The notes under the pieces: generated by a model
Seen by the model: only the letters and a program-made list of their open reading frames with translations
Told to the model about the DNA's origin: nothing
The model's database searches: none
Program-made: the position numbers and the translations under genes
Shown: one piece after another, positions 1 through 64,000 of the stretch
Numbering within the stretch: position 1 is the first letter of the stretch
Layout: every line of letters starts with the position of its first letter
Origin: Flavobacterium ammonificans
Lineage (GTDB): Bacteria > Bacteroidota > Bacteroidia > Flavobacteriales > Flavobacteriaceae
Direction of reading: 5' to 3'
DNA length: 64,000 nucleotides
Assembly (NCBI RefSeq): GCF_020886115.1
Contig: NZ_AP025185.1
Span: 2,108,001 to 2,172,000 of the forward strand

Positions 1-2
1 GA

Positions 3-599
3 ATTGGATTTCGATTCATTGATACTGCTGGAATCCGAGAAACGAAAGATGTAGTGGAAAGCATTGGAATCCAAAAAACATTTGAAAAAATTGAACAAGC
101 GCAAGTGGTTCTTTATTTATTTGAAAGTTTAAAGTTTAAAGTTTCAGGTTCTGAATATATTACTGAAATTGAAAAAGTTAAAAACAAATATCCGCTTAAA
201 CCTCTAGTAATTGTAATCAATAAATCGGATTTAATTTCAGCTGAAGAAACACAAAGTTTGCTTCAACAACTTGAAAAATTACAGCTGAAACAAATTTTAA
301 TCTCAGCCAAACAAAAAACGGGTATTGACGAACTGAAAAACACCTTGCTTTCTTTTGTCAATACAGGTGCTTTGCGTAATAATGAAACGATTGTGACCAA
401 TACCCGTCATTATGATTCCTTACTCAAAGCTTTGGACGAAATTCAAAAAGTAAAATTTGGATTGGAATCCAACTTATCCAGTGATTTAATGGCTTTGGAT
501 ATTAAAGAAGCCTTGTATCATTTCGGATTGATTACAGGACAAGTGACTAATGATGAGTTACTTGGAAATATATTTGCTAATTTTTGTATCGGGAAATAA
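3..599 (+). CDS. mnmE: tRNA modification GTPase MnmE (3' part, 5' end outside window)
   Basis: C-terminal part of the GTPase that, with MnmG, installs the cmnm5U34 modification on wobble uridines of tRNA. The reading frame is open from the window edge. Visible are the G3 motif DTAG (about 10 residues in), the G4 motif NKSD and a G5-like SAK, which together mark the G domain inserted in the helical domain. The protein ends in FCIGK, the C-(I/L)-G-K tail whose cysteine is characteristic of MnmE. The TrmE N-terminal folate-binding domain lies upstream of the window. No sign of damage. Confidence 0.96.
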   Translation: MGFRFIDTAGIRETKDVVESIGIQKTFEKIEQAQVVLYLFESLKFKVSGSEYITEIEKVKNKYPLKPLVIVINKSDLISAEETQSLLQQLEKLQLKQILISAKQKTGIDELKNTLLSFVNTGALRNNETIVTNTRHYDSLLKALDEIQKVKFGLESNLSSDLMALDIKEALYHFGLITGQVTNDELLGNIFANFCIGK

Positions 600-628
600 A
601 AACCCTATTTTTGAATATAAATTCACTC

Positions 629-1348
629 ATGAAAAAATATTTTTTACATAACGGAACCGAAAGCTCTGGACCATTTAGTTTTGACGAATTGAGAGCTATG
701 AATATCACCAAAACCACTCCGGTTTGGTTTGAAGGAATGGAAAAATGGAAATATGCAAAAGATGTGGAAGAACTGTATGAATTAGTTGCCGTTACCCCAC
801 CACCATTTCAAGTAGAAGAAAAAAGTATTCCTCAACCAACTCAAACGACTCAAACGACTTCAAACGCTACGTTTCTGGGTTTGTCTAAAAATACATTTAT
901 TACGGTTATTGTCGTAATTGTTGTTGCTTCTACAATTGCTATCAATATTATTCAAAATAATCGAAGTGAAGAATTAGAAGCAAAAAATAAAAAAACAGAA
1001 ATTGAAAACAGACAATTTTTGTTACAACAAAAAGAAATAGAAGAACAAAAGAAATTAATCGAAGAACAACAATTAGCAGAAGAAGAACGGAATGCTAGAG
1101 ATAAAAAACAAGCTGCGATAGATCGTATTTCAGAAATTGAAAGCGAAATGGCCGTAATTAAAGATAATTTAGATACTGCTAAAGAAAAATTAGCAAAAGC
1201 TTCTAATTTCAAGGTATTACGAACATCCAATGAAAAATCAGAAGAAATAAAAAAGATACAATTGGAAATTGAATCGTTTGAAAAAGAATTAGAAGATTTA
1301 GAAGCCGAACAAAACCGATTGAATCTTGAATTGGATAAAATTAATTAA
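629..1348 (+). CDS. GYF-domain (GYF_2/DUF4339) membrane protein with coiled coil
   Basis: A 239-residue protein. Residues about 1-50 form a GYF_2-type domain (GPFSFDELRAM, TPVWFEGMEKWKYA), a small adaptor fold common in Bacteroidota. A Pro/Thr/Gln-rich linker follows, then one strongly hydrophobic segment at about residues 90-108 and a long Glu/Lys-rich coiled coil to the end. The expected topology is one transmembrane helix separating the GYF domain from the coiled coil. I chose ATG 629 over an upstream ATG at 584, because 584 lies inside the end of mnmE and the extra 15 residues do not resemble the domain. The function is unknown; a scaffolding or envelope role is only a guess. Confidence 0.8.
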   Translation: MKKYFLHNGTESSGPFSFDELRAMNITKTTPVWFEGMEKWKYAKDVEELYELVAVTPPPFQVEEKSIPQPTQTTQTTSNATFLGLSKNTFITVIVVIVVASTIAINIIQNNRSEELEAKNKKTEIENRQFLLQQKEIEEQKKLIEEQQLAEEERNARDKKQAAIDRISEIESEMAVIKDNLDTAKEKLAKASNFKVLRTSNEKSEEIKKIQLEIESFEKELEDLEAEQNRLNLELDKIN

Positions 1349-1349
1349 T

Positions 1350-1730
1350 CTAATTGTCGAAATAATCCCCATCCACATAGAACCATGCTCCATTTTCAAA
1401 TACAAAACGGGAATGTTCATGATGAATCTGTGATTGATTTTCATCATCTATAAAATACGCTTTAAATGTAACAGTAGTTGGTGTCACATTAGTAATTTCT
1501 AATCGTTGCCATTGATTTTGTGTTGCCCAATCTAAAATGTCTTGCTTTGAATAAAGTGCCTGATGTGAGGGGGCTGTAGTTGCAATTAAATAATCGGCTT
1601 CTTTTAGTACATAGGCTACATAACGTGAACGCATTAACGCCTCAGCGGTAGTGGCAGCTTGCGTTCCTTCAATAATGGGCTGACAACATTGATTAAATAA
1701 AACTCCTGAACCACAATAACAATTATCCAT
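1350..1730 (-). CDS. YchJ-like SEC-C motif protein
   Basis: A 126-residue protein of the YchJ/UPF0225 family. The N-terminus carries the SEC-C zinc-binding pattern (CYCGSG followed by QCC, giving CxCx8CC), and the rest matches the YchJ core with the motif AEALMRSRYVAYV. The C-terminal part (SRFVFENGAWFYVDGD) resembles the NTF2-like fold of the family. Biochemical function is not established. It is the last gene of a minus-strand cluster, 5 bases after the 73-codon gene upstream, and its stop almost touches the stop of the convergent GYF gene. Confidence 0.85.
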   Translation of the reverse strand: MDNCYCGSGVLFNQCCQPIIEGTQAATTAEALMRSRYVAYVLKEADYLIATTAPSHQALYSKQDILDWATQNQWQRLEITNVTPTTVTFKAYFIDDENQSQIHHEHSRFVFENGAWFYVDGDYFDN

Positions 1731-1735
1731 TAGTA

Positions 1736-1957
1736 TTAATTCAGTTCGTTAATTTTTTGATGCAATTGATTCAATAAGACTTGGTAGCGACTTATTTCAA
1801 TCAAATCAGCATCATCGTCAGAAAAATCAAGAAAATCATCCAGTTGCTGGCTAATTTCTACCAATTTATTATTGGCATCTTTACCGTTTTTGGCGGCAAT
1901 TAAATCAATTATTTTTTGCACTTCTTGTTGCAATAAATTAAAATCGTTCTGTTCCAT
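1736..1957 (-). CDS. small conserved-looking acidic helical protein
   Basis: A 73-residue protein, unrecognised. The sequence is rich in Leu, Gln, Asp and Asn, with an acidic patch (FSDDDADL) near residues 44-51 and heptad-like hydrophobic spacing, so it should be mostly helical and cytoplasmic. No signal peptide or membrane segment is visible. It sits tightly between two other minus-strand genes (3 and 5 base gaps), which supports real coding. The function is unknown. Confidence 0.65.
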   Translation of the reverse strand: MEQNDFNLLQQEVQKIIDLIAAKNGKDANNKLVEISQQLDDFLDFSDDDADLIEISRYQVLLNQLHQKINELN

Positions 1958-1960
1958 ATC

Positions 1961-2116
1961 TTAATTAGTTGTTTCGTCTTGCTTGTTAGCGTTAAATTGC
2001 TTGGTAATTTGCTTTAGCTTTTCTTTACGAGCCATGGCTGCTTTTTTGGCTTTGTCTTGCTCCTTGTGCAATTTGTCGTTATGCTTTTTGATATTTCTTT
2101 CGTTGTTTCTTCCCAT
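1961..2116 (-). CDS. 51-residue highly basic small protein
   Basis: A short reading frame that starts at the ATG whose complement is at 2114-2116 and ends at a TAA at 1961-1963. The product begins MGRNNERNIKKHNDKL and is dominated by Lys, Asn and Gln (KKAAMARKEKLKQ), with no hydrophobic segment. It fits exactly between the neighbouring genes, 7 bases after the upstream stop and 3 bases before the next start, which is the main argument that it is translated. It could bind nucleic acid or ribosomes, but no family is recognised. Confidence 0.6.
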   Translation of the reverse strand: MGRNNERNIKKHNDKLHKEQDKAKKAAMARKEKLKQITKQFNANKQDETTN

Positions 2117-2123
2117 GCTTTTG

Positions 2124-2669
2124 TTACAGTTGTTCTCGTTTTATTTCTTCCAACGACTTGTCCGTATAGATAAGTCCGTTAATAATCTTCATTCTTAAAT
2201 CGTCTATATCATCATACTCAAAATACTTTGCCCAAGAAGTTAGTTCGAATAAATTCCGAACTTGTTTGATTCTTTTAGCCGTTTCAAAACTCGTTCGAAG
2301 CACTGCTTTTTGATCGTAAGTAGGATTGTTTTTGTGTTGGTAATTTACCGTTTTCTTTTCGAAATTAGCTTGGAGATAATACAACTTATCTGTAGGATTA
2401 TCTGGATAAAAACTAGTCCAAAGCGCAAAACCTAATTTGTGTTTTGTAGGCGACTCCGGTTCCATTGGCTCTAATCGCCACTTACTATTAGCGAGTCTCC
2501 CCCAATGGTTTGACAATCGGTACATTCCTTGCTTGGTATAATAATACGAACTTCCCGCCTTACTTTCATACTGAACGGACAATCCTTCAATAGCAGTAAG
2601 TGGTAATTCGTCAAAAACACAAAAGGTGTTTTTAAACGCATTAGGACTTGGACGAAATTGATTTGTCAT
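2124..2669 (-). CDS. hypothetical protein, first gene of minus-strand cluster
   Basis: A 181-residue protein without a recognised family. There is no signal peptide or membrane helix. The middle (YYYTKQGMYRLSNHWGRLANSKWRLEP) is rich in aromatic and basic residues and is followed by an alternating pattern suggesting a small beta-rich domain; the C-terminal third is helical (SFETAKRIKQVRNLFELTSWAKYFEYDD). It leads a four-gene run with the 51-, 73- and 126-residue genes. A promoter element TACTTTTG lies only 4 bases upstream of the ATG. Confidence 0.7.
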   Translation of the reverse strand: MTNQFRPSPNAFKNTFCVFDELPLTAIEGLSVQYESKAGSSYYYTKQGMYRLSNHWGRLANSKWRLEPMEPESPTKHKLGFALWTSFYPDNPTDKLYYLQANFEKKTVNYQHKNNPTYDQKAVLRTSFETAKRIKQVRNLFELTSWAKYFEYDDIDDLRMKIINGLIYTDKSLEEIKREQL

Positions 2670-2673
2670 GCTG

Positions 2674-2681
2674 CAAAAGTA
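2674..2681 (-). promoter_or_regulatory. TAnnTTTG -7 element, probably leaderless transcript
   Basis: On the minus strand the sequence reads TACTTTTG, a perfect Bacteroidota -7 element, followed after only 4 bases by the ATG of the 181-residue gene. Transcription would start at or next to the start codon. I did not find a clear -33 TTG. Confidence 0.55.
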
Positions 2682-2757
2682 AGTAGAATCTGCTTTTCAG
2701 CCTAAACAAACAATAATTGATTAAGTTTGCAGTCTAAAAATTACTAAATTTAAGATT

Positions 2758-3003
2758 ATGTCTAAATCTTCTCATGATAAAATGCTTCAAAAAGGAGTTT
2801 TTACAGGAATAATGGAACAGGATGAAAATGGCAACTACTTTTGTGGCGAATACCTTTTGGACTATAAATTAGCTACATCTAATCATGCTATTGGTGATTG
2901 GATCACTATTAAATCAGTTATCGAAAATCCGAGTGACATCAGCTATAACAAATATCCGAAGAAATCGAAAAACTTTGATAAAGCCAATTACAAAGAGGAA
3001 TAG
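2758..3003 (+). CDS. small hypothetical protein
   Basis: An 81-residue protein, unrecognised. It is soluble, with a hydrophilic C-terminus rich in Lys and Asn (YNKYPKKSKNFDKANYKEE). A TAAGTTTG promoter element at 2722-2729 lies 28 bases upstream of the ATG, which supports an expressed single gene. The segment GDWITIKSVIENPSDI looks like a small beta-sheet unit. The function is unknown. Confidence 0.6.
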   Translation: MSKSSHDKMLQKGVFTGIMEQDENGNYFCGEYLLDYKLATSNHAIGDWITIKSVIENPSDISYNKYPKKSKNFDKANYKEE

Positions 3004-3149
3004 CATTCGCCAAACCCCTCTTCTATGTAAGAATATTTATTGGTCCAAACCGAAAACTTAAAAAAAAGTGTACCTTTGCAAAAAATTTGTCGATTTTGGA
3101 TCTAATTTCCATTACAAACAAACTAAACGACAAATAGTTATTTTTATTT

Positions 3150-3590
3150 ATGAAAAAAATAGTTGAATACCGCAAGTTATTAAATGTTGACAAAAATGTC
3201 GATTTAAAAGATTTAAAAACCATTTATCGCAATGCGATGAAAGATGCACATCCTGATAAATTTCAAGGTGATGAAGATGGTTTAAAAGCGGCTGAAGAAA
3301 ATAGTAAGTTAATCATTGAGGCGTACCACTTTTTAGTAAGTATTAATCCTGAAACGATTAAACAAAACATGCCAGAATACACTGAGACTATTACAACATC
3401 AACCATTACTGATTATAAATTTGTGGATGGTAGATTAATCATCAACTTTTCTAACGGAAGTGTTTATGAATACATAAGTGTACCAAAAGCAACTTACGTA
3501 AAAATGGTCAATGCTGATTCTCCGGGACGTTTTGCTAAAAGACATATCCTAAATAATTTTACTTGGAGAAAAACCATTAACCAAGATTAA
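3150..3590 (+). CDS. J-domain plus KTSC-domain protein
   Basis: A 146-residue two-domain protein. Residues about 4-62 resemble a short J domain with the HPD tripeptide at residues 34-36, the motif that stimulates the ATPase of DnaK. Residues about 82-142 match a KTSC domain (FSNGSVYEYISVPKATYVKMVNADSPGRFAKRHI), a small domain of unknown role often found alone or with RNA-processing proteins. A TACCTTTG promoter element is at 3071-3078, and a strong terminator follows the stop. It is likely a specialised Hsp70 co-chaperone; the substrate is unknown. Confidence 0.8.
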   Translation: MKKIVEYRKLLNVDKNVDLKDLKTIYRNAMKDAHPDKFQGDEDGLKAAEENSKLIIEAYHFLVSINPETIKQNMPEYTETITTSTITDYKFVDGRLIINFSNGSVYEYISVPKATYVKMVNADSPGRFAKRHILNNFTWRKTINQD

Positions 3591-3601
3591 TACAACGTTT
3601 T

Positions 3602-3632
3602 AAAAAAGCACACTGAATAGTGTGCTTTTTTT
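3602..3632 (+). terminator. Rho-independent terminator after the J/KTSC gene
   Basis: Perfect 12-bp stem (AAAAAAGCACAC with GTGTGCTTTTTT) around a 6-base loop, followed by a run of T. It starts 11 bases after the stop codon. Confidence 0.88.
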
Positions 3633-3782
3633 ATTCTAATTATTTGAAAATTAAGAAAATACCCTCTTATATCCTCAAATTAAAACCCAAAAACTAACTA
3701 TAACAAAAATTTAGGTGCAAAAAGTGGTTATAATTTATAATTTTAAATACTTTTGCCACTTAAATCATTTAACAAAATCGAA

Positions 3783-4943
3783 ATGAAAAAAATAATTTTA
3801 TTACTTTCTGCAGCTTTAGTAATTGTTGCTTGTAGCAAAGTTGGAAAAGGAGAATACATGATTTCTGGTACAGCAAAGGGAATTGAAAACGGAAAAACGA
3901 TTATCCTTGAAACACAAGATGAAACAGGAATGCTTATTGCTAAAGATACTGTGAAGGTAGAAAATGGTAAATTTGAAATGAATGGTAAAATTACTGAACC
4001 TGCATTTTATACCATTAAAGTGGAAGGTGCTCAAGCTCCTATTCCTTTTATCTTAGAAGAAGGTGAAGAAGTTACTATTGAAGTGAACAAAGATAGTATC
4101 CAAAAATCAAAAGTTTCAGGAACTTACAATAATGATGAGTATGTGAAATTTACTGAAGAGCTTACTAAAATTCAAAAGAAATTAGTTGATTTTCAAACTA
4201 AAAACACACCAGCTATGCAAGCGGCTCAGCAGTCTAAAGATACTGTTGCAATCAACAAATTAATGCAAGAATTTGGAAAAATTCAAGAAGAGGTTGGAGT
4301 AACTACTAAAGCTAAATATTTGGCTTATGCTGAAAGTCATCCAAAATCATTCATTTCAGTTCTTATTTTACAAGGAATGTTAAATGATCCAAGTACTGAC
4401 ATCAAAAAGGCAGAAGCCATGTTCAATGAGTTTGAAGAAAAATTGCAAAACTCAAAACCTGGTAAAGCAGTAAAAGAAGCTTTAGCAAGACTAAAAGGAG
4501 GACCTACTGCGGCACCTTCTATGGGCGGTGCTAAATGAAGAGCGGATTTTTCTGCACCTAATCCTGCAGGAAAAGTTATTTCTTTAAAAGAAAGTTTAGG
4601 TAAAATCACTATTGTCGATTTCTGGGCGTCTTGGTGCGGTCCTTGTCGAAAAGAAAATCCTAACATGGTAGCTTTGTATAAAGAGTTTCATGGCAAAGGT
4701 TTAAATATCGTTGGAGTTTCCTTAGACAAAGAGGCGAAAGCTTGGAAAGAAGCAATTGCAAAAGACCAATTGAACTGGATTCATGTATCGAATTTAAAGT
4801 TTTGGGATGAACCGATAGCTAAACAATACAATGTGGAATCGATTCCAGCTACCTTCATTTTAGACGCTACTGGTAAAGTAGTTGCAAAAGATCTTAGAGG
4901 AGTAGAATTGCGCAATAAAATTGCCGAACTTTTGTCTAAATAA
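3783..4943 (+). pseudogene. TlpA/ResA-like thiol-disulfide oxidoreductase lipoprotein, interrupted by an in-frame TGA
   Basis: The 387-codon frame encodes a lipoprotein signal (lipobox VIVAC, Cys at about residue 17), a DUF4369 domain at about residues 25-130, a helical linker, and a C-terminal thioredoxin-fold domain with the active site WCGPC near residue 285. Codon 252 is TGA (4536-4538), between linker and thioredoxin domain, and the same frame continues without a shift through the catalytic domain to the TAA at 4943. The second half has no usable start before the active site; the next ATG (4665) lies after WCGPC. Family members use the reducing site for disulfide reduction outside the cytoplasm, often for cytochrome c maturation or oxidative stress. 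The gene may be a recent nonsense allele, a base error, or a readthrough case. I chose ATG 3783 because it directly precedes the signal peptide. Confidence 0.85.
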
Positions 4944-4968
4944 AGGTTGGCATCAATCAAATATAAAG

Positions 4969-4994
4969 AATCTCCTTAACGGGAGATTTTTTTA
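4969..4994 (+). terminator. Rho-independent terminator after the TlpA-like gene
   Basis: 7-bp stem AATCTCC/GGAGATT with a 6-base loop and a run of seven T, beginning 25 bases after the stop codon. Confidence 0.8.
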
Positions 4995-5028
4995 TTTAAT
5001 TCACTTCCAATAGGTTAAAAATAATGCT

Positions 5029-5072
5029 GAAATTAAGTGTTATTTTAATTGAAATTAAGTGTTATTTTAATT
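5029..5072 (+). repeat. 22-bp perfect tandem duplication upstream of tRNA-Tyr
   Basis: Two exact head-to-tail copies (5029-5050 and 5051-5072) of an AT-rich 22-mer beginning GAAATTAAGTG. The downstream copy ends at the first bases of the -33 TTTG of the tRNA promoter, so the duplication doubles the sequence immediately upstream of that promoter. Confidence 0.9.
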
Positions 5073-5101
5073 TGGAAACATCAAAACAGTTTATATATTT
5101 G
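5071..5101 (+). promoter_or_regulatory. Bacteroidota-type promoter of tRNA-Tyr
   Basis: TTTG at 5071-5074 and TATATTTG at 5094-5101, separated by 19 bases, match the TTTG/TAnnTTTG consensus of this phylum. Transcription would start near 5105, giving a 5' leader of about 37 bases before the mature tRNA. Confidence 0.75.
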
Positions 5102-5141
5102 CAACCGCTTAGACAAACACATACGGCCAAGTCTAGGAAAT

Positions 5142-5222
5142 GGGGAGATACTCAAGCGGCCAACGAGGGCAGACTGTAAATCTGCTGTGAAAACTTCGCA
5201 GGTTCGAATCCTGCTCTCCCCA
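5142..5222 (+). tRNA. tRNA-Tyr (anticodon GTA)
   Basis: The acceptor stem GGGGAGA pairs with TCTCCCC, with discriminator A at 5222. The anticodon loop reads CTGTAAA with anticodon GTA at 5175-5177, and the T arm contains GGTTCGAATCC. The long variable arm makes it a class II tRNA, as expected for bacterial tRNA-Tyr. The CCA end is not encoded. It is a single gene with its own promoter and terminator. Confidence 0.96.
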
Positions 5223-5231
5223 CTTTTTTTT

Positions 5232-5262
5232 AATGACCTTAATCTAAGGTCATTTTTTTTTG
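5232..5262 (+). terminator. terminator of the tRNA-Tyr transcript
   Basis: Perfect 9-bp stem AATGACCTT/AAGGTCATT, 5-base loop, followed by eight or more T. Confidence 0.85.
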
Positions 5263-5418
5263 TTATTAATTATTAAACACCCTAATAATTTAGTTTTTAA
5301 TTTTTCCTTCTATTAACTATCAACAAACGATTTAACTTAATCCATTTCATTTTTTTGCTTTTCTAAACTAATGACTAAAATTAAATGTTAGTTTTGCAAT
5401 TTAAACCCAATATTATCT

Positions 5419-6615
5419 ATGAGGTATTTTATTTTACTATTTATTTCACTTAATCTTTTTTCTCAAACCGATTCAATCCCCAAAAAACAGATTGATTTAC
5501 CAAAAAAATGGTACGAAACATTTTCAATAAGAGGTTATACGCAAATTAGATACAATAGACTTCTTGAAACTAATGAAAATTTATCATGTGAACAATGTGA
5601 TCGATCATGGGGAAAAGACGGTGGTTTTTTTATGAGACGAATGCGAGTAATTTTATTCGGACAAATAAATAAAAATGTTTATTTCTATATTCAACCAGAC
5701 TTCGCGAGCAGTCCCTCTGCTGACAGATTACATTTTGGACAAATTAGAGATGCTTATTTTGATGTTGGAATAGACTCCGATAATGAATACCGATTTAGAA
5801 TCGGACAAAGTAAAATCCCTTATGGGTTTGAAAATATGCAGTCTAGTCAAAATAGAATTCCACTTGATCGAAATGATGCGTTAAACAGTGCTGTATCTAA
5901 TGAAAGAGATTTAGGTGTATTTTTTTATTGGGCGCCAAAAAAAAAGAGAAAATTATTTTCAGAATTAGTAAATGATGGATTGAAAGGCAGCGGTGATTAT
6001 GGAATTTTTGCTTTTGGAGTATTTAATGGTCAAACCGCTAACAATCCTGAATTAAACAATAAACCACATGTTGTTTCAAGAATCACCTATCCATTTCAAT
6101 TAAAAAAACAAATAGTAGAACTTAGCTTGCAAGCCTATTCAGGAACTTATACATTACCAAAGTCAAATATTTCATCACAAGTAAAAACAAATTCTGATCT
6201 TGGTTACAAAGACGAACGAGTTGCTGCAAGTTTTATTTTATATCCAAAACCATTCGGGATTCAAACGGAATACACCATAGGAAGAGGACCTGAATTTAAT
6301 AAGAATACTGATTCAATTGATTTAACTTCTTTACATGGAGGATATATTACTACTAGTTATTTACTCAAAATAAAAAAACAAGTATTAATTCCATTTTTAA
6401 GATATCAATATTATGATGGTGGAAAAAAACATGAAAGAGATGCTCGTAGTTATAATGTTAAAGAATTTGAACTTGGTGCAGAATGGCAAGTAAATAAAAA
6501 CTTTGAATTGGTTGTAAATTATACCAACTCAAACCGACGATTTGAAGATTTTACAAGACAAGATAATCTACAAAAAGGAGGTTTAGTTCGTATTCAAGCA
6601 CAAGTCAATTTTTAA
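5419..6615 (+). CDS. outer-membrane porin, phosphate-selective O/P type
   Basis: A 398-residue protein with a short signal peptide (MRYFILLFISLNLFSQT) and the amphipathic strand pattern of a beta-barrel, ending in the aromatic terminal residue expected for outer-membrane insertion (RIQAQVNF). The regions GYTQIRYNRLLETN, GFFMRRMRVILFGQINKNVYFYIQPDFA and YRFRIGQSKIPYGFENMQSSQNRIPLDRNDA are typical of the OprO/OprP porin family. It would form a passive channel, perhaps anion-selective; the substrate cannot be read from sequence. A TAGTTTTG element at 5389-5396 is a likely promoter. Its stop abuts the stop of the convergent rhomboid gene. Confidence 0.85.
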   Translation: MRYFILLFISLNLFSQTDSIPKKQIDLPKKWYETFSIRGYTQIRYNRLLETNENLSCEQCDRSWGKDGGFFMRRMRVILFGQINKNVYFYIQPDFASSPSADRLHFGQIRDAYFDVGIDSDNEYRFRIGQSKIPYGFENMQSSQNRIPLDRNDALNSAVSNERDLGVFFYWAPKKKRKLFSELVNDGLKGSGDYGIFAFGVFNGQTANNPELNNKPHVVSRITYPFQLKKQIVELSLQAYSGTYTLPKSNISSQVKTNSDLGYKDERVAASFILYPKPFGIQTEYTIGRGPEFNKNTDSIDLTSLHGGYITTSYLLKIKKQVLIPFLRYQYYDGGKKHERDARSYNVKEFELGAEWQVNKNFELVVNYTNSNRRFEDFTRQDNLQKGGLVRIQAQVNF

Positions 6616-7254
6616 TTACAACTTTCCTAAACGCTGCAATAGAAATAGCACAATGATTGGAATCGTTAACAAAATGACCATTAAGGTATGATCTACTAGT
6701 AATTGTGGTTGTTCAATCAATGTAATGACATAACCACCAACAGCTCCTCCAAAGTGTGCTGAATGTCCAATGTTATCATTTTGAGATTTCATTCCGTAAA
6801 TAGAATACAGTAAGTACAAAATTCCGAATAAGTAAGCTGGTATAGGAATTATAAAGAAAAGCCCCAACATCATGTCGGGTTGCAATAGAATAGCAGAATA
6901 TAAGACACCTGTGACTGCGCCAGATGCTCCGACAGCGCGATAATTATAATCGTTTTTTTTGAAAACATAAGTCAATAAGTTTCCGAAAATCAAACTACCC
7001 ATATAGATCAGTATAAAAGTCCAATTGCCCATATAGGCTAAAACTAAAGGCGCAAAAAACCAAAGCGTCAACATATTTAATAATAGGTGCGTCATATCGA
7101 CATGGAGAAAACCTGAAGAAATCATCCTAATTTGCTCTCCTTTTTGAATGCTTCCCAAATGAAACTCAAACTTTCTAAAAAAACTGGTATCGTTAAACCC
7201 TTTGTAGCTAATCAAAACTGTAACAGCGATGACTATAATTAAAATCACGTTCAT
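6616..7254 (-). CDS. rhomboid family intramembrane serine protease
   Basis: A 212-residue, six-helix membrane protein. The catalytic serine lies in GASG (Ser111), and the partner histidine is in HSAHFGG (His167). The conserved HxxxxHxxxN-like segment HVDMTHLLLNM, near residues 51-61 in the second helix, matches the rhomboid fold. These proteases cut transmembrane substrates within the bilayer; the substrates in this lineage are unknown. It is a single gene, convergent with the porin. Confidence 0.9.
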   Translation of the reverse strand: MNVILIIVIAVTVLISYKGFNDTSFFRKFEFHLGSIQKGEQIRMISSGFLHVDMTHLLLNMLTLWFFAPLVLAYMGNWTFILIYMGSLIFGNLLTYVFKKNDYNYRAVGASGAVTGVLYSAILLQPDMMLGLFFIIPIPAYLFGILYLLYSIYGMKSQNDNIGHSAHFGGAVGGYVITLIEQPQLLVDHTLMVILLTIPIIVLFLLQRLGKL

Positions 7255-7366
7255 AAATTATCGTTTATCGTATGGGTAAAGATAGTCATTCAGTTAAAAT
7301 GAAGTTGTTACTGTTTTAGTTAAAATTTTCATTTTTTTTTGAATTATATTTGTCAAAAATTACCCG

Positions 7367-8239
7367 ATGCAGTTTCTTATATTTAACATAAGCTTTCCCT
7401 TTCTTTGGATCATCTCTATCCTGCCTTTTAGACTATTTTATTGGTTTTCAGACGGTATTTATTATTTAGTTTATTATGGCATTGGGTACCGAAAAAAAAT
7501 AGTGCGTCATAATCTATCAATTGCACTTCCTCATTTATCCGATAAGGAACGTTTGGCAATAGAAAAAAAATTCTACCAACACATGTGTGATGTTTTTCTA
7601 GAAATGATAAAAACTATTTCTATCTCATCGGAGGAAATGAAAAAACGCTTTGTGATTACCAATATTGAATTACTTAAGGAATACGAACAAAAGAATAAAA
7701 GTGTAATTCTGCTTGCATCGCATTATGCTAGTTGGGAATGGCTTTTATCAATCAATGAAAGTACAAGCTTTAAATGTTATGGTGTTTATAAAAAATTAAG
7801 TAATAAATACTTTGATGCTAAAGTAAGAGCCATTCGTTCCAAATTCAAATCTGAATTGGTAACTACAAGTAAAACGATAAGCTTAATCCAAGAAAATGAA
7901 ACAAAAGGAATCGTTAGTTTGTATGGATTAGCAAGTGATCAATCGCCGCAAGTTCATAAAACATATCACTGGCAAAAATTCATGGGGATAGAAGTTCCAG
8001 TTCACACTGGGGCTGAGATGCTAGCAAAAAAATACGATTTGGACGTACTTTTCGCCCAAGTAAGAAAGGTAAAACGAGGCTACTATGAAGCCACTTTTGT
8101 TCCGATATCGACTGCTTCAAAATCCATTCCTAATTATGAAATTACTGATACTTACTTGAATGAAGTTGAAAAACAAATTATAGAAGCACCTGAGTATTAT
8201 TTTTGGACACACAAAAGATGGAAACATCGTAAATCATAA
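7367..8239 (+). CDS. lipid A biosynthesis acyltransferase (HtrB/LpxL family)
   Basis: A 290-residue inner-membrane protein with an N-terminal hydrophobic anchor (residues about 1-40). It carries the acyltransferase HxxxxE motif at His119 and Glu124 (SHYASWEW) and the family segment SLYGLASDQSPQ. Enzymes of this family transfer a fatty acyl chain to lipid A on the cytoplasmic face of the inner membrane. The TATATTTG element at 7345-7352 is the likely promoter, 14 bases before the ATG. A bidirectional terminator separates it from glmM. Confidence 0.9.
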   Translation: MQFLIFNISFPFLWIISILPFRLFYWFSDGIYYLVYYGIGYRKKIVRHNLSIALPHLSDKERLAIEKKFYQHMCDVFLEMIKTISISSEEMKKRFVITNIELLKEYEQKNKSVILLASHYASWEWLLSINESTSFKCYGVYKKLSNKYFDAKVRAIRSKFKSELVTTSKTISLIQENETKGIVSLYGLASDQSPQVHKTYHWQKFMGIEVPVHTGAEMLAKKYDLDVLFAQVRKVKRGYYEATFVPISTASKSIPNYEITDTYLNEVEKQIIEAPEYYFWTHKRWKHRKS

Positions 8240-8242
8240 AAA

Positions 8243-8272
8243 AAATCCCCTTTCTTTTCAGAAAGGGGATTT
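8243..8272. terminator. bidirectional terminator between the acyltransferase gene and glmM
   Basis: 12-bp stem AAATCCCCTTTC/GAAAGGGGATTT with a 6-base loop, A-rich on one side and T-rich on the other, between two convergent genes. Confidence 0.85.
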
Positions 8273-8293
8273 TAATTTTAAATCAGATTGCAA

Positions 8294-9682
8294 TTAGATT
8301 CCTGCAATTGCTTTTATTTCATCGATAATGCGCAATGCTAATACATCTGCTTCTTTTTGTGAAGGAGCCTCAGTATAGATTCTAATAATCGGTTCTGTAT
8401 TTGATTTTCTTAAATGCACCCATTCTGATGCAAAATCAATTTTTACGCCATCAATCGTCGTTATATCTTCGTTTTTGTATTTCTCAGTCATCGCTACCAA
8501 AATCGCATCCACATCAATTTGAGGAGTCAATTCGATTTTATTTTTGCTCATATAATATTCTGGATATGAAGCGCGTAAAGCAGAAACCGTCATTTTTTTG
8601 TTGGCCAAATGAGTTAAAAACAAAGCTACTCCCACCAAGCTATCACGACCATAGTGCAATTCAGGATAAATAATTCCGCCGTTTCCTTCACCACCAATAA
8701 TGGCATTGTTCTTCTTCATTAACTCAACCACATTCACTTCACCCACAGCACTAGCTTCGTAACTTCCATTATGTGCATTGGTCACATCACGTAATGCACG
8801 AGACGAAGACATATTAGAAACCGTATTTCCAGGAGTTTTACTCAACACATAATCGGCACAAGCTACAAGAGTATATTCTTCCCCAAACATTTCGCCATCT
8901 TCAGAAATGAAAGCCAAACGATCTACATCTGGATCTACAACAATTCCAAGATGGGCTTTTTCTTTGACTACCAATTCTGAAATATCCGTCAAATGTTCTT
9001 TCAGTGGTTCAGGATTGTGAGGAAAATGTCCGTTAGGTTCGCAGTATAATTTTACTACTTCCACGCCCATTAATTCTAATAATTTTGGAATAATAATTCC
9101 GCCAGACGAATTCACACCATCAACTACTACTTTGAATTGAGCCGCTTTTACAGCAGCGACGTCCACTAAAGGCAAATTCAACACTTCATCAATATGAATG
9201 TCCATATAGGCATCATTTTCTACAATAGTTCCTAACGAATCCACATCTGAAAAATCAAAAGCTTCTGCTTCAGCAATTTCTAAAATTTTCTCCCCTTCTA
9301 CTCCATTCAAAAACTCTCCTTTTTCGTTTAGTAACTTCAAGGCATTCCATTGCTTTGGATTATGAGAAGCCGTTAAGATAATTCCACCGTCAGCTTTTTC
9401 TAAAGGCACGGCTACTTCTACTGTTGGTGTAGTAGACAATCCTAAATCAATTACATCAATTCCTAGTCCAACTAAAGTGTTTACAACTAAATTGTGAATC
9501 ATCGGCCCTGAAATTCTAGCATCACGTCCAATTACCACTGATAGTTTTTCCTTGCCCGAATAGTTTTTTAACCAAGTTCCGTATGCCGAAGCAAATTTGA
9601 CTGCATCAACTGGCGTCAAATTATCGCCCACTTTGCCACCTATTGTTCCTCGAATTCCTGAGATTGATTTTATTAAAGTCAT
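8294..9682 (-). CDS. glmM: phosphoglucosamine mutase / phosphomannomutase family
   Basis: A 462-residue alpha-D-phosphohexomutase. The phosphoserine loop TASHNP is at Ser106, the metal-binding DPDVDRL loop is present, the sugar-binding loop is GGEGNGG, and the C-terminal phosphate-binding loop reads RKSNTEP. It converts glucosamine-6-phosphate to glucosamine-1-phosphate for UDP-GlcNAc, peptidoglycan and LPS synthesis. The assignment to GlmM rather than a phosphomannomutase rests on the family habit in Bacteroidota. A reversed TATATTTG element lies at 9714-9721 upstream of the start. Confidence 0.88.
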   Translation of the reverse strand: MTLIKSISGIRGTIGGKVGDNLTPVDAVKFASAYGTWLKNYSGKEKLSVVIGRDARISGPMIHNLVVNTLVGLGIDVIDLGLSTTPTVEVAVPLEKADGGIILTASHNPKQWNALKLLNEKGEFLNGVEGEKILEIAEAEAFDFSDVDSLGTIVENDAYMDIHIDEVLNLPLVDVAAVKAAQFKVVVDGVNSSGGIIIPKLLELMGVEVVKLYCEPNGHFPHNPEPLKEHLTDISELVVKEKAHLGIVVDPDVDRLAFISEDGEMFGEEYTLVACADYVLSKTPGNTVSNMSSSRALRDVTNAHNGSYEASAVGEVNVVELMKKNNAIIGGEGNGGIIYPELHYGRDSLVGVALFLTHLANKKMTVSALRASYPEYYMSKNKIELTPQIDVDAILVAMTEKYKNEDITTIDGVKIDFASEWVHLRKSNTEPIIRIYTEAPSQKEADVLALRIIDEIKAIAGI

Positions 9683-9830
9683 GTATATATGAATTAAATT
9701 TTTATTTGAAATACAAATATAAAAGTTCGCGATAAGCTAAACCATATAATTACTAAGTTTTTTCTTAAAAATGAAATTCTTTAATGAACTGAACTTTGTA
9801 TATTTGAAAAGCAACAACTTGATAAATACT

Positions 9831-10415
9831 ATGAATTTCCTTGCGCACATTCATCTTTCTGGTGAAAACGAAATGATCAAAATCGGCAATTTTATGGCCG
9901 ATGGGGTTCGTGGCAAGCAGTATGAAAATTTTTCTAGCGAAATTCAAAAAGGAATTTTATTGCATCGGGCTATCGATACTTTTACTGATGCGCATCCCGT
10001 CTTTAGACAAAGCACTAAAAAGTTGCACTCACGATACCACCATTACGCCGGAGTAATTGTGGACATGTATTACGATCATTTTTTGGCTAAAAACTGGTCG
10101 GATTATCACAATGAAAGTTTAGCACTTTATTCTGAAAAATTTTACCAATCGTTGTTAGACAATCATTCGATTCTAACTTCTAAAGCACAACATTTACTGC
10201 CCTATATGATGGAATACAATTGGTTAGTCAATTACCAATCCGTTTCAGGAATAGAACGTATTTTAAACCAAATGGATCATCGTACCAAAAATCAATCTTT
10301 GATGCGATTTGCCGCCGAAGAACTAGTGGCTCACTATGATGAATTTGAAGCAGAATTTTCGCTTTTTTATAAAGAAGTACAACTATTTTCAAAAAATAAA
10401 CTCAACGAATTATGA
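9831..10415 (+). CDS. acpH: acyl carrier protein phosphodiesterase
   Basis: A 194-residue HD-fold-like hydrolase that removes the phosphopantetheine arm from holo-ACP. The N-terminal MNFLAHIHLSG, the segment GNFMADGVRG and the helix RAIDTFTDAHPVFRQSTKKL are typical of AcpH. ATG 9831 was chosen because the family starts with MNFLAH; an upstream in-frame ATG at 9771 would add 20 atypical residues and would lie upstream of the TATATTTG element at 9799-9806. The stop overlaps the ggt start (ATGA), implying translational coupling. Confidence 0.9.
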   Translation: MNFLAHIHLSGENEMIKIGNFMADGVRGKQYENFSSEIQKGILLHRAIDTFTDAHPVFRQSTKKLHSRYHHYAGVIVDMYYDHFLAKNWSDYHNESLALYSEKFYQSLLDNHSILTSKAQHLLPYMMEYNWLVNYQSVSGIERILNQMDHRTKNQSLMRFAAEELVAHYDEFEAEFSLFYKEVQLFSKNKLNEL

Positions 10416-12094
10416 AGTTAACTTACCGTATTTTTTATTGTTTTATAGTACTATTTATTTCCAATTTAACTAAAGCACAAAGCGGTTTAGTTGCCGATAA
10501 AGCTATGGTTGTATCCGCTCGAGAAGAAGCTTCTAAAATTGGGGTTGCTATCATCAAGAAAGGCGGTAATGCCTTTGATGCTATGGTAGCTACTGAATTG
10601 GCTTTGGCTGTAGCCTACCCTTTCGCTGGAAACATTGGAGGGGGTGGTTTTATGGTTTATCGCAAAGCCAATGGAGTAACAGGTTCTTTAGACTATCGGG
10701 AGAAAGCCCCACTATCTGCCACTAAAAATATGTTCTTGGATAAAGACGGGAAAGTCATCCCTGATAAAAGCACCGACTCTCCATTAGCCATTGGAGTTCC
10801 TGGAACTATTGCTGGCGTATTTGCTGTTCATGAAAAAATGGGTTCGCTACCTATGTCTGAAATTATGAAACCGGTAATTGAATTAGCAGAGAAAGGAGTT
10901 ATTGTTACTAAAAAACAAGAAAAAAGTTTAAATGAATATCGCGAATCAATTATTAAAGCCAATGGAAAGAATACCAAATTTGCTACTGTATTCAAAGAAA
11001 ATGATACCATCAAATATCCGGCACTAGCTGAAACGCTCAAACGAATTGCACAAAATGGAAAAGAAGAATTTTACAAAGGACAAACTGCTGAAAAATTAGT
11101 TCATTATTTTGAAAAAATAGGCGCAATAATTACCAAAGAAGATTTGGCACAATACGAAGCCAAATGGAGAAAGACAATCGAATTTGGATACAAAGATTTA
11201 AAGATAATTTCCATGGCGCCACCTAGCAGTGGCGGAATTTGCCTGGCACAAATCATGAAAATGATTGCCCCCTTTGATTTGGCAACAATGGGTCATAATT
11301 CGCCTGATGCCATTCAAGTTATTGTAGAAGCAGAACGAAGAGCCTATGCCGATAGAAGTTTCTTTTTAGGTGATCCTGACTTTACAAAAATTCCGTTAAA
11401 AGAATTAAAGGACGACCAATATCTTAGAGACAGAATGTCTAATTTTGATTTCAATAAAGCTACTTTATCCTCTACTGTAAAGGAAGGTACGATTTCAATT
11501 AATGAAAGTACAGAAACTACACATTATTCAATTGTCGACTCTTTTGGAAATGCAGTCTCGGCAACTACAACCATTAATGCGGGTTATGGTTCAAAATACT
11601 ATTGCGAAGAATTAGGTTTTTTCTTGAATAACGAAATGGATGATTTCAGTGCCAAACCAGGAGAACCTAATATGTTTGGATTAATTGGAAATGAAGCCAA
11701 TAGCATTGCTCCTCAAAAACGTATGTTAAGTTCCATGACACCAACAATTGTCGAAAAAAATGGAAAATTGTTTATGGTAGTGGGTTCGCCAGGAGGTTCT
11801 ACAATTATTACATCCGTTTTGCAAACTATTTTAAATGTATATGAGTTTCGTTTAGGGATGCAAGATGCAGTCAATGCCCCACGCTTCCACCATCAATGGT
11901 TGCCCGATTTAATTACTTTTGAACCTAAAGCCTTTGATACAAAAACATTAGAAACATTAAAATCAAAATCCTATTTAGTAAACGAAAAAACTACTCCTAT
12001 TATTGGTAAGGTAGATGCTATTTTGGTTTTACCTAATGGAAAAATAGAAGGTGGTGCCGATTATAGAGGAGATGACAAAGCGGTTGGATTATAA
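10412..12094 (+). CDS. ggt: gamma-glutamyltransferase
   Basis: A 560-residue precursor with a signal peptide, exported to the periplasm, that cleaves glutathione-type gamma-glutamyl bonds. The self-processing and catalytic nucleophile is the Thr of TTHYSIVD (Thr370), giving a large subunit of about 370 and a small subunit of about 190 residues. The GGG-type oxyanion and substrate motifs (NIGGGGFMVYR, PPSSGG) and the C-terminal VGSPGGSTIITSVLQ are present. The start overlaps acpH by four bases, and an AlkD-like gene follows after 9 bases, so all three may be co-transcribed. Confidence 0.95.
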   Translation: MKLTYRIFYCFIVLFISNLTKAQSGLVADKAMVVSAREEASKIGVAIIKKGGNAFDAMVATELALAVAYPFAGNIGGGGFMVYRKANGVTGSLDYREKAPLSATKNMFLDKDGKVIPDKSTDSPLAIGVPGTIAGVFAVHEKMGSLPMSEIMKPVIELAEKGVIVTKKQEKSLNEYRESIIKANGKNTKFATVFKENDTIKYPALAETLKRIAQNGKEEFYKGQTAEKLVHYFEKIGAIITKEDLAQYEAKWRKTIEFGYKDLKIISMAPPSSGGICLAQIMKMIAPFDLATMGHNSPDAIQVIVEAERRAYADRSFFLGDPDFTKIPLKELKDDQYLRDRMSNFDFNKATLSSTVKEGTISINESTETTHYSIVDSFGNAVSATTTINAGYGSKYYCEELGFFLNNEMDDFSAKPGEPNMFGLIGNEANSIAPQKRMLSSMTPTIVEKNGKLFMVVGSPGGSTIITSVLQTILNVYEFRLGMQDAVNAPRFHHQWLPDLITFEPKAFDTKTLETLKSKSYLVNEKTTPIIGKVDAILVLPNGKIEGGADYRGDDKAVGL

Positions 12095-12103
12095 ATATCA
12101 ATT

Positions 12104-12769
12104 ATGACCTTTATTACTGAATTAGAAAATACATTCGCTGCGAGTTCCAATGCAGAAAATGCTTTGGCTATGGCCAAGTACATGAAGGATTTATTTCCGT
12201 TTTATGGAATCAAAACAGACGAAAGAAGAGCTATTTTAAAGTCCGTTTGCAAAAAACACCAGGCAGATATTGATAGTAATGCAAGAACAATTGCGTGGGA
12301 GCTATTTCTAAAAAAAGAAAGAGAACTGCAGTACTGTGGAATTGAAATCATAATTAAAAGCTTAAAAAATAACTATATAATTGAAGATATAGTTTGGATA
12401 GAAAAATTATTGATTACCAATTCTTGGTGGGATAGTGTAGATACTATTTCTAAATATATTCTTGGTAGTTATTTAGAACAATTCCCAACAGAAATTGCTA
12501 CTGTTGTACAACGATTTTCAAATGCAGAAAATATGTGGTTGAACCGAAGCGTAATCTTGTTCCAACTGGGTTACAAATCAAAAACTAATTTTCATCTTTT
12601 ACAATCTTTATGTCTAAAACACAGTCATTATAATGAGTTCTTCATTCGGAAAGCAATTGGTTGGGCGCTTCGCGAGTATGCCAAAACCGATCCAGAAGCG
12701 GTTCGGGAATTTGTATTGCAATCCAACTTAAAGCCTTTGAGTAAAAAAGAAGCATTAAAAAATATTTAA
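12104..12769 (+). CDS. DNA alkylation repair protein (AlkD-like)
   Basis: A 221-residue all-helical HEAT-like repeat protein. The segments PFYGIKTDERRAILK, WELFLKKERELQYCGIEII, WWDSVDTISKYI and FFIRKAIGWALREYAKTDPEAVREF match the AlkD family of DNA glycosylases, which remove bulky or cationic alkylated bases. The WWDxVD segment and the FIRKAIGWALREYA segment, which line the DNA-binding groove in the family, are intact. It follows ggt closely. Confidence 0.88.
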   Translation: MTFITELENTFAASSNAENALAMAKYMKDLFPFYGIKTDERRAILKSVCKKHQADIDSNARTIAWELFLKKERELQYCGIEIIIKSLKNNYIIEDIVWIEKLLITNSWWDSVDTISKYILGSYLEQFPTEIATVVQRFSNAENMWLNRSVILFQLGYKSKTNFHLLQSLCLKHSHYNEFFIRKAIGWALREYAKTDPEAVREFVLQSNLKPLSKKEALKNI

Positions 12770-12798
12770 TTGTAAATTAGCGGGCTGAAAAAAATCAC

Positions 12799-14583
12799 AT
12801 GTTTAAAAAAATTATTCTTAAAATAGAAGGCACTATTGCTTGGTCAAGATCAAAATTGGGTGACAAACAATTTATTTTTTTATCAGCAGTATTGGTGGGT
12901 ATTTCAGCAGCTTTGGCAGTTATTTTATTAAAAGCTTTTGCTCATGGGGTTTTTACCTTTGCTACTTATGTTAGTAGAATTTTAAAATTAGGTTTTTTAA
13001 ATAGTTTTTTACCTATTATTGGTATTCTATTGACCGTTTTTGTTGTCAAAAAGTTCTTGAGTGGCACAATTCAAAAAGGCACCTCTCAAATTTTATATGC
13101 TGTTGCCAAAAAAGCTAGTCTAATTCCTAGAAAACAAATGTACGCGCAAATTATCACCAGTTCATTAACCGTTGGTATGGGTGGTTCTGCTGGATTGGAA
13201 AGTCCAATTGTAATTACAGGAGCGGCCTTTGGGTCCAATTTTGCACAGAAATACAGATTAAATTATAAAGACAGAACTTTACTTATTGGATGCGGAGTTG
13301 CTGCTGGTATCGCTGCTGCGTTTAATGCACCAATTGCAGGAGTCCTTTTTGCCATTGAAGTCCTTTTGGTCGACGTAAGTATTGCTGCTTTCACACCCAT
13401 CATGATTGCTGCTGCTACAGGTGCATTAGTTTCAGTAATTGTTTTGGACGAAAGCATCTTACTTTCCTTTCAGCAACAAGAAGATTTTAATTTTCACAAC
13501 ATCCCATTTTACGCTTTCTTAGGAGTTTTTACCGGTTTAGTTTCTATTTATTATTCTAGAAATTTTCAACGAGTGGAACATTTTTTCAGTCGTTTAAAAT
13601 TAGGACCTTATAAAAAAGCACTTTTTGGTTCGACACTTTTAGCTATTTTAATTTATGTATTCCCTACGCTTTTTGGTGAAGGATACGAAAGTATCCGAAT
13701 TTTATCAGAAAGTGATCCTGGACAATTATTAGAAGACACTTTGTTTAGCGGATTTAGAAACAATAGCTGGGCGCTTTTACTTTTTGTTGGCTGTACGATG
13801 CTACTTAAAGCTTTTGCTTCAGGTTTAACTATCGGAAGTGGAGGAAATGGTGGTAACTTTGCTCCCTCTTTATTCTTAGGTTCCTATGTAGGTTTTTTCT
13901 TTTCGAAATTGATTAATCTTATTGGTCTTGCCAAATTACCGATAAGCAACTTTACTTTAGTAGGAATGGCAGGAATATTAAGTGGTTTATTTCACGCACC
14001 ATTAACTGCTATTTTCTTAATTGCAGAAATTACTGGAGGATATAACTTGATGATTCCTTTGATGATTGTTTCATCGATTAGTTTTGCTATTTCAAAACGT
14101 TTCGAAAAACATTCAATGGATGTGAAGAATTTAGCCAAGAAAGGTCATGCATTTACTAGTAATAAAGATGCCAATGTATTATCTACTTTAGATATGAACT
14201 CAGTTATACAAACGGATTATTTGACTGTTTCTCCAGAAGAAAATTTAGATAAATTAGTAGACTTAATTTCCAATTCTACTCAAGTTGTTTTCGCAGTGGT
14301 CAACATAGAAAACGAATTGGTTGGCGTAGTCTATTTCAATGATATCAAGGAAATTATCTTCAATAGCTACCGGGTAAAGTACACGCAAATTAAAGAAATT
14401 ATGACCGCTCCAAAACAGATCATCACGCTTGATGACAGTATGGAAATGGTAATGGATAAATTTGAACAAACCAAAGTAGCCTTTTTACCCGTACTTAAAA
14501 ACGATAAATACTACGGTTTTATCTCCAAATCACTTGCATTAGAAGCTTATCGTACCAAACTTAAATCAATGACGATAGAATAA
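12799..14583 (+). CDS. ClC-type chloride channel/transporter with CBS pair
   Basis: A 594-residue membrane protein with about ten or more helices followed by two CBS domains from about residue 455 to the end. The selectivity-filter segments are GGSAGLESPIV (with the gating Glu) and GSGGNGGNFAPSLFLGS. At the position of the internal proton glutamate of Cl/H antiporters the sequence reads FAIEVLLVD, so Glu is replaced by Val, as in known ClC channels. This suggests passive anion conduction rather than antiport, but that is inference. The CBS domains probably sense nucleotides. It may be transcribed with the upstream AlkD-like gene (29-base gap). Confidence 0.9.
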   Translation: MFKKIILKIEGTIAWSRSKLGDKQFIFLSAVLVGISAALAVILLKAFAHGVFTFATYVSRILKLGFLNSFLPIIGILLTVFVVKKFLSGTIQKGTSQILYAVAKKASLIPRKQMYAQIITSSLTVGMGGSAGLESPIVITGAAFGSNFAQKYRLNYKDRTLLIGCGVAAGIAAAFNAPIAGVLFAIEVLLVDVSIAAFTPIMIAAATGALVSVIVLDESILLSFQQQEDFNFHNIPFYAFLGVFTGLVSIYYSRNFQRVEHFFSRLKLGPYKKALFGSTLLAILIYVFPTLFGEGYESIRILSESDPGQLLEDTLFSGFRNNSWALLLFVGCTMLLKAFASGLTIGSGGNGGNFAPSLFLGSYVGFFFSKLINLIGLAKLPISNFTLVGMAGILSGLFHAPLTAIFLIAEITGGYNLMIPLMIVSSISFAISKRFEKHSMDVKNLAKKGHAFTSNKDANVLSTLDMNSVIQTDYLTVSPEENLDKLVDLISNSTQVVFAVVNIENELVGVVYFNDIKEIIFNSYRVKYTQIKEIMTAPKQIITLDDSMEMVMDKFEQTKVAFLPVLKNDKYYGFISKSLALEAYRTKLKSMTIE

Positions 14584-14629
14584 TTTTAATATCGGATAGT
14601 ATTATTTTTTAATTCAACCGATATTATTG

Positions 14630-14637
14630 TATCTTTG
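14630..14637 (+). promoter_or_regulatory. TAnnTTTG -7 element of the fic gene
   Basis: TATCTTTG, 7 bases before ATG 14645, so the transcript would have almost no 5' leader. An alternative in-frame TTG start at 14627 lies upstream of this element and is therefore unlikely. Confidence 0.55.
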
Positions 14638-14644
14638 TGGTGTT

Positions 14645-15598
14645 ATGTGGAATATTGATTTATCATACAGAGAAGAACTACAATCTACTTTTGAAAGATT
14701 GTATCACAAAAAACAGCATTTGCAATCAAGCAGACCGCTGCCAGCAATTGCATTAAATAAAATTAGAGAAAGTCTTTCCATAGAATGGACTTACAATTCG
14801 AATAGTATAGAAGGAAATACTATGAGCTTGCGTGAGACTCAAATGGTTTTGCAAGAAGGAATTACTGTAAAAGGCAAATCACTGAGAGAGCATTTTGAAA
14901 CCCATAATCACGACAAAGCCATTGATTATTTGTATTCTATCATTAATGAAGAATATACACTACGAAGTATCGATATTTTATCTTTACACGGTTTAGTACT
15001 TCGGTCTATTGAGGAGGATTTTGCAGGTCGTATTCGCAATGGAGGGGTTCGCATTACAGGAGCTAATTTTACTCCACCAAATGCCAATAAAGTTCCTGAT
15101 TTATTAGATGAATTGATTGATTTTATAAATACCAATCCTTTGAATTTGAATGCTATTGAATTAGCAACTTTTTTTCATCATAAATTAGTTTGGATTCATC
15201 CTTTTTTTGATGGCAATGGAAGAACCGTTCGTTTGTCAATGAATTTATTATTAATGCGTTGTGGTTTTCCGCCTGCAATCATTTTAAAAAATGATCGTAA
15301 GAAATATTACGAAGCACTCAACCAGGCCAATAATGGTAATTATCAAAAATTAACGTTGTTGATGTGTCAATCTTTAGAGCGTACTTTGAACATTTACATC
15401 AATGCATTACCTGATAATGACACTGAATACGTTGAAATTTCTAATTTGGTTCAAGAACCTAACATGCCTTATGGTCAAGAATATATCAGCTTATTAGCTA
15501 GAACAGGTAAGATTGATGCGTACAAAGAAGGTCGGAATTGGCTCACAACAAGAGAAGCCGTTGAAGATTACATTAGTAATAGAAAACGTAAACGCTAA
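14645..15598 (+). CDS. Fic family protein (probable AMP-transferase) with inhibitory motif
   Basis: A 317-residue protein. The Fic catalytic loop HPFFDGNGRTVR is at residues 185-196 with the catalytic His185. The flap and substrate region FAGRIRNGGVRITGANFTPP lies before it. The N-terminal helix contains SxxxEG with the inhibitory Glu56 (SNSIEGN), so this is the self-inhibited class with the inhibitory helix before the Fic core. The C-terminal part (residues about 265-317) resembles a small winged-helix or excisionase-like DNA-binding region (ISLLARTGKIDAYKEGRNWLTTREAVEDYI). Family members attach AMP to target proteins; the target here is unknown. Confidence 0.92.
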   Translation: MWNIDLSYREELQSTFERLYHKKQHLQSSRPLPAIALNKIRESLSIEWTYNSNSIEGNTMSLRETQMVLQEGITVKGKSLREHFETHNHDKAIDYLYSIINEEYTLRSIDILSLHGLVLRSIEEDFAGRIRNGGVRITGANFTPPNANKVPDLLDELIDFINTNPLNLNAIELATFFHHKLVWIHPFFDGNGRTVRLSMNLLLMRCGFPPAIILKNDRKKYYEALNQANNGNYQKLTLLMCQSLERTLNIYINALPDNDTEYVEISNLVQEPNMPYGQEYISLLARTGKIDAYKEGRNWLTTREAVEDYISNRKRKR

Positions 15599-15619
15599 GA
15601 TAAATTAGCGTTTTTTTAT
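15590..15619 (+). terminator. terminator overlapping the fic stop codon
   Basis: 9-bp stem AAACGCTAA/TTAGCGTTT with loop GATAAA, then seven T. The left arm contains the fic stop codon. Confidence 0.85.
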
Positions 15620-15648
15620 GCTTCATTTTAACATAAACTTCTATACTG

Positions 15649-15683
15649 TTGTACCAAAAGAATCAATCAAAATGGTAACTTTG
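15649..15683 (+). promoter_or_regulatory. uvrA promoter
   Basis: TTG at 15649-15651 and TAACTTTG at 15676-15683 with a 24-base spacer, 16 bases before the uvrA ATG. No clear SOS operator is visible. Confidence 0.5.
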
Positions 15684-15699
15684 TTTTTTTGCAAAAATT

Positions 15700-18531
15700 A
15701 TGGTAGAAACTGAGAATACAATTGACGTTCAAGGCGCGCGCGTTCACAACCTAAAAAACATCGATATTTCAATTCCGCGTGAACAATTAGTGGTGATCAC
15801 TGGGCTTTCGGGTTCTGGAAAATCATCCTTGGCTTTTGATACCATTTATGCCGAAGGTCAACGTCGTTATGTCGAAACCTTCTCGGCCTATGCACGACAG
15901 TTTTTAGGCGGATTAGAACGTCCAGATGTAGATAAAATTGATGGACTTTCACCCGTAATTGCCATTGAGCAAAAAACAACTAGTAAAAGTCCTCGCTCAA
16001 CTGTGGGGACAATTACTGAAATCTATGATTTTTTACGTTTGTTGTATGCCCGTGGTGCTGATGCCTATAGTTACAATACGGGAGAAAAAATGGTTTCGTA
16101 CTCTGATGAGCAAATCAAAGAGTTGATAATTCAAGATTTTACAGGTAAACGAATCAATATTTTAGCACCAATTATCCGAGCTAGAAAAGGACATTATGCT
16201 GAGCTTTTCCAACAAATCACCAAGCAAGGTTTTTTAAAAGTGCGTGTGAATGGTGAAATTCAAGATTTGGTTAGTGGCATGAAATTAGATCGTTATAAAA
16301 CCCATGACATTGAAATTGTAGTCGATAGACTCCTAGTCGACAACAGCGAAGACAATCAGAAAAGATTGTCAGAAAGCATTAACACGGCGATGCATCATGG
16401 TGAAAATGTATTAATGGTTTTAGATCAAGATTCCAACGAAGTACGCTATTTTAGTAGGAATTTAATGTGTCCAACTACCGGGATTTCGTATCAAAATCCA
16501 GAACCTAATTTATTTTCTTTCAATTCACCAAAAGGCGCTTGTGCGAATTGTAACGGATTGGGAACAGTGAATGAAATCAATCGTAAAAAAATTATTCCGA
16601 ATCCTAAATTATCCATTAAAAACGGAGGATTTGCTCCTTTGGGAGAATACAAATCATCTTGGATTTTTAAGCAATTGGAAATTATAGGTGAGAAATATGG
16701 TTTCAAGTTAACCGATGCGGTAGAAACCATTTCGGAAGAAGCCATGGAAATGATTTTGAACGGCGGAAAAGAAAAATTTACCATCAATTCAAAAGATTTA
16801 GGTGTAACCAGAGAATACAAAATAGACTTTGAGGGTATTGCTCATTTTATCAAAAACCAACACGACGAAAGTGGTTCGGCTACAATTAAACGCTGGGCTA
16901 AAGAATTTATGGACGAAGTAAAATGTCCTGAATGTGAGGGTTCACGATTGAAAAAAGAAGCATTGTTTTTTAAAGTAAACGATAAAAATATTGCCGAATT
17001 AAGCGATTTAGATATTTCAGATTTGACCAAATGGTTCCAAGAATTAGAAAGTCAGTTAACTGACAAACAAAAAAAGATTGCTTCTGAAGTCATCAAAGAA
17101 ATCAAAGACCGATTGGATTTCTTAATGAATGTGGGATTGAATTATTTGGCATTAAGCCGAAGTTCAAAATCCCTTTCGGGTGGTGAAGCACAACGCATTC
17201 GACTAGCTACTCAAATTGGTTCACAGTTAGTTGGCGTGTTGTATATTTTGGACGAACCAAGTATTGGTTTACACCAAAGAGACAACGAGAAATTGATTCA
17301 TTCTTTGGAACAATTACGAGATATTGGCAATTCAGTCATAGTGGTAGAACACGATAAAGACATGATTGAACGTGCCGATTATGTGATTGATATTGGTCCA
17401 AGAGCTGGAAAATATGGTGGTGAAATCATCAGTCAAGGAACGCCTGCTGAGATTTTAAAAAGCAATACGATTACCGCTCAATTTATGAATGGCGATATGA
17501 AAATCGAAGTTCCTAAAAAGCGTCGCGAAGGCAATGGTAAATTCTTAAAACTAACAGGCGCCACAGGAAACAATTTAAAAAATGTTTCCATCGAATTGCC
17601 TTTAGGACAACTAATTTGCGTGACGGGAGTTTCAGGTAGTGGAAAATCTACTTTGATTAACGAGACCCTCTACCCTATTTTAAACGCCTACTATTTCAAC
17701 GGAGTTAAAAAACCACAACCTTACACAAAAATTGAAGGTTTAGAAAACATTGACAAGGTTATTGATATTGATCAAAGTCCAATTGGGCGTACGCCAAGGT
17801 CGAATCCAGCTACATATACTGAAGTATTTTCTGAGATTCGAAATTTATTTACGATGACTTCTGAAAGTATGATTCGCGGTTATAAAGCTGGTCGTTTTAG
17901 TTTTAACGTAAATGGCGGTCGTTGTGAAACTTGTGAAGGTTCGGGGGTACGAACTATTGAAATGAACTTTTTACCCGATGTTTATGTAGAATGCGAAACT
18001 TGTCAAGGAAAACGTTTTAACAGAGAAACTTTGGAGATTCGATATAAAGGAAAGTCCATTTCGGATGTATTGAATATGACAGTGGATGAAGCTGTTCCTT
18101 TCTTTGAAAACATTCCGAAAATTTACCGAAAAGTAAAAACCATTCAGGAAGTAGGATTGGGTTATATCACTTTAGGACAACAAAGCACAACACTCTCGGG
18201 AGGCGAAGCACAACGTATCAAACTAGCTGGCGAATTGTCGAAAAAAGACACAGGAAATACTTTCTATATTTTAGACGAGCCTACTACTGGATTGCATTTT
18301 GAAGACATTCGGGTTTTGATGGGCGTAATTAATAAATTGGTAGACAAAGGCAATACCATTTTAATTATTGAACACAATATGGATGTGATTAAACTAGCCG
18401 ATTACATTATTGATATTGGCCCAGAAGGTGGAAAAGGTGGTGGACAACTAGTTGCAAAAGGAACTCCCGAAGAAATAATTAAAAATAAAAAAAGTTACAC
18501 TGCGCAATTTTTGAAAAAAGAATTAGTTTAG
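15700..18531 (+). CDS. uvrA: excinuclease ABC subunit A
   Basis: A 943-residue nucleotide-excision-repair ATPase that scans DNA for bulky lesions with UvrB. There are two ABC modules with Walker [10 protein letters not shown] (near residue 35) and GVSGSGKST (near residue 645), and two signature motifs ([12 protein letters not shown] and [12 protein letters not shown]). The zinc-binding CxxC pairs CANC, CPEC, CETC and CETC are present. Length matches full-length UvrA. It has its own promoter and sits alone between the fic and LOG genes. Confidence 0.98.
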
Positions 18532-18589
18532 TATTGTAAATCCAGAAGTGGAAAAAAGTATTCAGTAAAAGAAATAAATAGTACGAAAT

Positions 18590-19318
18590 ATGAAATTACA
18601 AGATTTTGAAAACGACGAGGAAAAGGTAATCCAAGATAAATTGAAACAAAAAACATGGAATGAAATACGAACCAATGATAGTTGGGGTATTTTTAAAATC
18701 ATGTCTGAATTTGTTAATGGTTATGAATCTATGGGACGAATCGGGCCTTGTGTGAGTATTTTTGGTTCAGCTAGGATTAAACCTGAAGATCACTATTATT
18801 TATTAGCTGAAAAAATTGCTTATAAAATCAGTAAAGCCGGTTATGGAGTAATTACTGGTGGTGGTCCTGGAATTATGGAAGCTGGAAATAAAGGAGCTCA
18901 TTTAGGTGGTGGAACTTCTGTAGGATTGAATATTGAATTACCATTTGAACAGCACCACAATCCTTATATTGACAGAGATAAAAATTTGAACTTTGATTAT
19001 TTCTTTGTTCGAAAAGTAATGTTTGTAAAATATTCCCAAGGATTTGTAGTAATGCCAGGGGGGTTCGGAACATTAGACGAACTTTTTGAAGCAATTACAT
19101 TAATACAAACTAAAAAAATAGGTCGTTTCCCAATAATTCTTGTTGGTAAATCATTTTGGTCTGGATTGGTGGATTGGATAACAACTACATTAATAGAACA
19201 AGAAAAAACTGTAAGTGATTCCGATTTAAATTTAATCAAGATTGTTGATACGGAAGACGAAGTTCTTGCTGTTTTAGACTCTTTTTATAAAAAATATGAT
19301 TTAAGTCCTAATTTTTAA
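18590..19318 (+). CDS. LOG-family Rossmann-fold protein (TIGR00730)
   Basis: A 242-residue protein of the lysine-decarboxylase-like / cytokinin-activating family. The nucleotide loop GGGPGIMEAGNKGA and the motif PGGFGTLDELFEAITLIQT (the PGGxGTxxE signature with the catalytic Glu) are intact. Members hydrolyse nucleoside 5'-monophosphates to base and ribose-5-phosphate; the physiological substrate in this organism is not known. There is an N-terminal extension of about 50 residues before the core. It lies 58 bases after uvrA. Confidence 0.88.
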   Translation: MKLQDFENDEEKVIQDKLKQKTWNEIRTNDSWGIFKIMSEFVNGYESMGRIGPCVSIFGSARIKPEDHYYLLAEKIAYKISKAGYGVITGGGPGIMEAGNKGAHLGGGTSVGLNIELPFEQHHNPYIDRDKNLNFDYFFVRKVMFVKYSQGFVVMPGGFGTLDELFEAITLIQTKKIGRFPIILVGKSFWSGLVDWITTTLIEQEKTVSDSDLNLIKIVDTEDEVLAVLDSFYKKYDLSPNF

Positions 19319-19385
19319 AATTAGGTTCCCATTTTATTGATTTTGTTAGACAATATAACGTATCTTGTAGGTAAATCTTTTTGTT

Positions 19386-22214
19386 TTGAAATCATTGTAC
19401 AAAATAGTTCTTTATTATTTAATAGTATTTAGTTCTATTGGAACTCTAGCGCAACATCAATCTAAAATAATTGTTGAACTAGTTCCTGCAACGCACACAC
19501 TGCGAATTCAACAAGAAATCACTTTTACTAATCAATCCAATGATACATTAAGTTCGATTGTTTTAAACGATTGGAATCACGCTTATTCTGATAAAAACAC
19601 TCCCTTAGCGCAACGATTCTCTGATGAATTTTATAGAGGATTCCATTTGGCAAAGGATTCTGAACGTGGAGGAACTTCTAATTTAACGATTTTAAATTTC
19701 GAGAAATTATTTCTTTCTTGGAATAGAAGTACAGAAAACCCAGATTTAATTACTGTCGATTTACGGGATAAATTAATGCCAAATCAATCCGTAACACTTT
19801 ACCTTACCTATTTCTCTAAAATTCCGAGTAATCAGTTTACCAAATATGGATATGCTTCTAATGGAAATTTGAATCTCAAAAATTGGTATGTAACCCCTGC
19901 TCGATATGAAAACAGCGCGTTTGTTAAATACAGTAATTGCAACTTAGACGATAGCGCTAATGGAACAGTAGATTTCTTTATTCAATTCAAAATACCTAAA
20001 GAAGCTGTTTTAACCACTGACCTAGTTGTAACTAATCAAATCGAAGATAAAGCACAAATTAATTATCATTTAGAAGGAAAAAGTAGAACTGATTTTAATT
20101 TATTTATTGAATCAAAATCCAATTTCATAAGCTATCAAAACGATAAAAATGAAGTGATTACAGATATCAATTCTGCTAAATTAGATGCTATTCAAAAAAT
20201 ATTAATTATAAATAGAATTGCTCATTTTGTTGATGAAATTATAGGAGCATATCCTCATCCAAAAATATTGGTAACTCAAACCAATTATGACCGAAATCCT
20301 TTTTATGGACTGAATCAATTGCCTCAATTTTTAAATCCCTTTGAGGATGATTTTTTGTTTGAAATAAAATTTCTAAAAACCTATGTTGAGACCTATTTAA
20401 AAACCAGTTTGCGTTTAGATCCTAGAAAAGACAATTGGATTTATGATGCCATCCAAATGGATTTGATGATCAAATATATTGAACAGTTTCATCCAACTAC
20501 GACTATGTTGGGAAAGGCATCTCAATTTAAATTATTGAAAAATTACAATCTAGCAACACTAAAATTCAACCAACAGTACAGCTATTTTTATATGTTAATG
20601 GCTAGAAAGAATTTAGATCAATCGTTAAGTAGTTCAAAGACTGAATTGATAAAGTTTAACGAACAAATTGCTAGTAAATACAGAGCTGGTTTAAGTATCA
20701 ACTTCTTAGACAAATACTTGCAAAACGGAATTGTTAAGAAAAGTATTCAAGAATTTTATACTCTAAACAAGTCGCAACAAACTTCAAGCAAAGATTTTGA
20801 AAGTATTTTAAAATCGAATGCTACCAAAAATATTAACTGGTTTTTTAGTACGATTGTACACTCAAGAGAATTAATTGACTACAAGTTTGCTAAAGTTTCC
20901 AAAACAAAAGATAGTATTACTTTTTCTATCAAAAATAAAACAGATTTACCCATTCCTATTCCAATTTATGGAGTGAAGAAAAAAGAAATTGTTTTCAAAG
21001 ATTGGCTTGATTTGAAAGAATGTGATAGCACTTTTACAATTAAAAGAAATCAAGCTGACCGAATTATACTCAACTATAATAATGAAGTTCCTGAAATTAA
21101 TTTACGTAATAATTGGAAAAAATTAGAGGGCTTTTTTCCAAATAATCGACCAATAAAATTCGTTTTTATGAAGGATTTAGAAGATCCCTACTTTAATCAG
21201 ATACTCTACATTCCTACAGTAACCTATAACCTTTATGATGGCGTTTCACCAGGAATTAGATTACACAATAAAACCATTTTAGACAAGCCAATAACCTTTG
21301 ATATAAATCCTGCTTTTTCTTCAAAAACAAATAATTTAATAGGTAGTGGCGCTTTAATCATGAATGAAAATTACAGGAATAGTAGTTTATATACTATTCG
21401 CTATGCATTATCTGGATCGTATTTTCATTATGCTCCTAATGCCTCGTACTCAAAAATAACTCCATCAGTTGAATTTAGAATTAGAGAAGCCGATTTGAGG
21501 GATAATAGAAAGCAAAGCTTTATGGCTCGTCAGGTGATGGTCAATAGAGAACAAAGTGAAATAAATAGTTCCGATTTAACCGAAAACTATTCCATTTTCA
21601 ATTTTAGATATTCCAATTCAAAAACAGAAGTAACTCATCATTTTAGCAGTTTAACTGATGTTCAGTTCGCCAGAAACTTTGGCAAGATTGCTAGTGAAAT
21701 TGAGTATAGAAAGTTATTTGAAAATAATAGGCAAATTAACATTCGTTTTTATACTGGAGTATTCTTATTCAATACAACTAATTCCGATTTTTTTAGTTTT
21801 GGATTGGATAGACCTACGGATTACTTATTTGATTATGGCTTTTATGGAAGGTCAGAAAGTAGTGGTTTTTTTAGTCAACAATACATTCAAAGTGAAGGAG
21901 GTTTTAAATCAAAATTAAATCAATCTTTTTCAAATCAATGGATATCTACCATAAATGGCAGCTTTAATATTTGGAATTGGATAGAACTATATGGAGATAT
22001 CGGTTATCTAAAAAATAGACATTCAAAAGGTCAGTTTTTATATGATAGTGGATTGCGATTGAATTTAGTAACAGACTATTTTGAAGTGTATTTCCCATTG
22101 TACTCTAGTAATGGTTTCGAACCACTTCAAAACAGTTACAATGAAAAAATACGTTTTGTTTTAACATTATCTCCAGCTACCCTAATTAATTTATTTAACA
22201 GGAAATGGTTTTAA
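19386..22214 (+). CDS. M1-peptidase-like (gluzincin-like) protein without HExxH, C-terminal barrel-like region
   Basis: A 942-residue exported protein with signal peptide MKSLYKIVLYYLIVFSSIGTLAQ. The first 250 residues look like the N-terminal beta domain of M1 aminopeptidases (IQQEITFTNQSNDTLSSIVLNDW, NWYVTPARYE). At the place of the catalytic region the sequence lacks HExxH (YGLNQLPQFLNPFEDDFLFEIKFL), so no zinc protease activity is expected. The last 350 residues have alternating aromatic strands and end in FNRKWF, compatible with an outer-membrane barrel. The start is a TTG, since no ATG is available before the signal peptide. Role unknown. Confidence 0.7.
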   Translation: MKSLYKIVLYYLIVFSSIGTLAQHQSKIIVELVPATHTLRIQQEITFTNQSNDTLSSIVLNDWNHAYSDKNTPLAQRFSDEFYRGFHLAKDSERGGTSNLTILNFEKLFLSWNRSTENPDLITVDLRDKLMPNQSVTLYLTYFSKIPSNQFTKYGYASNGNLNLKNWYVTPARYENSAFVKYSNCNLDDSANGTVDFFIQFKIPKEAVLTTDLVVTNQIEDKAQINYHLEGKSRTDFNLFIESKSNFISYQNDKNEVITDINSAKLDAIQKILIINRIAHFVDEIIGAYPHPKILVTQTNYDRNPFYGLNQLPQFLNPFEDDFLFEIKFLKTYVETYLKTSLRLDPRKDNWIYDAIQMDLMIKYIEQFHPTTTMLGKASQFKLLKNYNLATLKFNQQYSYFYMLMARKNLDQSLSSSKTELIKFNEQIASKYRAGLSINFLDKYLQNGIVKKSIQEFYTLNKSQQTSSKDFESILKSNATKNINWFFSTIVHSRELIDYKFAKVSKTKDSITFSIKNKTDLPIPIPIYGVKKKEIVFKDWLDLKECDSTFTIKRNQADRIILNYNNEVPEINLRNNWKKLEGFFPNNRPIKFVFMKDLEDPYFNQILYIPTVTYNLYDGVSPGIRLHNKTILDKPITFDINPAFSSKTNNLIGSGALIMNENYRNSSLYTIRYALSGSYFHYAPNASYSKITPSVEFRIREADLRDNRKQSFMARQVMVNREQSEINSSDLTENYSIFNFRYSNSKTEVTHHFSSLTDVQFARNFGKIASEIEYRKLFENNRQINIRFYTGVFLFNTTNSDFFSFGLDRPTDYLFDYGFYGRSESSGFFSQQYIQSEGGFKSKLNQSFSNQWISTINGSFNIWNWIELYGDIGYLKNRHSKGQFLYDSGLRLNLVTDYFEVYFPLYSSNGFEPLQNSYNEKIRFVLTLSPATLINLFNRKWF

Positions 22215-22321
22215 ATTACATAATTATTTAACAAATAGTCATTTTAAAGATAATTATTCAACAAAAATTGCTTTTTTTACCTAAAAATTATTGAAAATAA
22301 AATTTTAATCCAATTGCTGTG

Positions 22322-22351
22322 TTGAAAATAGTTAGTTTTTACTTAAATTTG
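22322..22351 (+). promoter_or_regulatory. promoter of the E1 dehydrogenase gene
   Basis: TTG at 22322-22324 and TAAATTTG at 22344-22351 with a 19-base spacer; the ATG follows 24 bases later. Confidence 0.65.
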
Positions 22352-22375
22352 TAGAATATGTTAGCTCATTAAATC

Positions 22376-24784
22376 ATGGTAAAAGAAGAAACAAAAACCA
22401 CGTTAACTTTTGAAGACTTTAAAACTGAGGTTTTAAGTGATTACAAATTAGCAGTTGTTAGTAGAGAATGCAGCCTTTTAGGACGTAAAGAAGTACTAAC
22501 TGGTAAAGCTAAGTTTGGTATTTTCGGAGATGGAAAAGAAGTGCCTCAACTTGCTATGGCTAAATTTTTCAAAGATGGTGATTTTAGATCCGGTTATTAT
22601 CGAGATCAAACTTTCATGATGGCTATTGGTAAGTTAACCATTCAAGAGTTTTTTGCTGGCCTTTACGGACATACGGATATTGATTCTGATCCAATGTCAG
22701 CAGGAAGACAAATGGGAGGACATTTTATGACCCACAGTTTGAATTCAGATGGTTCATGGAAAGACCTAACAAAACAAAAAAATTCCAGTTCAGATATTTC
22801 TCCGACTGCTGCTCAAATGCCAAGACTACTTGGATTGGCCTATGCGTCAAAAATTTACAAACAAGTCCCAGGAATTAAAATTGCCTCTAATTTTTCTAAT
22901 GAAGGTAACGAAGTGGCATGGGGTACTATAGGAAACGCAAGCACTTCAGAAGGTATTTTCTTTGAAACAATTAATGCTGCAGGAGTTTTACAAGTTCCTA
23001 TGATTATGAGTGTTTGGGATGATGAATATGGGATTTCTGTTCATGCAAAATACCAAACTACTAAAGAGAATATTTCTGAAATCTTGAAAGGATATCAGAG
23101 AGATAATGAGAATAAAGGATATGAAATATTCAATGTCAAAGGATGGGATTATGCTGATTTAATTGCTACTTATGAAAAAGCAGCAAAAATTGCCCGTGAA
23201 GAACATGTACCTGTTTTAGTTCATGTTTCTCAGTTGACGCAGCCTCAAGGACATTCTAGTTCAGGATCACATGAAAGATATAAAAGCACTGAAAGATTAG
23301 CCTGGGAAAGAGAGTTTGATTGCATTAGACAAATGAGACTTTGGATGATTGCTATTAATATTGCTTCACCAGAAGAATTAGATGTGATTGAAATAGAGGC
23401 TAAAAAACAAGTTTTGGAAGGCAAAAAAGAGGCTTGGAAAAATTTTATTGGCCCAATTATTAATGAACAAAAAGAATTTATAGATTTAGTAGAAAAAGTT
23501 ACGTTTAACAGTTCCAATAAAGTAAAAATCAACCAACTTTTAAATTCGCTTAGAGGAATTAAAGATCCATTAAAAAAAGAAATATTAGGTACTGCTAGAA
23601 AAATTCTTCGTTTGGTTGTTAATGAAAGTGGAAAACAAGAAATTTCAGAATGGATTACCAACTACCTTAACAAAACTCAAAAGAAATTTAGCAGTAATTT
23701 ATTTTCTGAATCGAATTCTAACGTATTAAACATACCAAGTAGTGCGCCTCGCTATTCTGAAAAAAGTGATTTAGATACCGATGGCAGAGTTATCTTAAGA
23801 GATAATTTCGACGCCTTATTTACCAAATACCCTGAAGCGCTTGTTTTTGGGGAAGATGCGGGAAATATTGGCGATGTGAATCAAGGTTTAGAAGGAATGC
23901 AAGAAAAATATGGTGAGCTTCGAGTATCGGATGCAGGAATTAGAGAAGCTACTATTATTGGACAAGGTATTGGTTTGGCTTTAAGAGGACTTCGTCCTAT
24001 TGCTGAAATCCAATATTTAGATTATTTACTTTATGGCTTGCAAATTTTAAGTGACGATTTGGCTACTTTACAATACCGAACTAGTGGAAAACAAAAAGCT
24101 CCATTAATTATTCGTACCCGAGGACATCGTTTAGAAGGAATTTGGCATTCTGGATCGCCAATGGGAATGATCATTAATGCTTTGAGAGGAATACATGTTT
24201 TGGTTCCAAGAAATATGACGCAAGCTGCTGGTTTTTACAATACTTTATTTGAAGCAGATGAACCTGCTTTAGTTATCGAATGTTTGAATGGGTACCGTTT
24301 AAAAGAAAAAGCACCTCTAAATTATGGAGAATTCAAAACACCAATTGGAATTGTAGAAACACTAAGAGAAGGAAAAGACATTACTTTAGTTTCTTACGGT
24401 TCTACTTTACGTTTAGTGGAACAAGCTGCAAATGAGTTGAGTGAATTCGGAATTGAGTGTGAAGTGATTGATATCCAATCGCTACTTCCTTTTGACATTA
24501 ATAAAGACATTGTCAAAAGTTTGGCAAAAACAAATCGCTTACTTGTAATTGATGAAGATGTTCCGGGCGGCGCTTCAGCTTATATATTACAACAAATACT
24601 AGAAGAACAAAATGCGTATGAATATTTAGACAGCAAACCGCAAACTTTAACCTCTAAAGCTCATCGTCCAGCTTATGGCACCGATGGAGATTATTTCTCA
24701 AAGCCTTCAGTTGAAGATATATTTGAAAAAGTTTACGCTATGATGGGAGAAGTTAAACCAAATCAATTTCCAGATTTGTATTAA
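22376..24784 (+). CDS. fused alpha/beta E1 component of a 2-oxoacid dehydrogenase
   Basis: An 802-residue protein. Residues about 20-370 form the alpha part with the thiamine diphosphate region GNASTSEGIFFETINAAG and substrate-loop segment QGHSSSGSHERY. Residues about 470-800 form the beta part (VFGEDAGNIGDVNQGLEGMQEKYG, EIQYLDYLLYGLQILSDDLATLQYRTSG). Fusions of this kind act as E1 of branched-chain 2-oxoacid or related dehydrogenase complexes. The usual GDG of the cofactor motif reads GNA, so substrate and activity are uncertain. The E2 and E3 subunits are not adjacent. A good promoter precedes it and a strong terminator follows. Confidence 0.9.
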   Translation: MVKEETKTTLTFEDFKTEVLSDYKLAVVSRECSLLGRKEVLTGKAKFGIFGDGKEVPQLAMAKFFKDGDFRSGYYRDQTFMMAIGKLTIQEFFAGLYGHTDIDSDPMSAGRQMGGHFMTHSLNSDGSWKDLTKQKNSSSDISPTAAQMPRLLGLAYASKIYKQVPGIKIASNFSNEGNEVAWGTIGNASTSEGIFFETINAAGVLQVPMIMSVWDDEYGISVHAKYQTTKENISEILKGYQRDNENKGYEIFNVKGWDYADLIATYEKAAKIAREEHVPVLVHVSQLTQPQGHSSSGSHERYKSTERLAWEREFDCIRQMRLWMIAINIASPEELDVIEIEAKKQVLEGKKEAWKNFIGPIINEQKEFIDLVEKVTFNSSNKVKINQLLNSLRGIKDPLKKEILGTARKILRLVVNESGKQEISEWITNYLNKTQKKFSSNLFSESNSNVLNIPSSAPRYSEKSDLDTDGRVILRDNFDALFTKYPEALVFGEDAGNIGDVNQGLEGMQEKYGELRVSDAGIREATIIGQGIGLALRGLRPIAEIQYLDYLLYGLQILSDDLATLQYRTSGKQKAPLIIRTRGHRLEGIWHSGSPMGMIINALRGIHVLVPRNMTQAAGFYNTLFEADEPALVIECLNGYRLKEKAPLNYGEFKTPIGIVETLREGKDITLVSYGSTLRLVEQAANELSEFGIECEVIDIQSLLPFDINKDIVKSLAKTNRLLVIDEDVPGGASAYILQQILEEQNAYEYLDSKPQTLTSKAHRPAYGTDGDYFSKPSVEDIFEKVYAMMGEVKPNQFPDLY

Positions 24785-24791
24785 TACAATT

Positions 24792-24821
24792 AAAAAAGGC
24801 TACCTGTTGGTAGCCTTTTTT
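24792..24821 (+). terminator. terminator after the E1 gene
   Basis: Perfect stem AAAAAAGGCTACC/GGTAGCCTTTTTT around loop TGTT. It also serves the convergent PorP/SprF gene, because the A-rich arm becomes a T run on the minus strand. Confidence 0.88.
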
Positions 24822-24843
24822 AATACAATCAACTTGAATAAAT

Positions 24844-25854
24844 TTATTGCATATCGTAGAAACGGCTATTGTTACCTCTTCTATTTTTCTTGAATGGATT
24901 AAAATCAAAAGTTACGTACAGTTCGAAAGTATTATAGGTAGTCCCTCCTATTTTTTTAGTTCCAATATCAAAGGAGTAATTAGCCCCAATCTCAATTTCT
25001 TCAATAAAGATACTCAAAGAAGTTCCTAATTGTCCAATCGAAAAAGATTCGAACTTATTCAAGTGCTGATTTATTCCCACCGAAATATTACCTAAAATTA
25101 ATTCTTGATACAAATCCATTCGCAATCTATCCCCTTGTTTTGTTATCGAATTAAACAAATACAAATAGGAATTCTCAGGTAAAAATAAACTTTGCCCGTA
25201 TGGATTGATATCTTTTTCAAATCCTGATTGAAATGACATAGATAATTCTCTCTTGTTACTGGATTCACTATTAAATGAAGTTTCAGGTCTATTGATATGC
25301 TTTAGATTTAATCCAAAGAATAAGTTACGATTATTATGAACGGTAGCTCCTGCTCCAATATCCATATAATTAATTCTATTATCAATAGTTACCGGATCTC
25401 TAGAAACCCCAGCTATGAAACCAGTCAAAACATTAATTTGATCTTCAAACACGAGTGAAGAAAAATCCAATCTGCTATTACCATAACCCACAGACACAGA
25501 AGGATTAAATGTCCAATCATACGATAATTGTGTTTTATAAATATAGTGCAAATTTGCTTGAGCTGTTGAAAAACCTAGCTGCGTTATTTTTGTAGATTGT
25601 ACATCCAAGGCTAAAGAAAAATCACTCCTATCAAAATAATGATTGGCAAAGCCAAAACGAGACTCAATTTTATTGCCATCATTATAACCCTCGGTTCCAT
25701 AAACAACTCCTGCCTTTGAAGATTCTCCAAAACCATAAAAACTCGGATTAATCATACCCATTACTTTATTTTGGTTTTTCACCAAAAAGTCTTGAGCAAA
25801 AATCGACTGACAACAAGTTAAAACAAAACAGATATATAAAAATTTAGTTTTCAT
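24844..25854 (-). CDS. PorP/SprF family type IX secretion outer-membrane protein
   Basis: A 336-residue barrel protein with a signal peptide (FLYICFVLTCCQSIFA). The opening FLVKNQNKVMGMINPSFYGFGESSKAGVVYGTEGYN and closing YNTFELYVTFDFNPFKKNR match the PorP/SprF family. Members act with the type IX secretion system and are usually encoded next to a large surface adhesin; SprF of Flavobacterium johnsoniae is needed to display SprB. Here it lies 6 bases downstream of the giant adhesin, so the two are almost certainly co-transcribed, and this protein is likely the outer-membrane partner that anchors or displays it. Confidence 0.92.
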   Translation of the reverse strand: MKTKFLYICFVLTCCQSIFAQDFLVKNQNKVMGMINPSFYGFGESSKAGVVYGTEGYNDGNKIESRFGFANHYFDRSDFSLALDVQSTKITQLGFSTAQANLHYIYKTQLSYDWTFNPSVSVGYGNSRLDFSSLVFEDQINVLTGFIAGVSRDPVTIDNRINYMDIGAGATVHNNRNLFFGLNLKHINRPETSFNSESSNKRELSMSFQSGFEKDINPYGQSLFLPENSYLYLFNSITKQGDRLRMDLYQELILGNISVGINQHLNKFESFSIGQLGTSLSIFIEEIEIGANYSFDIGTKKIGGTTYNTFELYVTFDFNPFKKNRRGNNSRFYDMQ

Positions 25855-25860
25855 CTATAA

Positions 25861-28800
25861 TTATTTAATTAAAATAAACTGACCCTCTTTTTCAATAATT
25901 AAATCATTGATAGTTTTAGCCATGATGTAATAACGATAGGTTCCATTAACAGGTTCCGACTTGCCATTCTCGAGACCATTCCAACCCCAATCGGTTGGAA
26001 GTGAAGCGGTATCGGAAGTAATCTCATAAATTAGATTACCCCAATGATCATAAATATTTACATTCACTTCTTTTAATCCTAACAATGAAGGTCTAAACAA
26101 ATCGTTAATTCCATCATTGTTTGGTGAGAAGGCAGTTGGAGCCATTATACTAGCACCTTGCCCCACGGTAATTACTTCTGTTATTGATTTAGAACAACCA
26201 AATTGATTATAGGCTATCAATGTTACAGTGTACAGTCCATCCTTTGCATAAGAATGAAATACAGTCGTCAAACTCTCTCCATCACTATTTGGGTTAATAT
26301 CCTCAGGGTTATAAAACACCTTCAACGGACTATTGTCTCCAAAATCCCAAACTAAGTAATCGTACTCTGGAGGAATAGTAGTGGCTGTTAAACCATTAGT
26401 AAACTTAATGCTTTCATTAACAGAAACATTTCCATAAGTAGTTAAATTCAATGAAGTAAAACTTAAGCTAGGATTAATTACAGTTGTATTTAATGTAATT
26501 GTATCCCAACAGTTTTCATTATTTGTAACTTTAATATTACCTGTAGGAGAAGTAGGATTACTAATAGATAATTCATAAAGTTTATTTCCAATTTTTGTAA
26601 AAGGAACTACTACATTATTATAAAAAAATGTAAGATTTGGATCCAAAGTAGAAAGTGAAACTCTTACCTTACCACCAGAGGTAGAGCATAGTTTATTATC
26701 TAAATTTACAGAATCAATTTTCAGTGATCCATAATCATAAATGGTGAATTGAAAAGGTTCTGTGGTACAAGAATTACTATCTGTAACTGCAATCCTATAC
26801 AAACCTGCTTTAAGATTACAAACGTTGAAATAATTATTTGAAGGATTCGGTACTGATGTCCACATTTGTAATGAAGGGTCTAAAAACTGTAAAACGAAAT
26901 TAGTATAAATACCCGTTCCACCCGTATAATTTAGGTTTGCACAACCTAAAGAACCGTTACAACTAATATTTGTAGTAGAAACAAGTGAGATATTTATTGG
27001 CGATGCAGGTAATATTGTGTATTTTTTTGAGGGGATTAAGCAACCTATTGCATCTCTTCCTGTTAAAGTATATTCCCCTGCTTGAAGTCCAGTTATATTC
27101 AATCTATTTTGTTGAAAATTATTAGGTCCAGTCCATTGAACCGAATATGAGCCCGACAAAGGCACACCTCCAATAATCGTAACTGCAATTTCTCCATCAT
27201 TAACTTTACTACAACTAACATTTTTAACAGACTCGCTTGAAATAAACATTGGAATTGAAACTTTAAGAACTCCAGTTTTTATAATACTACATGGCAAGGA
27301 AGTAATTGTATAATTAAATATTCCTGTTTGTATTGGAGTACCACTAATAACTAGCTTACTTATAGCTGAATCATATACAAAATTGACTCCTGAAGGCAAA
27401 CCCAAAACTTGTACTGAAGTTGCACCAACAATAGTATACTGAATTGGTACTATTGGAGAATTAAAATTAGTCTGACATAAAGTTTGTTGATCTGTTCCAG
27501 AGGCTGACAATAAATCAATTGATACGGCAGTATTAACGTTTGAAATTGTAATTATCTCCGTTTTGGTACATCCTGTTGTTGTTATTGGGATTGTAAATGT
27601 ACCATTGGCGGTTGGATTACCTTGTATGGTGTAAACCAAAGTTAGTGGATCTTGAGAAATAGTTAAACCAGCTGGTAAAACAGGTGTAATAATTCCAGTG
27701 GCGCCACCACCGACACTGAATCGAATAGGTATAATTGGACCATTTAAACAAACTGCTTGATTTAATGTTGCTGTTGGACTTATAAAATCCAATATCACTG
27801 CCGGTTTTATATCAAAACTGATAGTTGTACTAGCAGGTGAACCACAACTACCTTGTGTCGTTATCACATAGTTTTGTGCTAAACTTGTTGCTACAGTTGG
27901 TGTTCCAGAAATTGAAACTAATCCATTAACTTCATCTACAGTTGCTACTATTCCTAAAGGCAATACTGGATTTATTAACACACCTGTTGTTCCTTTAGCA
28001 ATTGAATAAACGATTGGATCTATCTCGGTGTTGATACAAGCGATTTGATTAACTGTTCCAGACAATTTAGCAATCGATTGTAATGGATTCACTACAATAA
28101 TTCCTGACAAACTATTACTACAGTTTGAAGTAGATGTGATTGTAAATGGAAAAGAACCACTCTCAGTTGGAGTACCTGTGATTATTCCTGTTGATGATGT
28201 AAAATCAACACCCGCAGGCAATTTACCAGTCAATTTCAACTCTTCTGTTGAAGGTGATATAGCATATTTAATAGGGGTAACAAATGAAGACCCCATGCAC
28301 AATGTTGTGTTTGGATTTCCTGAAACTAAACTAACCATTGCGTTTTGATAGATAGTAACAGGTAATGAAAATGCTATACCTTCTCCACACGAATTTAATC
28401 CTTTGACAACAACATTACCCGATGCAACTCCGCTACCAAAATTAACTTTGATAACATTTGTATTTAAACCATCTGTGATAACTGCGCCTGTTGGCAACGT
28501 CCAGTCATATGTAGTTGCATTTGGTATTACAGGAACTCTAAACTCTTGATTTAATGACCCTGAACAAATTATTGTTGGACCTGTAATTGTTCCAGCTGCC
28601 GATGGTGAAGGTTGAACTAAAACCCTTAACTCCGATGTCTTACTACAACCACCACTTGTAGCCGTAAGTTGATAAACAACCTCAATTGGTGAAGATGTAG
28701 TATTAGTTAAGGTTTCTGTTAATGAACTCACTGAAGCTACTACTGGAGGTGTAAAAGGAGTAATTCCTACAACAGCAACTCTTGTCCAATTAAATGTTGT

Positions 28801-31800
28801 TACTGGCAAACTAAAACTTGGTATATAACTATATACATTTCCTGAACAAGCAACTTGATCTAAAGTAGGCTCGATTAAGTTAGGCGTTGGTTTAACTGTA
28901 ACCGTGACTTGTTGTGTCGATATACATCCTTGTTCATTTTCTAATTCATACTCATAAACAACATTTATCGGAAGACCAGTTGTGTTGATTAATGTCTCAA
29001 CTATTACTCCTGTACCTGTAGCACTTGGATTGGAAATACCTATCATTGTAGCTCTACTCCATCTAAAAGCTGTACTGCTATCCGAACTAATTGGGGTGTA
29101 GGTAAATTCAGAACCTGAACAAATATTAGCCGTTTGTGGACTACTCAATGTAGGTAATGGAACTATTGTAATTGGTAATGTAGTACTTATACCTTCTCCA
29201 CACGAATTTAATCCTTTGACAACAACATTACCCGATGCAACTCCGCTACCAAAATTAACTTTGATAACATTTGTATTTAAACCATCTGTGATAACTGCGC
29301 CTGTTGGCAACGTCCAGTCATATGTAGTTGCATTTGGTATTACAGGAACTCTAAACTCTTGATTTAATGACCCTGAACAAATTATTGTTGGACCTGTAAT
29401 TGTTCCAGCTGCCGATGGTGAAGGTTGAACTAAAACCCTTAACTCCGATGTCTTACTACAACCACCACTTGTAGCCGTAAGTTGATAAACAACCTCAATT
29501 GGTGAAGATGTAGTATTAGTTAAGGTTTCTGTTAATGAACTCACTGAAGCTACTACTGGAGGTGTAAAAGGAGTAATTCCTACAACAGCAACTCTTGTCC
29601 AATTAAATGTTGTTACTGGCAAACTAAAACTTGGTATATAACTATATACATTTCCTGAACAAGCAACTTGATCTAAAGTAGGCTCGATTAAGTTAGGCGT
29701 TGGTTTAACTGTAACCGTGACTTGTTGTGTCGATATACATCCTTGTTCATTTTCTAATTCATACTCATAAACAACATTTATCGGAAGACCAGTTGTGTTG
29801 ATTAATGTCTCAACTATTACTCCTGTACCTGTAGCACTTGGATTGGAAATACCTATCATTGTAGCTCTACTCCATCTAAAAGCTGTACTGCTATCCGAAC
29901 TAATTGGGGTGTAGGTAAATTCAGAACCTGAACAAATATTAGCCGTTTGTGGACTACTCAATGTAGGTAATGGAACTATTGTAATTGGTAATGTAGTACT
30001 TATACCTTCTCCACACGAATTTAATCCTTTGACAACAACATTACCCGATGCAACTCCGCTACCAAAATTAACTTTGATAACATTTGTATTTAAACCATCT
30101 GTGATAACTGCGCCTGTTGGCAACGTCCAGTCATATGTAGTTGCATTTGGTATTACAGGAACTCTAAACTCTTGATTTAATGACCCTGAACAAATTATTG
30201 TTGGACCTGTAATTGTTCCAGCTGCCGATGGTGAAGGTTGAACTAAAACCCTTAACTCCGATGTCTTACTACAACCACCACTTGTAGCCGTAAGTTGATA
30301 AACAACCTCAATTGGTGAAGATGTAGTATTAGTTAAGGTTTCTGTTAATGAACTCACTGAAGCTACTACTGGAGGTGTAAAAGGAGTAATTCCTACAACA
30401 GCAACTCTTGTCCAATTAAATGTTGTTACTGGCAAACTAAAACTTGGTATATAACTATATACATTTCCTGAACAAGCAACTTGATCTAAAGTAGGCTCGA
30501 TTAAGTTAGGCGTTGGTTTAACTGTAACAATCAAATCTTGGATATTTTTACAACCTCCTGTTGTAAATATTGTAAACCTATAAAGTACATCAATCGGTAA
30601 ATTAGTTGTATTCACTAATACTTCTTCGATATTTCCAGTAATATCTGTTGATTGTGGATTTGAAATACCATCAATCGCAGGCCTACTCCAAGTATATCTA
30701 GCATTTCCATCCGAACTATTCGGTGTATAAGCAAATAAAGAACCTGAACATATGCTAGCCGTTTTGGGACTACTTAATGTAGGCGGAGGAATTACCGTAA
30801 TAGGATAACTATCCGAAATAGTGCTTCTCCCACATGTATTTATACCTTCAACTTTTAAAAAATAAGAAGTGGTCGTGGTTGGAAAATTTAGATTAATAGT
30901 ATCCGAAGAGGTTGTAATTTCGTTACCATTAGGTAATGTCCATACATATCTAGAAGTATTTGTGCTGAAACTCGCTTTATATCTATTATTGCTGCTTCCT
31001 GCACAAACCATTTGATCTCCTTCAATTACGGGTATCCCGTCAGGTATTTTCTCTAATCTTACCGAAAAACTATCTGTTGCATCACAACCATTAACAGTAT
31101 CATCAAGAACAAAGGAATAATCAGCAAAAACAGTTTTAGTAGTTGAAGTACTTGTAAGTGTTTCTGAAATTTCACTATTTATTCCTGAACTTGATGATTC
31201 TTGGATTTCATCTTTGGCAGCTCTGGTCCAAGAAATATTAACTCCTGGTATATTGGCTGTAGGATTATATGTAAATGTTACGGATTGGTTTGATGTTGTA
31301 CAAAAAGAGGTTGTTGGAATGTTAATTAATTTAGGTGAAGGATTTACTTTTACCGTAAAACTCCTATTTGGACTTATACAACCCTCTGCTGTTGTTAACT
31401 TATAATTATAAACAACGTTTATAGGTGTAGTTCCATTATTATCTAACCTCTCATTAATAGTTGGTGTTATTCTTACAACTGTGCCTCTATTCCAACTGAA
31501 TATAGATCCATCTATACTTGTAGTGGGCGTAAAATTAAATGTAGCACCTGAACATAATTCTACAGCACTCGGGATATTTAAAAGTAAATCATTCGGATTA
31601 ACCGTAACTGTTACTATCTGAGTATTGGTACAACCATTTAATGTTAAAGTATATACATAAACAACCTCTATTGGCAAACTAGTAGTATTGACCAATGTCT
31701 CACTTATATTACCTGTAATTGATGTAGCTGATACATTGGAAATACCAGGTACAACCGCTCTAGACCAACTCATTGTAGAACTACTATTAGAACTTGTAGC

Positions 31801-34800
31801 TGTATATGCAAATGGACTTCCTGAACAAACCGTAGCAGTTAATGAACTGCTTAAAGCTGGTGGAGCAAGTACGGTTATAACTTCTGTCTTAGCAACTCCA
31901 ACTCCACAGGAATTGACACCTGCAACGCTTAAATTACCCGAACTAGTTACTACTGAATAATCTACTATAAGTGAGGTGATATTGGTATCTGTAGTACTAC
32001 CGTTAGGTAATGTCCATCGGTAAGAAGTAGCATTAGGAATAGCAGTTATATTATATGTCCTTTGAATACCAATACAAACTGTTTTGTCGCCTGTTATAGT
32101 AATCGGAGCTGATGGTAGTGGTGTAACATTAACGCGAACTGTTTCTGTAAATGTACATCCTGAGGGACTTGTTAAACTAAAAATATAATCTACTCCTACT
32201 GATGCATTTGTTGTATTGGTTAATACCTCAGATATCGAACCGGTTCCACTACTTGATAATTCCGATATACCAGCCTGTGCAGATCTACTCCAACTAAAGG
32301 TAGTACCCGATACAGTAAAATTTGGTGTATATTCAAAAGAAACTCCCGAACAAACAGTAGGTGGAGTCAATGTACTTGATAATTTTGATATAGGATTAAC
32401 CGTAACCTTTATACTCTGAGTATTGATACAACCATTTAAACTTAAACTATAATCATAATAAACATCAATGGGAGCACTAGTGGTATTAGTTAATGTCTCA
32501 TTTATATTACCATTGACAGATAATGTTGATAATGGGGCTGGACTTATTCCTGTTGCCGCTCTTCTGACCCATTTCAAAACTGAACTATTATCTGAACTCT
32601 GACCTATATATGTATTTGCTATTCCTGAACAAACAGTAGCGGTTAATGGACTACTCAAAACTGGTGGTGCCAATACCGTAATTGCCACTGCTGGAGAAGA
32701 AACACCTACTCCACACTCATTCAAACCTGCTACACTTAAGTTCCCTGAACTTGTCATAATAGCATAGTTAATACTAAGTGTCGTTGAATTTGTATCTGTA
32801 ATACTTCCATCCGGTAAAGTCCATCTATAACCTGTAGCATTTGTTATAGCTGTAGTGCTATAATCAATTTCACTCCCTCTACAAACTGTACTAGCTCCAT
32901 TGATAGAAACCGCAGATGATGGAACTGGTTTTACATCAACCGTAATTGTACCTGTTGAAACACAATTCGAAAGTGTCGTCAATGTATAGTTGTATATAAC
33001 TCCGATTGATGCATCTGTTGTATTTCTTAGAACCTCAGATATCGAACCGGTTCCACTACTTGATAATTCCGATATACCCGTTTGTGCACCGCGTGTCCAA
33101 CTGAAAGTTGTTCCTGTTACATTAGTTGATGGGGTATAACTAAATGTTGAACCTGAACAAACAGCCGCTGGTGTCAATGAACTCGTTAATTGAGATTTAG
33201 GATTAACTGTAACCTTTACACTCTGAGTATTAGTACAACCATTTAAAGTTAATGTGTAATCATAATAAACATCAATAGGTGCACTAGTGGTATTAGTTAA
33301 TACCTCATTTATATTGCCATTGGCAGATAATGTGGATAATGGAGCTGGACTTATTCCTGTTGCCGCTCTTCTGACCCATTTCAAAACTGAACTATTATCT
33401 GAACTCTGACCTATATATGTATTTGCTATTCCTGAACAAACAGTAGCGGTTAATGGACTACTCAAAACTGGTGGTGCCAATACCGTAATTGCCACTGCTG
33501 GAGAAGAAACACCTACTCCACACTCATTCAAACCTGCTACACTTAAGTTCCCTGAACTTGTCATAATAGCATAGTTAATACTAAGTGTCGTTGAATTTGT
33601 ATCTGTAATACTTCCATCCGGTAAAGTCCATCTATAACCTGTAGCATTTGTTATAGCTGTAGTGCTATAATCAATTTCACTCCCTCTACAAACTGTACTA
33701 GCTCCATTGATAGAAACCGCAGATGATGGAACTGGTTTTACATCAACCGTAATTGTACCTGTTGAAACACAATTCGAAAGTGTCGTCAATGTATAGTTGT
33801 ATATAACTCCGATTGATGCATCTGTTGTATTTCTTAGAACCTCAGATATCGAACCGGTTCCACTACTTGATAATTCCGATATACCCGTTTGTGCACCGCG
33901 TGTCCAACTGAAAGTTGTTCCTGTTACATTAGTTGATGGGGTATAACTAAATGTTGAACCTGAACAAACAGCCGCTGGTGTCAATGAACTCGTTAATTGA
34001 GATTTAGGATTAACTGTAACCTTTACACTCTGAGTATTAGTACAACCATTTAAAGTTAATGTGTAATCATAATAAACATCAATAGGTGCACTAGTGGTAT
34101 TAGTTAATACCTCATTTATATTGCCATTGGCAGATAATGTGGATAATGGAGCTGGACTTATTCCTGTTGCCGCTCTTCTGACCCATTTCAAAACTGAACT
34201 ATTATCTGAACTCTGACCTATATATGTATTTGCTATTCCTGAACAAACAGTAGCGGTTAATGGACTACTCAAAACTGGTGGTGCCAATACCGTAATTGCC
34301 ACTGCTGGAGAAGAAACACCTACTCCACACTCATTCAAACCTGCTACACTTAAGTTCCCTGAACTTGTCATAATAGCATAGTTAATACTAAGTGTCGTTG
34401 AATTTGTATCTGTAATACTTCCATCCGGTAAAGTCCATCTATAACCTGTAGCATTTGTTATAGCTGTAGTGCTATAATCAATTTCACTCCCTCTACAAAC
34501 TGTACTAGCTCCATTGATAGAAACCGCAGATGATGGAACTGGTTTTACATCAACCGTAATTGTACCTGTTGAAACACAATTCGAAAGTGTCGTCAATGTA
34601 TAGTTGTATATAACTCCGATTGATGCATCTGTTGTATTTCTTAGAACCTCAGATATCGAACCGGTTCCACTACTTGATAATTCCGATATACCCGTTTGTG
34701 CACCGCGTGTCCAACTGAAAGTTGTTCCTGTTACATTAGTTGATGGGGTATAACTAAATGTTGAACCTGAACAAACAGCCGCTGGTGTCAATGAACTCGT

Positions 34801-35562
34801 TAATTGAGATTTAGGATTAACTGTAACCTTTACACTCTGAGTATTAGTACAACCATTTAAAGTTAATGTGTAATCATAATAAACATCAATAGGTGCACTA
34901 GTGGTATTAGTTAATACCTCATTTATATTGCCATTGGCAGATAATGTAGATAATGGAGCTGGACTTATTCCTGTTGCCGCTCTTCTGACCCATTTCAAAA
35001 CTGAACTATTATCTGAACTCTGACCTATATATGTATTTGCTATTCCTGAACAAACAGTAGCGGTTAATGGACTACTCAAAACTGGTGGTGATTTAACTAT
35101 TAATGTAGCAGGATCTGATGTAATTGTGTTTGTAGAATCAATATCATCAGTGATAACACAAGTATAATTATCTGCATCACTAATTGAAATATTGGATAAT
35201 GTTAATGAAGCTGTAGTTGCACCACTTATTCTGCCAACTGCATTAGTTATTGTTACACCATTTTTTTTCCATAAAAAAACTAAATTTCCCGATCCAGTTC
35301 CAGTTACTGTGACGGAAAAAGTCACATTATCTCCTGCACAGACAGATTGTGATTGGGGTTGAGCAGTAATATTAGGTACAGCTGAAACTTTTGCAATTTC
35401 AGACTTCAAAGTAAATCGAATTGAATTTGAAATTATATGATTAAAAGCACGATGAATGTTATCACTATTACTTAATTCGAACTTCTCGCTAGAAAAAGAT
35501 AGAGTACTAACTAATAGACATAACGATATAAGAACAGACTGAAACTTGTGGGGTTTTTTCAT
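25861..35562 (-). CDS. 3233-residue repeat adhesin with type IX (type B) sorting domain
   Basis: The layout is: signal peptide (about residues 1-24); an immunoglobulin-like domain (about 60-155); then roughly 2250 residues of about 90-residue Ig/PKD-like modules, each beginning with a CSG motif and ending near TVxVxP. Next come four or more putative-Ig modules with the pattern PAGVxFxxxTGxITGTPT (about 2400-2770), SprB-repeat-like segments (about 2780-2920), a PKD domain with WDFGDNS (about 3060-3135) and a gliding-motility-associated C-terminal domain (APTAFSPNNDGINDLFRP, about 3137-3233). The last domain is the type B signal for type IX secretion. Within the modules lie two arrays of near-identical large repeats (269 and 271 residues). 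The protein is probably a long surface filament used in adhesion or gliding, with the PorP/SprF partner encoded just downstream. The true repeat number may differ from this assembly. Confidence 0.93.
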   Translation of the reverse strand: MKKPHKFQSVLISLCLLVSTLSFSSEKFELSNSDNIHRAFNHIISNSIRFTLKSEIAKVSAVPNITAQPQSQSVCAGDNVTFSVTVTGTGSGNLVFLWKKNGVTITNAVGRISGATTASLTLSNISISDADNYTCVITDDIDSTNTITSDPATLIVKSPPVLSSPLTATVCSGIANTYIGQSSDNSSVLKWVRRAATGISPAPLSTLSANGNINEVLTNTTSAPIDVYYDYTLTLNGCTNTQSVKVTVNPKSQLTSSLTPAAVCSGSTFSYTPSTNVTGTTFSWTRGAQTGISELSSSGTGSISEVLRNTTDASIGVIYNYTLTTLSNCVSTGTITVDVKPVPSSAVSINGASTVCRGSEIDYSTTAITNATGYRWTLPDGSITDTNSTTLSINYAIMTSSGNLSVAGLNECGVGVSSPAVAITVLAPPVLSSPLTATVCSGIANTYIGQSSDNSSVLKWVRRAATGISPAPLSTLSANGNINEVLTNTTSAPIDVYYDYTLTLNGCTNTQSVKVTVNPKSQLTSSLTPAAVCSGSTFSYTPSTNVTGTTFSWTRGAQTGISELSSSGTGSISEVLRNTTDASIGVIYNYTLTTLSNCVSTGTITVDVKPVPSSAVSINGASTVCRGSEIDYSTTAITNATGYRWTLPDGSITDTNSTTLSINYAIMTSSGNLSVAGLNECGVGVSSPAVAITVLAPPVLSSPLTATVCSGIANTYIGQSSDNSSVLKWVRRAATGISPAPLSTLSANGNINEVLTNTTSAPIDVYYDYTLTLNGCTNTQSVKVTVNPKSQLTSSLTPAAVCSGSTFSYTPSTNVTGTTFSWTRGAQTGISELSSSGTGSISEVLRNTTDASIGVIYNYTLTTLSNCVSTGTITVDVKPVPSSAVSINGASTVCRGSEIDYSTTAITNATGYRWTLPDGSITDTNSTTLSINYAIMTSSGNLSVAGLNECGVGVSSPAVAITVLAPPVLSSPLTATVCSGIANTYIGQSSDNSSVLKWVRRAATGISPAPLSTLSVNGNINETLTNTTSAPIDVYYDYSLSLNGCINTQSIKVTVNPISKLSSTLTPPTVCSGVSFEYTPNFTVSGTTFSWSRSAQAGISELSSSGTGSISEVLTNTTNASVGVDYIFSLTSPSGCTFTETVRVNVTPLPSAPITITGDKTVCIGIQRTYNITAIPNATSYRWTLPNGSTTDTNITSLIVDYSVVTSSGNLSVAGVNSCGVGVAKTEVITVLAPPALSSSLTATVCSGSPFAYTATSSNSSSTMSWSRAVVPGISNVSATSITGNISETLVNTTSLPIEVVYVYTLTLNGCTNTQIVTVTVNPNDLLLNIPSAVELCSGATFNFTPTTSIDGSIFSWNRGTVVRITPTINERLDNNGTTPINVVYNYKLTTAEGCISPNRSFTVKVNPSPKLINIPTTSFCTTSNQSVTFTYNPTANIPGVNISWTRAAKDEIQESSSSGINSEISETLTSTSTTKTVFADYSFVLDDTVNGCDATDSFSVRLEKIPDGIPVIEGDQMVCAGSSNNRYKASFSTNTSRYVWTLPNGNEITTSSDTINLNFPTTTTSYFLKVEGINTCGRSTISDSYPITVIPPPTLSSPKTASICSGSLFAYTPNSSDGNARYTWSRPAIDGISNPQSTDITGNIEEVLVNTTNLPIDVLYRFTIFTTGGCKNIQDLIVTVKPTPNLIEPTLDQVACSGNVYSYIPSFSLPVTTFNWTRVAVVGITPFTPPVVASVSSLTETLTNTTSSPIEVVYQLTATSGGCSKTSELRVLVQPSPSAAGTITGPTIICSGSLNQEFRVPVIPNATTYDWTLPTGAVITDGLNTNVIKVNFGSGVASGNVVVKGLNSCGEGISTTLPITIVPLPTLSSPQTANICSGSEFTYTPISSDSSTAFRWSRATMIGISNPSATGTGVIVETLINTTGLPINVVYEYELENEQGCISTQQVTVTVKPTPNLIEPTLDQVACSGNVYSYIPSFSLPVTTFNWTRVAVVGITPFTPPVVASVSSLTETLTNTTSSPIEVVYQLTATSGGCSKTSELRVLVQPSPSAAGTITGPTIICSGSLNQEFRVPVIPNATTYDWTLPTGAVITDGLNTNVIKVNFGSGVASGNVVVKGLNSCGEGISTTLPITIVPLPTLSSPQTANICSGSEFTYTPISSDSSTAFRWSRATMIGISNPSATGTGVIVETLINTTGLPINVVYEYELENEQGCISTQQVTVTVKPTPNLIEPTLDQVACSGNVYSYIPSFSLPVTTFNWTRVAVVGITPFTPPVVASVSSLTETLTNTTSSPIEVVYQLTATSGGCSKTSELRVLVQPSPSAAGTITGPTIICSGSLNQEFRVPVIPNATTYDWTLPTGAVITDGLNTNVIKVNFGSGVASGNVVVKGLNSCGEGIAFSLPVTIYQNAMVSLVSGNPNTTLCMGSSFVTPIKYAISPSTEELKLTGKLPAGVDFTSSTGIITGTPTESGSFPFTITSTSNCSNSLSGIIVVNPLQSIAKLSGTVNQIACINTEIDPIVYSIAKGTTGVLINPVLPLGIVATVDEVNGLVSISGTPTVATSLAQNYVITTQGSCGSPASTTISFDIKPAVILDFISPTATLNQAVCLNGPIIPIRFSVGGGATGIITPVLPAGLTISQDPLTLVYTIQGNPTANGTFTIPITTTGCTKTEIITISNVNTAVSIDLLSASGTDQQTLCQTNFNSPIVPIQYTIVGATSVQVLGLPSGVNFVYDSAISKLVISGTPIQTGIFNYTITSLPCSIIKTGVLKVSIPMFISSESVKNVSCSKVNDGEIAVTIIGGVPLSGSYSVQWTGPNNFQQNRLNITGLQAGEYTLTGRDAIGCLIPSKKYTILPASPINISLVSTTNISCNGSLGCANLNYTGGTGIYTNFVLQFLDPSLQMWTSVPNPSNNYFNVCNLKAGLYRIAVTDSNSCTTEPFQFTIYDYGSLKIDSVNLDNKLCSTSGGKVRVSLSTLDPNLTFFYNNVVVPFTKIGNKLYELSISNPTSPTGNIKVTNNENCWDTITLNTTVINPSLSFTSLNLTTYGNVSVNESIKFTNGLTATTIPPEYDYLVWDFGDNSPLKVFYNPEDINPNSDGESLTTVFHSYAKDGLYTVTLIAYNQFGCSKSITEVITVGQGASIMAPTAFSPNNDGINDLFRPSLLGLKEVNVNIYDHWGNLIYEITSDTASLPTDWGWNGLENGKSEPVNGTYRYYIMAKTINDLIIEKEGQFILIK
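28375..30528 (-). repeat. 813-bp tandem repeat array in the adhesin, about 2.65 copies
   Basis: The same sequence recurs at a constant offset of 813 bases: the string TTCTCCACACGAATTT begins at 28381, 29194 and 30007. The period is 271 codons, so the frame is kept, and each unit holds three Ig/PKD-like modules. By eye I found no differences between copies. The edges are sharp: similarity starts at 28375 and stops at 30528. Confidence 0.92.
32537..35090 (-). repeat. 807-bp tandem repeat array in the adhesin, about 3.16 copies
   Basis: The string GGTGGTG recurs at 32663, 33470, 34277 and 35084, always 807 bases apart, with the intervening sequence essentially identical. One synonymous difference was noticed (GTGGAT versus GTAGAT near 34138/34946). 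The period of 269 codons keeps the frame. The unit is unrelated in sequence to the 813-bp array apart from sharing the same type of Ig/PKD-like modules. Below 32537 a diverged copy continues. Confidence 0.93.
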
Positions 35563-35755
35563 ACTATTTAGTAATTTATTTCAATAAAGAGTTCGTAACT
35601 AAAACACTAAAAAAAATATTATACTGATTAATAAATTACTAGATTTTAGTCACTAAACACAATAATTCTACTAAATTACTTTATCTCAATGGCACATTTA
35701 AATATTTTACGATTGATTAAAAAAATAGTACGTATAAATTAAAAAAAAAAATGAT

Positions 35756-35779
35756 TTATTAACATTTTTTTGTTAATAA
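35756..35779. other. 8-bp inverted repeat upstream of the adhesin gene
   Basis: TTATTAAC and GTTAATAA separated by 8 bases (ATTTTTTT), in the 281-base spacer between gapN and the adhesin. It could be an operator or an extra terminator hairpin. No TAnnTTTG promoter for the adhesin was found in this spacer. Confidence 0.4.
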
Positions 35780-35790
35780 CTACATATAAA

Positions 35791-35824
35791 AAAAGCGACT
35801 TATTCTTACAAATAAGACGCTTTT
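35791..35824 (-). terminator. terminator after gapN
   Basis: On the minus strand a 14-bp stem with one A/A mismatch (AAAAGCG...CTTATT) and a run of T at its end, 20 bases past the gapN stop. Confidence 0.75.
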
Positions 35825-35843
35825 AAATATTTGAAAAATCAGA

Positions 35844-37424
35844 CTATAAAATATAATCTGTGTTGATAAAGTTAGACTCCTTGCTATTCAATAGTTCTTG
35901 TAAGATGGCATTGTTGTAGTCGTTGTCCTTAGAGGCAACGAATGTTCGAATAGAAAACGATCGCAAAGCATCGTGAATACTCAAAGTTCCTACAGCTGAG
36001 TCTTTACGACCTGTAAACGGGAATACATCTGGTCCACGTTGACAAGAACTGTTCAAGTTTACTCTACAGACTAAATTCACCAAAGTATCAATTAGTGGTG
36101 CGATCGTTTTTATGTCTTTTCCAAACAAACTCACTTGTTGTCCATAATTCGACTCCGCCATATCATTCAATGGTTCTTGAATGTCTTTAAACGAAATGAT
36201 TGGCACCACAGGGCCAAATTGCTCCTCGTGGTAAACACGCATGTTTTTGTTCACAGGATATAAAACCGCTGGAAAGATGAAGTTGTCGCTGTGCTCTCCT
36301 CCTTTTGCATTCAAAATTTGAGCACCATTGGCTTTAGCATCATCAATCAATTCTTGAATGTAGGCCGGTTTTTCTTTCTCAGGAAGTGGTGTTAGCATCA
36401 CTCCTTTTTCCCAAGGATTTCCAAAAGCCAATGCGTCTACTTTAGCAGCAAAACGAGTATTAAATTCTTGTGCTATCGATTCGTGAACATACAAGACTTT
36501 TAAAGCTGTACAACGCTGACCGTTAAAGGACAACGAACCTGTAATACATTCTTGAATAGCCAAATCCAAATCGGCATCAGGTAAAATAATCGCAGGATTT
36601 TTGGCTTCTAAGCCTAAAATCAAACGCAATCTGTTTTTATTCGGATGTTGGTCTTGCAAGGCAATCGCTGATGTACTGTTTCCAATCAAAGCCAAAACAC
36701 CAACTTTACCCGATTTCATTATTGGCGTAGCTACTTCTCTACCCCTACCATATAAAATATTAATGGCGCCTTTTGGAAAACTACTTCTAAACGCTTCCAA
36801 TAGCGGAGTTAATAATAGAACTCCATGTTTTGCTGGTTTAAAAACCACAGGATTTCCCATAATCAAAGCAGGAATCAGCAAGGAGAAAGTTTCATTCAAA
36901 GGATAGTTATAAGGTCCTAGACACAATACAACGCCTAAAGGCCCTCTTCGCACCATGGCATGAATACCCTGAACTTTACTAAAATGAGCACTTCTACTGT
37001 TCAATTCTTTCAAACTATCAATCGTATCGTAAATGTACTCCACCGTTCTGTCAAATTCTTTTTCAGAATCGCCAAGGGTTTTTCCAATCTCCCACATTAA
37101 TAATTTGACTACTTCGGCACGAGTGTCTTTCATTTTGGTTACAAAATCTTCCATACACTTAATGCGATCCCCTACTTTCATAGTAGGCCATAAACCTTGA
37201 CCGTTGTTGAAAGCTAAATCAGCTGACTCAACTGCTTCCATAGCTTCTTTTTCTCCCATAGCAGGAATAGTACCTAACAAAGTAGGCGCATAATCTGCTG
37301 TAGAAGAAATAGTCGAATAAACCGGTGTAGTTACGCCAGTCCATTTTTTTAATTCGCCATTAACCAAGTACGTATCTTGTGTTAAAGGAGAAGTAATTTG
37401 AAATTCTTGAGGAATTGTACTCAT
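35844..37424 (-). CDS. gapN: NADP-dependent non-phosphorylating glyceraldehyde-3-phosphate dehydrogenase
   Basis: A 526-residue aldehyde-dehydrogenase superfamily enzyme. The catalytic Cys is in [11 protein letters not shown], the general base Glu in [12 protein letters not shown], and the cofactor segments are [10 protein letters not shown] and FKPAKHG. The long form with these motifs matches GapN-like enzymes that oxidise glyceraldehyde-3-phosphate directly to 3-phosphoglycerate with NADPH production. A related aldehyde dehydrogenase with another substrate cannot be fully excluded. It follows the rhodanese gene by 29 bases and may be co-transcribed with it. Confidence 0.85.
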
Positions 37425-37453
37425 AATATGTTGTTGTGTTGTTGTTTAGTAAT

Positions 37454-37765
37454 TTAGGGTTCAACGATATCTCCGTCCCATTCTATGATACCACCTAATA
37501 AATTATAAGTGTTTTCAAAACCCATTTCGTTCATAATCGCACATGCATTGGCACTTCTAGCACCAGAACGACAATAAACATAGTAGTTTTTGGATTTATC
37601 TAATGTTTCTAAATCAGCAACGAATCCCGCTCCTTGATGAAAATCATAATTGATAGCTCCTGCAATAAACCCTTCGTCAAATTCCATTGCTGTTCTTACA
37701 TCAAGTATCACAGCGTTTTCGTCTGACTCATATTGAGCAATCCAATCTTCTTGTGTTAAATTCAT
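37454..37765 (-). CDS. single-domain rhodanese
   Basis: A 103-residue protein that moves sulfane sulfur. The active loop is CRSGARS with the catalytic Cys, and the N-terminal VILDVRTAMEFDEGFIAGAINYD matches the rhodanese fold. I chose the ATG at 37765 because the upstream alternative at 37813 adds 16 residues outside the domain. It is divergent from the plus-strand sulfur cluster, across a 325-base spacer. Confidence 0.9.
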   Translation of the reverse strand: MNLTQEDWIAQYESDENAVILDVRTAMEFDEGFIAGAINYDFHQGAGFVADLETLDKSKNYYVYCRSGARSANACAIMNEMGFENTYNLLGGIIEWDGDIVEP

Positions 37766-38026
37766 ATCAAATAATTTTAATTTCTGTAAAAATACGATGT
37801 TTTTAGCAAACAATAAATGAGACAGTTACGAATTGAAAAGTAATTTCACGAAAACGTTTTCCAGTTTTCATTATTGTTATTAAATAGTGCTTTAAGCAAC
37901 ATTATTTATAAGAAATAGGGAATGGTTTGTATTAAATTTTTCCTTTTTTGATTAAAAATAAATCATCTAAATCACTTAATCTTGAGGTTCATTTATTTAA
38001 TTTTTGTAAATTAGAATTTTTAAGAC
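37766..38026. other. intergenic spacer, rhodanese to TauE/SafE
   Basis: AT-rich, no coding sequence seen. It holds a perfect 12-bp palindrome GAAAACGTTTTC at 37850-37861, which could be an operator for the rhodanese-gapN pair. The CRP/FNR-type site of the exporter gene begins right after, at 38027. Confidence 0.4.
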
Positions 38027-38071
38027 TGTGACAAATGTTACATTTGATATGATTCAAAATGTTCATTTTTG
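38027..38071 (+). promoter_or_regulatory. CRP/FNR-type operator and promoter of the TauE/SafE gene
   Basis: Palindrome TGTGACAAATGTTACA at 38027-38042 (half sites TGTGAC and GTTACA, 4-base spacer). After 21 bases a -7-like element CATTTTTG lies at 38064-38071. The centre of the palindrome is about 40 bases upstream of the expected start of transcription, the position used by activators of the CRP/FNR family. The same layout occurs in front of the next gene. Confidence 0.7.
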
Positions 38072-38090
38072 TAATTAAAAATATCAAAAC

Positions 38091-38879
38091 ATGGAATACA
38101 TCGGTTACTTTGCGTCAATAATTATAGGGCTTTCACTTGGTTTAATTGGAGGTGGCGGTTCTATTTTAACTATTCCTATTTTAGTCTATTTATTTAAAAT
38201 TGATCCTGAGCTAGCCACAAGTTATTCCTTATTTATTGTTGGAATTACCTCATTAATGGGTTGTATTAGCCATTACCGAATGGGAAATTTACAAATAAAA
38301 GCAGCACTGTATTTTGCAATTCCTTCAATTGTTTCAATTTTGATAATTCGCGAAGTAATTTTTCCGCAAATTGCTGAAACACTATTTTCTATAGCTTCTT
38401 ACCAAGTCTCAAAGAGTTTTCTAATTATGATTGTTTTCTCTTTGCTTATGATTGCAGCCTCAGTATCTATGATAAGAAAAAATGAGTTCACTACAACTAC
38501 TGGGGAAACCAACTATATTCAGCTAGGAATCATTGGTTTCTTTGTTGGAATTGTCACTGGATTTTTGGGTGCTGGAGGCGGATTTTTAATTATTCCGGCC
38601 TTGTTGTTTTTTGCAAAATTACCAATGAAACAAGCCATAGGAACTTCATTGTTAATCATTTTCATCAATTCAAGTATTGGATTTGGCGGCGATTTGTATA
38701 TTGGAACTCCAATAGATTATGGCTTTTTGTTTATCATATCAGGCATAGCCTTTATCGGAATGCTTATTGGAACTCAATTATCAAAACAAATAGATGGCGC
38801 TAAATTAAAACCCATTTTTGGATGGTTCGTTTTAATTATGGGGATTTACATCATCACTAAAGAAGTTTTTTTTAATTAA
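38091..38879 (+). CDS. TauE/SafE (TSUP) family sulfite/sulfonate exporter
   Basis: A 262-residue membrane protein with about eight helices in two related halves. Each half begins with the family signature: GLIGGGGSILTIPILVY near residue 20 and FLGAGGGFLIIPALLFF near residue 160. Family members export sulfite, sulfonates or related anions. Adjacency to a persulfide dioxygenase suggests sulfite, the product of that enzyme. It has its own CRP/FNR-type promoter. Confidence 0.92.
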   Translation: MEYIGYFASIIIGLSLGLIGGGGSILTIPILVYLFKIDPELATSYSLFIVGITSLMGCISHYRMGNLQIKAALYFAIPSIVSILIIREVIFPQIAETLFSIASYQVSKSFLIMIVFSLLMIAASVSMIRKNEFTTTTGETNYIQLGIIGFFVGIVTGFLGAGGGFLIIPALLFFAKLPMKQAIGTSLLIIFINSSIGFGGDLYIGTPIDYGFLFIISGIAFIGMLIGTQLSKQIDGAKLKPIFGWFVLIMGIYIITKEVFFN

Positions 38880-38884
38880 TTAAT

Positions 38885-38929
38885 TGTAACCAATGTCACA
38901 AATCAAATAGTAATTCTAAATTACTTTTG
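38885..38929 (+). promoter_or_regulatory. CRP/FNR-type operator and promoter of the persulfide dioxygenase gene
   Basis: Palindrome TGTAACCAATGTCACA at 38885-38900, then 21 bases, then TACTTTTG at 38922-38929. Half sites and spacing equal those upstream of the TauE/SafE gene, so one regulator should bind both. Confidence 0.75.
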
Positions 38930-38957
38930 TAGAAAAAATAAAATCACACAATATATC

Positions 38958-40376
38958 ATGCAAATAGAACAAATTTATACAGGATGTTTAGCACAAGGTG
39001 CCTACTATATTACTTCTAATGGAGAAGCAGCAATTATTGACCCATTGAGAGAAATACAACCGTATTTGGATCGATTAAAACGCGATAACGTCAAATTAAA
39101 ATACATTTTCGAAACACATTTTCATGCTGATTTTGTATCGGGTCATATAGATTTAGCTAAAGCAACCCAATCTAAAATTGTATATGGGCCAACCGCTAAT
39201 CCAGAATTTGAAGCTATTGTAGCCTCTGACGAACAAATTTTTGAAATTGGTAAAATAAAAATAAAAGTATTGCATACTCCTGGTCATACTATGGAAAGTA
39301 CTACTTATCTATTAATTGACGAAAACGGAAAAGACCACGCGATTTTCTCTGGAGACACCTTGTTTATTGGAGATGTAGGACGTCCTGACTTGGCTCAAAA
39401 AGCAGCTTCAATGACACAAGAAGAATTGGCCGCTACTTTATTTCATTCGCTTCGAAATAAAATTATGACGTTAGCAGATGATGTAATTGTATATCCTGCT
39501 CACGGTGCCGGAAGTGCTTGTGGAAAAAACATGAGTAAGGAAACAGTTTCTACTGTGGGTAACCAAAAAGCAACTAATTATGCGTTGAGAGCTAATATGA
39601 CTGAAGCTGAATTCGTCAAAGAAGTAACAGATGGTTTGTTGCCTCCACCTGCTTATTTTGGTATGAATGTAGCCATGAATAAAAAAGGATACGAAAGTTT
39701 CGAAACGGTTTTAAACAACGGAATGCGCGCTATTCCTGTAACTCAATTGGAGTTGATGGTGGAAGAAACTAGAGCGTTAATCCTTGATGCACGTAACAAT
39801 GCCGAGTTTGCTCAAGGATTCATTCCTCAATCCATCAATATCGGAATCGATGGCGATTTTGCGCCATGGGTAGGTGCTTTAATTGCCGATGTGAAACAAC
39901 CTATTGTACTAGTAACAGCTAACGGACGTGAAGAAGAAACGGTAACTCGTTTAAGCCGCGTTGGTTTTGACAACTTAATCGGACATTTAGATGGAGGATT
40001 CGAGGCTTGGAAAAACGCTGGTCACGAAATAGATACTGTAAACCGAATTTCAGCTGAAGAGTTTGAAAAACAAGTAACCATTGGCGAAAGCAAAATTATC
40101 GACATTCGTAAAGAAAGTGAATACGAAGCGGAACATATCGAAGAAGCCTATAGCAAACCTTTGGCTTATATCAACGAATGGGTAAAAGACATCAATCCAG
40201 AGGATCATTTTTTCTTGCATTGTGCTGGTGGTTATCGTTCTATGATTGCAGCTTCTATTTTAGAGGCACGTGGATTCAGAAACTTCAGCGAAGTAGAAGG
40301 CGGTTTTAATGCAATTGCAAAAACTACTGTTCCAAAAACTAATTTTGTGTGTCAAAGTAAGGTTCTGAAACAATAA
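38958..40376 (+). CDS. CstB-like persulfide dioxygenase with two rhodanese domains
   Basis: A 472-residue protein. Residues about 1-245 are a metallo-beta-lactamase-fold persulfide dioxygenase: metal ligands in THFHADFVSGH, LHTPGH, FSGDTLF and YPAHGAG, and a Cys in GSACGKN like the extra cysteine of CstB. Residues about 260-365 are a rhodanese domain whose loop reads TANGREEE, without catalytic Cys. Residues about 370-472 are a rhodanese with the active loop HCAGGYRS. This order (dioxygenase, inactive rhodanese, active rhodanese) is that of staphylococcal CstB, which turns persulfides into sulfite and thiosulfate. A glutathione-independent substrate such as bacillithiol persulfide is plausible, as ytxJ is nearby. 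Confidence 0.9.
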   Translation: MQIEQIYTGCLAQGAYYITSNGEAAIIDPLREIQPYLDRLKRDNVKLKYIFETHFHADFVSGHIDLAKATQSKIVYGPTANPEFEAIVASDEQIFEIGKIKIKVLHTPGHTMESTTYLLIDENGKDHAIFSGDTLFIGDVGRPDLAQKAASMTQEELAATLFHSLRNKIMTLADDVIVYPAHGAGSACGKNMSKETVSTVGNQKATNYALRANMTEAEFVKEVTDGLLPPPAYFGMNVAMNKKGYESFETVLNNGMRAIPVTQLELMVEETRALILDARNNAEFAQGFIPQSINIGIDGDFAPWVGALIADVKQPIVLVTANGREEETVTRLSRVGFDNLIGHLDGGFEAWKNAGHEIDTVNRISAEEFEKQVTIGESKIIDIRKESEYEAEHIEEAYSKPLAYINEWVKDINPEDHFFLHCAGGYRSMIAASILEARGFRNFSEVEGGFNAIAKTTVPKTNFVCQSKVLKQ

Positions 40377-40413
40377 AAATTTGCTTTTTAGTACTTACCT
40401 ATTACCTCAAATA

Positions 40414-40475
40414 TTTGCCACAGATTAAGGGATTAGAATGTTTAATTTAAATTAATCTGTGTAATCCGTGGCAAA
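40414..40475. repeat. 62-bp imperfect inverted repeat upstream of the methyltransferase gene
   Basis: Ends TTTGCCAC (40414-40421) and GTGGCAAA (40468-40475), with further matching GATTA blocks inside each arm. The right arm ends 15 bases before the ATG, in GTGGCAAAAAATAAAA. It belongs to the same style of dispersed element as the trp spacers. Confidence 0.7.
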
Positions 40476-40490
40476 AAATAAAAATACATC

Positions 40491-41327
40491 ATGGAAGACT
40501 TAAAATGTTGTGTGACTTCTTGCGACAAGCCTTTAGACCAAGCCTATTGGGATGCCCAATACAAGGCTAAGGCAACTGGCTGGGATTTAGGAACCGTTTC
40601 CCCTCCTTTACAAGAATTTATTGACACCATCGAAGATAAAAATAGTGCCATTTTAATTCCTGGAGGGGGGAATTCGTATGAGGCAGAATACTTGCTACAG
40701 CAAGGTTTTACCAATATAACTGTAATTGATATTGCGCCCACTTTAATAGAAGTATTGCAACAAAAATTTGTCAATCAGCCCCATGTCAAAATCATTTTAA
40801 GCGATTTCTTTGAACACCAAGGACAATACGACTGGATCATTGAACAAACTTTTTTCTGTGCGCTTCCGCCAACGATGCGACCAAAATACGTTTGGAAAAT
40901 GCACCAATTGTTAGCTCCTAAAGGAAAAATAGCAGGATTGTTGTTTAATCGCGAATTTGAAGAAGGACCTCCATTTGGTGGTAACAAAGTTGAATATATC
41001 AATTTATTTTCTGGCGCTTTTACTATTCTAAAAATGGACGTTTGTACCAATTCGGTTGTGCCAAGAGCCAATTCTGAATTGTTTATTGAATTAGAAAAAA
41101 ACACCGCTGCCGAAGTTCATTTATACAATTTTGAAGGCATCACTTGTAGTGGTTGTAAAGCCACTGTTTCTGAAAAATTAACGTCATTAGACACCGTTTT
41201 AAATGTTAATATGAATTCCAATTTTAGCGAAGTAGTAATTACCAGTACTGAAGAAGTAGCTCTTAAAAAATTACAAGACACGGTTTCTTTTGATGAAAAA
41301 TACAAAATCATAAAAGCGAATTACTAA
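40491..41327 (+). CDS. TPMT-like methyltransferase fused to a heavy-metal-associated (HMA) domain
   Basis: A 278-residue protein. Residues about 15-205 match the thiopurine/thiol S-methyltransferase fold: WDAQYKAKATGWDLG, the SAM loop ILIPGGGNSYEAEYLLQQGF, acidic VIDIAPTLIE and EQTFFCALPPTMR. Residues about 212-278 form a small ferredoxin-like HMA domain with the metal-binding GITCSGC. The N-terminus carries extra cysteines (LKCCVTSC). The family methylates thiols, sulfide, selenium or tellurium compounds; coupling to a CxxC metal-binding domain is unusual. Its place in the sulfur cluster suggests methylation of sulfide or a metalloid. Confidence 0.88.
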   Translation: MEDLKCCVTSCDKPLDQAYWDAQYKAKATGWDLGTVSPPLQEFIDTIEDKNSAILIPGGGNSYEAEYLLQQGFTNITVIDIAPTLIEVLQQKFVNQPHVKIILSDFFEHQGQYDWIIEQTFFCALPPTMRPKYVWKMHQLLAPKGKIAGLLFNREFEEGPPFGGNKVEYINLFSGAFTILKMDVCTNSVVPRANSELFIELEKNTAAEVHLYNFEGITCSGCKATVSEKLTSLDTVLNVNMNSNFSEVVITSTEEVALKKLQDTVSFDEKYKIIKANY

Positions 41328-41330
41328 ACT

Positions 41331-41525
41331 ATGAAAAACTTACTTTTAACCAATTGGCACCTCATGCGCTGGGTGCGTTTGGCTTTTGCCATTTTTCTTT
41401 TCAGTCAGGCCTATATATTGAGAGAGTGGACTTTTGTATTTTTTGGAGCCTTTTTCTTGATTCAAGTTATTTTTAATATGGGTTGCGGTGCCAATGGTTG
41501 TGCTGTTCCCTACTCAAAAAAATAA
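41331..41525 (+). CDS. small membrane protein, sulfur cluster
   Basis: A 64-residue protein with two predicted helices (about residues 10-30 and 33-50) and a C-terminal MGCGANGCAVP containing two cysteines that could bind metal or sulfur. It starts 3 bases after the methyltransferase gene. It resembles the DUF2892-type small membrane proteins that accompany rhodaneses, but the family is not certain. Confidence 0.75.
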   Translation: MKNLLLTNWHLMRWVRLAFAIFLFSQAYILREWTFVFFGAFFLIQVIFNMGCGANGCAVPYSKK

Positions 41526-41530
41526 AAATT

Positions 41531-41830
41531 ATGAGCTCTTTTAATCAAATCATACAATCAGACAAACCAGTTTTAGTGGACTTTTTTGCTACTTGGTGTG
41601 GGCCTTGCCAAATGTTAGCCCCTATTTTAAAAGAAGTAAAAGCCAATTTAGGAGAACGCATCTCCATTATTAAAATTGATGTAGATAAAAACCAAGCCGT
41701 GGCTGCTCAATATCAAGTTCGCGGAGTACCAACCATGATTTTATTTCAAAATGGCAAACCATTATGGCGACAATCAGGGGTGCTTTCTAAAGAAGACCTG
41801 ATAAAAGTAATCCTTGAAAAAAGCAACTAA
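41531..41830 (+). CDS. thioredoxin
   Basis: A 99-residue thioredoxin with active site WCGPC and the cis-proline segment RGVPTMILFQNG. It reduces disulfides and persulfides. ATG 41531 was preferred over an upstream frame start at 41483 that overlaps the previous gene and adds atypical residues. Lacking a signal peptide, it works in the cytoplasm. It is the fifth gene of the sulfur cluster and probably recycles the rhodanese and dioxygenase partners. Confidence 0.92.
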   Translation: MSSFNQIIQSDKPVLVDFFATWCGPCQMLAPILKEVKANLGERISIIKIDVDKNQAVAAQYQVRGVPTMILFQNGKPLWRQSGVLSKEDLIKVILEKSN

Positions 41831-42024
41831 TGACTAAAAAGGCCTTACTACTAACCGGTATCGGAGTTGCCATTGGCGCCCTTGCCGGATATGGGTATTA
41901 TTTTTATGTAGGTTGTGCTTCAGGCACTTGCGCCATTACTTCAAAACCACTCAACTCCACACTATACGGAGCGTTAATGGGAGGTTTAGTTTTTAATATG
42001 TTTATGAAGGAGACTAAAAAGTAA
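41830..42024 (+). CDS. DUF6132-like small membrane protein
   Basis: A 64-residue protein with an N-terminal glycine-rich helix (LLLTGIGVAIGALAGYGYYFYVG), a cysteine pair CASGTCAI and a second hydrophobic stretch. The start overlaps the thioredoxin stop by one base (TAATG). Very similar small proteins follow thioredoxins in sulfur and rhodanese operons of Flavobacteriaceae. Function unknown. Confidence 0.78.
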   Translation: MTKKALLLTGIGVAIGALAGYGYYFYVGCASGTCAITSKPLNSTLYGALMGGLVFNMFMKETKK

Positions 42025-42358
42025 AATCTTTAAATTGAAGTTATTATAAAAGATATTTCCATAATTTATAATCAAAGCCCTTTTTGATTTTTTGTACAAT
42101 CATTTTTTGTATTTTTTATATTTTTGATAACTATTTGAAACGAAATTTATCAAACACATAAATGCAAAATTGGGTGATTAATTTTGGTTTTGTCAGACAT
42201 ATATACTAGTTATCTGCAAGCTTACCGAACGGCACCCACCAACACAATCGGTTGGCAAATCAGAAAACATTTTTACTATCTTTGAAAACAAATGGATATA
42301 TAATTATAATTTATAAAATAGTTTGAAAGTCTTAAAGTTAGTTAAATAAAATAATAGA
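42025..42358. other. 334-base spacer with the PAP2 promoter
   Basis: No coding sequence seen. A T-rich stretch (about 42090-42130) follows the DUF6132 gene. TTG at 42252-42254 and TATCTTTG at 42277-42284 form a good promoter with a 22-base spacer. GCACCCACC...CGGTTGGCAAAT near 42233-42260 is GC-richer than the surroundings and may mark an insertion edge. Confidence 0.5.
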
Positions 42359-43111
42359 ATGAAAAAATATTTTATAACGATAATACTAATAATTTTTTAT
42401 TGTTCTAAATTTCAGGGACAGAATAAAAATACTGACAGTTTAAATGTAGTAACAAAGAAAAAATTTAACTACAAATCTCTCATTATACCAACTTCTTTAA
42501 TTGGATATGGAATAGTTGGACTTGAAAGTCATAGTTTATTAAATTTAAATTATGAAGTAAAAGAAGAAATTACTGAAAATATTGATAATAAAATAACTAT
42601 GGATGATTTCTCACAATATTCGCCATTTGTTACTGTATATGCTCTTAATCTTGCTGGAATTAAAGGAAAAAATGACTTTAAAGATAGAACTATAATATTT
42701 GGAACTGCTTATTTAATTATGGGTGCAACTGTTAACATAATTAAACATACTGGAAATGTTGAAAGACCAGACGGAAGTTCTACAAATTCATTTCCATCAG
42801 GACACACAGCAACAGCTTTTATGGGAGCAGAATTTTTATTTCAAGAATACAAATATGAATCTATTTGGTATGGTATATCTGGCTATGTTGTTGCAGCTGG
42901 AACAGGTTTTTTCAGAATGTATAATAATAGACATTGGTTAACAGATGTTGCTGCTGGTGCAGGAATAGGAATTCTTAGTACAAAAATTGCCTATTGGATA
43001 CATCCATGGATGAAAAAAGTACTATTCAAAAAACAAGAAAATCTAAATGGTGCTATTTTCCCATTTTATAATGATAATAAAATTGGATTTGGAATGGTAG
43101 TCAAGTTTTAA
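42359..43111 (+). CDS. PAP2-family membrane phosphatase
   Basis: A 250-residue protein with a signal-like N-terminus and several hydrophobic segments. The three phosphatase motifs are present: KHTGNVERPDGSS (KxxxxxxRP), PSGHTATAF and FRMYNNRHWLTDV (RxxxxxHxxxD). Such enzymes dephosphorylate lipids or undecaprenyl diphosphate on the periplasmic side. It lacks close operon partners; the next gene is 95 bases away. Confidence 0.9.
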   Translation: MKKYFITIILIIFYCSKFQGQNKNTDSLNVVTKKKFNYKSLIIPTSLIGYGIVGLESHSLLNLNYEVKEEITENIDNKITMDDFSQYSPFVTVYALNLAGIKGKNDFKDRTIIFGTAYLIMGATVNIIKHTGNVERPDGSSTNSFPSGHTATAFMGAEFLFQEYKYESIWYGISGYVVAAGTGFFRMYNNRHWLTDVAAGAGIGILSTKIAYWIHPWMKKVLFKKQENLNGAIFPFYNDNKIGFGMVVKF

Positions 43112-43206
43112 AAAAGATAGTCATGAATACTATACAGGTTCATTCTAAAATAAACAGTAAAACCATGAAATATTTCACTAAATTTATACATTACACTTAA
43201 GTAAAA

Positions 43207-44241
43207 ATGCTCCAAACCATTCAATTAATTGCTTTAATTCAAGGAGTTTTTGTTTTATTTGCATTATATCAAAGGCGAAAAGATTATAAAAAAATAACTT
43301 TTTGGTTGCTTTTTGGAAGTTTGCTATCTGTTTTGCTTTATATTTTAGGTGATGACAATAACAATCTTTTTTTTGAAAATAAAGATTGGTTTCTTTTTGA
43401 TAACACCTTATTTGTAACCTTTCTCTTTTTGTTTTTCAAGTATTACAAAAGCGAAAGAGAAAAATTTATAAAATCCAATTATCTATTTTTTCTTCCCAAC
43501 ATTTTTTATCTAATTCTTGAATTACTCGAAATAAAATTAACTAAAGAAAACTTTAATATTGAAATTCTAGAAGTGCTTTTGGAATTAACCTTTGTGATTT
43601 ATCTATGCTTAATATTATATTCTGTTTTTACAGATAAAAGAAGAATTTGGACTACTTATTTTGTTATTCCAATTGTTATTTTACTTGTTTTTTCTTGTAT
43701 AAATGATACTCTTAAAATAATTGGATTACAAGAATTGCATTTTTTCTTAAATCAAAACTTTAACACCTATCTTTTATTAATTGTCGCTTTTTTATTTTAC
43801 TTTATTTCTTTGAAATTATTGACTAATAACAAAAATATTTTACCAAAAAACGAAATAGGCAAATACAATAATTCTAATCTTAACACAAAACTGATTGAAC
43901 AATATAAGTCGGATTTAATTAATGCAATGGAAATAGATAAATTGTTCTTAAATGGAAAATTATCCATTCAAGATGTTTCTGAAAAACTTAATATTCCTAA
44001 ACAGTATATTTCGGAAGTTTTAAATGAACATATGAACACCAATTTCCAAGATTTCATTAATGAATACAGAGTAGAAGAATTTATAAATCGCATAAAAAAC
44101 GATCAAAATAATCAATTTACACTTTTAGGAATCGCCACAGAAGTAGGATTTAATTCTAAATCTTCTTTTAATTCTATATTCAAGAAATTTAAGGGTTTAA
44201 CACCAACTCAATTCAGAAAAAATCTTGAACAGAACGGCTAA
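43207..44241 (+). CDS. AraC-type regulator with membrane-spanning N-terminal domain
   Basis: A 344-residue protein. Residues 1-220 contain about seven hydrophobic helices, and residues about 250-344 form the AraC double helix-turn-helix (LSIQDVSEKLNIPKQYISEVLNEHM and ATEVGFNSKSSFNSIFKKF). It is a membrane-anchored transcription regulator, probably sensing an envelope signal. It sits just before the outer-membrane barrel gene, a likely target. Confidence 0.88.
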   Translation: MLQTIQLIALIQGVFVLFALYQRRKDYKKITFWLLFGSLLSVLLYILGDDNNNLFFENKDWFLFDNTLFVTFLFLFFKYYKSEREKFIKSNYLFFLPNIFYLILELLEIKLTKENFNIEILEVLLELTFVIYLCLILYSVFTDKRRIWTTYFVIPIVILLVFSCINDTLKIIGLQELHFFLNQNFNTYLLLIVAFLFYFISLKLLTNNKNILPKNEIGKYNNSNLNTKLIEQYKSDLINAMEIDKLFLNGKLSIQDVSEKLNIPKQYISEVLNEHMNTNFQDFINEYRVEEFINRIKNDQNNQFTLLGIATEVGFNSKSSFNSIFKKFKGLTPTQFRKNLEQNG

Positions 44242-44330
44242 CTTGTACAAAAAAATTATTCTGCACTACTCTTTTTTTATTTATTCGTAGTTGCTTTCGT
44301 TCTTTGCAGAAAAATTTAAATAATTCAAAT

Positions 44331-46754
44331 ATGTCTTTACAAAAAAAATCAAAAAAAGTACTTAGCTCTTTATTTTTATTTTTTTCATTCTTCTCATTTT
44401 CTTATGCACAAACAAGTGTAACTGTTTCGGGACTTATAAAGGACAAAAACAGCAAAGCTGTTTTGCCTTTTGTAAACGTAGTTTTGAAAAACGAAAAGGA
44501 CAGCACTTTTGTAAGTGGAACAATTACCAACGAAGAAGGACGATTTTTACTATCAAAAGTAAAGTCAAGCAATTACTATTTAGAAGTTTCATACATTGGC
44601 TACAAAACTACAAAACTGTCGTTATTTATCGGAAACCTCACCGAATTTTTAGATATTAAAACAATTGAAATAGAAGAAAATACAACTTCATTGCAAGAAG
44701 TATTTGTAACAGGAAAAACAGCCGAGATAAGTGAGAAAATGGATAAAAAAACATTTTCTTTGAAAGACAACATTAGTCAAAATGGTGGTTCGGTTTTACA
44801 AGCTATGCAAAATTTGCCAAGTGTAACTGTACAAGACGGAAAAGTCCAACTTCGCGGTAATGATAAAGTAACCGTACTTATTGACGGCAAACAAACAGCC
44901 TTGACAGGTTTTGGAAACCAGACAGGGTTAGACAATATTCCTGCATCTGCGATTGAAAAAATTGAAATTATTAACAATCCATCTGCCAAATATGATGCAA
45001 ATGGAAACGCAGGAATTATCAATATTATTTACAAAAAAAACAAAAAAGATGGTTTTAATGGAAAGGTTGGCTTTACAACGGGTGTTGGTTCTCTATGGGT
45101 GCGAAAAGAAAATTTACCAAACATAAGACAACAATATACTTATACGCCAAAAATCAACCCAAGCGTTTCACTCAATTATAGAAAAAACAAAGTCAATGTC
45201 TTTTTTCAAGGCGATTACTTATATACTGAAACGCTTAACAAAAATGAATTTGTAACAAGAAATTACGACAATGGCGTTGTAATTAATTCACAATTAAAAC
45301 GCAACAGAAACACACATTTTACTACATTGAAAAGTGGCTTTGATTATGCAATTAACGACCAAAATTCTTTGACCATTTCAGGACTTTTTGGAAGTGAAAA
45401 AATAATTGACAGAGGTGACCAACCCTTTTTTAATAGCGATTTTTCACAACGTAACCGACTTTGGCAATTTTTGGAAGATGAATTAAAAACAACCATAATG
45501 ACTACTGCTAGCTATCAACACAAATTTAAAGAAGCAGGACATATACTGAATATTGGTTTCAATTACACTTTTCACAGAGAAGATGAAAAATATTTTTACG
45601 ACAATTATTTGCCTACATCCACAGGAACGGATGCGTTTAAATTATTGTCTGACGAGCAAGTTTATGATTTAAATTTTGACTACATAAAACCACTTAAATA
45701 CGGTCGAATTGAAACAGGCATAAAACTTCGCAACAGGAATATACCGACAAATATGCAATTTATTCCTGGTTTAAATTCAGTTTTAGACACCAATGCAAGC
45801 GGTTGGGCAACTTACAAAGAATTAATTCCTGCCGTTTATGGAAACTACATTTTTGAAAACAAAAAATGGGAAGCCGAATTAGGATTACGAATTGAATATG
45901 TAAAAATTCAATATGACGTTAATCCTAATCATATAGTTTATAAAAGTGATGGTTATAATTACACACAACTATTTCCAAATTTACGTTTGGCATATAAAAT
46001 TAACGACAATAACAGAGTTTCTATTTTCTACAGCCGAAGAGTTGACAGACCTAACGAAGTTGATATTCGTATTTTTCCAAAATATGATGATGCAGAAATA
46101 ATTAAAGTTGGTAATCCTGCATTGCGACCACAATTTACAAATTCAATAGAATTAGGCTATAAAAAAAGTTGGAAAAAAGGAAGTTTATATAACGCCATTT
46201 ATCACCGATTTGCTGACGGAACGATTACAAGAATTTCTAGTACTGTTCCACCAAGTAATTTAATTTATGCAACATTTCAAAACGTAAATAAAAGTTACAA
46301 CACCGGAATTGAAATGGTTTTAGCACAAGAAATTTCTAAATTGTTCGCATTCAATATTAATTTGAACGCATATAGAAATCAAATTGATGCGTTTACAGTT
46401 GAAAACAAATACCCAACGACCCACACTTTTTCGGCAGACAAACAAGAAATATCTTCAGGAAATTTAAAACTAAACAGTACTTTTCATTTCCCTAAAAACA
46501 TGGATGTGCAATTAACAGGTATTTATTTAGCGCCCGATATTATTCCACAAGGAAAAATTAAATCGAGATTTTCATTAGATCTTGGACTAAAAAAAGCAAT
46601 TCAAAAAGGAAAAGGCGAGCTCTATTTTAACGCAACAGATTTGTTAAACACAATGAAAATCAAAAAAGAAATCAACGGACAAGGCTTTAATTATACCAGT
46701 AATGACTATTACGAAACACAAGTAATAAGGCTTGGATATAGTTATAAATTTTAA
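44331..46754 (+). CDS. TonB-dependent-receptor-like outer-membrane barrel protein
   Basis: An 807-residue protein with a signal peptide (FFSFFSFSYAQT), an N-terminal carboxypeptidase-regulatory-like domain (VTVSGLIKDKNSKAVLPFVNVVLKNEKDS), a plug domain (LQAMQNLPSVTVQDGKVQLRGNDKVTVLIDGK) and a C-terminal barrel ending in RLGYSYKF. This matches the outer-membrane beta-barrel family related to SusC-type receptors. The substrate is unknown and no SusD partner follows. I chose ATG 44331; an upstream TTG (44304) adds nine atypical residues. Confidence 0.9.
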   Translation: MSLQKKSKKVLSSLFLFFSFFSFSYAQTSVTVSGLIKDKNSKAVLPFVNVVLKNEKDSTFVSGTITNEEGRFLLSKVKSSNYYLEVSYIGYKTTKLSLFIGNLTEFLDIKTIEIEENTTSLQEVFVTGKTAEISEKMDKKTFSLKDNISQNGGSVLQAMQNLPSVTVQDGKVQLRGNDKVTVLIDGKQTALTGFGNQTGLDNIPASAIEKIEIINNPSAKYDANGNAGIINIIYKKNKKDGFNGKVGFTTGVGSLWVRKENLPNIRQQYTYTPKINPSVSLNYRKNKVNVFFQGDYLYTETLNKNEFVTRNYDNGVVINSQLKRNRNTHFTTLKSGFDYAINDQNSLTISGLFGSEKIIDRGDQPFFNSDFSQRNRLWQFLEDELKTTIMTTASYQHKFKEAGHILNIGFNYTFHREDEKYFYDNYLPTSTGTDAFKLLSDEQVYDLNFDYIKPLKYGRIETGIKLRNRNIPTNMQFIPGLNSVLDTNASGWATYKELIPAVYGNYIFENKKWEAELGLRIEYVKIQYDVNPNHIVYKSDGYNYTQLFPNLRLAYKINDNNRVSIFYSRRVDRPNEVDIRIFPKYDDAEIIKVGNPALRPQFTNSIELGYKKSWKKGSLYNAIYHRFADGTITRISSTVPPSNLIYATFQNVNKSYNTGIEMVLAQEISKLFAFNINLNAYRNQIDAFTVENKYPTTHTFSADKQEISSGNLKLNSTFHFPKNMDVQLTGIYLAPDIIPQGKIKSRFSLDLGLKKAIQKGKGELYFNATDLLNTMKIKKEINGQGFNYTSNDYYETQVIRLGYSYKF

Positions 46755-46768
46755 CGAAACAGAACACC

Positions 46769-46801
46769 CGAAAAACGCCAGCGGGTAACAGCCGTTTTTC
46801 G
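46769..46801. repeat. short inverted repeat after the barrel gene
   Basis: CGAAAAACG (46769-46777) and CGTTTTTCG (46793-46801), 9 bp arms and a 15-base loop, lying 15 bases after the stop. No T run follows the right arm, so it is not a standard terminator. It may be a relic of the element that brought in the PAP2-AraC-barrel genes. Confidence 0.5.
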
Positions 46802-46929
46802 CAATCACGAATTTTATGATAAGTTAACGTTTTTTTTTCGCAAGAATATTAACTTTAATAGAAAATAAAAAGTTCCTAACTTTATAACTGACGAGAAGCG
46901 GCGGAACGTTAGTTTGGTTATTAAATAAT

Positions 46930-47319
46930 CTACACCATCCCCTTCAACTCCACCACGTCAATATCGCTATGCGAAGCATCGTAGACCGATTTTCCTTCTT
47001 TAATCAAAAGCAATTGCGGTGATTGGTGGTAGACATCAAAACGAGTCGCAATTTCATTTGAGATATCCCGATGATTGAGTAAGTCCAAAAAATAAGGCGT
47101 TACACTGCCTTCTAGATTAAATTCATTCTCAAATTGTTTCAACGCCATACGGCTAATACTGCAACGCGTACTGTGTTTAAAAATCACTACAGGTTGTTGA
47201 TGAGACAATTCCATAATCTCGTTCAATTGTCCCAAATCAGTCAATGGAATCCAATTGATTTTGGATACATTATTGTTTTTATTTTCTGAATCTCCAAAAA
47301 TAGAAGTAAATAAAGTCAT
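46930..47319 (-). CDS. ytxJ: bacillithiol-system redox protein YtxJ
   Basis: A 129-residue thioredoxin-fold protein. The motif HSTRCSISRMAL (TRCxISxxA) carries the single active Cys of the YtxJ family, proposed to de-bacillithiolate proteins. It implies that this organism uses bacillithiol. The 20 bases around its start codon are duplicated upstream (see the repeat at 47313-47348). It is divergent from clpB. Confidence 0.88.
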   Translation of the reverse strand: MTLFTSIFGDSENKNNNVSKINWIPLTDLGQLNEIMELSHQQPVVIFKHSTRCSISRMALKQFENEFNLEGSVTPYFLDLLNHRDISNEIATRFDVYHQSPQLLLIKEGKSVYDASHSDIDVVELKGMV

Positions 47320-47348
47320 TTTGTCGTTTTTTAAGTCATTTTGTCGTT
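47313..47348. repeat. 16-bp direct repeat containing the ytxJ start codon
   Basis: AAGTCATTTTGTCGTT occurs at 47313-47328 and again at 47333-47348. On the minus strand each copy contains ATGACTT: the downstream copy is the real ytxJ start, while the upstream copy gives ATG ACT TAA, a two-codon open frame. Confidence 0.85.
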
Positions 47349-47463
47349 CGTAAACCCTTGATTAAAGCCAAATTGTCGTAAATTTAGGTATGGAACAAGA
47401 ATTGACGAATTTTCTTCAAAGTTAATTATTTAACCCCAAAAATGAATTTAAAAAAAGACAAAA

Positions 47464-50067
47464 ATGAACATCAATAAATTTACTACTAAATCGCAAGAGG
47501 CCATCCAACTTTCGCAACAAATCGCGCAAGGATTGGGTCAGCAACAAATCGAAAATGAACATCTTTTCAAAGCGCTTTTGGAAGTCGACGAAAATGTGAC
47601 GCCTTTTCTATTGAAAAAATTAAACGTGAATGTCCCGCTTTTCAAACAAATCTTGGAAAGTACCATTCAAAGTTTTCCAAAAGTTTCGGGGGGCGATATT
47701 ATGTTGTCCAGAACAGCTAACGCTACTTTGAACGAAGCGGAGATTTTAGCAGGAAAAATGAACGACGAATTTGTTTCGGTTGAACATTTGGTATTGGCAA
47801 TTTTTGGTTCCAAAAGTAAAATCGCTCAAATCCTAAAAGACCAAGGCGTAACTGAAAAAGAATTAAAAGCCGCCATTGAAGAAATGAGAAAAGGCGAAAG
47901 GGTGACCTCTGCCTCTGCCGAAGAAACCTACAACGCCTTAAACAAATATGCCAAAAACCTGAATGATTTAGCTCGAAGCGGCAAACTAGATCCTGTTATT
48001 GGTCGTGATGAAGAAATTCGTCGTGTGTTGCAAATTTTAACTAGACGAACTAAAAACAACCCAATGCTAGTGGGCGAACCTGGTGTAGGTAAAACAGCCA
48101 TTGCAGAGGGTTTAGCGCACCGAATTGTAGATGGCGACGTACCCGAAAATCTAAAAGATAAAATTATCTTCTCTCTTGACATGGGCGCTTTGATTGCGGG
48201 TGCCAAATACAAAGGAGAATTTGAAGAACGTTTGAAATCAGTGGTGAAAGAAGTTACTGCTGCCGATGGAGACATTGTACTTTTCATAGACGAAATTCAC
48301 ACTTTAGTAGGTGCTGGCGGTGGCGAAGGAGCCATGGATGCCGCTAATATTCTGAAACCCGCTTTGGCGCGTGGCGAATTGCGTGCTATTGGTGCAACGA
48401 CTTTGGACGAATACCAGAAATATTTTGAGAAAGACAAAGCCCTAGAAAGACGTTTCCAAAAAGTAATAGTGGAAGAACCCGATACCGAAAGTGCTATTTC
48501 TATCTTACGTGGGATCAAAGAAAAATACGAAACGCACCACAAAGTGCAAATCAAAGACGAAGCTATTATTGCAGCGGTAGAATTATCGCAGCGTTATATC
48601 ACCAATCGTTTTTTACCTGATAAAGCCATCGATTTAATGGACGAAGCGGCTTCTAAATTGCGAATGGAAATCAATTCAAAACCCGAAGAATTAGACGTTT
48701 TGGATCGAAAAATCATGCAATTAGAAATCGAAATTGAGGCCATCAAACGTGAAAAAGACGAAAGCAAGTTGAAAGTCTTGGGAATGGAGTTAGCCAACTT
48801 AAAAGAAGACCGCAACGAGATTTATGCCAAATGGAAATCGGAAAAAGATGTGGTAGATAACATCCAAGCCGTGAAAACCGAAATTGAAGACTTCAAATAC
48901 GAAGCCGAACGTGCGGAACGAGATGGCGACTATGGAAAAGTAGCTGAAATTCGTTACGGAAAAATCAAAGAAGCACAGGAACGTTTGGATGCTTTGGTAA
49001 AACAATTGCAAGAAAATCAATCAGGTACTTCCTTGATCAAAGAAGTCGTTACCCGAGAAGATATTGCCGAAGTAGTAGCCAAATGGACTGGGATTCCAGT
49101 GATGAAAATGCTACAAGGCGAAAGAGAAAAACTCTTGCATTTGGAAGCCGAATTGCACAAACGTGTAGTGGGACAAGAAGAAGCTATTGAAGCGGTAAGT
49201 GATGCCGTTCGTAGAAGTCGCGCGGGTTTACAAGACATGAAAAAGCCTGTTGGTACTTTCCTTTTCTTAGGAACAACGGGTGTGGGTAAAACCGAATTGG
49301 CGAAAGCATTAGCCGAATACCTTTTCGATGATGAAAATGCCATGACGCGAATTGATATGAGCGAATACCAAGAACGTCACTCTGTGAGTCGTTTAGTGGG
49401 TGCGCCTCCAGGTTATGTGGGCTATGATGAGGGCGGACAATTGACCGAAGCCGTGCGCAGAAAACCCTACTCTGTAATTTTGTTGGACGAAATTGAAAAA
49501 GCGCATCCGGATACGTTTAATATCCTGCTACAAGTCCTAGACGAAGGACGTTTGACGGATAATAAAGGACGCTTGGCCGACTTCAAAAACACGATTATCA
49601 TCATGACATCGAATATGGGTAGCCAAATCATTCAAGATAAATTCGAAAACTTGAAAGGCGGAATTGAAGCGGCAACAGAGTCAGCTAAAGTGGAAGTGTT
49701 AGGTTTATTGAAACAAACCGTACGACCTGAATTCATTAATCGTATTGACGAAATTGTAATGTTTACACCTTTGACTCATGCTAATATTGCTCAAATTGTA
49801 GGTTTACAACTGAAATCGGTGACCAAAATGTTGGCGCAACAAGGCATTACGATGGACGCTACTCCTGAAGCAATAACCTATTTGTCTGAAAAAGGATACG
49901 ATCCGCAATTTGGAGCCAGACCCGTAAAACGTGTTATTCAAAGGGAAGTATTGAACCAATTATCTAAAGAGATATTGGCAGGTAGCATCAAAACCGAAAG
50001 TATCATTCTTTTAGACGCCTTCGACGGACAATTGGTCTTTAGAAATCAAGGCGAATTGGTTTCTTAA
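47464..50067 (+). CDS. clpB: ATP-dependent chaperone ClpB
   Basis: An 867-residue Hsp104-family disaggregase. An N-terminal Clp repeat domain (about 1-145), the first AAA domain with GEPGVGKT, a coiled-coil middle domain (about 410-520) and the second AAA domain with GTTGVGKT near residue 605 are all present. The length is normal. It rescues aggregated proteins with DnaK. A terminator follows directly. Confidence 0.98.
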
Positions 50068-50084
50068 TCCAATCTTAATTTAAC

Positions 50085-50121
50085 AAAAAAGCGAGAAAAA
50101 TATATTTTTTTTCGCTTTTTT
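50085..50121 (+). terminator. terminator after clpB
   Basis: Stem AAAAAAGCGAGAAAAA/TTTTTTTTCGCTTTTTT with a short AT loop and T run, 17 bases past the clpB stop. Confidence 0.82.
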
Positions 50122-50124
50122 GTA

Positions 50125-50155
50125 TTGAATTAACCAAATAACCTTTCTATATTTG
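50125..50155 (+). promoter_or_regulatory. trp operon promoter
   Basis: TTG at 50125-50127 and TATATTTG at 50148-50155 with a 20-base spacer. The start of transcription is expected near 50159, 15 bases before the leader peptide ATG. Confidence 0.72.
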
Positions 50156-50173
50156 TAATCGAAGAATATCAAT

Positions 50174-50230
50174 ATGAAAACAATAACAAACAATACTTGG
50201 TGGTGGAATAATTTACGTCAGACGTCGTGA
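50174..50230 (+). CDS. trpL: trp operon leader peptide (18 residues, three consecutive Trp codons)
   Basis: The frame ATG 50174 to TGA 50228-50230 encodes MKTITNNTWWWNNLRQTS, with Trp codons at 50198-50206. Three Trp in 18 residues, directly in front of a terminator hairpin and trpE, is the hallmark of ribosome-mediated attenuation. Stalling at the Trp codons when charged tRNA-Trp is scarce would keep the downstream RNA (50224 onward) free. The peptide itself has no expected function after synthesis. Confidence 0.9.
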   Translation: MKTITNNTWWWNNLRQTS

Positions 50231-50291
50231 ACAGAGCTCCTATAGTATTGCTATAAATATAAAAGGCTTGTCATCACGACAAGCCTTTTTT
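50224..50291 (+). promoter_or_regulatory. trp attenuator: antiterminator and terminator
   Basis: Terminator: stem AAAAGGCTTGTC (50261-50272), loop ATCAC, stem GACAAGCCTTTT (50278-50289) and T run. Competing structure: 50224-50230 (GTCGTGA) pairs with 50274-50280 (TCACGAC), and 50231-50238 (ACAGAGCT, one bulged G) pairs with 50265-50271 (GGCTTGT). This uses up the terminator's 5' arm and loop. A ribosome at the leader stop codon would cover the left strand and allow termination; a ribosome stalled on the Trp codons would leave it free and allow readthrough. Confidence 0.85.
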
Positions 50292-50336
50292 CATATCCTT
50301 AAGCATACTAATTATAACATTATAAAAAAGACCATT

Positions 50337-51737
50337 TTGAAATCTTTTATTTTAAATACAAAATACAAACAAATCCTTGCCGACACCATTACGCCGGTGA
50401 GTGTGTACTTGAAAATACGCGACAAATTCCCGAATAGTTTGCTTTTGGAAAGTAGCGACTACAACGGAAACGACAATAGTTTTTCGTACATCTGTTGCAA
50501 TCCAATTGCAGCTATCAAAATTGAAAATGAAACGATTTCAAAAAATTATCCTGACGGAAGTACTGAAAAAATAGCTATCGATGCTTCAACAGATATTCCT
50601 ACAGTAATCCAAGAATTTTCAGGCCAATTTGAATCAAAGAAAAACGATTTTAAATTCATTAATAATGGCTTATTTGGCTATATCTCTTATGATGCGGTAC
50701 GTTACTTTGAAAAAGTAAACATTGCAAAAAAAGAAAATAGCAATACCATTCCTGATGTGTATTATGCGGTGTACCAAAACATCATTGCGATTAACCATTT
50801 CAAAAATGAAGCGTATATTTTCTGTCATAGTTTGGACGGAAAAAATAATATTGCAGAAATCGAACAATTACTTCAATCTAGAAATATTGCTTCGTATTCT
50901 TTCACCAAATACGGCGAAGGTTTTTCTAATTTAACCGATGAGGAGTTCAAGCATAATGTGGCTTTAGCCAAAAAACATTGTTACCGTGGCGATGTGTTCC
51001 AATTGGTTTTATCCAGACGTTTTACGCAAGGATTCAAAGGCGACGAATTCAATGTATACCGCGCGTTGCGAAGCATCAATCCTTCACCTTACCTCTTCTT
51101 TTTTGATTATGGAGATTTCAAAATATTTGGTTCGTCTCCCGAAGCCCAAATCATCGTGAAAGACCGAAAAGCAGAGATTCATCCTATTGCGGGAACATTC
51201 AAAAGAACAGGTGATGATGAAAAAGATGCTGGTTTAGCCAAACAATTATCAGAAGACAAAAAAGAAAATAGCGAACACGTGATGTTAGTCGATTTGGCTC
51301 GAAATGATTTAAGCCGAAACGGTCACGATGTACAAGTAGAAAAATACCGAGAAGTACAATTCTTTTCGCATGTGATTCATTTAGTTTCCAAAGTTACGGG
51401 GCATTTACATGAGAAAGCTTCGACGATGCAAGTGGTTGTCGATACTTTCCCTGCGGGAACCTTGAGTGGTGCACCAAAACACCGCGCCATGCTATTGATT
51501 GAAGAGTATGAAACAACCAATCGTAACTTTTATGGAGGTGCCATCGGATTTATGGATTTTAAAGGCAATTTCAATCACGCGATTATGATTCGTACTTTCT
51601 TAAGTAAAAACCACCAATTGCATTCTCAAGCAGGAGCAGGAATTGTAGCAAATTCAGATGAAGAAAGCGAAATGCAAGAAGTGTACAACAAATTAAGAGC
51701 CTTAAATACGGCTTTGGATTTGGCAGAAACAATTTAA
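50337..51737 (+). CDS. trpE: anthranilate synthase component I
   Basis: A 466-residue chorismate-utilising enzyme that makes anthranilate with TrpG. The feedback-inhibition segment LLLESSDYNGN is near residue 30. The catalytic region contains GDVFQLVLSRRF, IFGSSPEAQI, HPIAGTFKRTGDDEKDAGLAKQL, SEHVMLVDLARND and PAGTLSGAPKHRAM. The start is the TTG at 50337 (LKSFILNTKYKQ), because upstream codons belong to the terminator and no ATG is available. First gene of the trp operon, controlled by the attenuator. Confidence 0.95.
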   Translation: MKSFILNTKYKQILADTITPVSVYLKIRDKFPNSLLLESSDYNGNDNSFSYICCNPIAAIKIENETISKNYPDGSTEKIAIDASTDIPTVIQEFSGQFESKKNDFKFINNGLFGYISYDAVRYFEKVNIAKKENSNTIPDVYYAVYQNIIAINHFKNEAYIFCHSLDGKNNIAEIEQLLQSRNIASYSFTKYGEGFSNLTDEEFKHNVALAKKHCYRGDVFQLVLSRRFTQGFKGDEFNVYRALRSINPSPYLFFFDYGDFKIFGSSPEAQIIVKDRKAEIHPIAGTFKRTGDDEKDAGLAKQLSEDKKENSEHVMLVDLARNDLSRNGHDVQVEKYREVQFFSHVIHLVSKVTGHLHEKASTMQVVVDTFPAGTLSGAPKHRAMLLIEEYETTNRNFYGGAIGFMDFKGNFNHAIMIRTFLSKNHQLHSQAGAGIVANSDEESEMQEVYNKLRALNTALDLAETI

Positions 51738-51862
51738 GCCCCCTAACCCCCAAAGGGGGAATTTGAAGTAAATTGGAATTAAAAAACAAAAACAAAAAAT
51801 AACGATGAACAATACTAATGCTAATTCTATTCCCACTGTTCCCCCTTCGGGGACTAGGGGGC
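51738..51862. repeat. 24-bp inverted repeat spanning the trpE-trpG junction and the trpG start
   Basis: Left arm 51738-51761 starts directly after the trpE stop; right arm 51839-51862 is its reverse complement at 21 of 24 positions. The core pattern is GCCCCCTA...GGGGGAA. The loop of 77 bases holds the trpG start codon (51805). The right arm lies inside the coding sequence and supplies TrpG residues 12-20. Pairing in RNA would form a long GC-rich stem around the trpG start. Confidence 0.88.
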
Positions 51863-52422
51863 AAATACTAGTCATAGACAATTACGATAGCTTTACGTAC
51901 AATCTAGTCCACTATTTAGAAGATTTAGATTGTGAAGTAACCGTGTACAGAAACGATGAATTTGAGTTGGACGAAATTGCTCATTTTGACAAAATTTTAT
52001 TATCCCCAGGCCCAGGAATTCCAGATGAAGCGGGATTATTGAAACAAGTCATTCAGCAGTACGGACCTACCAAAAGTATTTTTGGCGTATGCCTAGGACA
52101 ACAAGCCATTGGCGAAGTGTATGGCGGAACGCTTTCGAATTTGGACAAAGTGTATCATGGTGTAGCAACCAAGGTTACTAAATCAGTCAATGACGAAATC
52201 CTTTTTGAAGGATTGGAGAACGAATTTGAAGTGGGACGTTACCATTCTTGGGTGGTAGACGCTAATTTACCAGATTGTTTGGAAGCGACTTCTTTTGACG
52301 AAAACGGACAACTAATGTCGCTACGACACAAGACTTACGATGTTAGAGGAGTTCAATTCCACCCAGAAAGTGTATTAACACCAAACGGAAAAAAAATGTT
52401 AGAAAATTGGGTAAAAAGTTAA
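51805..52422 (+). CDS. trpG: anthranilate synthase component II (glutamine amidotransferase)
   Basis: A 205-residue class I glutamine amidotransferase that supplies ammonia to TrpE. The nucleophile is in FGVCLGQQAIGE, and GVQFHPES carries the catalytic His. The usual protein begins at ILVIDNYDSFTYN; here 19 extra residues (MNNTNANSIPTVPPSGTRG) precede it, encoded largely by the right arm of the inverted repeat. No other start codon of common type is available before the core, so the extension is probably real. Confidence 0.93.
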   Translation: MNNTNANSIPTVPPSGTRGQILVIDNYDSFTYNLVHYLEDLDCEVTVYRNDEFELDEIAHFDKILLSPGPGIPDEAGLLKQVIQQYGPTKSIFGVCLGQQAIGEVYGGTLSNLDKVYHGVATKVTKSVNDEILFEGLENEFEVGRYHSWVVDANLPDCLEATSFDENGQLMSLRHKTYDVRGVQFHPESVLTPNGKKMLENWVKS

Positions 52423-52528
52423 GTTAGATTGTTAGATAATTTAGATGGTTAGATGATTGGATCTTCCAATTTTTATAGAAATTATTCAAATAGTACCCAT
52501 GTGAAAATTGGGATTAAATAAAACAAAA

Positions 52529-52562
52529 ATCTTTGCGACTTAGTGCCTGAGCGGCAAAAAAA
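52529..52562 (+). repeat. dispersed CTTTGCG...GGCAAA element upstream of trpD
   Basis: The string ATCTTTGCGACTTAGTGCC continues to GCGGCAAAAAA and stops just before the trpD ATG. It aligns without gaps with the elements upstream of trpC and trpF. The rest of the 146-base trpG-trpD spacer holds degenerate TTAGAT repeats (52423-52475) and nothing else recognised. Confidence 0.7.
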
Positions 52563-52568
52563 ATAAAA

Positions 52569-53561
52569 ATGAAAAACATACTCAACAGATTAATCAATCA
52601 CGAAATGCTCTCAAAAGAAGAAGCTAAAAACGTTTTGGTCAAAATATCCAATGGGGAATACAATACAAGCCAAATAGCTTCTTTCTTAACGGTCTACATG
52701 ATGCGTAGCATCAGTATCGAAGAATTAGCGGGTTTTCGTGAAGCCTTATTGGATTTGTGTATTCGTGTCGATTTATCAGGCTACAACACCATTGATTTGT
52801 GCGGAACGGGTGGCGATGGAAAAGATACCTTTAACATTTCGACCTTGGCTTCTTTTGTAGCTGCAGGAGCGGGAATCAAAGTAGCTAAACACGGAAATTA
52901 TGGTGTTTCGTCGATTTCGGGATCGAGTAATGTGATGGAAAAAATGGGAATCAAATTCAGTAATGAAGCTGGTTTCTTGGAAAAATGTATGGAAAAAGCA
53001 GGCATCTGTATTTTACACGCACCACTTTTCCACCCTGCTATGAAAAATGTGGGACCTATTCGAAAAGAGTTGGGTGTAAAAACCTTTTTCAATATGTTGG
53101 GACCTATGGTAAATCCAGCTTTTCCTCAGAATCAATTGGTGGGAGTTTTCAATTTGGAATTGGCTCGAATGTATGCCTATTTGTACCAAAACACCGATAG
53201 AAATTTTACGATTTTACATTCCTTGGACGGTTATGATGAAGTTTCCTTAACCTGTCCGACCAAATGTATTACAAACACAAAAGAACTGATGCTGAATCCA
53301 GACGATTTTGGCGTTCGTCTTTTGTCACAAACCGAAATTGAAGGCGGTAAAACTATTGAAGAATCAGCCCAATTATTTACCGATATCATTTCAGGAAAAG
53401 GAACTGAAGCCCAAAATAATGTGGTCTGCGCCAATGCTGCAATGGCGATTGAAACGGTAACACAATGCAGTCCGTTAGAAGGATTTGAATTAGCTAAAGA
53501 GAGTTTGTTCTCAGGAAAAGGATTGCAAGCCTTACAAACGTTACAAGAATTAAGTAAATAG
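52569..53561 (+). CDS. trpD: anthranilate phosphoribosyltransferase
   Basis: A 330-residue enzyme joining anthranilate and phosphoribosyl diphosphate. The loop CGTGGDGKDTFNIST and KHGNYGVSSISGSSNV bind the diphosphate, and the anthranilate pocket segment HPAMKNVGPIRKELGVKT is intact. The length is normal. Third gene of the operon. Confidence 0.96.
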   Translation: MKNILNRLINHEMLSKEEAKNVLVKISNGEYNTSQIASFLTVYMMRSISIEELAGFREALLDLCIRVDLSGYNTIDLCGTGGDGKDTFNISTLASFVAAGAGIKVAKHGNYGVSSISGSSNVMEKMGIKFSNEAGFLEKCMEKAGICILHAPLFHPAMKNVGPIRKELGVKTFFNMLGPMVNPAFPQNQLVGVFNLELARMYAYLYQNTDRNFTILHSLDGYDEVSLTCPTKCITNTKELMLNPDDFGVRLLSQTEIEGGKTIEESAQLFTDIISGKGTEAQNNVVCANAAMAIETVTQCSPLEGFELAKESLFSGKGLQALQTLQELSK

Positions 53562-53670
53562 AAATACGAATTACACGAATTACACGAATTGCTCGAATTG
53601 CTCGAATTAGCACAAATGAATTAAATATCAATTTTTAACCTTTGCGCATTAGCGCCTTAGCGGCAAAAAA
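53562..53670 (+). repeat. trpD-trpC spacer made of two repeat types
   Basis: 53565-53615 is a tandem array of ACGAATT-type units (spacing about 9-10 bases, drifting to GCTCGAATT). 53639-53670 is a copy of the CCTTTGCG...TTAGCGGCAAAAAA element, which runs straight into the trpC ATG at 53671. The whole spacer is repeat-derived. Confidence 0.75.
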
Positions 53671-54450
53671 ATGAACATATTAGATAAAATAATACTAGAC
53701 AAACGAAGAGAAGTAGTTCTTAAAAAATCGATTATTCCGGTTTCACAATTGGAGGCATCGGTGTTTTTTGAAAGACAAACCATTTCGTTAAGCCATAATT
53801 TACGCAACAGTAGTTCAGGAATTATTGCCGAACACAAACGTCGTTCGCCTTCAAAATCCGAAATCAATTACGGTTTTACCGTTGAAGAAGTAGTCAAAGG
53901 CTATGAAACAGCGGGCGCTTGTGGTATTTCGGTTTTAACGGATGGAAAATATTTTGGTGGTTCTTTAGACGATTTGTTATTGGCAAGAGCCACGGTCAAT
54001 ATTCCGCTATTGCGAAAAGAATTCATTGTGGACGAATACCAAATCTTGGAAGCCAAAGCCCACGGTGCCGATTTAATTCTGCTAATCGCTGCGGTTTTGA
54101 GCCGAGAGGAAATCAAAAGTTTATCCGAGTTCGCACATGGTTTAGGATTGGAAGTCCTTTTGGAAGTCCACAATCAAGAAGAATTAGAAAAATCAATAAT
54201 GCCAAGTTTGGATATGATTGGAGTCAATAACCGAAATTTAAAATCTTTTGAAGTGAGTTTGGATTTCAGTAAAGAATTGGCTGACCAAATTCCGAACGAA
54301 TTTGTAAAAGTATCCGAAAGTGGTATTTCGTCTATCGAAGCAATAAATGAATTAAAACCATTTGGTTACCAAGGATTTTTAATTGGTGAAAACTTCATGA
54401 AAACGGATAATGCTGGTCAAGCGGCAAAAGAATTTATAGCGCAATTGTAA
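53671..54450 (+). CDS. trpC: indole-3-glycerol-phosphate synthase
   Basis: A 259-residue TIM-barrel enzyme closing the indole ring. AEHKRRSPSKSEI holds the catalytic Lys, RKEFIVDEYQILEAKAHGAD holds the second Lys and Glu region, and GVNNRNLKSFEV and VSESGISS form the phosphate-binding end. Normal length, not fused to TrpF. Confidence 0.96.
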   Translation: MNILDKIILDKRREVVLKKSIIPVSQLEASVFFERQTISLSHNLRNSSSGIIAEHKRRSPSKSEINYGFTVEEVVKGYETAGACGISVLTDGKYFGGSLDDLLLARATVNIPLLRKEFIVDEYQILEAKAHGADLILLIAAVLSREEIKSLSEFAHGLGLEVLLEVHNQEELEKSIMPSLDMIGVNNRNLKSFEVSLDFSKELADQIPNEFVKVSESGISSIEAINELKPFGYQGFLIGENFMKTDNAGQAAKEFIAQL

Positions 54451-54567
54451 CGACACGAATTACACGAATTATCACGAATTGGAAAAAGTTAAACACAGAT
54501 TAAAGAGTTTACACAGTATAAAAAACCTTTGATTCTTAGTGTCTTTGTGGCAAATAAAAACAAAAAT
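54451..54567 (+). repeat. trpC-trpF spacer with ACGAATT array and CTTTG...GGCAAA element
   Basis: 54452-54480 holds CACGAATTACACGAATTATC-type repeats; 54494-54516 holds CACAGATTAAAGAG and TTTACACAG; 54526-54560 is a third copy of the CCTTTG...TTAGTGTCTTTGTGGCAAA element. No gene. Confidence 0.7.
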
Positions 54568-55191
54568 ATGAAACTCAAAATCTGCGGCATGAAATACCCC
54601 GACAATATTCTAGAAGTAGGATCGCTCCTACCCGATTATATGGGCTTTATATTCTGGGAAAAGTCGGCACGCTATTTTGATGGAGTACTTCCAAATTTAC
54701 CGCAAAACATCAAAAAAACAGGAGTTTTTGTCAATGCCAGTCAAGAAGATATTGTGTCAAAACTAAGCCAATACGATTTGCAAGCGGTTCAATTGCATGG
54801 ACATGAGTCGGTGGCATTTTGCCAAGAGTTAAAAAATACATTGGCGAAAAGCATTGAAATCATCAAAGTATTTTCAGTGGATTCATTTTTTGATTTTGAC
54901 GAGTTGAAACCTTTTGAAACAGTTTGTGATTATTTCCTTTTTGATACCAAAGGAAAATTACCTGGAGGCAACGGAACGACTTTCGATTGGAAAGTGCTAG
55001 AAAAATATCCATCGCAAAAACCCTTCTTTTTGAGTGGCGGCATTGGACTAGACGAAATTGATTTGGTCAACGAAATAGTAAAAACTGACTTACCTATTTA
55101 CGCCATTGATGTAAATAGTAAATTTGAAATTGAACCCGGATTAAAAAACAAAGAAGAATTGCATCGTTTTAAACAAAAAATAAACTTTTAA
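54568..55191 (+). CDS. trpF: phosphoribosylanthranilate isomerase
   Basis: A 207-residue TIM barrel. MKLKICGMK opens with the catalytic Cys, GVFVNAS and AVQLHGHES line the barrel, FDTKGKLPGGNGTTFDW binds the substrate, and FFLSGGIG and AIDVNSKFEIEPGLK complete the phosphate site. I chose ATG 54568 because the upstream in-frame start (54529) adds 13 residues before the conserved KICGMK. Confidence 0.94.
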   Translation: MKLKICGMKYPDNILEVGSLLPDYMGFIFWEKSARYFDGVLPNLPQNIKKTGVFVNASQEDIVSKLSQYDLQAVQLHGHESVAFCQELKNTLAKSIEIIKVFSVDSFFDFDELKPFETVCDYFLFDTKGKLPGGNGTTFDWKVLEKYPSQKPFFLSGGIGLDEIDLVNEIVKTDLPIYAIDVNSKFEIEPGLKNKEELHRFKQKINF

Positions 55192-55203
55192 AAAAGTACA
55201 ATC

Positions 55204-56385
55204 ATGAGTTACAACGTCAACGAAAAAGGCTATTACGGAGAATTTGGTGGGGCTTACATTCCAGAAATGTTATATCCCAATGTAGAAGAATTGCGCCAAA
55301 ACTATTTAAAAATAACAGCCGAACCTGAGTTTCAAGCTGAGTTTGACGATTTATTGAAAGAATATGTAGGTCGCCCTACTCCGCTTTATTTTGCATCACG
55401 ATTGTCTGAAAAATACAATACTAAAGTTTATCTTAAAAGAGAAGATTTGTGCCATACAGGAGCACACAAAGTAAACAACACAATTGGTCAAATTTTATTA
55501 GCCAAACGTTTGGGTAAAAAGCGAATCATTGCCGAAACAGGCGCAGGTCAACACGGTGTAGCTACGGCAACCGTTTGTGCCTTGATGGGCTTGGAATGTA
55601 TTGTGTACATGGGCGAAATTGACATCAAGCGTCAAGCACCTAATGTAGCACGTATGAAAATGTTAGGCGCAGAAGTACGACCGGCCATGTCGGGATCTCG
55701 TACCTTAAAAGACGCAACAAACGAAGCGATTCGTGATTGGATTAACAATCCGGTGGATACCTATTACATCATTGGTTCTGTGGTGGGACCTCATCCTTAT
55801 CCTGATATGGTGGCGCGTTTCCAATCGGTGATTTCGAAAGAAATTAAAAGCCAATTATTGGAAAAAGAAGGCAAAGAAAATCCTGATTACGTAATTGCCT
55901 GTGTAGGCGGTGGAAGTAATGCTGCAGGAGCGTATTATCACTTTTTGGATGAAAAAGAAGTAAACATTATTGCTGTGGAAGCTGCTGGTTTAGGAGTGCA
56001 TTCAGGTGAAAGTGCTGCTACCTCAGCTTTAGGAAAAGTGGGTGTTATTCACGGAAGTAAAACTTTATTGATGCAAACCCCCGACGGACAAATTACCGAA
56101 CCCTACTCTATTTCAGCAGGATTGGATTACCCAGGTGTAGGACCCATGCACGCAAATTTATATGCTACAGGTAGAGCGCAATTTATCTCCATAACTGATG
56201 AGCAAGCGATGGATTGGGGATTACAACTATCCAAATTAGAAGGTATAATTCCGGCAATTGAAACCGCTCATGCCTTTGCGGTTTTGGACGAAATGAAATT
56301 CAAACCGACTGATATAGTTGTGATTAATCTTTCGGGACGTGGCGACAAAGATTTGAATACTTATATTGATTATTTTAAATTATAG
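55204..56385 (+). CDS. trpB: tryptophan synthase beta subunit
   Basis: A 393-residue PLP enzyme. The Schiff-base Lys is in [22 protein letters not shown] follows, the phosphate loop is GGGSNAAG, and the C-terminal NLSGRGDKD is the family end. It joins indole to serine. Starts 12 bases after trpF. Confidence 0.97.
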
Positions 56386-56387
56386 CA

Positions 56388-57152
56388 ATGAACAGAATCA
56401 ATCAAAAATTACAAGAAACAAAAAAAATATTATCTATCTATTTTTCAGCGGGATACCCAAGCCTGAATGATACGGTGCAAATTATACAAGATTTAGAAAA
56501 AAGTGGAGTCGATATGATCGAAATTGGTCTGCCATTTAGCGATCCTTTGGCTGATGGCCCTACCATTCAGGCGAGTTCTACTCAAGCCTTACATAACGGA
56601 ATGACAACCCAAGTTTTGTTTGACCAATTGAAAGACATTCGTAAAACAGTTTCAATTCCGTTAGTAATTATGGGGTATTTCAACCCAATGTTGCAATATG
56701 GAATAGAAGATTTCTGTAAAAAATGTGCTGAAATTGGTATTGACGGATTGATCATTCCGGATTTACCCGTAGATGTCTATGCAGACGAATACAAAGCTAC
56801 TTTCGAAAAATACGGACTTATCAATGTGTTTTTAATTACACCGCAAACATCTGACGAACGAATCCGTTTTATTGATAGCGTGTCTGACGGATTTATCTAT
56901 ATGGTGAGTTCAGCCAGCGTGACGGGTTCGCAATCGGGTTTTGGAAGTACACAAGAAGACTATTTCAAACGTATTGCCGACATGAATTTGAAAAACCCAC
57001 AAATCATTGGTTTTGGAATCAATAATGCCGAAACATTCAACCAAGCGACTCAATTTGCCAAAGGCGCCATCATTGGAAGTGCTTTTATTACGCATTTAAC
57101 CGAAAATGGCACTGGAAAAATCGAGGAGTTTGTGAAAGGGATAAGAGAATAG
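56388..57152 (+). CDS. trpA: tryptophan synthase alpha subunit
   Basis: A 254-residue TIM barrel releasing indole from indole-3-glycerol phosphate. IEIGLPFSDPLADGPTIQ holds the catalytic Glu and Asp, and YMVSSASVTGSQSGF and GFGINNAETFNQ bind the phosphate. Starts 2 bases after the trpB stop, so the two are translationally coupled. Last gene of the trp operon. Confidence 0.96.
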   Translation: MNRINQKLQETKKILSIYFSAGYPSLNDTVQIIQDLEKSGVDMIEIGLPFSDPLADGPTIQASSTQALHNGMTTQVLFDQLKDIRKTVSIPLVIMGYFNPMLQYGIEDFCKKCAEIGIDGLIIPDLPVDVYADEYKATFEKYGLINVFLITPQTSDERIRFIDSVSDGFIYMVSSASVTGSQSGFGSTQEDYFKRIADMNLKNPQIIGFGINNAETFNQATQFAKGAIIGSAFITHLTENGTGKIEEFVKGIRE

Positions 57153-57345
57153 ACAATTAAATTCTAGTACTCAGTTAGGTGATTTTATCTAATAATTAAC
57201 ATTTTGACTGTTTTAAACAAATCAAAATTAGGCTACATTTGTTTGAGTTTGAAAAATTAACAAGCAGTAATTGCTATTCCCCTGTTCATTTTTTATACTA
57301 TTTTTTAAGAGGTAAATTTTAATCTTTTAACTTAAATGTATAACT

Positions 57346-58251
57346 ATGAAAAAAAATCAAGGGAAAATTATTGTTATTTTGTTCCTAATCTTCCAATTGA
57401 AAAGCTATTCGCAAGGCTGCAGCGATGCTGGTTTTTGCACCATTAATAGCTTAAAACCCAATTCAGAAATTGCCGCTAAAAAGAACCACCTTAAACTTGG
57501 AATGTTTACTGGTAGCGCTGATAATTCCGTTTCAGTTTGGGGAAATTATATAGAATACCATACGCAGTTATCAGACCAATTTAGTTTTGACACAAAACTA
57601 ACTTCCTTAGCTCAAGATGGAAACGGTTATACTAGTTTCGGTTTAGGCGACTTATTTTTGAGTTCCAATTATAAGTTAAACCCAAATTGGACAGTAACGG
57701 TTGGAACAAAAATTCCGATGACCAATGGCAACAAAAAAGAAAATGGAGTTTCACTTCCTATGGATTACCAATCCAGCTTAGGAACATTGGATGCTATTGT
57801 GGGTTTGGGCTACCAAATAAACAAACTCCAATTCGTTTTGGCTTGGCAACAGCCGCTTACCCAAAATAAAAATCAATTTTTGGCAGAAAATAGTAACACC
57901 CCTACTATTTTAAAACAATTTCAATCTACAAATGGATTCAAGAGAAGTGGCGATGTACTTTTTCGTGTAGCCTACCCATTAGCACTGACCAATGATCTTC
58001 AATTCACGACCAGTCTATTACCAATTTACCATCTGGACAATGACCGTTATATTGATCTAAGCGGTAAAGAAAAATCTATTGAGGGTTCAAAAGGGCTAAC
58101 CCTTAATGGTAATGTATTTCTAGATTATGCCCTAAATACAACTAACAGTTTGCAACTCAATATTGGAATGCCACTGGTAGTTAGAGACGAAAGACCAGAT
58201 GGACTCACAAGAGGTTTCATTGCAACATTAGAATACAAATTCCAATTCTAA
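57346..58251 (+). CDS. exported beta-barrel-like protein with CSDAGFCT motif
   Basis: A 301-residue protein with a signal peptide (IVILFLIFQLKSYSQG). After cleavage it begins GCSDAGFCTINSLKP, a two-cysteine motif, then shows alternating strands ending in LEYKFQF, compatible with an outer-membrane barrel resembling MetA-pathway/transporter-type proteins. TACATTTG at 57234-57241 is a candidate promoter. It is followed 9 bases later by a Crp/Fnr regulator, so they form a unit. Function unknown. Confidence 0.75.
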   Translation: MKKNQGKIIVILFLIFQLKSYSQGCSDAGFCTINSLKPNSEIAAKKNHLKLGMFTGSADNSVSVWGNYIEYHTQLSDQFSFDTKLTSLAQDGNGYTSFGLGDLFLSSNYKLNPNWTVTVGTKIPMTNGNKKENGVSLPMDYQSSLGTLDAIVGLGYQINKLQFVLAWQQPLTQNKNQFLAENSNTPTILKQFQSTNGFKRSGDVLFRVAYPLALTNDLQFTTSLLPIYHLDNDRYIDLSGKEKSIEGSKGLTLNGNVFLDYALNTTNSLQLNIGMPLVVRDERPDGLTRGFIATLEYKFQF

Positions 58252-58260
58252 TTATACAAT

Positions 58261-58944
58261 ATGAACAACTATTGGGTTTTTGAAGATGTCAATTTATTCT
58301 CTTTGATTTGTCCGCACAAATACAAAGGTTATGAACAAGATCATCCATTCATTTCTTTCCAGAAAGGAAATTACATCTATTTTCAAGGCGATGTATCCAG
58401 CACTATATTTCTTGTCAACTCAGGAAAAGTAAAAATTGGTTTTGTCGATGACAAAGGTGAAGAATATGTTACTGCCTATCTTAAAAAGGGAGAAATTTTT
58501 GGCGAAAATATTTTATTAAATGAAACACATCGGAAAGAATTTGCACAAGCAGTTGAGAAAAACACCTCCCTTTGTTCGGTAACATTACAACAAGCGGAAG
58601 AACTATTACAAGGAAATAAATCATTCACTACAAGTATCTACAAATTCATTGGACTTAAACTCAAAAAAATAGAACGGAGATATCAAATCATGCTCTTTAG
58701 AGATACCCGGACTCGAATTATTGAGTTCATAAAAGAACTGAAAGAAGACGTGACTGGTACAATCCAATTAATTAACGGCGAAATTCTTGTCAACAATCCC
58801 TATTCTCAGGGAGAAATTGCCAAACTTGTAGGAACCTCAAGACCCACCTTCAATATTATTATTAATGAACTAGAGAAAGAAGGACGTATTGTCTATCAAA
58901 AGAATAAGATATTATTAAAAAATTCATTTTTGTTAGATAGCTAA
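58261..58944 (+). CDS. Crp/Fnr family transcriptional regulator
   Basis: A 227-residue protein with an N-terminal cyclic-nucleotide-type sensor fold (GNYIYFQGDVSSTIFLVNSGKVKIGFVDDKGEEYV), a long dimer helix and a C-terminal helix-turn-helix (YSQGEIAKLVGTSRPTFNIIINELEKEGRIVY). There is no iron-sulfur Cys cluster like that of FNR, so the signal is not oxygen by that route. It is cotranscribed with the barrel gene. Whether it is the factor that binds the sulfur-cluster palindromes is not known. Confidence 0.92.
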   Translation: MNNYWVFEDVNLFSLICPHKYKGYEQDHPFISFQKGNYIYFQGDVSSTIFLVNSGKVKIGFVDDKGEEYVTAYLKKGEIFGENILLNETHRKEFAQAVEKNTSLCSVTLQQAEELLQGNKSFTTSIYKFIGLKLKKIERRYQIMLFRDTRTRIIEFIKELKEDVTGTIQLINGEILVNNPYSQGEIAKLVGTSRPTFNIIINELEKEGRIVYQKNKILLKNSFLLDS

Positions 58945-59009
58945 CAGCTTATCCAATTTTGGAGAGCTAGTTTTGGATTATATAATTACTAATCCCTAAA
59001 TTTTAGAAA

Positions 59010-59417
59010 ATGAAAAAAATATTGTGTAGTTGCTTGGTTTTAATTGCCTTATTTTCATGTAGTAACGATGACTCCAATAATTCAACTAATGAAACTACTT
59101 CTTCAGACTATAGTTACAAAGGAAATTTTGTTTCTTCTTCGCATCCAACTTCTGGAATTGCCAAAATTAGTAAAGACAAAAAACAACTGTTATTAGAAGG
59201 GTTTAAATCAGATGACGGACCGGATTTGAATATTTACTTGGCTGCAAATTTAACCACCATCAAGGTAGATCATATTGATTTAGGTGATATTAAAGGACTC
59301 AACGGAAACTATTCTTATACTGTAAATAATACCATTGATTATGCCAAATACAAGTATGTTGTAGTTTGGTGTGTCGATTTTGATGCGAATTTTGGCTATG
59401 CCGTTCTTGCCCCTTAA
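59010..59417 (+). CDS. DM13-domain lipoprotein
   Basis: A 135-residue lipoprotein (lipobox LFSC, Cys at residue 17) with a Ser/Asn-rich linker and a DM13 domain from about residue 35 (GNFVSSSHPTSGIAKI, SDDGPDLNIYL, YVVVWCVDFDANFGYAVL). DM13 domains carry a conserved Cys near the end, here in WCVDF, and have been proposed to take part in redox or electron-transfer chemistry. It follows the Crp/Fnr gene by 65 bases. Confidence 0.88.
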   Translation: MKKILCSCLVLIALFSCSNDDSNNSTNETTSSDYSYKGNFVSSSHPTSGIAKISKDKKQLLLEGFKSDDGPDLNIYLAANLTTIKVDHIDLGDIKGLNGNYSYTVNNTIDYAKYKYVVVWCVDFDANFGYAVLAP

Positions 59418-59458
59418 GAAATTGTGTTTGTTGGGAGAAAATCCACGATTTCTATTTA

Positions 59459-59487
59459 AAAACGCGACAAAATGTTGCGTTTTTTTT
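59459..59487. terminator. terminator between DM13 and yaaA genes
   Basis: Stem AACGCGACA/TGTTGCGTT (one G-T pair), loop AAA, T run on the plus strand. It lies between convergent genes. Confidence 0.7.
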
Positions 59488-60244
59488 ATCTCGTAAAAAC
59501 CAGATTATTCCCCTTCGATAAGTTGTCATCAAATTGATAACCTTCGTAGTTGAAGCCTTTTAAGTCGTCTATAGTTTCGGCATTTGTATCAATAATATAA
59601 CGCACCATCATACCTCTCGCCTTTTTTGCAAAGAAACTAATCATCTTTAGTTTGCCGTCTTTGTAATCTTTAAAGTCGGGCGAAATGACTGGTACTTTTA
59701 GCGCTTTGGTATCGACAACCGAAAAATATTCATTGCTTGCTAAGTTCACAAACAACTCCCCTTTTTTCAATTCTTTATTCAATGAAGCCGTTACTGTAGT
59801 TTTCCAAAAATCATATAAGTTTTTGCTTTCGCCAATAGGCAATTTGGTTCCCATTTCCAATCGGTAGGCTTGCATCAAATCCAAAGGTTTTAAAACGCCA
59901 TACAAACCCGATAAAATGCGTAAACGATCTTGCAACAAGTCCAATTGCTCCATTGGAATGGAATAGGCATCCAAACCGTTATACACCTCTCCGTCAAAAG
60001 CATAAACTGCAGGACGTGAATTAGTAGGATTAAAAGGCGTTTTCCATGCTTTATTGCGTTGCCAATTCAAGTCGGCCAACTTATCCGAAATTGACATCAA
60101 TTGCGATAATTCGGCTGGTGATTGCTGTTTCAAAACCGCATGTACTTTTTTAGATTCATTTAATAAACTCGGTTGTGTGAATTGCGTGGTAGGCAATTCT
60201 TTTTCGAAGTTCAACGACTTGGCTGGGGAAATTACTATTTTCAT
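59486..60244 (-). CDS. yaaA: peroxide stress protein YaaA
   Basis: A 252-residue UPF0246/YaaA family protein. The opening MKIVISPAKSLNFEKELPTTQFTQP, the segment YGVLKPLDLMQAYRLEMGTKL, and the closing ISFFAKKARGMMVRYIIDTNAETIDDLKGFNYEGY are diagnostic. In E. coli it limits free iron during peroxide stress. A reversed promoter element TACTTTTG lies at 60280-60287. Confidence 0.95.
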   Translation of the reverse strand: MKIVISPAKSLNFEKELPTTQFTQPSLLNESKKVHAVLKQQSPAELSQLMSISDKLADLNWQRNKAWKTPFNPTNSRPAVYAFDGEVYNGLDAYSIPMEQLDLLQDRLRILSGLYGVLKPLDLMQAYRLEMGTKLPIGESKNLYDFWKTTVTASLNKELKKGELFVNLASNEYFSVVDTKALKVPVISPDFKDYKDGKLKMISFFAKKARGMMVRYIIDTNAETIDDLKGFNYEGYQFDDNLSKGNNLVFTR

Positions 60245-60360
60245 GATAAACGACGATTAATCTGTGTTTGATTTGAATTCAAAAGTACAAATAGATATAC
60301 CGAAAATCAAACTTTGTTTTCGTGCCACTCAAAACTTTTATTATTTTTGAAATAAATTGA

Positions 60361-60744
60361 ATGATAATGGCTAAAACAAAACCCAACGATACTGAAGGCG
60401 TAAACAGATACATTGCCAACTTACCCCTAGAGCAACAAATCGCTTTGGAGCGTATGCGCCATATCATAAAAAACACCGTTCCCGAAGCACAAGAATTCAT
60501 TAGTTATAGTAAGCCTGCTTACCATTTTCATGGCATGATTGGTAGCTTTGCTGCATTTAAAAACCACTGCAGTTTCTTTCCTTGGAATGCGCAAACTATA
60601 ATTGACTTTGCTGCCGAACTCAAAGACTTCAAAACCTCAGCAGGAACCATTCAATTCACTCCCGACAAACCAATTCCAGAAGAACTACTTCAAAAAATAC
60701 TGCGCTATCGAGTTGCGGGTAATTTGGAAAAGAAGAAAAAATAA
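60361..60744 (+). CDS. DUF1801 (YdhG-like) domain protein
   Basis: A 127-residue protein of the DUF1801 family, sometimes called iron-chaperone-like. VNRYIANLPLEQQIALERMRHIIKNTVPEAQEFISYSKPAYHFHG and CSFFPWN are typical. TATTTTTG at 60342-60349 is a likely promoter, so the transcript has a short leader. The start could also be the ATG two codons later (60367). Confidence 0.85.
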   Translation: MIMAKTKPNDTEGVNRYIANLPLEQQIALERMRHIIKNTVPEAQEFISYSKPAYHFHGMIGSFAAFKNHCSFFPWNAQTIIDFAAELKDFKTSAGTIQFTPDKPIPEELLQKILRYRVAGNLEKKKK

Positions 60745-60769
60745 AAAAGCCCCAATCGGGGCTTTTTTT
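60744..60769. terminator. terminator between the DUF1801 and RluA-type genes
   Basis: Stem AAAAAGCCCC/GGGGCTTTTT around AATC. Serves both convergent genes. Confidence 0.85.
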
Positions 60770-61805
60770 ATTCTTCATCTGCAGTATGCGATTTAGAGTA
60801 ATTTCTCCAACGTTCCAAACAATCCTTGAAGTCGTCTGGCAATTCGGTATCAAAACGCATCATTTCGCCCGTATTCGGGTGAATAAAGCCCAAGGTCTTA
60901 GCATGTAAGGCTTGTCTTGGTAAGGCTTTAAAACAGTTGTCTATAAATTGTTTGTATTTGGTAAAGGTAGTGCCTTTCAAAATCAAATGACCGCCGTAGC
61001 GTTCGTCATTAAATAGCGGGTGTCCAATGTGTTTCATATGCGCACGAATCTGATGCGTACGTCCCGTTTCCAGTTGGCACGAAATTAACGTCACATACCC
61101 AAAACGTTCTAAAACTTTATAATGCGTAATCGCAGGTTTACCAATTTCGGGATCAGCAAAAACCGCCATTTGCATACGGTCTTTCAAGTGTCGCGCCAAA
61201 TTACCTTCAATCGTTCCAGCATCATTAGCCACATTCCCCCAAACGAGCGCCATGTATTCTCTTTCGGTCGTTTTGGCTTCAAATTGTTTGGCTAAATGCG
61301 TCATGGCTGCTTCCGTTTTAGCAATCACTAACAAGCCCGAAGTATCTTTATCAATGCGATGTACCAATCCCGGACGCTCACTGCTGTTCATCGGTAAATT
61401 CTCAAAATGAAACGCCAAAGCATTCACTAAAGTACCAGTGTAATTCCCGTGACCAGGATGCACAACTAAACCAGGCTCTTTGTTGACCAACAACAACGCC
61501 TCATCTTCGTACACAATATTCAAAGGGATATTCTCAGGTAAGACATGATTTTCAAAAGGCGGATGCGACAACATCACCTTAATCACGTCCAACGGCTTGA
61601 CCTTATAATTGGATTTTACAATTTCGTCATTAACAAAAATGTTACCGTCGTTAGCGGCATTCTGAATTTTATTTCGAGTCGCATTAGGAATCAATCCCAT
61701 CAAGTATTTGTCTATTCGCAAAAAGGCTTGCCCTTTGGGAACTTCAAATTTAAAATGCTCAAATAATTCGTCTTCTAAGTCGAAGGATTCGGTATTATTG
61801 TTCAT
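60768..61805 (-). CDS. RluA-family pseudouridine synthase
   Basis: A 345-residue RNA-modifying enzyme. An S4 RNA-binding domain (RIDKYLMGLIPNATRNKIQNAANDGNIFVN) occupies about residues 22-80, and the catalytic domain holds the Asp in RPGLVHRIDKDTSGLLV. Family members with an S4 domain are usually RluD-like and act on 23S rRNA, but the exact sites cannot be told. It overlaps the PASTA gene by 11 bases. Confidence 0.93.
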   Translation of the reverse strand: MNNNTESFDLEDELFEHFKFEVPKGQAFLRIDKYLMGLIPNATRNKIQNAANDGNIFVNDEIVKSNYKVKPLDVIKVMLSHPPFENHVLPENIPLNIVYEDEALLLVNKEPGLVVHPGHGNYTGTLVNALAFHFENLPMNSSERPGLVHRIDKDTSGLLVIAKTEAAMTHLAKQFEAKTTEREYMALVWGNVANDAGTIEGNLARHLKDRMQMAVFADPEIGKPAITHYKVLERFGYVTLISCQLETGRTHQIRAHMKHIGHPLFNDERYGGHLILKGTTFTKYKQFIDNCFKALPRQALHAKTLGFIHPNTGEMMRFDTELPDDFKDCLERWRNYSKSHTADEE

Positions 61806-62415
61806 CTAATGGGGTTTCTTCTTCAGGTGTTGCCGTACTGTCAATTTGTACTTCCTCTTCATAACTCATTTTCCCATCTCCTAAAACCAAGTCAATTTTA
61901 GACGATTTCATCACACGCTCTCCTGGTTTTAAGTTACGTCCTTTGTAGCGCATGGCTAGCACCATATCTTTTCCTAAACTAGGCTCATAGGTAATCGTTC
62001 CCTCTTCTAAACCAATGGCTTTTAATGTTGGAACTGCCTCACGGTAGGTTTTATCAATCAAATCAGGCAACTTCACAGAAGAATAACCCGATGCGTTAAT
62101 TTTAATATATACTTTACGACCCACTTTCACTTTCGTGCCTGGCAATGGATCTTGCTCTACCACAGTAAATGCAGGATAATCGCCTCTAAAATCAACACTA
62201 TCCAAAAGTACGTAGTCCAAATCCAACTCGTCTAGCTTGTCCTCTACCTGCTCTTCGGTTAGTTTACTTAAATTCGGCACGGCAATTTCATGTCCGTGAT
62301 CAGTTGTAAAAGTCAACCAATGCATAAACAAATAACCCAAAACTGCAATAATAGCGAGAGCAGCCAAAACTTGACCCACAAACACCCGACTAGTTAGATA
62401 CTTACGTAAACTCAT
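61795..62415 (-). CDS. PASTA-domain membrane protein
   Basis: A 206-residue protein with an N-terminal transmembrane helix (VGQVLAALAIIAVLGYLF) and two to three PASTA repeats (VPNLSKLTEEQVEDKL, DYPAFTVVEQDPLPGTKVKVGRKV, LPDLIDKTYREAVPTLKAIGL), which bind muropeptides or beta-lactam-like ligands. No kinase or transpeptidase domain is attached. I chose the ATG at 62415 because an upstream start (62460) adds 15 residues before the usual short N-terminus. A reversed TATCTTTG element is at 62436-62443. Confidence 0.88.
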   Translation of the reverse strand: MSLRKYLTSRVFVGQVLAALAIIAVLGYLFMHWLTFTTDHGHEIAVPNLSKLTEEQVEDKLDELDLDYVLLDSVDFRGDYPAFTVVEQDPLPGTKVKVGRKVYIKINASGYSSVKLPDLIDKTYREAVPTLKAIGLEEGTITYEPSLGKDMVLAMRYKGRNLKPGERVMKSSKIDLVLGDGKMSYEEEVQIDSTATPEEETPLDEQ

Positions 62416-62491
62416 AAATTTATTTTTAGTAGGCACAAAGATAAACCTATTTCGTTTCAAAAAAAATGATAATTTTGTTTACTAGTTGGTT

Positions 62492-62586
62492 GGAGCTATT
62501 TCCCGCTATCCGCTTTATCTTTTTTTGGCAAAAAGCCATAAAAAAAAGGATGCCGTCCCGAAACTTCGGGACCGGGGCTAGGGAAA
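62492..62586 (+). repeat. palindromic dispersed-type element between PASTA and ddl genes
   Basis: Begins GGAGCTATTTCCCGC and ends CCGGGGCTAGGGAAAA. It contains two nested hairpins, TGGC-AAAAA-GCCA (62526-62538) and GTCCCGAA-AC-TTCGGGAC (62555-62572). Its CCGGGGCTAGGG end resembles the arms of the inverted repeat in trpG. Confidence 0.7.
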
Positions 62587-62631
62587 ACCTTCAACAGCTA
62601 TTGAAAATAAAAAAGACTTAAACCATTCTAA

Positions 62632-63603
62632 ATGAAAAACATTGCCATCATCATGGGCGGCTATTCTAGCGAATATAAAATTTCACTAATTAGCGGAAAC
62701 GTCGTGTACCAATTCTTAGACAAAACTAAATTCAACGGATTTAGAATCCACATTTTCAAAGAAAAATGGGTCTATGTAGATGCCAATGATTCCGAATTCC
62801 CTATTGATAGAAATGATTTTTCAGTAACCGTTGACGGAAAGAAAATCACTTTTGATTGTGTTTTCAATGCCATTCACGGCACTCCAGGCGAAGACGGATT
62901 GATGCAAGCCTATTTCGAATTGCTTGGCATTCCACAAACCGCTTGCGATTATTACCAAGCAGCCTTGACTTTCAACAAACGTGATTTACTATCCGTTTTA
63001 AAACCCTATGGCATCAAAACGGCTACTTCATATTATTTGAACAAAGGCGATTTAATCGACACGAACGCTATTGTGGAAAAAGTTGGTTTGCCTTGTTTTG
63101 TAAAACCCAATAAAGCGGGTTCTAGTTTTGGAATATCCAAAGTAAAAACTGCTGCCGAATTGCCTATTGCCATTGAAGTAGCTTACAAAGAAGACAACGA
63201 AATAATCATTGAGAGTTTCTTGGACGGAACTGAGGTTTCTGTGGGAGTTATCAACTATAAAGGCGAAATTACAGTATTGCCAATCACTGAAATTGTTTCT
63301 GAAAATGATTTCTTTGATTACGAAGCCAAGTATTTAGGGAAATCACAAGAAATTACACCGGCTCGCATTTCAGATGAAATGACGCAAAAGGTGGGCGAAA
63401 TTGCCAAACGTGCCTACAAAGCCTTAAAAATGAAAGGATTCTCTCGTTCTGAATTCATCATTGTAGATGGCGAACCGCACATGCTAGAAATGAATACTAT
63501 TCCAGGTTTAACCACCGAAAGTTTACTGCCACAACAAGCCAAAGAAGCAGGAATTTCATTAGAAGATTTGTTTTCTAATGCGATTGAATTGGCTTTAGCT
63601 TAA
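62632..63603 (+). CDS. ddl: D-alanine--D-alanine ligase
   Basis: A 323-residue ATP-grasp enzyme of peptidoglycan synthesis. IIMGGYSSEYKISL binds the first D-Ala, NAIHGTPGEDGLMQAYFELLGIP is the family core, KPNKAGSSFGISKV binds ATP, and EMNTIPGLTTESLLPQQA is the diagnostic C-terminus. Normal length. Confidence 0.96.
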   Translation: MKNIAIIMGGYSSEYKISLISGNVVYQFLDKTKFNGFRIHIFKEKWVYVDANDSEFPIDRNDFSVTVDGKKITFDCVFNAIHGTPGEDGLMQAYFELLGIPQTACDYYQAALTFNKRDLLSVLKPYGIKTATSYYLNKGDLIDTNAIVEKVGLPCFVKPNKAGSSFGISKVKTAAELPIAIEVAYKEDNEIIIESFLDGTEVSVGVINYKGEITVLPITEIVSENDFFDYEAKYLGKSQEITPARISDEMTQKVGEIAKRAYKALKMKGFSRSEFIIVDGEPHMLEMNTIPGLTTESLLPQQAKEAGISLEDLFSNAIELALA

Positions 63604-63644
63604 AAATCAATAATTTAACTAACTTTGTAAAAAAATTAAATAGC

Positions 63645-63869
63645 ATGGTTGATTATAAATCCTATATAGAAATGAATGCTAACGTAAGATTCGGAAAACC
63701 AACTATAATCGGTACCCGAATTACGGTTTTTGATATTTTAAGTTGGCTAGCCAATGGAATGACTACAGACGAGATTGTAGAAGATTTTCCAGAATTAAAT
63801 GAAACTCAAATCAAAGCTTGTCTTGCTTATGCAGCTGACAGAGAACATAAAATTCAAATTGCATCGTGA
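63645..63869 (+). CDS. DUF433 protein (probable antitoxin)
   Basis: A 74-residue DUF433 protein: VRFGKPTIIGTRITVFDILSWLANGMTTDEIVEDFPELNETQIKACLAYAADRE is the helix-turn-helix-like family core. Such proteins are often paired with a DUF5615 PIN-like protein as a toxin-antitoxin unit, and here exactly such a gene overlaps the stop. TAACTTTG at 63620-63627 is the likely promoter. Confidence 0.9.
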   Translation: MVDYKSYIEMNANVRFGKPTIIGTRITVFDILSWLANGMTTDEIVEDFPELNETQIKACLAYAADREHKIQIAS

Positions 63870-64000
63870 ATTTGTTGTTCGACCAAAATATCTCTTTCCG
63901 AATAATAGGGAAAATCAGTTCCTTATTTCCAAAAGCTAAACAAGTTAGGCAATTAGGAATTGAAAATTATTCTGATATTGAGATTTGGAAATTTGCAAAA
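63866..64000 (+). CDS. DUF5615 PIN-like protein (probable toxin), 3' truncated by window
   Basis: A GTG start at 63866 overlaps the DUF433 stop (GTGA). The visible 45 residues (NLLFDQNISFRIIGKISSLF, ENYSDIEIWKFAK) match the start of the DUF5615 PIN-like family, with the first acidic residue in LLFDQN. The protein continues beyond the window. A nuclease role is inferred from the family. Confidence 0.82.
   Translation, partial: MNLLFDQNISFRIIGKISSLFPKAKQVRQLGIENYSDIEIWKFAK

Follow-up and report, generated by a model that had tools for sequence, protein, structure and literature searches.

The element upstream of the tryptophan (trp) operon of Flavobacterium ammonificans is very probably a ribosome-mediated transcription attenuator of the Bacteroid-trp family (Rfam RF01692), and the scaffold of this family is likely a codon-programmable attenuator that has been re-addressed by evolution. 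In the Myroides/Avrilella branch of the genus sampled and a few related MAGs, lysine codons (typically KKGKK) are found 18 nt before the same core, directly upstream of a lysine-type aspartokinase gene (with lysA next where read), and lysC is probably attenuated there via tRNA-Lys. Judged from its sequence, the trp element appears to be a catalogued kind of switch for Bacteroidota and not a new one; the lysine-coded attenuator of lysC is the novel part and the result worth following.

The window (the whole stretch of DNA analysed, 64 kb in length) contains the trp operon in the order trpE, trpG, trpD, trpC, trpF, trpB, and trpA according to the ORF listing. The features of the leader and the operon are as follows.

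50125–50155, + strand: putative Bacteroidota-type promoter read from the sequence (TTG at 50125–50127, 20-nt spacer, TATATTTG at 50148–50155)
50154–50272, + strand: match to Rfam RF01692 Bacteroid-trp (71.5 bits; gathering score, 49), with the modelled hairpin at about 50189–50252
50174–50230, + strand: leader peptide MKTITNNTWWWNNLRQTS and its stop codon (ATG at 50174, 18 codons, TGA at 50228–50230)
50213–50218 (about), + strand: strand 1, UUUACG, predicted in MFE structures to pair with the antiterminator left strand when no ribosome covers it
50224–50238, + strand: strand 2, antiterminator left strand from folding and alignment, with the core GUCGUGA at 50224–50230
50261–50291, + strand: intrinsic terminator (arms 50261–50272 and 50278–50289; T run 50286–50291)
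50265–50280, + strand: strand 3, antiterminator right strand from folding and alignment, with the core UCACGAC at 50274–50280
50337–51737, + strand: trpE, an ORF with a probable TTG start at 50337, inferred from the start of its relatives
51805–57152, + strand: the rest of the operon (trpG, trpD, trpC, trpF, trpB, and trpA), ORFs

Family scans covered trpE and trpG only: the trpE frame had trpE_most as its top NCBIfam match, below the cut-off (440.2 versus 517.7 bits), and the first ORF after it exceeded the trpG_papA cut-off. The following frames are those that we take, from their sequences, to be trpD, trpC, trpF, trpB, and trpA. At the apparent TTG start of trpE (50337), no ATG was seen that matches the start position of the relatives. 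The TTG at −33 with its spacing is presumably a promoter element upstream of the trp leader. The motif TAnnTTTG, given as the flavobacterial promoter motif (−7) in the available text of PMC6414381 and PMC9723704, lies close to the start of the RF01692 match in 162 of 197 homologous loci.

As is characteristic of attenuators, the leader frame is short and rich in Trp codons, with TGG TGG TGG (Trp-Trp-Trp) in frame at 50198–50206. An earlier reading made from the sequence alone (the sequence-only reading) had described an 18-codon leader with three adjacent Trp codons, a perfect 12-bp terminator, and an antiterminator left strand that begins 17 nt past the last Trp codon and covers the leader stop codon; all of these were borne out. 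The terminator, recognized by sequence and pairing, stands before the first gene and consists of AAAAGGCTTGTC (50261–50272), the loop ATCAC (50273–50277), and the perfect complement (50278–50289), forming 12 bp with −16.5 kcal/mol. Its T run is separated by 45 nt from the trpE start, if this is at 50337. Folding of 50224–50238 with 50265–50280 confirmed the existence of the competing structure with 12 pairs (7 + 5; −14.9 kcal/mol) instead of the 14 previously claimed. This antiterminator had also been said to consume the terminator 5′ arm and loop; it takes 50265–50269 of the arm and most of the loop, together with the first 3 nt of the 3′ arm. The segment 50159–50300, whose folding had been proposed as a check, gave z = −4.37 and was more stable than all 200 shuffles. 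The sequence TGGTGGTGG by itself is not rare, with two sites on the + strand and one on the − strand of the window. By computation, the antiterminator excludes the terminator and separates a stalled from a finished ribosome, although the locus alone does no better than shuffles (12.96 expected pairs; the 10 shuffles average 7.28 and reach up to 13.05). What lends weight to the antiterminator is its recurrence in relatives.

The locus scores above the RF01692 gathering threshold (71.5 versus 49 bits), lies upstream of trp biosynthesis genes, and comes from a genome of the phylum Bacteroidota; it thus shares with the family the pathway, the Trp-codon leader, and the phylum, and no difference was found at the locus. 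The sequence-only reading had left it open whether this form was described for Bacteroidota. It was: the family was published in 2010 (PMC2864571), the element was noted ahead of the Flavobacterium psychrophilum trp operon and likened to the E. coli Trp leader in 2019 (PMC6414381), and strong indications of attenuation by leader peptides preceding amino-acid operons of the same species were reported in 2021 (PMC9723704), all according to the portions of these papers available to us. The last of these agrees with the present case in genus and mechanism, which was proposed there from structured 5′ transcripts, and it also describes the expression of five Rfam-predicted cis-regulatory RNAs. It differs in that, within its accessible text, the new 5′ elements are named at pheA and hisG, and the words "trp" and "lysine" are absent from the main text as available. 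Upstream of hisG, for which PMC9723704 thus reports a new 5′ element in the part seen, the source genome (at about 1945.9 kb of G000:C1) encodes the leader MLLIQLHHHHSQNCSQAMC, which contains four His codons and lies upstream of a 14-bp terminator; judged by eye, a segment downstream of these codons, CUCAAGCG, could base-pair with the terminator segment CGUUUGAG. As for RF01692 itself, the model marks only the leader hairpin and ends at the terminator 5′ arm, so that the antiterminator falls outside it; the antiterminator and the full terminator were added by the present analysis, which supplies the half of the mechanism left out of the Rfam model.

The flavobacterial leader resembles the Escherichia coli trpL attenuator in its Trp-rich leader peptide, its terminator, and its mutually exclusive antiterminator, and it has a candidate for the sequestering hairpin, a likeness that does not imply homology. 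Two differences are that the right strand of the flavobacterial antiterminator is made of the terminator loop and parts of both arms, and that the stop codon usually lies inside the antiterminator left strand. The earlier description as more compact than the enterobacterial four-segment attenuator does not clearly hold, since UUUACG (about 50213–50218) is able to pair with the antiterminator left strand and four strands are possible.

The attenuator reading is supported by the relatives, which retain the Trp codons and the paired segments in a comparison that the sequence-only reading had set as a possible refutation. At least two adjacent TGG codons are present in 197/197 homologous loci, a partly circular count, since these codons are part of the Rfam model used to find the loci, and an ATG-started leader with at least two Trp is present in 194. 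TCG[TC][GA]A occurs within 45 nt of the Trp codons in 190 of the 197 loci, starting 17–22 nt after the last Trp codon in 189 of these 190 leaders (121 at exactly 18 and 42 at 21); the remaining spacing of 3, at L193, looks like a search mis-hit. The stop codon is less fixed in place, and its distance downstream of the last Trp codon ranges from 6 to 57 nt. A chance Trp triplet was considered and rejected, because the combination of elements is conserved.

Pairing was evaluated in an alignment of 99 non-redundant sequences (90 Trp and 9 Lys; L124 was left out of 100 because its terminator was mis-called), in which both the antiterminator and the terminator pair. The antiterminator core is 94.5% paired, and none of 500 shuffles reaches the observed pairing or covariation score (0 to 8 of 500 for the five observed measures), kinship among the aligned sequences inflating all such shuffle comparisons. 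Four of the seven core pairs are changed on both sides, three of them in a single sequence only and one in 32 sequences, so that most of the covariation comes from one pair. The first core pair is broken in 22/99 sequences, and an additional outer pair (the eighth) is 60.2% paired, both of its sides being changed in 14 sequences. In all, 49 cells of the core are changed on both sides versus 18.3 in shuffles. The terminator is paired in 100% of cells with 8/10 pairs changed on both sides, in sequences that were picked for having the hairpin. The sequestering hairpin between strands 1 and 2 is paired in 75.5% of cells with weak covariation, its doubly changed count being matched by 143/500 shuffles. 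In one distant relative (L196, genome G426), the antiterminator strand seems by eye to be shifted onto the terminator 5′ arm (TCAAAGTCTT versus AAGACTTTGA), in a different register.

These data bear on two alternatives. The leader might work mainly on translation or Rho, in that the position of the ribosome would govern the access of Rho or the initiation of trpE, with the hairpin doing no more than stabilizing the RNA; leaders could conceivably be controlled at translation in a phylum lacking Shine-Dalgarno sequences (as stated in the accessible part of PMC9723704), and the hairpin always forms at equilibrium. We consider this explanation quite unlikely, because it needs neither a covarying, U-tracted, perfect hairpin ahead of trpE in 99 sequences nor a conserved competing pairing. 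Under the second alternative, which is very unlikely, only the leader and terminator would be genuine, and selection acting on the terminator and on the peptide end would have left the antiterminator as a by-product. The concentration of core covariation in one pair and the behavior of shuffled segments described below speak for such a by-product, whereas the distance of TCGTGA from the Trp codons is fixed while the stop codon shifts, and both the excess of doubly changed cells and the native pairing medians speak against it.

The attenuator reading was further examined by folding 200 leaders (190 Trp and 10 Lys) with the RNA cut 4 nt into the terminator 3′ arm and the ribosome-covered bases declared unpaired. 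Seven of the 197 Trp loci (L057, L094, L128, L129, L132, L180, and L184) are outside this set because the script found no terminator, although one is visible by eye in at least L057, L128, L180, and L184. With a ribosome on the last regulatory codon, at least 5 antiterminator pairs are expected in 199/200 leaders, the one failure being L124, which was kept here with its mis-called terminator. With the ribosome on the stop codon, this number falls to 3/200, a result partly built in because the covered bases are declared unpaired, and with the ribosome absent it is 68/200. The native median is about 13 pairs versus about 4 for shuffled leader segments, whose mean reaches 5 pairs in 50/200 cases. 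The native segment exceeds the best of 10 shuffles in 168/200 leaders; some shuffle equals it in the other 32, among them the leader of the locus itself.

At the locus, stalling of the ribosome at Trp 2 or 3 makes the antiterminator dominant in transcripts ending at 50280–50284; with the ribosome at the stop codon, the antiterminator is absent. From end 50288 onward, full-length RNA included, the terminator wins in every ribosome state tried. A purely equilibrium switch was rejected on this basis; the switch would have to be kinetic, with the choice made while the polymerase hides the last bases. The antiterminator also forms briefly without a ribosome at ends 50280–50282, and an untranslated leader is thus not predicted to be firmly off.

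In the mechanism that we propose, RNA polymerase would start just upstream of the leader, followed by a ribosome translating the 18-codon peptide. When charged tRNA-Trp is scarce, the ribosome would stall on the Trp codons and leave the strand GUCGUGA... (from 50224) free to pair with the emerging terminator loop and arms; the terminator would then form too late, and the trp genes would be transcribed. When Trp is ample, the ribosome would reach the stop codon inside strand 2 and cover this strand, and the 12-bp terminator would be expected to end transcription near 50290.

RF01692 was found in 97/150 genomes of the genus, 208/299 of the family, and 42/395 of the phylum, as well as in 29/101 and 26/40 genomes of two other families of the class; these tallies are lower bounds, as up to 8 to 63 first-look candidates were scored per genome, and the samples overlap. 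In the genus set of 150, the leader accompanies TrpE in all 93 genomes with a TrpE at least 65% identical over the match. Divergent TrpE is present with the leader in 2 genomes and without it in 9; the leader occurs without a TrpE match in 2 genomes, and neither is found in 44. A TrpE-like frame lies downstream on the same strand in 186/197 loci, within 600 nt of the match start in 142 and at 1.3–1.6 kb in 44. By eye, the leader precedes a trpB-like frame in four genomes (G020, G058, G072, and G123), and five Trp leaders with the shared core (L269, L279, L286, L292, and L304) have as the first downstream frame a trpD- or trpB-like one, not trpE.

The lysine-coded form appears at a weak RF01692 match (L200; 46.2 bits, below 49) that encodes MNTWIIKKGKKQYLRRTS and precedes an aspartokinase. 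The bare core GTCGTGA...GGCYTGTC...ACGACA matched in 87/150 genus genomes, and a reversed control pattern gave no match in the same 150. Beyond the Trp leaders (overlap judged by eye), these matches comprise five lysine leaders (G018, G020, G072, G084, and G123), all preceding an aspartokinase and then a lysA-like frame. The four aspartokinases scanned are nearest to the lysine-sensitive type, below its cut-off and above that of the general family; one of the two lysA frames scanned passes its cut-off, and the other is truncated. The lysC of these loci is present in 10/150 genus genomes (E ≤ 1e-80), and a lysine leader precedes it in 10/10, five by pattern and five by direct reading. In the wider family, more distant lysC genes occur in 93/259 genomes, and reading 30 of these loci revealed 3 lysine leaders, one recognized by eye. 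The source genome has no match to the lysC of the lysine-leader loci, and its single core is that of the Trp leader. The following loci carry the lysine-coded attenuator before lysC, some of the labels denoting one and the same place.

L200, L237–L240, L257, L264, L266, L275, L278, L285, L298, L301, L306, L322–L326: loci with a lysine-coded attenuator before lysC

Among 15 lysine leaders examined, the distance from the final two lysine codons to TCGTGA is always exactly 18 nt, partly owing to the search pattern, and TAnnTTTG is present upstream in 15/15. For a stalled ribosome, 4.5 to 14.6 antiterminator pairs are expected, and for a ribosome at the stop codon at most 2.1. An in-frame ATG was not found in L264 and L278, where TTG, GTG, or ATT would have to serve. 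A lysine-rich frame LSFKKGKKQHIP before lysC in L331 (G776), without ATG and with a changed antiterminator strand, may represent a form that has diverged or decayed. The RNA core and the peptide end (often LR.TS before the stop) are common to the Trp and Lys leaders, which favors an origin by copying and codon exchange over convergence.

A core search gave at least about 151 matches, and the 18 loci read among the matches listed are 2 Lys and 16 Trp leaders. A search of genome_contigs for other amino acids on the same core gave 65 matches: 9 Lys (six Myroides, Avrilella dinanensis, and two MAGs), 54 Trp by reading, three of which (L302, L309, and L315) have a single Trp codon, and 2 apparent chance matches (Achromobacter and Amorphus). 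No regulatory codons other than Trp and Lys were found among these 65 matches, with a pattern that required GGCTTGTC and no G at the second codon place and therefore misses GGCC terminators, Arg, Gly, Cys, and some Ser codons.

The exchange of codons also weighs against a leader that binds a ligand or tRNA (as a riboswitch or T-box would) and whose peptide is incidental, a reading for which the strong conservation of GGCTTGTC would speak. This conservation is explicable by the pairing of the segment with two partners, and in the relatives the codons become Lys along with the downstream pathway, which is unexpected for a Trp-binding RNA. In the 64-kb window, gathering scores are reached only by RF01692 and one tRNA, that is, by no T-box or riboswitch family, and in 14 lysine-leader lysC loci by no Rfam family, RF00168 included. 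We therefore regard such a binding leader as exceedingly improbable. Control of lysC by the lysine riboswitch is known, for example, from Shewanella (PMC2659441, in the part available); the lysine leaders share with RF00168 the target lysC and differ in that RF00168 stays below its gathering score in those 14 loci.

For the attenuators of this family, the lysine-coded relatives matter more than the trp locus itself. Lysine leader-peptide attenuation of lysC was not found in the literature searched, with subscription papers and supplements outside its scope; if true, the lysine-coded leader gives lysC a kind of control that this literature does not contain. An exchange in nature that alters which amino acid is sensed and leaves the remaining switch intact would make it possible to test how attenuators acquire new specificity.
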